Below are positions 1-41,936 of a stretch of DNA of 41,936 bases, piece by piece. Position 1 is the stretch's first letter. Every line of letters begins with the position of its first letter. The notes under the pieces are model-generated. The model ran no database searches and was not told the origin of the DNA. It saw only the letters and a list, made by a program, of their open reading frames with translations. Position numbers and translations under genes: made by a program. Source of the stretch: Alphaproteobacteria bacterium RIFCSPLOWO2_01_FULL_40_26 (lineage in GTDB: Bacteria; Pseudomonadota; Alphaproteobacteria; Rickettsiales; UBA1997); contig MEMO01000011.1 of assembly GCA_001767955.1 (NCBI GenBank), forward strand, positions 1 through 41,936, in the 5' to 3' direction.

Positions 1-39
1 CTCACCCTAACCCTCTCCCACAAGGGGAGAGGGGAGTAG
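1..39. repeat. Partial copy of repeat E (ctcaccctaaccctctcccacaaggggagagg), cut by window edge
   Basis: Matches the arm at 11311-11345. Confidence 0.8.
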
Positions 40-205
40 ATCGAGAAAAATTTAGGCAGGTTTTTATCCGGAATTGGCGTTTATAATTCCCGCTTGCATT
101 CTTCAATAGCGCTAAATAGGTTGCCCGCCCTCACTTGATGATCATCCATTAGCTTTAGAAACTCATCTTAAACAAACTAAATTAAATCAATTTTAAGTCC
201 TAATT

Positions 206-1492
206 ATGGCTAGTAATTTGACCATTATGGGCAATAAGGAAATTTTACTTGTTGCCGAAAATATCGCTCACGAAAAAGGCATCACCTTACAGGAGGTTGT
301 AGAGGCAATGGAGGAAGGCATTAAACTTGCCGCCAAGAAAAAATATGGTCATCATCTTGACATTGATTGCAAAATTGACCGCAAAACAGGCCAGATAAAA
401 CTTTTCAACAAATTGCGAGTTGTCGCAGGTGATAGCGAAGATTTCGATGTGCGCACTCACATCACCTTGAAACACGCCAAACAGGAAAACAAAGACATAA
501 AAATTGATGATTTGGTAGTGCAAGAATTGCCGCCAATCGATCTAAATCGTGTAGTTGCGCAAGTTGCTCGCAACGAAATAATCCGTAAAGTAAAAGAAGC
601 TGAAAAGAACAAAGAATATAACGAGTTTAAAGACCGCATCGGCGACATCGTCAGCGCTTCAGTGAAAAAAGTTGGTTTGAAAAATATCGTTATGGAAGTT
701 GATGGTTATGAAGCCGTAATTCACGAAAGCGGCTTAATCCCGCGCGAAAATTTCCGCGTCGGTGATCGCATGCGCTGCTATATCGAAGATGTGCGCAAAG
801 AGCCATTTGGCGCACAAATTTTCCTGTCACGCACACATCCGCAATTTTTGGTACGCCTATTTGAACAGGAAGTTCCAGAACTTCACGATGGCAATATCGA
901 AGTAAAAGCCGTCGCCCGCGATCCAGGTTCGCGCGCCAAAATCGCTATTTATTCACGCCGTGATGACATTGACATCGTTGGCTCATTTATCGGCATTCGC
1001 GGTTCTCGTGTGCAATCAGTCAGTTCGGAATTGCGCGGCGAAAAAATTGATATCATCAAATGGTCGCCAAACATTGCTGAACTTGTGGTTAGTTCATTAA
1101 CTCCGGCCAAAATCAGCAAAGTCGTAGTTGATGAGGAAAATAATCTGATTGAAGTGGTTGTGCCCGAAGATCAATTAAGTCTGGCAATCGGACGCGGCGG
1201 ACAAAATGTAAAACTGGCTTCAAAAATTGTTGATTTCAAAATTGACATAATGACCGATGAGCAGGAATCGGCGCGTCGAACTGCAGAATTCAATCAGGCT
1301 TCAAAACTATTCATTGAGGCTTTGGATGTTGAAGATATGATTGCCAATCTGCTCGCTTCTGAAGGCTTCTTAACCGTTGAGACATTAGCTCAAGCGGAGA
1401 TTTCTGAAATCACCGGAATCGAAGGCTTTGATGAGGATATCGCCAAAGAAATCAAGAAACGTGCGGAAGAATATCTGCAAAAAAACGCATAA
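206..1492 (+). CDS. nusA: Transcription termination/antitermination factor NusA
   Basis: NusA N-terminal domain, S1/KH motifs (IGIRGSRVQSVSSELRGEKIDII; LAIGRGGQNVKLAS); followed by infB as in many bacteria. Confidence 0.97.
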   Translation: MASNLTIMGNKEILLVAENIAHEKGITLQEVVEAMEEGIKLAAKKKYGHHLDIDCKIDRKTGQIKLFNKLRVVAGDSEDFDVRTHITLKHAKQENKDIKIDDLVVQELPPIDLNRVVAQVARNEIIRKVKEAEKNKEYNEFKDRIGDIVSASVKKVGLKNIVMEVDGYEAVIHESGLIPRENFRVGDRMRCYIEDVRKEPFGAQIFLSRTHPQFLVRLFEQEVPELHDGNIEVKAVARDPGSRAKIAIYSRRDDIDIVGSFIGIRGSRVQSVSSELRGEKIDIIKWSPNIAELVVSSLTPAKISKVVVDEENNLIEVVVPEDQLSLAIGRGGQNVKLASKIVDFKIDIMTDEQESARRTAEFNQASKLFIEALDVEDMIANLLASEGFLTVETLAQAEISEITGIEGFDEDIAKEIKKRAEEYLQKNA

Positions 1493-1499
1493 CAACTAA

Positions 1500-3890
1500 A
1501 TGACTGACAAGGCTCGTTCTACATTAACTCTTAAACTCCCATCTGCCGTCAGAAGTCAATCTTTGCCTATCAAAAATGAGGTTAAAGTTGGTGAAAAAAA
1601 ATCCGGCGGAGTGCAGGTAACAATCAAGGGGCGCAAGAAAGAAGCAGGAATCAGAGAAGATTCATTTTCCGGTTTAAGCAAAAGCGAATTTGAAGCCAGA
1701 ATCCATGCAGTTTCAAAATCAGGAGGCATCAGAAATGAAATAAAAACCCATGAAATCCTGAATAAAATCGTCAAAGAAAATGCTGTCGAAAAGCAAAAAG
1801 CAGAGGAAAGACACAAACCAGATGGCTTCGATGTAAGAAACAAAATCAAACAAAGCGTTGAACAAACCAATCGTGTAAAAGAAGAGCGACAAAAGCTTCT
1901 AAATGAAAGAAAAAAAACAGAACAAGCACGCAACGAAAAAGAAAAAAATGATAAGAAAAAAAGCAGAAAATCCGCTTTTGATGAAGAGCAAACAAATAAG
2001 AAAAAATCCGTTTTCAAAGGAGAACATGCCAATGTCAGAAAATTAACCTACATCATCGATACCAACTCTGATGAAGAAAATGTGCGCCACAGAAAAAAGC
2101 CAAAAATGAGGCATGTTCATGAACAGTCGAAAGAATATAAAAAAATCTCCCGCGAAGTTTTATTACCTGATTTAATAACAGTTTCTGATCTTGCTGATCG
2201 TATGTCAGAAAAAGCCGGCGATGTGGTGAAAAAGCTTTTCTCCATGGGAATGGTGGTCACAAGTAATCAGGCCATCGATGTCGATACGGCAGAAATTATC
2301 ATCAACGAATTCGGCCACAAAGCCAAACGCGTTTCCCATTCCGATGTCGAAAATATTCTGGAAGATAAAACCGAACATCAACCTCTGCCACGCGCACCAA
2401 TTGTCACAATCATGGGACATGTTGATCACGGCAAAACTTCACTTCTTGACGCTCTACGCGAAACAGATGTCGCTTCAAAAGAGCATGGCGGAATCACGCA
2501 ACATATCGGCGCTTCAAGAATTCAAACCAAAGACGGAAAATTTATCACTTTTCTTGACACGCCAGGACATGAAGCATTTACCGAAATGCGCTCACGTGGC
2601 GCCAATATCACCGACATCGTAGTTCTAGTCGTCGCCGCTGATGACGGCGTTAAAGAACAAACCATTGAAGCCATTAATCACGCCAAAGCGGCAAATGCTC
2701 CAATCATCGTTGCTGTCAATAAGATTGATAAGCCTGGATCTGATCCAAATCGCGTTAAAAATGAGTTGTTAAGTCACGACATAGTATCAGAAGATTTGGG
2801 CGGAGATGTTATATTCGTACCAGTTTCTGCCAAATCAAAAACCAATCTCGACAAACTTGAAGAAGCAATTTTGCTGCAGGCTGAAATTCTCGATCTGAAA
2901 AGTCCTTACGCTGGCAAATCAAGCGGTGCTGTTCTTGAATCGCGTCTCGATCCAAACCGTGGCGTAGTTGCAACTCTGCTGGTACAAAATGGTGTTTTAA
3001 ACGTTTCCGATTTGATTGTCGTTGGCACCTCTTTTGGCCGCATCAGAAAAATGAGCGATTCAATCGGAAAAAATCTTGATGAAGCAACGCCGTCAATTCC
3101 AGTTGAAGTTTTAGGTCTCGACAGCGCACCAAATGCTGGCGATAAATTTGTTGAAGTTGATGAAGAAAGACAGGCGCGTGAAATCATCGCTTATCGCGAA
3201 CGCAAGGAAAGAGAGGAAAAGGCACTAAAAAATTCTGCTAGAAGTTTCGACGACATTTTCAAAAAATCAGGCAAACTGAAATATCTCAACATTCTGATTA
3301 AGGGCGATGTTCACGGCTCGGTTGAAGCAATAGCCAGCAGCGTGATAAAATTAAACACCGAAGAAGTAGCGATAAAAATCATCCATTGCGCAACCGGCGG
3401 CATTTCCGAAAGCGATATTAATTTAGCCGCAACTTCAAATGCCATTATCATCGGTTTTAATGTGCGCGCCAATCTCACGGCCAAAGAAATGGCTGAAAAA
3501 AAGGGTGTTGATATCCGCTATTATTCCATCATTTACAATCTGGTCGATGATTTGAAATTGCTGCTTTCCGGCATGCTAGCCCCAGTTAAAAGCGAGGAAT
3601 ATCTTGGTCAGGCTGAAATACGTCAAATCTTTAAAATTTCCGATGCCGGAAAAATTGCCGGATGTTTCGTCATTGATGGCTTATTCAAACGCAATGCCAA
3701 AGTCAGGCTTCTGCGTGACAACGTAGTAATCCATGACGGTATTTTAAAAACACTCAAACGCTTCAAGGAAGATGTGAAGGAAGTGAAAAGCGGTTTTGAA
3801 TGCGGTATGGCTTTTGAAAATTATGACAACATTAAAGAAAAGGACACAATCGAGTGTTATAATATCGTTGAGCAAAGAAGATTTCTCTAG
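1500..3890 (+). CDS. infB: Translation initiation factor IF-2
   Basis: G-domain motifs [29 protein letters not shown]2 C-terminal domains; stop codon TAG overlaps the left end of a palindromic repeat. Confidence 0.98.
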
Positions 3891-4050
3891 AGCCTGTTTT
3901 CAAATTCATTCGTCTCCGATTTTTTAGGAAATTTTTAGCGATTTTTGCATAAAATTTTTCATAATATCGGGAATATTTTGAAAAATTTTATGCAAAAAAG
4001 AGCAAAAATTTACAAAAAAGCGGGGGCGAATGAATTTGAAAACAGGCTCT
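3889..4050. repeat. 162-bp palindromic element A1 (ends AGAGCCTGTTTTCAAA / TTTGAAAACAGGCTCT, flanked T...A)
   Basis: Long imperfect inverted repeat across the infB-cybB junction; same termini and length as copies at 34985 and 38498. Confidence 0.93.
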
Positions 4051-4581
4051 AAGCATCCTCTGCTCTCCCGAATCCTTCACTGGCTCATGGCCGCAATAAT
4101 TCTCGCCGCACTTGGGCTTGGAATTTACATGGTAGAATTTCTGGATAAAGAAGCCGCAAACCGTCAAGCCATTTACGATTTGCACAAATCTTTGGGAGTT
4201 GTGGTTTTTATGCTGATTATTCTTCTTCGCCTCCCCGTCCGCCTTGTTTTCGGAGCGCCTCCATTGCCAAAATCACTTCCGATATATGAAAGAATTCTGG
4301 CGCGCCTCACTTATCTGGCATTTTATTTTCTGATGATTGCCGTTCCTCTCTCCGGATATCTGATGACAAACGCATTTGGTTATCCCGTGCCTTTTTTCAG
4401 CCTTACCGATGAACTGCTTTTCATCTATGGAATCGACGATGAGATGGCAAAAAAGTTTGCTGAATTTCATAAAACTTCAGCCTTTGTTTTGCTTGCTCTC
4501 GTAACGCTTCATATTCTTGCTGTCATCAAACATCGCTTTTTCGATAAGCCAGAAAATGATCTTCTAAAAAGGATGTGGTAA
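4030..4581 (+). CDS. Cytochrome b561 family protein; N-terminal codons lie inside palindromic element A1
   Basis: SRILHWLMAAIILAALGLGIYM, DLHKSLGVVVFMLIILR, HKTSAFVLLALVTLHILAVIKHRFFD: four TM helices with cytochrome b561 histidines. Confidence 0.88.
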   Translation: MNLKTGSKHPLLSRILHWLMAAIILAALGLGIYMVEFLDKEAANRQAIYDLHKSLGVVVFMLIILLRLPVRLVFGAPPLPKSLPIYERILARLTYLAFYFLMIAVPLSGYLMTNAFGYPVPFFSLTDELLFIYGIDDEMAKKFAEFHKTSAFVLLALVTLHILAVIKHRFFDKPENDLLKRMW

Positions 4582-5358
4582 ATGCTAAAGAACCGCATAA
4601 TTCCCTGCCTCGATGTTAAAAACGGCCGCGTTGTTAAAGGAATAAATTTTGAAAATCTTGTTGATGCCGGCGATCCAGTTATGCAGGCAAAATTTTATTA
4701 TGAAGAAGGCGCAGATGAACTTTGTTTCCTTGATATTGCCGCATCGCAGGAAAATCGCGGCATAATGCTCGACATGGTAAAAAAAGTAGCGCAAGTCTGC
4801 TTCATTCCTTTTACCGTTGGTGGCGGAATCAAAGAATTGCAGGATTTTTCCGACCTTCTCAAATGTGGCGCCGATAAAGTTTCAATAAATTCCGCAGCAA
4901 TCAAAAACCCCGAATTAATCACGCAAGCCTCAGAAAAATTTGGCGCGCAAGCTGTGGTTGTTGCAATTGATGCCAAAAAAAATTCTTCAGAAAATTATGA
5001 GATTTTTACTCACGGCGGAAAAAAACCTACAGGAATTGATGCAATCAATTGGGCAATAAAAGCCGAAAAACTTGGCGCTGGAGAATTACTCATTACATCA
5101 ATCAACCGCGATGGCACAAAGGCTGGATATGATCTTGAATTAATCAAAACAATCTCGTCACAAGTTTCAATTCCGATAATTGCTTCCGGCGGAGTGGGAA
5201 ATTTGGAACATATGGCTGATGGCTTAAAAGCAGGAGCATCAGCGGTTCTCGCCGCTTCAATTTTTCACTTCAAAACCTATTCAATCAGGCAGGCGAAAGA
5301 ATTTTTGCAGCACCAAAATATCGCGGTTAAGACAGGTTTTAAGAATAGCAATGCTTGA
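4582..5358 (+). CDS. hisF: Imidazole glycerol phosphate synthase subunit HisF
   Basis: [54 protein letters not shown]. Confidence 0.96.
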
Positions 5359-5767
5359 TCTTTTTTGGCTTTGGCTTGGCAATGGCTTTGGCTAGTGCGG
5401 TTAAATGCTGTTTAGCATAATTATCCTCAATACGGCGGAAAGCCTGAATCAACGGCAGAAGTTCTTTTTCGATTTTTTGTGATTTTTTGTGCAATTCTTT
5501 CTCGCCAGCAAAATCATAATTGTAATACATGCGATCAGCTTTGATCCCTTGAAAAAAGGCCGATAACGGACATTCAATAATTTGGGCAATCTCGAAAAGC
5601 TTGCTTGCTGAAACGCGGTTTTTGGCAGTTTCGTATTTTTGAATTTGTTGAAATGTGAGGCCAACCAACTCTCCCAATTTATCTTGACTCATTCCAAAAG
5701 CGCGACGCAATTCACGCAATCTTTTGGCTATATGGTGATCAACCGGAGTAATTTTATCGCATATCAT
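5339..5767 (-). CDS. XRE-family HTH transcriptional regulator
   Basis: [49 protein letters not shown] typical alphaproteobacterial XRE; 3' end overlaps the hisF 3' end convergently by 20 bp. Confidence 0.9.
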
Positions 5768-7319
5768 TTTTTTGTTTTTTACGTGGAATTAACGGGATCA
5801 TTGCAAGCGCAATCAATGCCATCAACGGCAGAAGGCCATAGGTAGCATAAATTGTTGGTTCACTATTTTTAATCAAAACAACATCGACAATTCCTTCGTG
5901 ATTAAGATCAATTTTAGCAATTATGCGCCCGAAGGGATCAACAAAAGCGCTAATGCCGGTGCCAGCAACACGCACCAGAGGAATGCCATATTCAATAGCG
6001 CGCATTCTGGCCATGTCAAAATGCTGGTATGGCCCTGAACTTCTTCCAAACCAGGCATCATTTGTAAGATTAACCAATAAATCCGGGCGATGGTTTTTAT
6101 TCACGATTTCACTTGAAAAAATCACCTCATAACAAATCAGAGGGCTGAAGGAAAAATTTTCTGTCATCAAAGTTTGCGCACCCTCACCTTCACTAAAACC
6201 TTTGCCGCCGCCAGTGATTTTATCGATGAATGTGTCAAGAAACAGAAAAGATAAAAATCTGTGAAAAGGCACATATTCGCCAAAAGGCACGAGATGATTT
6301 TTGTCGTAATGTTGCGATACGCCTTTCTCGTTAATTACAAAAATACTATTCCACACATCGCTAACTTTCTTTCGCTCATCATAGGCAACGCGTAAAGCGC
6401 CGGTGATTAGAACGCCGTTTTTTGGCACTGCGGATTTTAAATGATCGAGAAGTCCAGGATTGTCATCAATCACGTAAGGAGTTGAGGTTTCAGCCCAAAT
6501 CACCGCTTTGATATCGTCGAGATTTTTGGAATTTGTCAGCAAAATAGTTTTAAGAAAATTTTGATATTTCTGATTTTCTTCCCATTTGATTTCCTGCTTC
6601 ACATTGGCTTGCACAAGACGCAATTTGGTTTTTTCATCGCGCAATAATTTTTTGTCATCAATCGCAAAATAGCCGAAGGTCAGATTTCCAATTAAAAATA
6701 TCGATAAGAAAGCGGCAAAAATTTTATTGCCAAAAGAGGATTTTCTTTTCCAAAACAAAACCGGAAAAAGCGCAACCAAAACAGCAAAAAAGCTCAAACC
6801 ATAAATTCCAAATACCGAGGCAAGTTGCGTAAAATGCAGATCAAACATCCACGCATAACCAAGCAAATTCCAGGGAAAACCACTCAAAAGATTTGCGCGC
6901 AGAACTTCAAACAACAACCAGCACAGGGCAAAGGATAAAATTTTTTGATAGGTTTCGGTGAAAAGGAGTTTTTTGTAAGTAAGCGCAAACAAACCAAGAT
7001 AAACAGCCAGAATTGAAGGAATGATGACAAGAGCAAAAGGGATTAACCAGCCAAACTGCCTGGCATCAACGGTAAGAGAAATAGCAATCCAGTAAATTCC
7101 TGACAAAAAATGTCCGAAACCAAAAAAGAATCCCAACCAAAAAATTTCTTTGGGACGGTTTTCTTGTTCAAGAGCAAGATAGAAAAATGACAAGGAAATT
7201 ATTGCCGCAACAAAAAAATAAACTGGCGCGAAGGCAAGACTCAAAAAAGCGCCGGCTAGTAATACCAGCATTCTTTGTTTCGTGAAAAATTTAATTCCTG
7301 ACATAAATTTCGAAGTCAT
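5754..7319 (-). CDS. lnt: Apolipoprotein N-acyltransferase
   Basis: N-terminal TM region plus nitrilase-like domain (VIWAETSTPYV, KNHLVPFGEYVPF, SPLICYEVIFSSE, NLTNDAWFG). Confidence 0.93.
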   Translation of the reverse strand: MTSKFMSGIKFFTKQRMLVLLAGAFLSLAFAPVYFFVAAIISLSFFYLALEQENRPKEIFWLGFFFGFGHFLSGIYWIAISLTVDARQFGWLIPFALVIIPSILAVYLGLFALTYKKLLFTETYQKILSFALCWLLFEVLRANLLSGFPWNLLGYAWMFDLHFTQLASVFGIYGLSFFAVLVALFPVLFWKRKSSFGNKIFAAFLSIFLIGNLTFGYFAIDDKKLLRDEKTKLRLVQANVKQEIKWEENQKYQNFLKTILLTNSKNLDDIKAVIWAETSTPYVIDDNPGLLDHLKSAVPKNGVLITGALRVAYDERKKVSDVWNSIFVINEKGVSQHYDKNHLVPFGEYVPFHRFLSFLFLDTFIDKITGGGKGFSEGEGAQTLMTENFSFSPLICYEVIFSSEIVNKNHRPDLLVNLTNDAWFGRSSGPYQHFDMARMRAIEYGIPLVRVAGTGISAFVDPFGRIIAKIDLNHEGIVDVVLIKNSEPTIYATYGLLPLMALIALAMIPLIPRKKQKNDMR

Positions 7320-9261
7320 GAAGAAGCTGCTGTTTTGATGGTATTATTTGATCGAAAACACTTGGTTTTTCTTTGGTAATGAAGCTGATTTTTTTCAATG
7401 GTTTAACTTGATGATTTATTACAACGCGATTTTCAAAATGAAAATTTTTCAGAAAAAATTTTCTAAATTCGGGATCGAGAAAATAATATTCGAGAGTTCC
7501 GATAAAACAGCGATGATGTTCGTTCAGAATTTTTGGTGCGTTATTGACCAAAACCAGTTTGGTTTGCACATTTTTTACAGCGTTCTTGATATCATCAAAA
7601 AGATAAAAATTGGTGAAAACCTTATCTGAATCATTGATCAAAAACATTAGAGATTTTCCTGCCACACCTTGATCAGCGCGCATTGTTGCCACGTGAAATT
7701 TTTGTATATTTTCTTTCGCGAGATAATTCAGCAATGGAAACTGGTGCGCGATCCAGATTGAAATTGTTACAATCCCGTCATCTTTTTGCGGCGCATATTT
7801 TTTGGCATAATAAGCGGTCATATCAGACAATTTGTGCGGCGAAGTATATTCGCTTTCTCGCGAAAACACACCGGCAAAGGTTGATAGATAGGAATAAAGC
7901 AGACAGGAAATTGAAGTGAAAATCACAAAAACCGAAAGAGTGGATAATTTTTCCACAAAAAACTTTTTTTCAAAAACGAACAGAACAACAAAAAGAATTG
8001 TAAGGTTAACTGTGATGTAGGCCCAGGGACCAAGATATTTCAAAGTTAAAACAGCAATTGTCGCAAGAATTGCAAGACACGGAATCCAGAACAGCACAAT
8101 CCTTTTCCCAGAAAAAAAAGGATAAATCAACGCAACTAACCACCAGACATTAACAAGCCCTCCAAGCCCGAAAATCGAGGCCGGAAGGATTGTCATATCA
8201 AAAGCAGGAATCAACAGCAAGGCGGTGATGATGAACATTTCTTCAGAAAAAATTATTATTTTTGAGACGAAAATGTCGCGCAACAATTTCAAAAAACAGA
8301 TGGTGATGATTGCATAAAACACTACGACCTGATCAACGGTGCCAACGTTTTCAACAAGCATCAGACATGAGGCGGCTGTAAAAAGTAGTAGCAGGATTTT
8401 ATCATTATCCGAAAATTTCAGGCGCGAGAAAATCAAAAAAATAAAAGAAAATGGCAAAATTCTTGAAGCAAAATGACGCCAGATATTTTCCATAAAAACT
8501 CCGGCATCGTTATAGCTGGAATAAGCTTTTGACCACATCGGCACCATAAACTCAAAAAACTCCGGAGTGAATTTCGACATCAAAAACAGATAAGAAGCGC
8601 CAATCAAAACCATTACCAATTTGTCAAGCTCGAGAAAAAATTTAAACAAAGGTTTGCAAAAAAACCGATAGACTTCGACAAAAATAATAAAAATCAGATA
8701 ATGCGGTTTAATGCACGGAATTATGCCCATCAACATTCCACGCCATATCAAATCTGTTTTTGTCAAAGGAATTTTTCTGAAAAAAGAATAAGAAATGTAA
8801 GGATAAAGTGAGATCAGAAGCAGGCTGGTTTTGGTGCCAAATTCTCCGGTTTGTAAAGCGTTGGGACGCAAAAAAAATCCCAGACAATATGCGATCACCA
8901 CCAGATCATGATGAAATTTGTCCGCAAAAACTTTGCCATTTCTTAAAATTTTTTCTGACCAAAAAATCGAAACAACAGCCAAAAAATTGATAAAAATTTC
9001 CGAGAGAATGATGGTGTTTAAACCAGAAATTTGTGAGATATTGAATTGCAGAGCATAGTAGTAAAAAGACAGCGGAAAGTTGCTCTCAAAAAAATCAAAA
9101 TAATATTTTTTTCCTTCGGCGATTTTTTTTCCTAAATCGAGATAAACTCCGGTATCAGCGCCAATATCAACCGTTGAACGCAGAAAAATGCTGGTAAGAA
9201 AAATTACCGTACAGACAAAGAGAGATCTACTTTCTGATATAAACTTCAACATCGCGTTCAA
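7291..9261 (-). CDS. Large polytopic membrane protein, GT-C/PMT-like glycosyltransferase family (paralogue 1)
   Basis: Multi-TM; DIGADTGVYLDLGKKIAEGKKYYFDFFESNFPLSFYYYA resembles the first loop of GT-C enzymes; clearly homologous to the next ORF. Confidence 0.7.
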   Translation of the reverse strand: MNAMLKFISESRSLFVCTVIFLTSIFLRSTVDIGADTGVYLDLGKKIAEGKKYYFDFFESNFPLSFYYYALQFNISQISGLNTIILSEIFINFLAVVSIFWSEKILRNGKVFADKFHHDLVVIAYCLGFFLRPNALQTGEFGTKTSLLLISLYPYISYSFFRKIPLTKTDLIWRGMLMGIIPCIKPHYLIFIIFVEVYRFFCKPLFKFFLELDKLVMVLIGASYLFLMSKFTPEFFEFMVPMWSKAYSSYNDAGVFMENIWRHFASRILPFSFIFLIFSRLKFSDNDKILLLLFTAASCLMLVENVGTVDQVVVFYAIITICFLKLLRDIFVSKIIIFSEEMFIITALLLIPAFDMTILPASIFGLGGLVNVWWLVALIYPFFSGKRIVLFWIPCLAILATIAVLTLKYLGPWAYITVNLTILFVVLFVFEKKFFVEKLSTLSVFVIFTSISCLLYSYLSTFAGVFSRESEYTSPHKLSDMTAYYAKKYAPQKDDGIVTISIWIAHQFPLLNYLAKENIQKFHVATMRADQGVAGKSLMFLINDSDKVFTNFYLFDDIKNAVKNVQTKLVLVNNAPKILNEHHRCFIGTLEYYFLDPEFRKFFLKNFHFENRVVINHQVKPLKKISFITKEKPSVFDQIIPSKQQLLHDFEIYVRN

Positions 9262-11209
9262 TGATTATGGATGTTTGTGGCACATCATAATAAAAAAATG
9301 CCACCTTCTGTTCAGCAATTCTGTGATCAATAATGCGGTTCAAAAAAACATAATTTTTAAGAAAGAATTTTTTGAATTCCTTATCACGAAAATAATTTTC
9401 AAGAAAACCGATTCTGCACTGCCTCATGTCATAAGCGGCATTTTTTGTTTCAATAAAAACAAGTTTGTTTCTTTTATCCTGCAATTGCTTTTGAAGCCTT
9501 TCAAACTGGTATTTCTCGACCATATCAAGTTTTTTTTCAGAAGAAAATATTTTGTAGAAAAGCAGCAGAAATTGTGAAAAAGGTGAATCATTGATCTTAT
9601 CGAGATATGTCATCGTCGGATAGGTTCCGGGAATTATTTCAGCAATTGAAATCATCTTGTCATCGAACTTGGCAGCACTTTTAAAAGTTTTTATTATTTC
9701 AGCAGAAAGATGATTTGGGGACTTATAAACAAAGGCCTGGTAATGGGTTTTAAAATTAAAAATCGCCGCCAGATGCATGGCTATAAAATAGGAAATAACA
9801 GAAACAATCACGCATGAAGAAAGAGTAGAAAATTTTTTTGAGGAAAAATTTTTCTGATAAAAATCAATCATCAAAACAAATATAACCGCTGATAGCGACC
9901 ATGATAAAAAGGCAAAATTTTGTATGAAAGAAATTGCAAATATAAAAATCGCCAATGCCACAAAACAAGACCAGAGTATTAGATTTGTGGGCAGGAATTT
10001 TTTATCTAAAATCAAAACAAAAACCCACCAAAACATGCTAATATTAATGGCAAAAGCAAAAATGTTTTTAGCATCAAACTGCGGAATCAGAATTATTAAA
10101 AGCAAAAAAAACCAATCTTTTCTAAAATTAAAAAACTGCCTCCGTATCAGAAAACACAAGGCTAAAATAATAAATGGCAATGATAGGGAATAGATCGCAA
10201 ATCTTTGATCATAACCGCCAATAACTTCAGACAAAACAATCAGTATTGCGGCAAACGAAAGCAGAAACAATTTCCATAAAATCTGATTCTCTCTGATCAA
10301 AAAAAAGCATAAAAAGGCAAAAACAAAAACCGGATAAACATCCTCACGTAAAACCACTGATGTCCAGGCAAAAGCAGTTTTTTTATAGGCCAAAAAGATT
10401 TTTGCGGCATTTGCGATGTAATCCGGAAAACATAGCAGTAACAACAGGAAATAGATGATGATGACGCTAATGGTTGTATAATTTCTTAAGCAAAATGCTG
10501 GCCTTAAAGATTTTGCCCTGATCATTTTTTCCAGCTCAAAAACTATCGGCAAAATTCCGTAATGCGGTTTAAGACAAAAAAATAGCGCGGCAAAAAAACC
10601 AGTTAAAATCCGGTCAGGATTTTTTATCTTTGAGTGATCAAGTAGATGATATGAAACATACGGAAAGGCGAAGGCTAAAAGATAGGATGACTTGGTTAAA
10701 AATTCATTGAATTGCAAAGTGAAAACACGCCAGAAAAAAGAGATGGCAAAGCTGATTATGATCAGATTAAAAACGGTGCGATCTTTTAACCTGGCAAGAA
10801 TTCTGGCTGAAAAATAAAGTGATAAAATCCCAACAAAATTGGTAAAAATTTCCGCAGCAATGATTTGATGAAGAGAAAAAATTTTTGCCAGAAAATGCGG
10901 AATCATGGCAAAGACAAAAGACAGGGGAAAATTCGATTCAAAAAAATCCTGATAATATTTTCCACCATCAAGCATTTTTTGCGCGATTTCCAGATAGAGA
11001 GCGGAATCATGGCCAATATCACGTGCTGAACGTGCTAAAACACTTGTTGCAATGATAAACAAACAGCCAAAAAAAGCGGCATTTTTTGATGCGATGATTT
11101 TGCGCAAAAAATCAACCAGCAGCAAAATTTTACGCAGCAGAAAACTCTCCAGCTTGCGCCCGAAAATCAGTCGTTTTTCTTCAATGTTTTTTTGGATTGT
11201 CAGTATCAA
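9227..11209 (-). CDS. Large polytopic membrane protein, GT-C/PMT-like glycosyltransferase family (paralogue 2)
   Basis: DIGHDSALYLEIAQKMLDGGKYYQDFFESNFPLSF; tandem paralogue of 7291..9261, overlapping it by 35 bp. Confidence 0.7.
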   Translation of the reverse strand: MILTIQKNIEEKRLIFGRKLESFLLRKILLLVDFLRKIIASKNAAFFGCLFIIATSVLARSARDIGHDSALYLEIAQKMLDGGKYYQDFFESNFPLSFVFAMIPHFLAKIFSLHQIIAAEIFTNFVGILSLYFSARILARLKDRTVFNLIIISFAISFFWRVFTLQFNEFLTKSSYLLAFAFPYVSYHLLDHSKIKNPDRILTGFFAALFFCLKPHYGILPIVFELEKMIRAKSLRPAFCLRNYTTISVIIIYFLLLLLCFPDYIANAAKIFLAYKKTAFAWTSVVLREDVYPVFVFAFLCFFLIRENQILWKLFLLSFAAILIVLSEVIGGYDQRFAIYSLSLPFIILALCFLIRRQFFNFRKDWFFLLLIILIPQFDAKNIFAFAINISMFWWVFVLILDKKFLPTNLILWSCFVALAIFIFAISFIQNFAFLSWSLSAVIFVLMIDFYQKNFSSKKFSTLSSCVIVSVISYFIAMHLAAIFNFKTHYQAFVYKSPNHLSAEIIKTFKSAAKFDDKMISIAEIIPGTYPTMTYLDKINDSPFSQFLLLFYKIFSSEKKLDMVEKYQFERLQKQLQDKRNKLVFIETKNAAYDMRQCRIGFLENYFRDKEFKKFFLKNYVFLNRIIDHRIAEQKVAFFYYDVPQTSIIIERDVEVYIRK

Positions 11210-11300
11210 GGCTCTGCGTAGAAAATTAAAATCGTAAGTCTTTTAATAAAATAACCCCAATAAATACTTTACCCCTCACAAAGTATTACCCCTCACAAAA

Positions 11301-11411
11301 AATATTACCCCTCACCCCAACCCTCTCCCACAAGGGGAGAGGGAGTAGCGCCGAATTCGGACTAACTCCCTCTCCCCTTGTGGGAGAGGGTTGGGGTGAG
11401 GGGTAAATATT
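11301..11411. repeat. Inverted repeat E (AATATTACCCCTCACCCCAACCCTCTCCCACAAGGGGAGAGGGA ... reverse complement)
   Basis: Near-perfect arms on both sides of a short spacer; preceded by two extra TTACCCCTCAC copies. Confidence 0.92.
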
Positions 11412-11448
11412 GTAAAGAAAAACTTCTATATTTCTCATTTTTTAAATC

Positions 11449-12927
11449 ATGACAAAAACTATCACAATCGCCTATGGCGATGGCATCGGACCAGAAATCA
11501 TGAACAGCGCTTTGGAAATTTTATGCGCTGCAAAAGCCAATCTGCAATTTGATGTCATAGAAGTTGGGGAAAACATTTACGAAAAAGGTTTTACCTCCGG
11601 CTTAATGCCATCAGCCTGGGAAAGTCTGAACAACACGCGTATTTTGTTAAAAGCTCCAATTACAACCCCGCAAGGAGGTGGCTATAAAAGCCTCAATGTG
11701 ACATTGCGCAAAAAACTCGGACTTTTCGCCAATATCAGACCAGTCTCTTCTTTTTACCCTTTCATTGCCACCAAATTTCCGCAAATGGATGTGGTGATTA
11801 TTCGCGAAAATGAAGAAGATCTTTATGCCGGAATTGAATATCGCCAAACCGATCAAACCTACCAATGCCTGAAATTAGTGACTCGCGAAGGCTGTGAAAA
11901 AATTATCCGTTTTGCTTTCGAACATGCGCTTGCTAATAGTCGCAAAAAAATCAGCTGCTTTTCCAAAGACAATATCATGAAAATGACCGACGGTCTTTTT
12001 CACAAAACTTTTGATGAAATCGCTAAAGAATATCCTGAAATCAAAACAGATCATTACATCGTTGACATAGGCGCTGCAAGGCTTGCCGCCCGACCAGAAA
12101 TTTTTGATGTCATCGTAACGATGAATCTTTACGGCGATATAATTTCTGACATTGCTGCCGAAATTTCCGGCTCGGTTGGTCTTGCTGGTTCGGCAAATAT
12201 CGGCACAGATTATGCCATGTTTGAAGCAATTCATGGCTCCGCTCCGGATATTGCCGGACAAAACATCGCCAATCCATGCGGCTTAATTCAGGCATCGGTG
12301 ATGATGCTAAACCATATCGGACAAAACGAAACCGCAGCAAAAATCAGAAATGCCATTTACAAAACCATCGAAGATGGCATGCACACAACAGACATCTACA
12401 ATGAACAAACCAGCAAGAAAAAACTCGGCACAAAAGAATTCACCGCAGCAGTAATTGCAAGACTCGGACAAAAACCAGAAAAATTACCGGAATTAGTCAA
12501 CAGTAAAAAATCATCAATCAACAACGGACAAATTCCCGAAGCACGAAGCACACTGAAACAAGTTCAGCACAGACTGCACGAAGCACAAAAATCCCTAACC
12601 GGCTTCGATCTTTTCATAGATTGGCAAAAAGAATTTGACGATCTGCTTGCGCTTCTAAAAACTTTTGAGAATGAAAAACTTGCAATCAAAACCATCAGCG
12701 CCAAAGGCCTGATACTCTGGCCTCTCATTGATAAACACATGATGCCAAATTACGCAAAAGGACTGACAATGTTAAGATTCATCGGCAAAAATGATCAACC
12801 AATCACCCATCAAGACATCATTGACATGCTTTCATATCTCAATGAAAAAAATATTGATTTCGTGAAGTATGAAGGTTTGTATTCATTCGACGGCCAGCCA
12901 TCTTATAGTTCAGGACAAGGAGAATAA
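11449..12927 (+). CDS. icd: Isocitrate dehydrogenase (long Rickettsia/Thermus-type)
   Basis: ITIAYGDGIGPEIM, APITTPQGGGYKSLNVTLRK, IRENEEDLYAGIEYRQT, NLYGDIISDIAAEISGSVGLAGSANIG; C-terminal extension. Confidence 0.95.
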   Translation: MTKTITIAYGDGIGPEIMNSALEILCAAKANLQFDVIEVGENIYEKGFTSGLMPSAWESLNNTRILLKAPITTPQGGGYKSLNVTLRKKLGLFANIRPVSSFYPFIATKFPQMDVVIIRENEEDLYAGIEYRQTDQTYQCLKLVTREGCEKIIRFAFEHALANSRKKISCFSKDNIMKMTDGLFHKTFDEIAKEYPEIKTDHYIVDIGAARLAARPEIFDVIVTMNLYGDIISDIAAEISGSVGLAGSANIGTDYAMFEAIHGSAPDIAGQNIANPCGLIQASVMMLNHIGQNETAAKIRNAIYKTIEDGMHTTDIYNEQTSKKKLGTKEFTAAVIARLGQKPEKLPELVNSKKSSINNGQIPEARSTLKQVQHRLHEAQKSLTGFDLFIDWQKEFDDLLALLKTFENEKLAIKTISAKGLILWPLIDKHMMPNYAKGLTMLRFIGKNDQPITHQDIIDMLSYLNEKNIDFVKYEGLYSFDGQPSYSSGQGE

Positions 12928-14192
12928 TGAATCGCGCAAAATTCATCGAAACAATCGAAAAAACTTTTTTAAGTCCGGATTTTTATTGGCAGTCAATAGC
13001 GCTGATACTCTGTTTTATTTTCTCATATCTCGCTTACAAAATCTGCCGCCAATTTGTCTTTCCAAAAATTATCTCAACCACATTAAAGAAAAACATCGAA
13101 GTAAATCGCTTGGCAACGCGCTATATTTTGCCTCTACTTTATCCCTTGTTTGCACTGGTTTTTCTAACGCTTGGCCTTGCAATCTATTCCCAATTTTTCA
13201 AGGAAAGCATTATTTTTGCCACCACCCTGAAGCTAATCGCGCTCTTTCTTTTTTTGCGTTTTTTGCGTGTTTCATCCGACAGTAATGTTCTTGCCAATGC
13301 GGCGGGGCTTATTCTGATGCCAGCTTTAATTCTGAATGTTTTTGGCATATTTGATCAAACTATGCTTTATCTTGATTCACTCGATTTCAAAATCGGAAAA
13401 GTACGCATTTCGGTTTATCTGATAATCAAGGCTTTCATCGTTCTGCTTCTGGTTTTCTGGCTTTCGAGCCTGGTAAGTAAAAAAAGCAAATCTTACATAG
13501 ACAGGAGCAAGTCAATCAAATCAAGCACCAAAGGCATCATCAGCAAAGTCATTGATATTCTGATCTACGCCGTTGTTTTCATCATCATCCTCAAAACTTT
13601 CGGCGTCGACATGACAGCGCTTGCGGTAATTGGAGGCGCTGTTGGCGTTGGTATCGGTTTCGGTTTGCAAAAAATCGCCTCTAATTTTATCAGCGGCATA
13701 ATTCTGCTTTTAGAAAAATCAGTGGAAATCGGCGATATTGTTGAGCTCGACAACGGTAATATTTTCGGAACAGTGAAACATTTCGGCGGCCGCTACACTC
13801 TGGTTGAAGCAATCGACGGCAAAGAAATCATGATTCCAAACGAAGATTTCATCATCAGCAAAGTGACCAATTGGACCTATTCCAACAACCGTGCCCGCGT
13901 TGAAATAAATATGGGCGTTGCTTACGAAACCGATCTTGCCAAGGCCAAACAAATCATGCTCGAATGCGCAAAAGAACATCCGCGCTGCTTAAACTATCCC
14001 GAACCAGAATGCTTTGTCATGCAATTCGGCGAATATGACATCAAACTCACTCTCTATTTCTGGATCAGCGATATAGTCGAAGGCCGCTTCGGCCCAAGAA
14101 GCGATGTTTACATGAGCGTGTGGCAAAAATTTAAGGAAAACGACATCCATGTTCCGGTTCCGCAAAGAGAAATGATGATAATTGAAAAATGA
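12927..14192 (+). CDS. Mechanosensitive ion channel MscS family protein
   Basis: ALAVIGGAVGVGIGFGLQKIASNFISGIILLLEKSVEIGDIVELDN and downstream beta domain with IMIPNEDFIISKVTNWT. Confidence 0.93.
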   Translation: MNRAKFIETIEKTFLSPDFYWQSIALILCFIFSYLAYKICRQFVFPKIISTTLKKNIEVNRLATRYILPLLYPLFALVFLTLGLAIYSQFFKESIIFATTLKLIALFLFLRFLRVSSDSNVLANAAGLILMPALILNVFGIFDQTMLYLDSLDFKIGKVRISVYLIIKAFIVLLLVFWLSSLVSKKSKSYIDRSKSIKSSTKGIISKVIDILIYAVVFIIILKTFGVDMTALAVIGGAVGVGIGFGLQKIASNFISGIILLLEKSVEIGDIVELDNGNIFGTVKHFGGRYTLVEAIDGKEIMIPNEDFIISKVTNWTYSNNRARVEINMGVAYETDLAKAKQIMLECAKEHPRCLNYPEPECFVMQFGEYDIKLTLYFWISDIVEGRFGPRSDVYMSVWQKFKENDIHVPVPQREMMIIEK

Positions 14193-15876
14193 CATGACTT
14201 ACGCACCAATAGCGCTCTTTGTCTATAACCGCCTCAACCATACCAAACAAACAATTGCGGCACTACAACAAAATTCTCTTTCAGCACAAAGCGAGATTTT
14301 TATTTTTTGTGATGATGCAAAAAACAATGCCGGAAAAACAGCGGTACAAGCGGTTCGAGACTATATCAAAACAATTTCCGGTTTCAAAAAAATCACCATT
14401 ATCGAAAGAGAAAAAAATTTTGGATTAGCACAATCAATCATCAGCGGTATTAGCGAAATCATCGAAAAATTCGGCCATATCATCGTGCTTGAAGATGACA
14501 TGATCACCTCACCACATTTTCTTGAATTCATGAATGAGGCTCTTGAGCTCTACAAGAATGAGGAAAAAATTATCAGCATTCATGGCTACATCTATCCGAC
14601 AAAAAAACCATTGCCCGAAACTTTTTTCCTGCGTGGTGCTGATTGCTGGGGATTTGCTACATGGAAGCATGGCTGGAGTTTATTCGAAAAAAACGGCAGC
14701 AAACTTTTGACTGAATTGCGCCAAAAAAATCTCACCAAAAAATTCGATTTTGACGGCGCTTATCCTTACACGCGCATGCTTGAAGATCAAGTTGCCGGCT
14801 ACAATAATTCATGGGCAATCAGGTGGTATGCTTCAGCATTTTTGGCAGAAAAACTCACACTTTATCCGGGAAAATCCTTGATACAAAATATTGGTACCGA
14901 CGGCTCCGGCACTCATTGCGCTAATATGTCAGAATTTAACCTTCCTCCGAGTCGGGAAAAAATTACACTGAAAAAAACTTCCATCGCTGAAAGTTTAAAA
15001 GCACGAGAAGAAATTAAAAAATTCTTCAAACCAAGAAAAAATCTCTTCAAAAAAATTGCCCATAAAATTCAAAAAAAACTGATAAAACACCAAAAAAAGA
15101 AGGAAAAATACGGCTGGTTTTCAACTAACTTGAGCTGGCCTGAGGCCAAGAAAATAACCGCTGGATATGATGATGCAAAAATCCTCGAAAAATGCCGCCA
15201 CGCTCTTCTCAAAGTTAAAAACGGCGAAGCAGTTTTTGAGCGCGATTCAGTAATTTTTGACAAGATAGAATATTCATGGTCATCACTTTGCGGCCTGCTG
15301 CTTGTCGCGGCAAAAAATGGTGGAAAGCTTGATGTGATTGACTTCGGCGGTTCACTTGGCAGCAGTTTTTTTCAAAACAGAAAATTTCTTTCGCAACTCA
15401 ATTACGTGCGCTGGAACATAGTTGAGCAGGAAAATTTTGTTGATTGCGGCAAAAAATACTTTGCTGATGAACAACTCAAATTTTATCACACCATCGAAGA
15501 TTGTCTGCGGGAGAACAAGCCGACAGTTCTGCTGCTTTCCAACGCTTTGCAATATCTGGAAAAACCTTATGAATTTTTAGAAAAATTAATCAGTTATAAA
15601 TTTGACTATCTCATTTTTGATCTGATCGCCTGCAACAAAGATAACTATGATTTGTTAACCATCCAAAAAGTGTGGCCGGAAGTTTATGAAGCCAGTTATC
15701 CATGCTGGTTTTTCGACAAAAGAAAAATCTTCGAAAAACTACAAAAAAATTATGACATCATCGAAGAATTTTTATCACATTTCGGACAAGAAATTGAAAT
15801 CGATGAGATGAATTTGAAAACAGGTTCTAGAGCAAAGTATTGCGGAGCAATTTTAAAACTGAAAAACAACATATAA
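14182..15876 (+). CDS. Bifunctional protein: N-terminal GT2-like glycosyltransferase fused to a C-terminal TIGR04325-like (LIC12133 family) putative methyltransferase
   Basis: N-term APIALFVYNRLNHTKQTIAAL...ILVLEDDM-like IIVLEDDMITSPHFLEFMNEAL; C-term YGWFSTNLSWPEAKKITAGYDDAKIL...VIDFGGSLGSSFFQNRKFL. Confidence 0.78.
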   Translation: MKNDMTYAPIALFVYNRLNHTKQTIAALQQNSLSAQSEIFIFCDDAKNNAGKTAVQAVRDYIKTISGFKKITIIEREKNFGLAQSIISGISEIIEKFGHIIVLEDDMITSPHFLEFMNEALELYKNEEKIISIHGYIYPTKKPLPETFFLRGADCWGFATWKHGWSLFEKNGSKLLTELRQKNLTKKFDFDGAYPYTRMLEDQVAGYNNSWAIRWYASAFLAEKLTLYPGKSLIQNIGTDGSGTHCANMSEFNLPPSREKITLKKTSIAESLKAREEIKKFFKPRKNLFKKIAHKIQKKLIKHQKKKEKYGWFSTNLSWPEAKKITAGYDDAKILEKCRHALLKVKNGEAVFERDSVIFDKIEYSWSSLCGLLLVAAKNGGKLDVIDFGGSLGSSFFQNRKFLSQLNYVRWNIVEQENFVDCGKKYFADEQLKFYHTIEDCLRENKPTVLLLSNALQYLEKPYEFLEKLISYKFDYLIFDLIACNKDNYDLLTIQKVWPEVYEASYPCWFFDKRKIFEKLQKNYDIIEEFLSHFGQEIEIDEMNLKTGSRAKYCGAILKLKNNI

Positions 15877-15886
15877 TGTCCCTATA

Positions 15887-16612
15887 ATGTCTCTGGCAAA
15901 ACTAATAAAAAAACATGATTTCCAACCAGGATTTTTAGGCATTTTTTTTAATCCTTTTTATCTCACCAGGCGCGCACTTTTCATAAATATCAAATCACTT
16001 TCTCATCACATCTATGGAGAAACTCTTGACGTTGGATGCGGAAAAAAACCATATCAGAACCTATTCTCCTGCAGCTCCTATATTGGTCTCGAATATGACA
16101 CACCACAAAACCGCAAATCAAAAAATGCCGAATTTTTTTACGATGGAAAAAATTTTCCTTTTTCAGATAGCAAATTTGACAGCATAATTTGCAATGAAGT
16201 GCTTGAGCATGTTTTTAATCCTGATGAATTTCTTTCTGAAATAATCCGCGTTTTAAAGCCGAACGGCAAAATGTTAATGACAGTTCCTTTTGTGTGGGAC
16301 GAGCATGAACAACCTCATGATTATGCCAGATATTCCTCTTTTGGCCTTAAATATCTTCTCGAAAAAAACAGTTTTGAAATTCTTGAACAAAGGAAATCTG
16401 TTGATGATATCGCGGCAATTTTTCAACTGATCAATGCCTACATCTACAAAAAAATAATCGGAAAAAGCGTTAGGCCAAATAGGCTGAAACGCATTGTAAT
16501 TCGTCTACTCTGCTCAATTTTCAATATTCTTGGAATTATTTTTGGAATTGCCTTGCCAAAAAATAACGATCTCTATTTGGACAACATCATCATCGCAAAA
16601 AAGAATGGTTAA
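15887..16612 (+). CDS. Class I SAM-dependent methyltransferase
   Basis: LDVGCGKKPYQNLF, ICNEVLEHVFNPDEFLSEIIRVLKPNGKMLMTVPF. Confidence 0.88.
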   Translation: MSLAKLIKKHDFQPGFLGIFFNPFYLTRRALFINIKSLSHHIYGETLDVGCGKKPYQNLFSCSSYIGLEYDTPQNRKSKNAEFFYDGKNFPFSDSKFDSIICNEVLEHVFNPDEFLSEIIRVLKPNGKMLMTVPFVWDEHEQPHDYARYSSFGLKYLLEKNSFEILEQRKSVDDIAAIFQLINAYIYKKIIGKSVRPNRLKRIVIRLLCSIFNILGIIFGIALPKNNDLYLDNIIIAKKNG

Positions 16613-17525
16613 TTTTTGCACGTTATTTGACTCAAACTATATGTCTTATGGCCTCACCATGTATGAGTCGCTGAAAAAAAATTGTACTGATTTTCATCTC
16701 TATATTTTTGCCTTCGATGATAAAGCCTGTGAAGACCTGAAAAACCTGGCTCTAAAGCATACAACAATAATTTCTTTACAAGAATTTGAAGATGAAGAAT
16801 TACTCAAAATTAAACCAGGCAGAAGCAAAGGTGAATATTGCTGGACTTGCACACCATCAACAATTCTTTATGTTTTAAAAAACTTTGCCGCACCAAGCTG
16901 CACCTATCTTGATGCTGATCTATATTTTTTTTCTGATCCAAAAATTCTAATCGAAGAATTGGCAGAAAAATCGGTTTCAATCATTCCGCATCGCTACGAA
17001 GCAAAATATGATCAGAGCAAAATCTCCGGCAAATATTGTGTGCAATTCATGACTTTTAAAAATAATGCACAGGCTATGGAAGTGCTAAAATGGTGGCATA
17101 ACCGTTGTATTGAGTGGTGCTTTGCTGAACCAGAAAACGGTAAATTCGGCGATCAAAAATATCTTGATGATTGGCTTACACGTTTTGACTGCGTAAAGGA
17201 ATTACAAAATCTCGGCGGCGGCGTTGCGCCGTGGAATGTTTTGCAATATAATTTTTTTACCAAAAATGATAAAATTTTCGGCGTTGAAAAAAAATCCGGA
17301 AAAAAATTTGAACTGATTTTTTTTCACTTTCATGGATTTAAAATTTTGGATGAAAAAACTATCAGCCTTACAGGATCATACAAAATCACGACCAGGGTCA
17401 GAAATTTAATTTACAAAAAATACACCGAATCAATGCTCAACAAAAAATTCAAAAAATCTTTCCGGCAAATTTTCCCCCATCGCAAAAACAATAAAATCAA
17501 TATTGCGGCAATATGGCCTACTTAA
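16605..17525 (+). CDS. Nucleotide-diphospho-sugar (GT8-like) glycosyltransferase; start taken at ATG 16605
   Basis: MVNFCTLFDSNYMSYGLTMYESL, CTYLDADLYFFSDP (DxD). Confidence 0.72.
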   Translation: MVNFCTLFDSNYMSYGLTMYESLKKNCTDFHLYIFAFDDKACEDLKNLALKHTTIISLQEFEDEELLKIKPGRSKGEYCWTCTPSTILYVLKNFAAPSCTYLDADLYFFSDPKILIEELAEKSVSIIPHRYEAKYDQSKISGKYCVQFMTFKNNAQAMEVLKWWHNRCIEWCFAEPENGKFGDQKYLDDWLTRFDCVKELQNLGGGVAPWNVLQYNFFTKNDKIFGVEKKSGKKFELIFFHFHGFKILDEKTISLTGSYKITTRVRNLIYKKYTESMLNKKFKKSFRQIFPHRKNNKINIAAIWPT

Positions 17526-17878
17526 TCGAACTAAAAACCATCACTGATAATCGCGGCAGTCTTACATTTGTTGAAGACCGGCAATTGCCACTCAAAATCA
17601 AAAGAAGTTTTTATATTCATGGAGTCAAGAAAGGCGAGGTTCGCGGCCAGCACCGCCACAAAAAAGCAATTCAGGCAATGATCTGTCTGCAAGGCAGTTG
17701 CAAAGTTTACAATAATGACGGCAAAAAGGAGGAATGGTTCATTTTGGACAACCCGTCAAAATGCCTGATTCTTGAACCGCAAGATTGGCACTACATGGAA
17801 GAGTTTAGCGATCATACTGTTGTCAATGTGCTGTCTTCGGAATATTTTGATCCAAAGGATTATATCTATGAGCCTTAG
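17513..17878 (+). CDS. FdtA/QdtA-like dTDP-sugar 3,4-ketoisomerase (cupin)
   Basis: [59 protein letters not shown]. Confidence 0.87.
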
Positions 17879-18960
17879 AACCTATTCATCACCTCACAAA
17901 CCCTCTCTACATCCTCCTTTGTATGAAAATATGAAATTGGCAGGCTTAAAGTTGTGGCGTGAATTTCTTCGGAAATCGGACATGGTTGATTTGATAAAAT
18001 TTCTGCCATCGCTTTTTGTTTATTGGGTGAAAGCGGATAGTGAATTTCGGTTTTAATTCCATGATCGAGCAAAAATTGTTTCAGCAAATTCCGCTGCGGA
18101 TGACGAATGTTAAAAATGTGAAAAACATCAAAATAATCCGGATGCCGCACTGGCTTGATGAAATCGCTCTTTAGATTTTCAAAATAAATTTTTGCCAATT
18201 TGTTTTTATGTTCATTGATTGCGAAAAGCTTGCTTAATTTTATCGAAAGAAAACCGGCCTGAACCTCATCAAGCCTTGAGTTATAGCCAATCAGCTCATT
18301 GTAATATTTCACTTTTGAACCGTAATTGCGCAGAGTTTTTATTTTTTCGACAAGTTTTTCATGATCTGTGACAATTGCTCCGGCATCGCCCAAAGCGCCA
18401 AGATTTTTGGTTGGATAAAAACTAAACGCACCGAAATCGCCAAAAGTTCCAGCCATTTTACCGCGATATTTTGCGCCATGCGCCTGCGCTGAATCTTCAA
18501 TCAATTTCAAATTATTTTTGCGGCATAAATCCATAATTGGCGCCATTTCGCAGCATTTTCCATAAAGATGAACAACGATGATAGCGCAGGTTTTGTTGGT
18601 AATTTTTTCGGCGATTTTGTTTGGATTTATGTTGTAAGTTTTGATATCAGGCTCGACTAAAACCGGCTTCAAACCATTTTGTAAAATTGCCAGAATCGTT
18701 GCAATGTAAGTGTTTGACGGAACAATCACCTCATCACCTTTTTCAAACTCAAAAGCGGCAAGCGATAAAATCAGCGCGTCCAGACCGGAAGCCACTCCAA
18801 TACAATATTTTGCGCCACAAAATCCGGCAAATTCATTTTCAAATTTTTCCACATTTTTGCCAAGAATATACCAGCCGGAATCGAGTGTTGCAGCAAAGGA
18901 TTTTTTATATTCTGCAAAAAATGGCTGATTGAGACGGGCAAGATTTTCGTATTCGATCAT
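17875..18960 (-). CDS. DegT/DnrJ/EryC1 (FdtB-like) PLP sugar aminotransferase; start taken at ATG 18960
   Basis: [76 protein letters not shown]. Confidence 0.93.
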
Positions 18961-18963
18961 TTT

Positions 18964-19125
18964 AGACACTGTTAGCTAATTATTTTTTTTGGGATTTTTT
19001 GCTAATTTTTAGCGACTTTTTTGAAGAATTTTGAAGCTGTATTAGACATACTGCGAAAAATTCTTCAAAAAAATGAGCAAAAATTAGCGGAAAAGCACGG
19101 AAAAAATAATTAGCTAACAGTGTCT
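18964..19125. repeat. 162-bp palindromic element A-prime (ends AGACACTGTTAGCTAATTA / TAATTAGCTAACAGTGTCT, flanked T...A)
   Basis: Long inverted repeat between rmlA and degT; same length and central core as A2 and A3, different arms. Confidence 0.93.
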
Positions 19126-20150
19126 ATTATCCGCTCCAGATAAGCGCGATACGGCGAACCTTTTTTAAATTTTTCGATCAAGGAAATAAATTTTGCTTTG
19201 TCTATAAAACCCTTGCGCAAGGCCATTTCCTCAATGCAGGCAATTTTCAGGCCTTGTCGCTTTTCAATAGTGTGAATGAATTGTGAGGCTTCCAAAAGAG
19301 AATCGGGCGTGCCGGCATCAAGCCAGGCAAATCCGCGTTTTAAATTTATCACTCCTAACCTGCACTCTTTGAAATAGGCATTGTTGACATCGGTAATTTC
19401 AAGTTCGCCACGCGCTGATGGTTTGATTTTTTTGGTGATTTCAATCACGTCCGAATTGTAAATATAGAGACCAGTGACCGCCCAATTTGATTTGGGATTT
19501 TTTGGTTTTTCCTCGATTGAAATAATTCTTTCTTCATTGTCGTTGAATTCGATGACGCCATATCTTTCAGGATCGGAAACGTGATAGGCAAAAATAAAAG
19601 CGCCGAGTTTTTTTGTCTCAAGATCGGAAATTTTTTGCTGCAGATTTTCCTGACTTATCTCCGCTCCGTAAAAAATATTATCACCCAAAATCAGGCAAAC
19701 ATTGCTTGTGCCGATAAATTTTTCCCCGATTAAAAAACTTTCCGCAATGCCTCTCGGCTCCTCCTGAATGGCGTAGGAAATCACGATTCCATAATCTTTG
19801 CCATCGCCTAAAAATTTTTTGATATTTGGAATATCCTGCCTGGTTGAAATAATTAGAATTTCTCTAATACCAAGATTCATCAGGGTTGCCAAGGGATAAC
19901 AAATCATCGGCTTGTCATAAACCGGCAATAATTGCTTGCTGATAGTGTTGGTTAAAGGTGCAAGTCTGGTGCCATTTCCGCCGGCAAGAATAATTCCTTT
20001 CAGAACCTGTCCCATATCTCGCTGCGGCAAGTCGGAAATAGCGGATTCACGAGCGCCGCAGCGCAGTGTATTCGACATAGTGAGCAGCGGAAGCGCAGGG
20101 AATTCGCTATTTACGGCCGCTGCAGGTAGAGATATGGGATAGGTTCTCAT
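19110..20150 (-). CDS. rmlA: Glucose-1-phosphate thymidylyltransferase (RmlA), with a 49-codon palindromic-element insertion directly after its start codon
   Basis: KGIILAGGNGTRLAPLTNTISKQLLPVYDKPMICYPL, EEPRGIAESFLIG, LGDNIFYG; last residues DTVS plus stop come from element A-prime. Confidence 0.93.
   Translation of the reverse strand: MRTYPISLPAAAVNSEFPALPLLTMSNTLRCGARESAISDLPQRDMGQVLKGIILAGGNGTRLAPLTNTISKQLLPVYDKPMICYPLATLMNLGIREILIISTRQDIPNIKKFLGDGKDYGIVISYAIQEEPRGIAESFLIGEKFIGTSNVCLILGDNIFYGAEISQENLQQKISDLETKKLGAFIFAYHVSDPERYGVIEFNDNEERIISIEEKPKNPKSNWAVTGLYIYNSDVIEITKKIKPSARGELEITDVNNAYFKECRLGVINLKRGFAWLDAGTPDSLLEASQFIHTIEKRQGLKIACIEEMALRKGFIDKAKFISLIEKFKKGSPYRAYLERIIDTVS
20003..20146. 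mobile_element. 144-bp palindromic MITE-like element B1 with TCA (TNA) direct repeats (20000-20002 and 20147-20149)
   Basis: Ends GAACCTGTCCCATATCTC / GAGATATGGGATAGGTTC; removal restores rmlA start ATG AAA GGA ATT. Confidence 0.88.
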
Positions 20151-21118
20151 AAAATCATCGTTCCCGCACCAGATTCAGTGAAAATTTCCATAAGCATAAT
20201 GTTATCAATTGCGCCATTGAGGATGTGAGCATAGCTGACATTGCTTTCGAGAGCATTGATGCAGGTTTCAATTTTTGGAATCATGCCACCGGTGATTACG
20301 CCATCATATATCATCTGCCTTGCAGTTGCGATATTGAGATGACTAACCAACTCACCATTTGGTAACATCACGCCATCAACATCAGAAAGAATTATCAACT
20401 TTGAAGCCTGCAATGCAGATGCAATTGCGCCAGCAGCGGTATCGGCGTTGATGTTGTAAGTTTCACCGCCATCACCAATGCCAATCGGCGCAATGACTGG
20501 GATGATGTCAGAATCTTCAAAAACGGTGAGTAGTTCTGGATCGACGCGATATGGCTCGCCAACGAAGCCAAGATTGAGAATTTTTTCGATATTGGAATCG
20601 GGATCTTTTTTGGTTTTGGCAACTTTTTTAGCACGAATCAGATTTCCATCCTTGCCGCAAATTCCAATGGCACAACCACCGGCATTGTTGATTTCCTTAA
20701 CGATCATTTTGTTTATCGATCCAGCCAAAACCATCTCCACAACTTCTACCGTATCAGCATCTGTAACACGCAAGCCATCAACAAAATTCGATTTGATATT
20801 GAGCTTGGCAAGCATTTGACCAATTTGTGGACCGCCGCCGTGAACCACGATAGGATTGATTCCAACCTGCTTTAACAAAACCACATTTTTGGCAAAATTT
20901 TTGAGATTGGTATCACCACCCATCGCTGATCCACCAAATTTTATCACGAAAGTTTCGCCAGCAAATTTTCGCATATACGGCAAAGCTTCGCACAATATTT
21001 CAGCCTTGCGCGACCATTCCTGACGGCTTTTTTCTTTCTGCAAAGCGATATGATCAATGGGCGTTACCTCGCCTTCCTTTTTTTTCTTGCTATCATTGAA
21101 GCTTAAAATGTTGGTCAT
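20147..21118 (-). CDS. argB: Acetylglutamate kinase
   Basis: FVIKFGGSAMGG, VHGGGPQIGQML, ADTAAGAIASALQASKLIILSDVDGVM, GGMIPKIETC. Confidence 0.95.
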   Translation of the reverse strand: MTNILSFNDSKKKKEGEVTPIDHIALQKEKSRQEWSRKAEILCEALPYMRKFAGETFVIKFGGSAMGGDTNLKNFAKNVVLLKQVGINPIVVHGGGPQIGQMLAKLNIKSNFVDGLRVTDADTVEVVEMVLAGSINKMIVKEINNAGGCAIGICGKDGNLIRAKKVAKTKKDPDSNIEKILNLGFVGEPYRVDPELLTVFEDSDIIPVIAPIGIGDGGETYNINADTAAGAIASALQASKLIILSDVDGVMLPNGELVSHLNIATARQMIYDGVITGGMIPKIETCINALESNVSYAHILNGAIDNIMLMEIFTESGAGTMIL

Positions 21119-21822
21119 TGCAGGAAATGTTTGATTGAAATGGTCTGAATATTGCTGAAACGCTCAATGGTTCTGAGAACCTGTCCAAAATCTCTACTGC
21201 GATGGCCATCTATGGCTGATTCGCTGTGCTCCTCGCAGCGAGATTTTGGACAGGTTCTGACTAATTGCGAAGTCTTAATTTGCGAAGGAAAATTTTCATT
21301 AATGATTATTTTTTCCAAAAAAATTTTTTTTGCCTTCAAAGCCATAATTGCGCAAAGAGTGTGGGAAATTGATCCAAGATAATTTGCGCTAACCAGTAAA
21401 ACCGGAATTTTCAGATCACAAGCCAGATCAAGAAAAGTTTTTTTATCCGTAATTGGCGTCATCACACCACCGGCTGCTTCGATAAATAAAAAACGATTCT
21501 GTTTTTTAGCCAAAGCGATGTTTTTACGACAAAAATTTTTAACCGCAGAAAAATCTATCTTGCCGGCAAAATGCGGCGAAACCGGCTTTTTAAAGCGCCA
21601 GGGAGTAATTTTATCAAAATCTTTTTCGCCTAAAATTTTGGCAATTCGCGCAGTGTCGGAGTTTTTATCATCATCGCAAAATCCGCTGGCAATTGGTTTG
21701 ATGGCAAGTGGCAGAATGGATCCCGAAACAAGATCAGGATGACGTAGCAAGTTTTCTACCAAAAAAGTTTTTCCGATTTCTGTGCCAATTCCAAGGATGA
21801 GGTAAATCTTGCTTCGCAACAT
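21115..21822 (-). CDS. bioD: Dethiobiotin synthetase, carrying two repeat-derived insertions
   Basis: LILGIGTEIGKTFLVENLLR, IKPIASGF, FLFIEAAGGVMTPI; inserted HPDLVSGS and RTCPKSRCEEHSESAIDGHRSRDFGQVL segments. Confidence 0.85.
   Translation of the reverse strand: MLRSKIYLILGIGTEIGKTFLVENLLRHPDLVSGSILPLAIKPIASGFCDDDKNSDTARIAKILGEKDFDKITPWRFKKPVSPHFAGKIDFSAVKNFCRKNIALAKKQNRFLFIEAAGGVMTPITDKKTFLDLACDLKIPVLLVSANYLGSISHTLCAIMALKAKKIFLEKIIINENFPSQIKTSQLVRTCPKSRCEEHSESAIDGHRSRDFGQVLRTIERFSNIQTISIKHFLQ
21177..21257. mobile_element. 81-bp palindromic MITE-like element B2 with TGA (TNA) direct repeats (21174-21176, 21258-21260), in frame in bioD
   Basis: Ends GAACCTGTCCAAAATCTC / GAGATTTTGGACAGGTTC; related to B1 (same GAACCTGTCC terminus). 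Confidence 0.87.
21719..21743. repeat. Family D arm (gatcccgaaacaagatcaggatgac) inside bioD
   Basis: Variant of the cctgaaacaagttcaggatgac repeat at 26445, 28781, 40631. Confidence 0.8.
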
Positions 21823-23018
21823 CAGTTCAACTTCGAGAAAGTGCCGTAAATCGGGCCAAATACCGCGATAGTGATCCAGGCTATCATACCGCCCATAACC
21901 AAAGTGATCGTTGGCTGAATCATGCTAACCAACTTGTCAATCGAGTCATTTATTTCACGATCGTAAAAAAATTTGATGTTTTGCAGCGCGCTTTCCATGT
22001 TGCCGCTTTCCTCACCAACTTTGAACATACGCACCACCAGATTAGGGAAATATCCGGTCATAGAAATTGACTTTGCCAAAGACTGACCATCGGAAACCTG
22101 CTGCTTAACCACGATAATGCTGCGCTTTATTGCTTTGTTTTTAATCACACCGCTTGAAGCATCGAGACACTCTAAAACTCCAAGACCACTTTTGAAAGTC
22201 ATGGAAAAAAACTGACAGAATTTTGCAGCATCAATTTTGTTGATGATTGATCCAATCACCGGAACTTTGAGTTTTAAATCATCAACACGAACCGCTATTT
22301 CATCTGATTGCGACAGAATTTTTATAAACATCCAAAATCCGGGAATTGAAAAAACCACAAAATACCAGTTGTTTTGCATGAAATCGGAAAAACCAATCAG
22401 GGCAACGGTTACGGCAGGTAAATCAATTTCCTGCGTTTTAAGAAATGCTGTCACTTTCGGAACAACTACAGTGGTCATTATACCCATCACCACAAACATC
22501 ATCAAAAGCCCAAACATCGGTCCGGTGGTGGCTTTTTTGGTTTTGCGTTTGATGTCGGTATTCCATTTGATATCCTCGATAATACTGGCAAAAGCGGCAG
22601 CAAGATTTCCGGTTTTTTCACCCATAGCAATAAGGCCGATATAAGTGGGACTAAAAATATCGGGACGCTTGGCCAAGCTTTCGGAAAAAAGACTGCCATT
22701 TTTAATGGATTCGTGAATCTCGTGCATCAGATTTCTAACCTTCTGCGAATCAGCGGTTTCAGCAAGATCGTGAATGGAATCAATGATGGAAACACCGGCC
22801 TTTTCCAATTGCTCAAGATGAACAAAAATCATGATCAGATCTCTGGGATTAACCTTATCTAAAAAACTACCAGAAGCCTGTTTTTCCTCTTTAAACGAAA
22901 CCAGCTCAAGTTGACTTGCGCGCAATAAAGTTGCCAGATCTGCCGGATTTTCCGCTGACATTTTGCCGGACACATATTTGCCGATTTCGTTGATTGCTTT
23001 GTAGCGGTAGTGATACAT
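21822..23018 (-). CDS. Type II secretion / type IV pilus inner-membrane protein (GspF/PilC family)
   Basis: YRYKAINEIGKYVSGKMSAENPADLATLLRASQ, two T2SSF domains (FVHLEQLEKAGVSIIDSI; FSMTFKSGLGVLECLD), VGEESGNMESAL. Confidence 0.9.
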   Translation of the reverse strand: MYHYRYKAINEIGKYVSGKMSAENPADLATLLRASQLELVSFKEEKQASGSFLDKVNPRDLIMIFVHLEQLEKAGVSIIDSIHDLAETADSQKVRNLMHEIHESIKNGSLFSESLAKRPDIFSPTYIGLIAMGEKTGNLAAAFASIIEDIKWNTDIKRKTKKATTGPMFGLLMMFVVMGIMTTVVVPKVTAFLKTQEIDLPAVTVALIGFSDFMQNNWYFVVFSIPGFWMFIKILSQSDEIAVRVDDLKLKVPVIGSIINKIDAAKFCQFFSMTFKSGLGVLECLDASSGVIKNKAIKRSIIVVKQQVSDGQSLAKSISMTGYFPNLVVRMFKVGEESGNMESALQNIKFFYDREINDSIDKLVSMIQPTITLVMGGMIAWITIAVFGPIYGTFSKLN

Positions 23019-23575
23019 CAGTGTTTCAATTTTTTCATTTTATTCAGAATCATCTCGCGTCTTATTTTGGAGATGTGGTCAACAAAAGTGATGCCGTTGA
23101 GATGATCAATTTCGTGTTGGATGCAGGTAGCAATCAGGCCATCCATTTCTTCAATTTTCTTATGCCCTTGAAAATCGAGATATTTCACTTTTACTTTTGA
23201 TGGACGAATCACTTCTGAACGCATACTAGGAAAGGACAAACAGCCTTCGTTGTAAGAGGAACACTCTTTGGAAAACTCGATGATTTCAGGATTAACAAAA
23301 TAGCGCGGATTGGTGTTTTTCACATGAATTCCACCACAATTTTCATGATCATGATGATGGTCATGATCCTCAATTTCATAACCAACATCAATCACTAAAA
23401 CTCTTTTTAAAACCCCAACCTGAACCGCTGCCAAACCAACTCCGCGTTTAGAATACATGGTTGAAACCATATCTTTCATGAGCTGACGCAGAGATTCATC
23501 TATTTTTTCGACAGGTTTGGAAATCTGTTTAAGCAAAGGATCGGGAGCAATTATTAGGGGAAGAATTTTGGTCAT
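23018..23575 (-). CDS. def: Peptide deformylase with His/Asp-rich insertion
   Basis: KRGVGLAAVQVGVLKR, YNEGCLSFPSMR, CIQHEIDHLNGITFVDHIS. Confidence 0.94.
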   Translation of the reverse strand: MTKILPLIIAPDPLLKQISKPVEKIDESLRQLMKDMVSTMYSKRGVGLAAVQVGVLKRVLVIDVGYEIEDHDHHHDHENCGGIHVKNTNPRYFVNPEIIEFSKECSSYNEGCLSFPSMRSEVIRPSKVKVKYLDFQGHKKIEEMDGLIATCIQHEIDHLNGITFVDHISKIRREMILNKMKKLKH

Positions 23576-23582
23576 TTACGAT

Positions 23583-24167
23583 TTATGATTTACGATTTAG
23601 GCATAAGAGCCTTATAGCCTGCGGATAAATTCGATGCTCTTCTTTTAAAATTCTGGCTGCAAGAGTTTCCTTCGTGTCTCCCGCTAAAACCGGCACTTGC
23701 GCTTGCAAAATTATCGGACCTGAATCCATTTCTTCGCGGACAAAATGCACAGTACAACCGGAAATTTTGGCGCCGGCTTTGATAGCATCAGAAACTGCAT
23801 CTGCACCTTTAAATTCGGGAAGAAGCGATGGATGAATATTGATGAGACGATCAAACCAGCTTTTCACAAACCAGAAAGAAAGCAAACGCATAAAACCTGC
23901 GAGACACACTAGCTCCGCGTCAAATTTTTCAATTTCCGCATTCATTTTTTTATCGAATTCTTCTCGTGAAGAAAAATTTTTATGATCGATAAAAACCGTT
24001 GGAATATTTTTTTTACGCGCAAAATCTAAACCAGCTGCATCCTTTTTATTCGACAAAACCAAAACAATTTCCGCCGGAAAATCCGAATCTTCACAAGCCT
24101 CAATAAGCGCTTGCATATTGCTTCCACGCCCGGAAATCAGAATTGCGATTTTAACTTTTTTTGACAT
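23583..24167 (-). CDS. purN: Phosphoribosylglycinamide formyltransferase
   Basis: [58 protein letters not shown]. Confidence 0.95.
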   Translation of the reverse strand: MSKKVKIAILISGRGSNMQALIEACEDSDFPAEIVLVLSNKKDAAGLDFARKKNIPTVFIDHKNFSSREEFDKKMNAEIEKFDAELVCLAGFMRLLSFWFVKSWFDRLINIHPSLLPEFKGADAVSDAIKAGAKISGCTVHFVREEMDSGPIILQAQVPVLAGDTKETLAARILKEEHRIYPQAIRLLCLNRKS

Positions 24168-25176
24168 TTTTTATCCGCTTTTTTTCGATCATGGAAATTG
24201 CTTTTTCAAATTCATCATTCTGATTTATGCGATTGCGGTTAAATTTTTCATATTCCCTTGCAGCAATCTCTTTAGCTATTTCGTGCGAAATTTTTCCAGC
24301 ATTTTTTAAAATATTGCGGTCATTTAAATCCAAGAACCCATCCAGTTTTTTAATCCAATCTTTCATATGCATCGGAATTCTGCGTACAGCCTGGCCTTCG
24401 GCAAAAATCAAATATTGTTCAACCAGATTGTTCAAAGCTAAAAGTTCTTCTTCGTTGAGATAATTTTTTGCTATTAATACATCATCTTTGCGAATAATAT
24501 TTCCACGCCAATTGGTTAATCCCATATTTGGTTTTGTGCTGTTGACCCTTGCGGCAATAATTTCTGCAGCAGTTTTGCCATGAACTCCAAAATGAATTTT
24601 ATTCTGCACAGTTCTGAAGAAATTAATACTCATCTCATCAGTTGGATCATAATCAACACTCAAGGCATAAATATCGGTGACCTTACGATAAAATCTTTTT
24701 TCGGAAGTGCGGATATCTTGAATCCGACGCGTTAATTCTTCAAAATAATCAAAAGGCAAATCAGGATTTTTTAGACGCTCATCATCAAGCACAAAACCCT
24801 TAACGATATATTCGCGCAGCTTTTGTGTAGCCCAAATTCTAAACTGCGTGGCACACACTGAATTAACCCGATATCCAACGGAAATTATGGCATCAAGGTT
24901 ATAAAACTCGACTTCACGAGAAATGCTTCTTTTACCTTCTTTTTGAACTATTCGAATTTTTTGAATAGTTGCCAACTCAATTAATTCACCACTTCTAAAC
25001 ACTTCTTTAAGATGATAATTCACCGTATTCACCTCAACATCAAAAAGCTCGGCAATCAGTTTTTGCGTCAGCCAAACAGTCTCCTCATCAAATCGCACAT
25101 CAAGTTTTACCTGACCATCTGCTGTTTTGTAGATAATAATTTGGGAGTTATTTTTTATTTTTTGCACGGGCACCAA
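24151..25176 (-). CDS. RhuM family protein
   Basis: [48 protein letters not shown] ... [47 protein letters not shown], the hallmark RhuM block. Confidence 0.9.
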
Positions 25177-26365
25177 TCCTCAAACGAAGTGCGTTTAGTT
25201 TTATGAATCCTGCTGCGTCTTTTTGGTTGTAGACGGAATCTTCTTCGAAAGTGACATGGGCTTCGGAATATAGGCTTTTCCTGGATTCACGACCCATAAT
25301 TTGGACATTTCCCTTATAGAGTTTCAAGCGCACTTTGCCTTCAACATTTTCCTGCGATTTGTTGATTAGGGCCTGCAACATTTCGCGCTCCGGCGAAAAC
25401 CAAAAGCCATTGTAAATCAGACTGGCATAGCGCGGCATTAACTCATCTTTGAGATGAGTGGCCTCGCGATCTAAAGTGATTGATTCTATGGCGCGATGCG
25501 CATTTAGCAAAATTGTGCCGCCCGGAGTTTCATAAACACCACGCGATTTCATGCCGACAAATCTGTTTTCAACCAGATCGAGACGGCCAATTCCATTGGC
25601 TCCGCCAAGTTCATTCAACTTCGCAAGAATTGTTGCCGGCGACATTTTTCTGCCGTCAATTGCAACAGCATCGCCTTTTTTAAATTCAATTTCGATGATG
25701 GTTGATTTGTTTGGCGCATCTTCAGGCGAAACAGTGCGCTGATAGACATATTCAGGCGCCGGCTGACTTGGATCTTCCAAAATTTTTCCTTCCGAAGAAG
25801 TGTGCAGCAAATTTGCATCAACCGAATATGGCGCTTCGCCGCGTTTGTCTTTGGCTACCGGAATTTGATTTTTCTCTGCATAATCGATGAGTTTGCTGCG
25901 CGAATTTAAATCCCATTCACGCCAGGGTGCGATGATTTTGATGTCGGGTTTATTGGCGTAATAAGAAAGCTCAAAACGCACCTGATCATTGCCCTTTCCG
26001 GTGGCACCATGAGCGACGGCATCAGCACCAACTTTTTTAGCAATTTCGATTTGCCTTTTTGCAATTAATGGACGTGCAATTGAGGTGCCAAGCAGGTAAA
26101 CACCTTCATACAAAGCATTAGCGCGAAACATCGGAAAAACATAATCACGCACAAATTCTTCACGCAGATCTTCAATAAAAATTTCTTTTACGCCAAGCAT
26201 TTTTGCCTTCTTGCGCGCCGCCTCAAGCTCTTCACCCTGCCCTAAATCAGCGGTAAAAGTGACAACTTCACAGCCATAATTTTCCTGCAACCATTTTAAA
26301 ATTACGGAAGTGTCAAGACCGCCGGAATAAGCCAGAACAACTTTTTTGATTTTTTGTTTTGTCAT
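25148..26365 (-). CDS. argG: Argininosuccinate synthase
   Basis: [56 protein letters not shown]. Confidence 0.97.
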
Positions 26366-26444
26366 GTTTAATTGAGGTTAAAATTTAGAGCCTATACCAA
26401 ACTATAAATTCGGTTGTTATCAAAAATATTGTGTCTCTAAAAAC

Positions 26445-26523
26445 AGATCCTGAAACAAGTTCAGGATGACATGTTTTGAAACCATCTTCCCCGGATTGTC
26501 ATCCTGAACTTGTTTCAGGATCT
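26445..26523. repeat. Family D palindrome (AGATCCTGAAACAAGTTCAGGATGAC ... GTCATCCTGAACTTGTTTCAGGATCT)
   Basis: 26-bp perfect terminal inverted repeats around a short loop, intergenic between argG and a GNAT gene. Confidence 0.93.
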
Positions 26524-26576
26524 ACAGTTATTCTGGACACAAAATTTTAAGAACAATCATAAATTCGGACAAGAAA

Positions 26577-27014
26577 ATGCAAATAAAAGAAGTTCAAACT
26601 CGCGAGGAAATTCAACAAACTTACACGATACTGAAACAGATTTATGACGAGTTGAGAGAGGAAAATTATGTCGAAGATGTTTTAAACATGATGCAGCGCG
26701 GCTATAAAATGGCTGCGGTTTTTGAGGATAAGGAAGTTGAAAATGGCCGTTGCATTGGAGTTATTGGCATTCGCATTATTCGCAAACTTCATTACGGCAA
26801 AACACTGGAGATTGAGGATTTTATGATTGACCGCAAAAAACGTGGCATCGGCGTTGGCAAAATGCTGATTCGCTGGGTCGAATGGCAAGCGGCAAACTTT
26901 GGTTGCACAAACATTATTGGCAATATTGAAACCAAACGTCTTGAGTCGCAAAAAATTTTCTCACGCGAGAAATTTATGATTGAAGGATTATTCTTCTGTA
27001 AAAAATGCCATTAA
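26577..27014 (+). CDS. GNAT family N-acetyltransferase
   Basis: LEIEDFMIDRKKRGIGVGKMLIRWVEWQAANFGCTNIIGNIE. Confidence 0.82.
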   Translation: MQIKEVQTREEIQQTYTILKQIYDELREENYVEDVLNMMQRGYKMAAVFEDKEVENGRCIGVIGIRIIRKLHYGKTLEIEDFMIDRKKRGIGVGKMLIRWVEWQAANFGCTNIIGNIETKRLESQKIFSREKFMIEGLFFCKKCH

Positions 27015-27886
27015 AAAAACGTTCGCATTTCAACTATCGCCTGCGCAAATATTTTCTTATTCCGCTGAAAATTTTTAGAATCGCAATTATCGACACAGTT
27101 AGGCAGGACGGAATTGAGCATGCGGGATATCTGGCGTTTCTGATGCTGCTTTCCCTGTTTCCTTTTTTGATTTTTTTAATCGCAATTATTGGTTTATTTG
27201 GACAATCAGAAGCGGGAGTGCAAATAGTTCAAACCGCTCTTGCTTCAATACCGCAAGGAATGGTTGAAGCTTTAGCGCCGCGTATCAATGAGATAGTTTC
27301 AGGTCCGGAACAAAGTTTACTTACAATCGCCATTATCGGTGTAATTTGGACCGCCTCTTCTTCGGTTGAAGGTTGTCGCACCATTCTGAATCGCGCCTAT
27401 CGCATCAATTTTCCTCCATCTTACATCTGGCGGCGCATGTTTAGCATTGTCGAATTTTTCGTCATCACTTTTGCCATTGTTACCGCTATAATGGTTTTTG
27501 TGATTGCCCCAACGATCCTGAAACAATTCGCCGCAAACTTCGTAAAAATTGACTATGATTTCTTTTACCTGCGACAAGCCGCCATATTTTCCATTCTGAC
27601 TTGCGCCGTTTCTTTGCTGTACTACGCCCTTCCCAATGCCAAACAAAAAATTACTCAAACCATTCCCGGCTCAATATTGGCAGTGTTTCTATGGATTGCA
27701 TTGCAACATTTGTTTTCATTTTATCTTAACAATTTCCATCAGGTAAATTTCGTTTATGGATCACTCGCCGGCATCATAATTTCAATGATGTTTTTTTATC
27801 TCATCAGTTTGGTTTTCATCCTTGGCGCTGAATTTAACTATCACTTCCACCGCGTCTATCAGGTGTTCCTCAAGAATAGACGATGA
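27005..27886 (+). CDS. YihY/BrkB (UPF0761) family inner-membrane protein
   Basis: HAGYLAFLMLLSLFPFLIFLIAIIG, SSSVEGCRTILNRAYRI, GSILAVFLWIALQHLFSFYLNNF, VYGSLAGIIISMMFFYLISLVFILGAEFN. Confidence 0.9.
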   Translation: MPLKKRSHFNYRLRKYFLIPLKIFRIAIIDTVRQDGIEHAGYLAFLMLLSLFPFLIFLIAIIGLFGQSEAGVQIVQTALASIPQGMVEALAPRINEIVSGPEQSLLTIAIIGVIWTASSSVEGCRTILNRAYRINFPPSYIWRRMFSIVEFFVITFAIVTAIMVFVIAPTILKQFAANFVKIDYDFFYLRQAAIFSILTCAVSLLYYALPNAKQKITQTIPGSILAVFLWIALQHLFSFYLNNFHQVNFVYGSLAGIIISMMFFYLISLVFILGAEFNYHFHRVYQVFLKNRR

Positions 27887-29259
27887 AGATTCCTTTTTGG
27901 CCTGATGCTAAAATTCATAACATCGAGCTTGGCCTATCGCGTGTTTTGCAATTGTTAGAAAGGCTTGGCAATCCGCACTTAAAACTTCCTCCCGCAATTC
28001 ACATTGCCGGCACTAACGGCAAGGGTTCGACACTGGCTTTCTTGCGTGCAATTTTTGAGGAATCCGGTTTAAAAATTCACACCTACACCTCACCGCATCT
28101 TGTCAATTTTAACGAAAGAATCCTGCTCGCCGGAAAAGAAATTTCTGATGATTTTCTCAACGAAATTTTGACCGAATGTAAAAAAGCGGCAGAAATTTTT
28201 CCGCAAATCCAGGTCACTTTTTTTGAGGGAACAACAGTGGCAACCTTCCTTGCCTTTAGCCGCGTGCCCGCTGATTTACTTCTGCTGGAAACCGGCATGG
28301 GCGGCAGACTTGATGCCACCAATGTTTTGCCGGAAGTTTTATGTTCAGTGATCACGCCAATTTCTTTCGACCATGAAGAATTTTTAGGAAATACTTTGGC
28401 AAAAATCGCTTACGAAAAAGCCGGAATCATCAAGAAAAATTGTCCGGTGGTGATTGGAAAACAGGTGGAAGAAGCGCTGCAAGTAATTGAGGATCAAGCA
28501 TTTAAAAAAAGAGCCATCCTAACAAAACCAAACTTACCACTTACCACTTACCACTTACCACTAATCGGAAATTTTCAAAAAGAAAATGCAGCATTAGCCA
28601 TTGCCGTTGTAAAGGCGCAGAAAAAATTTTCTGTAAGCGAGGAGCAAATTAAAAATGGCTTGAAAAAGGCAAAATGGCCGGCGCGACTACAAAAAATTCC
28701 GCATGATGATTTTGATCTTTATCTTGATGGCAGTCATAATCTGCAAGGCGCTGAAACAGTTGCAGAATTTCTAAAAAAACAGATCCTGAAACAAGTTCAG
28801 GATGACATTCATATTGGGACTGTCGCAAATCCCCATTTCTTACCATTTTTAAACTCGACGAGCCCTTGTAAATCAAGGGTTCAGATTTTTCAGAAAGTTG
28901 ATTTGCGACATGGCCATATTTGTCATCCTGAACTTGTTTCAGGATCTAAAAAACAAAAAAAAGTGATACTCATCTTCTCCATGCTCAAAGACAAAAACTG
29001 CGTTGGTTTTCTTACAAAAATAAAAGATGAAATTGATGAGTTAATTGCGCTTACAATACCAGATGAACCAAGATCGCTTAAGGATTTTGAAATTGTAAAA
29101 ATCGCAGAAAAAATTGGAATAAAATCACAAACAGCATCAAATTTTGATGAAGCTTTTAAAAAAATAAAATCTGATGAACGCCCTCTGGTTTTAATCTCAG
29201 GCTCACTTTATCTGGCAGGAAAATTTTTGGAAAACAATGCTCACTTGCTGACAATATAA
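27883..29259 (+). CDS. folC: Folylpolyglutamate synthase/dihydrofolate synthase, with a large repeat-derived insertion
   Basis: HIAGTNGKGSTLAFL, ETGMGGRLDATNV, TPISFDHEEFLG, LYLDGSHNLQGAE, VILIFSMLKDKN; inserted ILKQVQDD...VANPHFLPFLNSTSP...HPELVSGS. Confidence 0.92.
   Translation: MKIPFWPDAKIHNIELGLSRVLQLLERLGNPHLKLPPAIHIAGTNGKGSTLAFLRAIFEESGLKIHTYTSPHLVNFNERILLAGKEISDDFLNEILTECKKAAEIFPQIQVTFFEGTTVATFLAFSRVPADLLLLETGMGGRLDATNVLPEVLCSVITPISFDHEEFLGNTLAKIAYEKAGIIKKNCPVVIGKQVEEALQVIEDQAFKKRAILTKPNLPLTTYHLPLIGNFQKENAALAIAVVKAQKKFSVSEEQIKNGLKKAKWPARLQKIPHDDFDLYLDGSHNLQGAETVAEFLKKQILKQVQDDIHIGTVANPHFLPFLNSTSPCKSRVQIFQKVDLRHGHICHPELVSGSKKQKKVILIFSMLKDKNCVGFLTKIKDEIDELIALTIPDEPRSLKDFEIVKIAEKIGIKSQTASNFDEAFKKIKSDERPLVLISGSLYLAGKFLENNAHLLTI
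28781..28947. repeat. Family D palindrome inside folC, with family F nested in its loop
   Basis: Arms 28781-28806 and 28922-28947 are reverse complements; interior holds the 100-bp F repeat. Confidence 0.9.
28818..28917 (+). repeat. Family F 100-bp repeat (copy 1, in folC)
   Basis: About 95% identical by eye to the reverse complement of 36329..36428; same reading frame. Confidence 0.92.
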
Positions 29260-29666
29260 CCAAGAAAATGTGCCATGCAAAACACATCAACAACCAGCAT
29301 GACAAAAACTGGATCCCATTTGCTGATTGGCTCTTGCAAGAACAATTTGCGCAAAAACTTTTTGCCCATTTCGTGGCGTTGTTGTCCGCATAGTTTCTTT
29401 TTTTCTTCGGAAGTTAATTTTGGTTTCTTGGGAGCGCATTTTTTCAGGGCATAAAAATGCCAACCGAAATACAAAGCCATCACGGCTGAAATCAGTATGT
29501 CAATAAAACGAAAATTAATGGCCATTATCAGGCTCTCAATGATGAAATATGACACGGCATAAGCAAGAATGCCCCACCACCAAATCATAATATTCAAAGC
29601 TTCTTCGCCCTTTGTTGCTCTTTTAAAAGAAGCTTTAATTTTAGAAAAAATTTCTCTCATAAACAT
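29241..29666 (-). CDS. Hypothetical membrane protein
   Basis: Three predicted TM segments; no family recognised. Confidence 0.6.
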   Translation of the reverse strand: MFMREIFSKIKASFKRATKGEEALNIMIWWWGILAYAVSYFIIESLIMAINFRFIDILISAVMALYFGWHFYALKKCAPKKPKLTSEEKKKLCGQQRHEMGKKFLRKLFLQEPISKWDPVFVMLVVDVFCMAHFLGYIVSK

Positions 29667-29683
29667 TTACAATTTACGATTTA

Positions 29684-29845
29684 TACCCATTCAAGTTGAA
29701 GATACCAAACTTATGACGAAGAAGTTTTGAGGAAAAATCACGACGGAGAATGTAAGCTGTATCAAGTGATACAGCGTCATTCTCCGAGTGAATTTTTACC
29801 AAAAATTCGAAGTCAGAAGTTTGGTATCTTCAGCTTGAATGGGTA
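29684..29845. repeat. 162-bp palindromic element C (ends TACCCATTCAAGTTGAAGATACCAAACTT / AAGTTTGGTATCTTCAGCTTGAATGGGTA), TA-flanked
   Basis: Long inverted repeat; central core shared with A2, A3 and A-prime; supplies the NuoC C-terminus. Confidence 0.92.
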
Positions 29846-30415
29846 TATGACCCCTTCCCACGGCATCTCAAAATCAAAGTTGCGGAATTCTTGCATCAGT
29901 TTAACTGGCTCGTAAACAACTTTTTGTTTCTCTGCATCGTAACGAACTTCCCTATAGCCGGTAAGCGGAAAATCCTTGCGCAAAGGATGGCCTTCAAATT
30001 CATAATCGGTAAGGATTCGGCGCAGATCGGGATGGTTTTCAAATTCAATGCCATACATGTCAAAAACTTCGCGCTCAAACCAGCCGGCAGAAGAAAAAAC
30101 TGGAATTGCGGTTGGAACTTTTTGTCTATCTTCAAGTGCAACTTTTATGGTGATGCGATTGTTCAGTTTGTAGCTCAAAAGGTTGTAAATCACTTCAAAG
30201 CGAGGCTCTCTAAGGCCAAGAAGGTCAGCGCCAAAAAGATCAAGCAAAGTTTTGTAAGAAAGTTTTCCGTCATCACGCAAAAAAGTTAGAAATTCGACGA
30301 TTTTTTCCGGCATAACGTAAATGATGAGATTGCCGTGATTGATTGGTTCGACGACATTCGCACCAGCGAAATTTTCTTTGATGTAAGTGGCTTGCACCTG
30401 AAGATTTTGAATCAT
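29813..30415 (-). CDS. nuoC: NADH-quinone oxidoreductase subunit C; last ~11 codons from element C
   Basis: GWFEREVFDMYGIEFENHPDLRRILTDYEFEGHPLRKDFPLTGYREVRYD. Confidence 0.96.
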   Translation of the reverse strand: MIQNLQVQATYIKENFAGANVVEPINHGNLIIYVMPEKIVEFLTFLRDDGKLSYKTLLDLFGADLLGLREPRFEVIYNLLSYKLNNRITIKVALEDRQKVPTAIPVFSSAGWFEREVFDMYGIEFENHPDLRRILTDYEFEGHPLRKDFPLTGYREVRYDAEKQKVVYEPVKLMQEFRNFDFEMPWEGVIYPFKLKIPNF

Positions 30416-30427
30416 TTTAATTTTGAT

Positions 30428-31024
30428 TTAGACATCAATTCCAATGATAAGCACAGGAACATCGATGTTTGAAACACCGCGTTTTTGCAAATCCCAAACG
30501 AATTGTTCAAAGTAAGAAACGCCAGTTGACATCTGCTCCGCCAAACTTTTAACAGGAACAATTTCGATGCCGACCTTGATGTGGCCAAGATTACGAAAGA
30601 TCGTCATTTTTGCACAAACATTGTAAACCATGAAGGCATATTTTCCAAATTGCACCTCGACTCCAAGATCATCTTTTATAAAATCCATATCGCGAAAGGC
30701 GCCTTTTACTACACATCCTGACGAATAATTTGGATCGTAGAATTCTCGAGAATATTCGCATAAAACTTTGCGATTCTTCCATCCACTTGGCAAAAATTCT
30801 GTTTTGAATAATTTGTTTAATGCTCGAGGACTAAAAAGCTGTTTTCCTTTCATTGTTTTTTCTCGACTACGTTTTGTTTTGCATGCATTTGCATCAACAT
30901 TTTCAATTGCCCGCTCAACTTCATGTAAAAGTTTTTTGTAATGAGTATTAATGATTTTTTCTCCATCTGCAAAGGAAAATCTGCCCGCAATAATCATATC
31001 AACTGTGCAATTGGTTCTTGCCAT
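30428..31024 (-). CDS. Type II restriction endonuclease, BstYI/BglII-like
   Basis: DANACKTKRSREKTMKGKQLFSPRALNKLFK, DFIKDDLGVEVQFGKYAFMVYNV, VGIEIVPVKSLAEQMSTGVSYFEQ match what I recall of BstYI; active-site pattern D-x8-ExQ as in BglII. Confidence 0.85.
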   Translation of the reverse strand: MARTNCTVDMIIAGRFSFADGEKIINTHYKKLLHEVERAIENVDANACKTKRSREKTMKGKQLFSPRALNKLFKTEFLPSGWKNRKVLCEYSREFYDPNYSSGCVVKGAFRDMDFIKDDLGVEVQFGKYAFMVYNVCAKMTIFRNLGHIKVGIEIVPVKSLAEQMSTGVSYFEQFVWDLQKRGVSNIDVPVLIIGIDV

Positions 31025-31950
31025 AATGGTGGACGTTGAGAAATTTTTTCTTGACCCGTGGGCTGATGAATTGGCTTTCCAATTGGACGAATCCGTAACT
31101 CTCCCGACCCAAGAAGACCAATCCTTTTTTTTGTTAACTCAACATATTCTGGCAAATAATCAACGCCGATAGCTTTACGATTATGCTTCAAAGCAGCAAC
31201 GGTAGCCGATCCGGATCCCATGAATGGATCATAAACCCAATCACCTTCATCTGTCATTGAAAGCACGCATCTCTCAACAAGCTCAATTGGAAATTGACAA
31301 GGATGATTCATTTTTTCCGGGTGATTTGCTTTTACGTTTGGAAATTCCCAAGTGCTGCAATCCCATTCTTTTTGTAACAATGTCCAAAAATCAGATGGAT
31401 TTTTCCCAAGGGGATTGCCACTTGGTAAACCTTTTTTTTCTCCTTTGAAGTGAGTCTTACCAGGATATTTTGAAGGCACTCGAACTGGATCAAGATTGAA
31501 AATGTAGTCATTGGTTTTTGTGAACCAAAGTAAGGTTTCATAACGCCCAGAAAAGCGATGAGAGGCATGTAGGCCATGATCAAAATGCCAAACGATTCGG
31601 TTTCGTAATTGCAAGCCGAGACTCTTGAACTGATGATAAAAAAACATATCCAGAGGATAAATTTCTCCGTCATTTACATAATTACCAACTTGCCAACAGA
31701 AACTTCCATCACGCGCTAAAACACGAACCAGCTCTTTTAACAGCGGATCAATTTGTTTAAGATAATCTTCGATCGACACCTGTTTTTCATACACCTTGCC
31801 AATGTTGTATGGTGGTGAACTGATGATGAGACGAAAAAAATTATCCGGCAGAGTTTTTGTAAACCTCAAACTATCATCCAGCGCAACAACCGCATCTGCA
31901 CGCTTATCAAACACATTGGCTATGGAATAATTTTTTTGAAATAACGACAT
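30994..31950 (-). CDS. Beta-class amino DNA methyltransferase (N4C or N6A), cognate of the adjacent endonuclease
   Basis: Motif IV LIISSPPYNIG precedes motif I YDPFMGSGSATVAALKHNRKAIGVD; partner REase overlaps its 3' end. Confidence 0.92.
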   Translation of the reverse strand: MSLFQKNYSIANVFDKRADAVVALDDSLRFTKTLPDNFFRLIISSPPYNIGKVYEKQVSIEDYLKQIDPLLKELVRVLARDGSFCWQVGNYVNDGEIYPLDMFFYHQFKSLGLQLRNRIVWHFDHGLHASHRFSGRYETLLWFTKTNDYIFNLDPVRVPSKYPGKTHFKGEKKGLPSGNPLGKNPSDFWTLLQKEWDCSTWEFPNVKANHPEKMNHPCQFPIELVERCVLSMTDEGDWVYDPFMGSGSATVAALKHNRKAIGVDYLPEYVELTKKRIGLLGSGELRIRPIGKPIHQPTGQEKISQRPPLWQEPIAQLI

Positions 31951-31953
31951 TGA

Positions 31954-32493
31954 TTACCTTTCAAATTTCCCGGTTCTTCTGATTTTTCTTTGCAATAGCA
32001 AAACGCCGTAGAGCAGAGCTTCTGCGGTTGGTGGGCATCCGGGAACATAAACATCAACCGGAACAATGCGATCACAACCACGCACCACGGAATAGGAATA
32101 GTGGTAATAGCCACCACCATTGGCACAGCTTCCCATTGAGATGACATAACGCGGCTCAGCCATTTGGTCATAAACTTTGCGCAAAGCCGGAGCCATTTTG
32201 TTGGTCAAAGTTCCAGCCACAATCATCACATCGGACTGACGAGGAGACGGGCGAAAAATCACGCCGAAACGATCAAGATCATAGCGGCTTGCCGCGGTTT
32301 GCATCATTTCAACAGCGCAGCAGGCCAGACCAAAAGTCATCGGCCATAGCGAGCCGGTGCGCGCCCAATTAACCAGCTCATCGAGCTTGGCAGTGACAAA
32401 ACCACGATTGCTGATTTCATCACTTACCTGCGAAAGCAAAATATCTTGATTTAATGGACTTTTTATTTCCATTCCAATGCTCCCCGTTTCCAT
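31954..32493 (-). CDS. nuoB: NADH-quinone oxidoreductase subunit B
   Basis: [99 protein letters not shown]. Confidence 0.98.
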
Positions 32494-32909
32494 TCATAAA
32501 TAAAACCGACGGTGAGCAAAGCTAAAAACACCATCATTGACCAAAACCCAATCACGCCAATTTTGCCAAGCGAAACCGCCCACGGAAAGAGAAATGCCAC
32601 TTCAAGGTCAAAAATTATGAACAAAATTGCCACCAGATAAAACTGAACATCAAACTCGCTGCGCACTTTGCCTTCACCTTCAAAACCGCATTCATAAGGC
32701 GAATTTTTTTCAGAATCGTGGCGCAATTTTCTGAGTAAAAATGGGATCGCCATAATCATACATGACAGACCGATTACAACCGTCATAAAAAGCAAAATGG
32801 GAAAATATTGCGATGATACAAATTCAGGGCTGGCAATGTTTTTCACCACTTCTGTTGCAAGTTCCCGACAGTTCATTTGTTTGATTGAATTTAAGAAAAT
32901 TACGCTCAA
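32463..32909 (-). CDS. nuoA: NADH-quinone oxidoreductase subunit A
   Basis: [46 protein letters not shown]. Confidence 0.96.
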
Positions 32910-32948
32910 ATTATTTTTGGTTCGAACAAAATCAACCGATTAGATTAT

Positions 32949-33818
32949 ATGACGACGGAAACTTACACAGCGCTGATTACACCATTTGCAAACAATCAGA
33001 TTGATAAAAAATCTTTGGCAAAACTGATTGAATTTCAAATTAAGAACGGCATCGATGGAATTGTTCCCTGCGGCACAACTGGTGAATCTCCAACCCTTTC
33101 GCATGAAGAACATAATTTTGTTATCGAATTTTGCGTTAAAACGGCAAAGGGACGTGTAAAAATCATGGCCGGCACCGGCTCAAACTCCACAGAAGAAGCG
33201 GTGATGATGACAAAACATGCTAGAAAAGTTGGCGCTGACTCATGTTTAATCGTTGCGCCTTACTACAACAAACCAACTCCTGAAGGGGTTTTTCAGCATT
33301 TCAAAGAGCTCGATAAATGTGGCATTCCGCTGGTCATTTACAACATTCCTGGACGCTCTGTTATCAACATCTCCGATGAAAATCTGGCACGCATTGCGGA
33401 ATTGAAAAATATCGTCGGCATCAAAGATGCCACCGGCGATTTAGCGCGCGTGGCTTCACTTCGTCTCCTGATCAAGAAAAAATTTTCCTATCTTTCCGGC
33501 GAAGATGCGACGGTTGTTGGTTTTAATGCCATGGGCGGCAATGGCGTGATTTCAGTTTCGGCCAATATTGTGCCAAAAATGGTTTCCGACCTACAAAAGA
33601 CAACAGCCAAAGGTGATTACAAAACCGCACTTAAACTTCAAGATAAGCTAACTGCACTTCACAACGCCATGTTTTGCGAAACCAATCCAATTCCGATAAA
33701 ATATGCCGCAAGCCTGATGGGATTGTGCCTGGATGAAATTCGCCTCCCGCTAGTTTCACCTTCAAAATCCGCCAAAGAAAGGATCGCAAAAGAAATGAAA
33801 AAATTGAGACTAATCTAA
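32949..33818 (+). CDS. dapA: 4-hydroxy-tetrahydrodipicolinate synthase
   Basis: GTTGESPTLSHEEH, APYYNKPTPEGVFQHFK, PLVIYNIPGRSVINI, GIKDATGDL, SGEDATVVGFNAMGGNGVISVSAN. Confidence 0.97.
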   Translation: MTTETYTALITPFANNQIDKKSLAKLIEFQIKNGIDGIVPCGTTGESPTLSHEEHNFVIEFCVKTAKGRVKIMAGTGSNSTEEAVMMTKHARKVGADSCLIVAPYYNKPTPEGVFQHFKELDKCGIPLVIYNIPGRSVINISDENLARIAELKNIVGIKDATGDLARVASLRLLIKKKFSYLSGEDATVVGFNAMGGNGVISVSANIVPKMVSDLQKTTAKGDYKTALKLQDKLTALHNAMFCETNPIPIKYAASLMGLCLDEIRLPLVSPSKSAKERIAKEMKKLRLI

Positions 33819-33883
33819 AGCTGGCTCGAGATGACGGCACCCGAGCGTGTTTTATACCACCAGTTATCTCGGGCTTGCTTTAG
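33815..33883. repeat. 69-bp imperfect palindrome H at the dapA stop codon
   Basis: CTAAAGCTGGCTCGAGATGACGG ... CAGTTATCTCGGGCTTGCTTTAG; dapA stop TAA lies in the left arm. Confidence 0.75.
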
Positions 33884-33927
33884 AACCTGCATTCAAATTC
33901 AAATAGATATTTTTAGAACAACCAGTT

Positions 33928-34419
33928 TCATATCTTTGCTTTGGCAAGCATAGCTCTAACTCTAATGAGCTGAACAAAAACCAAAATTAACAATATAACA
34001 AATGATCCCAACAATAAAATCACTGCGATTGCCACGTATTTCGCTACAGCGATATATTTTTGAATTTGAGATGCATCAAGGCTATTGATGGTTGTAATTA
34101 CGCGATCCAGAGCTTTTTCCACCTTATCGATTTTCTGCTCATAAGCATCGAGCTTTTTTTCATATTTCTCGACACGATTTTCAATTTTATCAGTGATCTT
34201 ATTCACCTTTTCTTCAAGCTTGCTGGTCACTTTGTTGATTTCGTCTTCAACTCCAAGAAAAGAAATCGCTGATTTTTTGCCAGCCTTACCATCTGATTTA
34301 TCGCTAGACTGCGCTACAGCCTCAACCGCACCAGCGATTTGATCAATCTTTATTGCCCAGCTTTTAGTTGGTAGAAAAACACACGCTACCACAAGAGAAA
34401 AAATTAACTTTTTCATCAT
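33928..34419 (-). CDS. Hypothetical secreted/membrane protein with coiled coil and C-terminal TM helix
   Basis: N-terminal signal-like segment, long coiled-coil EEKVNKITDKIENRVEKYEKKLDAYEQKIDKVEKALDRV, C-terminal TM. Confidence 0.65.
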   Translation of the reverse strand: MMKKLIFSLVVACVFLPTKSWAIKIDQIAGAVEAVAQSSDKSDGKAGKKSAISFLGVEDEINKVTSKLEEKVNKITDKIENRVEKYEKKLDAYEQKIDKVEKALDRVITTINSLDASQIQKYIAVAKYVAIAVILLLGSFVILLILVFVQLIRVRAMLAKAKI

Positions 34420-34445
34420 TTAAGAATTTGAATTTGATCAAAAAA

Positions 34446-34478
34446 AATCCCCGAAAATCTAAACAATTTTCGGGGATT
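34446..34478 (-). terminator. Rho-independent terminator, minus strand
   Basis: 13-bp perfect stem AATCCCCGAAAAT/ATTTTCGGGGATT, 7-nt loop, followed on the minus strand by 8 Ts. Confidence 0.88.
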
Positions 34479-34580
34479 AACTAAACTAAATACCGGGAGC
34501 CACCACCGCGCAAACCCAAGCGCGTGTATTCATATTCACTCGTAAAGAGCTATTATATTCTGATACACTCCCGGCGGCTG
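34446..34580 (-). ncRNA. Candidate structured RNA (three-way-junction fold) ending at the terminator; unclassified
   Basis: P1 CCGGGAG/CTCCCGG (34493-34499 with 34568-34574) encloses a long GTGTAT..ATACAC hairpin and a CGCGC-TTGGGTTT-GCGCG hairpin; intrinsic terminator downstream on the minus strand. Confidence 0.5.
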
Positions 34581-34649
34581 TGCAATATTTTTATCAAAAG
34601 TTTTCTTGCAAGAGATTTTTTTTTAAAAAACTTGATTAACAAAAACAAT

Positions 34650-35291
34650 ATGACTCAACAACATACTAAAGACGAGCTCGGGCTCGATAAATCAAAAGAA
34701 GTAGAATTCTATGCCGCCCACGTCGAGGCGATGCTTGAATCAAATGTTGAGAAAAACCGTCAACTTCTGGCGCTTTCATCTTTAGTAATCGGTATCCTGA
34801 TGGGTTTTTTTGACACTGATGATTTAAAGGGAATTTCATCCTTTATTATGTGGATGATTGCATGCGTTTCATTCGCCACCTGCATAATTGTTACCCTGAT
34901 TTTCTTCCCCAAAAATGCTGAATATTTACGACATGTGGTTGAAAAAAGCGACAAAACCGAAACACAAAAAAGACATTTGAGACTAGAGCCTGTCTTCAAA
35001 CTCATCACAGCTCGATTTTTCAGAAATTTTGAGCGACTTTCCGGCAAAATTTTGCTGCTGTATCTGGCATACTGCAAAAAATTTTGCCGGAAAACGAGCC
35101 AAAATTTGTGGAAAAGCGAGCTGTGATGAGTTTGAAGACAGGCTCTAATCTCATTTTTTGCCTCTCTGACTTTTATCATCGGCATCATTATGATGTTTGC
35201 ATTAGTGGTCTATGAATCAAAATTCATGCTTGAAGAAGAGGAAAAACAGGTGATTGAACAAATCGAAAAGAAACACCATCGCTTCAGATAA
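34650..35291 (+). pseudogene. Multi-TM hypothetical protein interrupted by palindromic element A2
   Basis: ORF MTQQHTKDELGLDK... stops within the element at 35124-35126; same frame resumes after it as LISFFASLTFIIGIIMMFALVVYESKFMLEEEEKQVIEQIEKKHHRFR*. Confidence 0.75.
34985..35146. repeat. 162-bp palindromic element A2
   Basis: Ends AGAGCCTGTCTTCAAACTCATCACAGCTCG / CGAGCTGTGATGAGTTTGAAGACAGGCTCT, flanked T...A. Confidence 0.94.
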
Positions 35292-35373
35292 ATATCGATT
35301 GTAATTAAAACAATTAGGTGAGAAAAAGCGCGCAAATCTGCAGTTTTCTTTTCAATAATTTAAAGAGGTAAAA

Positions 35374-35835
35374 ATGTCGAAAAAAGTTTTGGCTATAGTA
35401 TTGGTTGCTTTGTTTGTTTCATCTTGCAGCGCTGTAAAAAAATCAGAAAAAGCAATAAAAGAAGAAGTTAAAAAAGAAGAAATGAGGCAGGAAAATGTCG
35501 AAACTGTATATTTCGATTTTGATCAAGCCGTTCTAAAAAATGATGCACAAAAAATCCTCAATAAAAAAGTTTTGCCGGTGGTAAAAACCGATGAATTGTT
35601 GCAAATCAAAATTGAAGGCCATTGCGACGAAAGAGGAACCAATGCTTACAACAGAATTCTTGGCAAAAAAAGAGCTGAAGCAGTGAAAAAATATCTCATC
35701 GAAAATGGCGTAAAATCATCAAGAATCAAAACCGTCAGCTATGGCAAAACCAAACCAGTTGACATGGGGCACAATGAAGAAGCATGGGCTAAAAACCGCC
35801 GCGCCGTTACAATTTCTGCCGCAAAGAAACGTTAG
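35374..35835 (+). CDS. pal: Peptidoglycan-associated lipoprotein (OmpA-like)
   Basis: Lipobox FVSSCS; VYFDFDQAVLKNDAQ, IEGHCDERGTNAYNRILGKKRAEAVKKYLIENGV, NRRAVT. Confidence 0.88.
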   Translation: MSKKVLAIVLVALFVSSCSAVKKSEKAIKEEVKKEEMRQENVETVYFDFDQAVLKNDAQKILNKKVLPVVKTDELLQIKIEGHCDERGTNAYNRILGKKRAEAVKKYLIENGVKSSRIKTVSYGKTKPVDMGHNEEAWAKNRRAVTISAAKKR

Positions 35836-35845
35836 ACAAAACCAG

Positions 35846-36658
35846 TTATTTGGGTTCGTCCGGTTTCTTTTCTAAAAGATCCGGACGAATTTTTTTTGTC
35901 AGCTCCATTGCTTTCATTTTCCTCCATTCCGCAATTTTTTTATGATGGCCAGAAAGAAGAATTTCTGGAATTTTGCATCCCCGCCACTCTGATGGTTTGG
36001 TATAATGCGGATATTCAAGAATATTGCCAAAACTAAAAGATTCTTCCTTCAAAGATTCATCATCACCCAAAATGCCGGAAATATTTCGTAAAATCGCATC
36101 AATAAAAACATAAGCTGCAATTTCTCCGCCGGATAACACATAATCGCCGATGGAAATTTCTTCGATCGCAAACTCATCCAAAACACGCTGGTCAACACCT
36201 TCATAACGCCCGCACAAAACCATAATTTCCTTTTCTTGCGCCAGTTCCTGCGCCATTTTTTGATTGAAAACTTTTCCGCGCGGCGAGAGGTAAATAATCT
36301 TCATGCTTGGTTTTGAATTTTGAAATAAATGGCCATGTCGCAAATCAACTTTCTGAAAAATCTGAACCCTTGATTTGTGAGGGCTCGTCGAGTTTGAAAA
36401 TGGTAAGAAACGGGGATTTGCGACAGTCTCTAAATGTGATTCAATGGCGCTGGCAATTACATCTGCTTTCATCACCATCCCTGCTCCGCCGCCATATGGT
36501 GTGTCATCAACAGATTTGTGTTTATCTTTGGCATAATCGCGAATGTTGATTGCCTCAAACGACCATAGTTTATTTTTCAAAGCATCGCCGATAACAGAAA
36601 CCGATAAAGGCCCGGGGAAAAGTTCAGGAAAAATTGTCAGAATTTTGAAATGAATCAT
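35846..36658 (-). CDS. trmD: tRNA (guanine-N1)-methyltransferase with an in-frame repeat-derived insertion
   Basis: FKILTIFPELFPG, DDTPYGGGAGMVMKAD, IIYLSPRGKVFNQ, MVLCGRYEGVDQRV, EISIGDYVLSGGEIAA, PHYTKPSEWRG; inserted VANPRFLPFSNSTSPHKSRVQIFQKVDLRHGH. Confidence 0.95.
   Translation of the reverse strand: MIHFKILTIFPELFPGPLSVSVIGDALKNKLWSFEAINIRDYAKDKHKSVDDTPYGGGAGMVMKADVIASAIESHLETVANPRFLPFSNSTSPHKSRVQIFQKVDLRHGHLFQNSKPSMKIIYLSPRGKVFNQKMAQELAQEKEIMVLCGRYEGVDQRVLDEFAIEEISIGDYVLSGGEIAAYVFIDAILRNISGILGDDESLKEESFSFGNILEYPHYTKPSEWRGCKIPEILLSGHHKKIAEWRKMKAMELTKKIRPDLLEKKPDEPK
36329..36428 (-). repeat. Family F 100-bp repeat (copy 2, in trmD)
   Basis: See copy 28818..28917; five differences counted by eye. 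Confidence 0.92.
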
Positions 36659-38487
36659 CAGATTACACCCAAATCATAATACCTGCCTGGCGAAAATTTT
36701 CTTTCGACAATGCGACCATCGGAAAATTTGAATTCAACTTCAATATCGCTATCATTTTGCATGGTAAAATAAATACGCGGATCGGAGGTGGTAAGAAAAC
36801 CACTACGGCCGGCATTCCAATCTTTGTAATATTTATTCCAGCCCTGCTTCACAGTGATTTTGCGGACAAATTGATGATTTGTTATATTGAAGCCAATCCA
36901 GTTATTTTTCTTCTGCTTCTCCTGAGTATTATTCTTCAACAAGCGCAATTGGTCATTTTGCGCCGTCACCAACAAATCAAGATCGCCATCATTATCAAAA
37001 TCAATCATCGCCGCAGCACGGCCATCCCAAGCTACATCAAGAGATTTATCGCGCGCAGCATCAACAAACTTTTTTTGTTCCGGAGAATAAATTTTGAAGC
37101 AATCCTTTTGATTGCCGGAAGAACTGGGAAAATTTTTTACGTCAAAAATTCCGCTAGTTTGTGAATCAAAATATGGGGAAACTTTTTTCCCTATAGCCTC
37201 TTCATTTGGCAATGAAGCCATTGTCATCATTTTAAAATCACCTTCAGCATTGCTGTTATTTCCATTTTTTTTATCACGTTCAGATGTGATATAGCCATTG
37301 GCAACGTAGATATCATTAAATCCATCAATGTTAAAATCAGCAATGGCAGCAGACCACGCCCAATTACAATTATCGATGCTATATTTCTCCGCCTCATCGA
37401 TAAGCAATTTTTGTTTTTTGTTGTAATGCCAGTAAAAATTTCCTTTTTCCTGATAATCCTTGATCCAGATATTTGAGATATAAAGGAAAGGATAAGGATC
37501 ACCTGGAAGATAGTTGGTTGCAACGCTCATGCCATTTCTTCTATCAGGATAAAAAAATTTCTCTGAAACATTTGTTATCTGGAAATTGTTGAAATTATAA
37601 ATTCTATCATCACCAAAATCATTGGCTACAACCAGCTCATCCACATCGTCATTATCAAGATCGGTAATCATGGCATCAAAGCTCCATCTTGCCTTCGGCT
37701 CAGACAACTCAATTCTGGTTAAATCATTGGCATAAATCGTATTGAAATTGCCATTTTTCTCTTCAACAGAGCCCTTGCCATTAAAAATTTTCATTATTTT
37801 CATTATCTGTCTACTGACCTCATTTTTATCACCAAGCATATCGAGACTAGACATTTCAAGAGTTTTTTGCCATTTGTCGTTCCAATATCGAAGCAGCATA
37901 ATATCGAGCTTACCATCTCTATTAAAATCATGAGGCAATGCAGATATTGAACCTGTACAATCCTTACTTAAAGGATGATTTTCTTGATAAATAAATTTTT
38001 GCCCATCATTCCAAAAAAATTTGGAACATTTGATTGAAACAATCAGCAAATCTTGATTACCATCCGCATCGAAATCAAAAAGATACGGAGCAACATTGCT
38101 GTCGAATGGATCATCATGCGGTATCAAATCCTTCTCAAGCAATGATTCGTCCAACTTAAAACCACGTCCGCGATCATTGAGATAAAATTGCGGCAAACTT
38201 CCGGCAGTAGAACTCACCACAACAAAATCCTGAAATCCATCATGGTTAAAATCTGCCACAGCAATACCCGGAACAAAAAACAACGAAACAAAAAACGAAA
38301 CAACTTTTTGGTCTTTGTAATAGTTTTTATTGTTCTGATGAATAAATGACGGCGATATCGAATCCGACGCATCAGAAAAAATTATGCCGTAATCCTCAAC
38401 CTTCTCATTATCAAAAAAATAACGTTTGGATAAACCAGCCCCGAAAACCACCAACAACACCAAAATTCCAAGATAATTACTTTTCAT
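36658..38487 (-). CDS. FG-GAP/VCBS repeat protein with ASPIC/UnbV-like C-terminus (CRTAC1 type)
   Basis: Six Ca-binding-type repeats (DFNHDGFQD, DFDADGNQD, DFNRDGKLD, DLDNDDVDE, DFNIDGFND, DFDNDGDLD) followed by a beta-rich tail. Confidence 0.82.
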   Translation of the reverse strand: MKSNYLGILVLLVVFGAGLSKRYFFDNEKVEDYGIIFSDASDSISPSFIHQNNKNYYKDQKVVSFFVSLFFVPGIAVADFNHDGFQDFVVVSSTAGSLPQFYLNDRGRGFKLDESLLEKDLIPHDDPFDSNVAPYLFDFDADGNQDLLIVSIKCSKFFWNDGQKFIYQENHPLSKDCTGSISALPHDFNRDGKLDIMLLRYWNDKWQKTLEMSSLDMLGDKNEVSRQIMKIMKIFNGKGSVEEKNGNFNTIYANDLTRIELSEPKARWSFDAMITDLDNDDVDELVVANDFGDDRIYNFNNFQITNVSEKFFYPDRRNGMSVATNYLPGDPYPFLYISNIWIKDYQEKGNFYWHYNKKQKLLIDEAEKYSIDNCNWAWSAAIADFNIDGFNDIYVANGYITSERDKKNGNNSNAEGDFKMMTMASLPNEEAIGKKVSPYFDSQTSGIFDVKNFPSSSGNQKDCFKIYSPEQKKFVDAARDKSLDVAWDGRAAAMIDFDNDGDLDLLVTAQNDQLRLLKNNTQEKQKKNNWIGFNITNHQFVRKITVKQGWNKYYKDWNAGRSGFLTTSDPRIYFTMQNDSDIEVEFKFSDGRIVERKFSPGRYYDLGVI

Positions 38488-39442
38488 TTCCGCTTCTAGA
38501 GCCTGTTTTCAAACCCACCACATTTCGCTTTTGCCCAAATTTTGGCTCGTTTTTTGGCAAAATTTTTTGCTGTATGCCAGATACAGCGGCAAAATTTTGC
38601 CAAAAAGTCGCACAAAATTTGGGCAAAATCGAAACGCGCTGGGTTTGAAAACAGGCTCTAAAAATTGGCATTAACGACAATACAATAAACAACCCATAAA
38701 AATTACCGTAAGGAATAAAAAACAGACGAAAGATCATATCAATTGCCGCCATAAAAAATGTGTAGATAAATTGTCTGGAAATTGAAGTCGGCGCGGTTCT
38801 AGGATCGGTAATCATATTAAAAGAAAATAACAACATTGATGCTGAAGTTAAAATCTGAATATTGGACAAAAAGTCCGCAAAAGAAAAATCGCTTCTAACC
38901 AACGCAAAAAAGCAAAAATTTAGAAACCAAAATAATACGGTAAAAAACTGCCCGGCCATCAAGCTGATAATAAATCCAGCAATAAAAAATATAACCACCG
39001 CCGCAACACTTCCTGCAAAAACCATACCGGACAGATTCAGATTTCCCTCATATAAAATCAACATCACCACTATGCCAAAATTTGACGGGTTGTACAAATG
39101 TCTGCCGTCAACTCGAATAAAAAACTTCGACAAAATCGCCAATATGGTTGCCATGAAATATGGCGTGGCGGAAGTCGCATCAATTATAAGTGAAGAACTT
39201 AATGCCGCCAATATCGCGCTTACCGGAAAATATGGCTTAACACCGCGAAAATGTTGAATTGAAAGCTCCAATGTTATTGCCAGAAATATCATGGCAAACA
39301 TAACACTAAGCGGACGTTCAAAATAAAAAAGAAGCCGCGCTGCAACCGAATATGAGAATATACCAACCAGCTGCAAATAAAATGCGATGCGTAGAATTTT
39401 TTGCTTTTTATCAGCGTTATTTTCGAGGAAAAAACCCATCAA
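38477..39442 (-). CDS. RnfD/NqrB-like integral membrane protein; C-terminus extended by element A3
   Basis: FRGVKPYFPVSAILAALSSSLIIDA, HLYNPSNFGIV, FSFNMITDPRTAPTS; tail FRACFQTQ...GLKTGSR encoded by the palindrome. Confidence 0.75.
   Translation of the reverse strand: MMGFFLENNADKKQKILRIAFYLQLVGIFSYSVAARLLFYFERPLSVMFAMIFLAITLELSIQHFRGVKPYFPVSAILAALSSSLIIDATSATPYFMATILAILSKFFIRVDGRHLYNPSNFGIVVMLILYEGNLNLSGMVFAGSVAAVVIFFIAGFIISLMAGQFFTVLFWFLNFCFFALVRSDFSFADFLSNIQILTSASMLLFSFNMITDPRTAPTSISRQFIYTFFMAAIDMIFRLFFIPYGNFYGLFIVLSLMPIFRACFQTQRVSILPKFCATFWQNFAAVSGIQQKILPKNEPKFGQKRNVVGLKTGSRSGNEK
38498..38659. repeat. 162-bp palindromic element A3, in frame at the 3' end of the RnfD-like gene
   Basis: Ends AGAGCCTGTTTTCAAACCCA / TGGGTTTGAAAACAGGCTCT, flanked T...A. 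Confidence 0.93.
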
Positions 39443-40617
39443 AATATTTTTTTCATTTGCTCAAGCGCTCTGCGCATATTTTCCTCATCGTGAATCAGGG
39501 AAAATCTGACAAAACCTTCGCCATTCTTGCCAAAAGCGCTGCCAGGAGTTGCTGCTACACTGATTTCTTCAATCATTTTTTTACAGAAATCAAATGAAGA
39601 AAATGCAGAAAATTTTTGCGGCAATTTTGCCCAAAGAAACATGCTGGCTTTTGGTTTTTCAACTTTCCATCCCAGTTCGGTTTCAAATAAATTCACTAAA
39701 AACTCACCGCGATTTTTGTAAAGTGCACGCAAATTTTTGAGATATTCATCGCTTTTTTCTGACAAAGCATCGGCAGCAACTATCTGCAATGGATTGAATG
39801 AGCCGTAGTCGAGATAGGATTTAATTTTGTAAAGTGCATTGATGAGAATTTTATTTCCCGCTGCAAAACCAACACGACATCCGGCCATGGAATAGCTTTT
39901 GGAAATGGAAGTAAATTCAATAGCGATATCTTTGGCACCAGGCACTTCAAGGATTGAATGCGGTTTGTCTTTTTCGCTGAAATAAAGCTCGCAATAAGCC
40001 AAATCGGAGATGATGTAAATTTGGTGTTTTTTACAGAAATCAACTAACTCGCGATAAAAATCCAGATCGGCAATTTCGGTTGTTGGATTGCATGGATATG
40101 AGACGATAACCGCTTGTGGCTTGTGGCTTTTTGACTCCACATGTTTTTTAAATTTTACCAAAAAATCCATCGCCGAAATTGCATTGATGTGATTGGTTTT
40201 TCCCTTCGAAATTACAAAGGCAAAATTGTGAATCGGATAAAATGGCGAAGGGGTGCAGATGTAATTTTTATCATCGGAAATCGCGGTTGCCAGAGAAGCA
40301 ATGCCCTCTTTCGCGCCAATCGTAACAATGGTTTCCGACTTATAATCAAGTTCAACCAGGAAACGTCTTTGATAATAATCACACAGAGATTTTTTTAGAA
40401 TTTCGATTCCACCAACAACAGAATAGCCAAAAAGTTTTGGATCGCGCGCCAAGGAAGAAAGCTTTTCCATCACATGTTGTGGCGGCGCAGAATCGGGATT
40501 TCCCATACCAAAATCCAGAATCTTCATGCCGCGCAAAGCAGCATCAGATTTGAGCTGGTAAATAGCAGAAAAAATGTAGGGCGGAAGTTTTTCGGTGAGA
40601 TAAAATTTATTTTGCAC
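39439..40617 (-). CDS. Class I/II PLP aminotransferase (AlaC-like)
   Basis: LDFGMGNPDSAPPQHVMEKL, VVSYPCNPTTEIADLDFYRELV, ISDLAYCELYF, EFTSISKSYSMAGCRVGFAAGN. Confidence 0.88.
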   Translation of the reverse strand: MQNKFYLTEKLPPYIFSAIYQLKSDAALRGMKILDFGMGNPDSAPPQHVMEKLSSLARDPKLFGYSVVGGIEILKKSLCDYYQRRFLVELDYKSETIVTIGAKEGIASLATAISDDKNYICTPSPFYPIHNFAFVISKGKTNHINAISAMDFLVKFKKHVESKSHKPQAVIVSYPCNPTTEIADLDFYRELVDFCKKHQIYIISDLAYCELYFSEKDKPHSILEVPGAKDIAIEFTSISKSYSMAGCRVGFAAGNKILINALYKIKSYLDYGSFNPLQIVAADALSEKSDEYLKNLRALYKNRGEFLVNLFETELGWKVEKPKASMFLWAKLPQKFSAFSSFDFCKKMIEEISVAATPGSAFGKNGEGFVRFSLIHDEENMRRALEQMKKIF

Positions 40618-40630
40618 TGTTTATAAAAAT

Positions 40631-40656
40631 AGATCCTGAAACAAGTTCAGGATGAC
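40631..40656. repeat. Solo family D arm
   Basis: agatcctgaaacaagttcaggatgac, identical to the 26445 and 28781 arms. Confidence 0.9.
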
Positions 40657-40669
40657 AGGAAAGAGAAGA

Positions 40670-41776
40670 TCATAAACAGTTTCTTAGATCGACCAAAAAC
40701 TCATCAATCTTTTCTTTCGTAATCCCTGGCATACAGATGATGTGAGCGCTATTTCCTTCATTGGCTAATTGCCATTTCACACAAATTTCATCTGATGGTT
40801 TCGGGAAAACAACAGTGATCGAATTTTCATTGCGCCAGGCGGCAAGCCCGATTTCCTTGAGTTTGAAAGTGACATATTCTGCAAGCTCCATGCTGGCAAT
40901 TGCGCGTTTTTTCAAACCATCCTTGCCAAGCTTTTTAATGGCATACCATAAAAACAAAGGTGCATGACCATTGCGTGAACCGGTTATGGTTGTATCTACC
41001 GTGCCAATATAGGGAATGACTTTTCCGATGCGATCTTTGTAATTTTTCTTCACCAAAACCACGCCGCATGGAATTGGCGAACCGATGAATTTATGGCCGG
41101 AAATTGCAATCGAATCAGCGCCGTGCGAAAAATCAAAGCCCTGACCTTTCTCAAGTAAAGCAAGATAAATACCGGAAAGCGCAGCATCGCAATGGACGTA
41201 GTAATTGCGGATGGCCGAGGCTTTTAGCGCTTGTTTAATTTTGGCAATATCATCTTTGGCTTCAGTCATCGTCGTGCCAATATTTGCAACCATAATCGCT
41301 GACCGATCACGATGCGTGTGAACGACTTCCTTCAAATCTTCATAATCAATCTCGCCATTATCCTGAGCACGAATCATGATGCTTGGCATGTTGAGCAAGC
41401 TGATATTTTTTTGCACCGAATAATGCGTAGCTTCGGAATAATAGACCATGCCTTGCGGATAAACCTCGCGCGCCACATAAAGCCCGTAAAGATTTCCCTC
41501 CGAACCGCCATTGGTCACATAGCCCCAGCTATTGTCTTTCGGCGCTTTGAAAATTTCGCAAAAAAACGAAATCACTTCGCGCTCAAGCGAACGCGAATTT
41601 AAATCGTAAAGCGATTCAACCAGCGGATCGCCGAGATTGTTGAGCGGATAAGCCAAAAGCGGATAAAGCTCGGAATAATCAAAATCCTGCGCAATAGGAT
41701 AGCCAATGAGACGCAAGGCGCGATCTTTCACAAGTTCGACATATTTTTGCAGACGTTCTTTGCTTTGCTGATCCAT
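40670..41776 (-). CDS. hdc: PLP-dependent histidine decarboxylase; start taken at ATG 41776
   Basis: IGYPIAQDFDYSELYPLLAYPLNNLGDP, GYVTNGGSEGNLYGLYVARE, YYSEATHYSVQKN, HCDAALSGIYLAL, ISGHKFIGSPIPCGVVLVKK. Confidence 0.88.
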   Translation of the reverse strand: MDQQSKERLQKYVELVKDRALRLIGYPIAQDFDYSELYPLLAYPLNNLGDPLVESLYDLNSRSLEREVISFFCEIFKAPKDNSWGYVTNGGSEGNLYGLYVAREVYPQGMVYYSEATHYSVQKNISLLNMPSIMIRAQDNGEIDYEDLKEVVHTHRDRSAIMVANIGTTMTEAKDDIAKIKQALKASAIRNYYVHCDAALSGIYLALLEKGQGFDFSHGADSIAISGHKFIGSPIPCGVVLVKKNYKDRIGKVIPYIGTVDTTITGSRNGHAPLFLWYAIKKLGKDGLKKRAIASMELAEYVTFKLKEIGLAAWRNENSITVVFPKPSDEICVKWQLANEGNSAHIICMPGITKEKIDEFLVDLRNCL

Positions 41777-41793
41777 AAATTGTTCTTTAGTTA

Positions 41794-41894
41794 ACCTACT
41801 TTGAAAAAGGAGGTGGCGCGAAGCGCCGTAGGATTTCAAAAACCTCCTTTGAAAAAGGAGGTGGCTGATTGCGAAGCAATCAGACGGAGGATTT
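41794..41894. repeat. Two tandem copies of repeat G (ACCTCCTTTGAAAAAGGAGGTGGC-stem-GCGAAGC-stem-CGGAGGATTT)
   Basis: aacctactttgaaaaaggaggtggcgcgaagcgccgtaggattt then aacctcctttgaaaaaggaggtggctgattgcgaagcaatcagacggaggattta. Confidence 0.85.
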
Positions 41895-41936
41895 ATGGAG
41901 ACAAACTCAGAGTTAGAGTTTGTCTCTCCCAAATCA

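Follow-up and report, generated by a model that had tools for sequence, protein, structure and literature searches.

The window, that is, the whole stretch of 41,936 nucleotides that was analysed, carries the intact open reading frames of folC and trmD on opposite strands, and each of them is lengthened by a copy of the same 100-bp DNA element (Table 1). In a repeat search, the two loci are alike over 116 nt at 91% identity. A first-pass annotation of this DNA had proposed that one repeated element encodes a nearly identical peptide in both proteins, and this was borne out: the 100-bp interval that it gave matches at 95%, 4 of the 33 residues differ between the two peptides, and the segments agree in frame and in orientation relative to translation. 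Its start at 28818 hit the right element, with bounds two bases off. The flanks that it named in FolC, AEFLKK and VILIFSMLKDKN, do enclose the element, but they also take in a surrounding 60-nt palindrome (GATCCTGAAACAAG...).

Table 1. Features of the folC and trmD loci, with positions in the window
Feature	Positions	Strand	Remarks
folC host gene	27883..29259	+	458 aa, intact ORF; TIGR01499, E=8.7e-105; insert absent from orthologs
Older outer palindrome in folC (GATCCTGAAACAAGTTCAGGATGAC / inverse)	28782..28946	+	in frame, QILKQVQDD...CHPELVSGS; MITE inserted within
Left TSD, folC copy	28811..28815	+	ATATT
MITE copy in folC	28816..28915	+	in-frame peptide GTVANPHFLPFLNSTSPCKSRVQIFQKVDLRHG; found by repeat and genome search, bounds from TSDs
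Left TIR, folC copy	28816..28831	+	GGGACTGTCGCAAATC; hairpin stem
Right TIR, folC copy	28900..28915	-	GGCCATGTCGCAAATC (reverse complement); hairpin stem
Right TSD, folC copy	28916..28920	+	ATATT
trmD host gene	35846..36658	-	270 aa, intact ORF; NF000648, E=7.9e-93 over aa 3-262; insert absent from orthologs
TSD on 3' side in trmD	36326..36330	-	ATTTA
MITE copy in trmD	36331..36430	-	in-frame peptide ETVANPRFLPFSNSTSPHKSRVQIFQKVDLRHG
TSD on 5' side in trmD	36431..36435	-	ATTTA

The placement of both segments in loops, also proposed from the letters, agrees with AlphaFold2 models, for which the alignments comprised 26 and 30 sequences. In these models most of the FolC and TrmD fold is confident, and the inserts are predicted to be unstructured, low-confidence loops lying between a helix and a strand, with pLDDT values below 50 at residues 318-353 of FolC and 78-116 of TrmD. 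Conservation of the segment in other FolC and TrmD proteins, named beforehand as the finding that would speak against an inserted element, was looked for in 26 TrmD and 29 FolC orthologs, drawn from the genus itself and, beyond it, up to further families of the order, and the segment was absent from all 55; the empty sites are established at the protein level for these two genes.

In folC the element lies inside the older palindrome, which measures about 60 nt once the element and one copy of the duplication are subtracted and belongs to a family with 145 half-sites in the genome. FolC is therefore a record of one insertion nested in another, each of them in frame. In a congener (G015), this older palindrome, which is unrelated to the element and reads HPELVSGS / PELVSGS, occupies the same loops of both FolC and TrmD, a recurrence in the protein sequences pointing to these loops as insertion-tolerant sites. 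Elsewhere in the window, members of the GATCCTGAAACAAGTTCAGGATGAC family are found at 26446-26522 and 40632-40656, and read QVQDD...HPELVSGS when genic. The repeat GATCCTGAAACAAGTTCAGGATGAC contains ATGAC, a motif reported to be frequent in RPE-4/6/7 of Rickettsia (PMC3767692), to which it may be related.

Ends, target-site duplication and copy number

The genome assembly is a 1.44-Mb draft in 38 contigs. A first DNA search with the 100-bp sequence gave at least 40 matches, pattern and protein searches added more, and 48 full-length copies, on more than 20 contigs, were mapped from the stretches fetched around the matches. By these combined searches, full-length copies in the genome number at least 48, with identities of 83-100%, mostly 93% or above. 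Where the first-pass annotation covered two copies, the analysis adds about 50 copies, their TSDs, the coding use of both strands, some 21 more host genes and the nesting in FolC.

The left terminus of the element is GGGACTGTCGCAAATC and the right one, read as reverse complement, is GGCCATGTCGCAAATC, which makes the element near-palindromic at its termini (GGGACTGTCGCAAATC...GATTTGCGACATGGCC). The TIRs are imperfect and 16 nt long, and 11 bp of them form an uninterrupted stem when folded; a hairpin is predicted for each strand, with z values of -4.4 and -3.4. An exact 5-bp flanking repeat accompanies 37 of the 48 copies (40 when at least four of the five positions are required to match), as against a mean of 2.1 and a maximum of 8 exact matches in 20,000 trials with re-paired left and right flanks. 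The eight remaining copies are without a recognisable duplication at the expected position, and in two of these it is shifted by 1 bp. A target preference is also visible, since position -6 is C in 35 of 40 copies examined. A duplication longer than 5 bp was considered, with position -6 matching in 37/40 and position -7 in 26/40 copies, and was set aside, the count being confounded by this upstream C preference.

In a few copies (L023:4047, L036:4099, L029:2591 and L031:2523), the right end is GGCT or GGTC instead of GGCC, and these deviant ends equal, position for position, the bases to the left of the duplication, which would fit a target origin of the final one or two bases.

Ends, target-site duplication and copy number together are the anatomy of a MITE: a 100-bp element that encodes no transposase, bears TIRs, duplicates 5 bp of its target and is dispersed in many near-identical copies. 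We hold it to be very probable that the FolC and TrmD segments are copies of such a non-autonomous element, with GGNNCTGTYGCAAATC ends and a 5-bp TSD, and that they are translated through in their hosts.

Reading frames and host genes

With one copy of the TSD added, the element amounts to 105 bp, or 35 codons. Frame 0 is without a stop in 42 of 47 copies in the FolC/TrmD orientation and in 46 of 47 on the opposite strand, and in both open frames a host codon boundary falls at the element's first base. A third frame is open in 9/47 copies, while the remaining registers end translation in most. Because the added length is a whole number of codons and each strand offers a stop-free frame, insertion in register lengthens the protein and does not break it.

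By our classification, 23 copies are internal to protein genes and in frame. The hosts, many of which are normally essential, are FolC, TrmD, BirA, MurC, Ddl, DnaE, NuoG and HemH, together with two Fic proteins, RibF, AddB, a class-I glutamine amidotransferase, ComEC, a copper-type P-ATPase, MetX, RlpA, a Methyltransf_28 protein, a glycerol-1-phosphate dehydrogenase-like protein, PrmC, an ABC transporter ATPase, a formyltransferase and a membrane protein without family match. A curated family match was obtained for 22 of the 23, and in at least 12 it spans the insert or resumes on both sides of it. For RlpA, the larger Fic protein, ComEC, the formyltransferase, the dehydrogenase-like protein and the membrane protein, the match is one-sided or missing, and these hosts were assigned by open frame and ORF length. 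Translation of the insert in the hosts is suggested by these open frames.

The phase-0 register is used by 22 of the 23 internal copies, 5 in the sense of the FolC/TrmD peptide and 17 antisense to it, the latter encoding a different peptide, GHVANQLSEKSEPLIYKGSSSLKMVRNGDLRQSH. The exception is the ABC transporter copy (L043), which is read in the third frame, the one open in 9/47 copies. This transporter gene (L043:1290-3044) also carries QQVRGDK runs and two CHPALVAGS inserts besides the MITE. The antisense excess (17/23) is weak (two-sided P=0.03). A register test placed 23 of 25 copies in two registers against about one third expected if every genic insertion were kept (P=1e-9), a value that is illustrative, as the genic calls relied partly on an ORF spanning the copy and the test is to that extent conditioned on its outcome.

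None of the 48 mapped copies was seen to break a housekeeping gene in a closed register. The clear case of a gene interrupted in a closed frame is a DDE_Tnp_1 (IS1634-like) transposase gene (L019:2605-2704), and another copy (L013:4943) sits inside a truncated IS relic. Six copies coincide with the start of a gene or lie immediately ahead of it (SppA, NrdD, ParB, Fur, IspDF and PDH E2), and the others occupy intergenic DNA, the 3' ends of genes (e.g., L016 and L027) or transposase genes and their relics. About half of all copies lie outside genes; the coding density of 96% in the window is an overestimate, and depletion of insertions within genes is a qualitative statement only.

A second genome of the genus, G016 (CAMCMF01), has two copies that are 77% identical to the element and have perfect 16-nt ends, GGGGCTGTTGCAAATC; it is the only one with matches in an exact-pattern scan of genome contigs. 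The same two frames are open in these copies, an outcome with P=0.17 under random substitution, so that selection on translatability is suggested and not demonstrated. Peptide identity between G000 and G016 exceeds the random-substitution null weakly and not significantly (P=0.09 sense, 0.59 antisense).

These data bear on whether the insert is a useful peptide module, such as a tag, a localisation signal or a regulatory loop, passed between proteins. The near-identical peptide in several proteins and the frames kept open in G016 would fit it, yet in 17 of the 23 genic copies the opposite strand is read, giving another amino acid sequence, about half of the copies are not in genes at all, the host functions are unrelated, and the peptide identity just given is hardly above chance; we consider such a module very improbable. 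Just as little credit is given to the idea that the insert is lost during expression, whether cut out as an intron or an intein or skipped by ribosome bypass, leaving mature proteins without it. The stable hairpin on both strands and the nature of the hosts, enzymes normally essential in bacteria, would fit such a process, but removal needs no open frame, and all 23 internal copies occupy a stop-free register, 22 of them one of the same two; moreover, no Rfam family matched in the window and no Pfam or NCBIfam model matched the insert peptides. That the 38-contig, metagenome-derived draft owes its repeats to chimeric assembly or binning is scarcely credible, as chimeras would not scatter copies over more than 20 contigs and give them unique flanks, precise 5-bp duplications and kept frames, and the contamination estimate is 0.18%.

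Mobility, relatives and comparison with known systems

The preferred reading is thus a mobile element that can be read through. A transposase recognising the GGNNCTGTYGCAAATC ends presumably mobilised it, and it would have spread in this way to at least 48 sites, each insertion adding its 35 codons. Genic insertion in two of the six registers would leave a protein unchanged but for about 35 additional residues, and purifying selection, judging from the pattern of copies, would retain those that are intergenic or that lie in an open register at loop-tolerant protein sites. The element behaves as selfish DNA that survives in essential genes through its translatability, and a benefit to the host is needless as an assumption. 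More speculatively, several unrelated palindromic transposons of the genus may have come under selection for translatability acting on the elements themselves (registers free of stops on both strands, and length plus TSD a multiple of three) and have settled repeatedly in the same tolerant loops of essential enzymes. These genomes would then amount to a natural insertion scan of essential proteins; we regard this as possible but rather doubtful.

Related elements, most of them about 130-160 bp long and with GGCRCTGTCGCAAATC or GGGGCTGTTGCAAATC ends, are present in G005, G011, G015, G016, G017 and G019, and several of the GGCRCTGTCGCAAATC-ended MITEs in congeners such as G011, G015, G016 and G019 have clean 5-bp TSDs. 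A DNA search across 344 genomes of the order returned no further full-length relative and two short matches of 23-27 nt, and the insert peptide had no match in plasmids. A transposase gene bordered by these ends did not turn up in searches for PF13610 in 15 genomes of the genus and for DDE_Tnp_1 in the incomplete assembly: the genome has three DDE_Tnp_1 genes, all lacking the ends of the element at their borders, and one of them is interrupted by a copy of it. A related autonomous IS that shares the ends would help in assigning an element to the MITEs, but the class does not require one.

The terminus GGNNCTGTYGCAAA resembles the ends of the IS6 family, such as GGCACTGTTGCAAA. Membership in that family was rejected, as IS6 elements duplicate 8 bp where this one duplicates 5, and PF13610 (DDE_Tnp_IS240, IS6-type) matched nothing in the 15 genomes searched. 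A Tn3-derived origin was likewise set aside because the TIRs are about 16 bp here against the roughly 38 bp of Tn3 ends. Tn3-derived miniature elements are described with a 5-bp TSD (PMC4133298).

The closest functional parallel is found in the palindromic elements of Rickettsia, RPE-1 and others (Ogata et al., 2000, 2002, as cited in PMC10969869 and PMC2229807). RPEs are likewise short palindromic repeats, of 105-146 bp, found between genes and also, in frame, within many conserved genes that are unrelated to one another, in a small alphaproteobacterial genome, with 19 in-frame insertions, a TIR of 12 bp and a TSD entered as "?" (Delihas, 2007; PMC2229807). An RPE-bearing guanylate kinase is active, with changed affinity (PMC2229807). 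MITE-gene fusions are not unusual according to a 2024 review, in which RPEs are the extreme case (PMC10969869). The present element shares with RPEs the size class of 100-150 bp, the palindromic structure and the in-frame position in unrelated conserved genes, 23 in number. Two hosts are also shared, DnaE and BirA, as DNA polymerase III alpha and biotin ligase carry RPEs in R. japonica (PMC3767692). It differs in its clear 5-bp TSD, in coding on both strands with one register each, in its recent, near-identical copies and, probably, in a host genus other than Rickettsia, to which the arginine, histidine and biotin biosynthesis genes of the window appear a poor fit. That the host is an alphaproteobacterium is likely from its AddB, which matches an alphaproteobacterial model. 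The RPE1 model, TIGR01045, the RPE family compared, had no match at E<=10 anywhere in the genome. The element thus works like an RPE and is not shown to be one, and an independent origin is the simplest reading. Going by their descriptions, Wolbachia palindromic repeats likewise code inside genes (Ogata et al., 2005, as cited in PMC3767692), and the 107-bp Correia/NEMIS element of Neisseria is a MITE with TIR and TSD whose two ORFs are fused to genes, transposase genes included; its TIRs differ in being 24 bp long with terminal TA (PMC2229807).

Protein-coding palindromes were earlier described as peculiar to Rickettsia and Wolbachia, and a comparable case is now seen in what is probably another genus. 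While the movement of RPEs is unsettled, the signature of transposition is plain here in the ends, the 5-bp duplication and the target preference, and compatibility with genes has a simple explanation in the added length of 100+5 bp and the single open register on each strand. Conserved enzymes apparently accept some 35 additional residues in the loops that these insertions mark, and this idea of tolerant loops is directly testable, since DnaE and BirA recur as hosts in Rickettsia and the FolC and TrmD loops recur in the congener with the unrelated palindrome.

Other repeats were noted in the window. Of two genes, at 21115-21822 (BioD-like) and 19110-20150 (nucleotidyltransferase N-terminus), one contains RHPDLVSGS and RCEEHSESAIDGHRSRDFGQVLRT and the other RCGARESAISDLPQRDMGQVLK; these segments are probably further coding repeats. 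Inverted repeats of about 165-175 bp at 34978-35153, 38494-38663, 18963-19126 and 3888-4051 make up another palindromic family, some members of which overlap gene ends.
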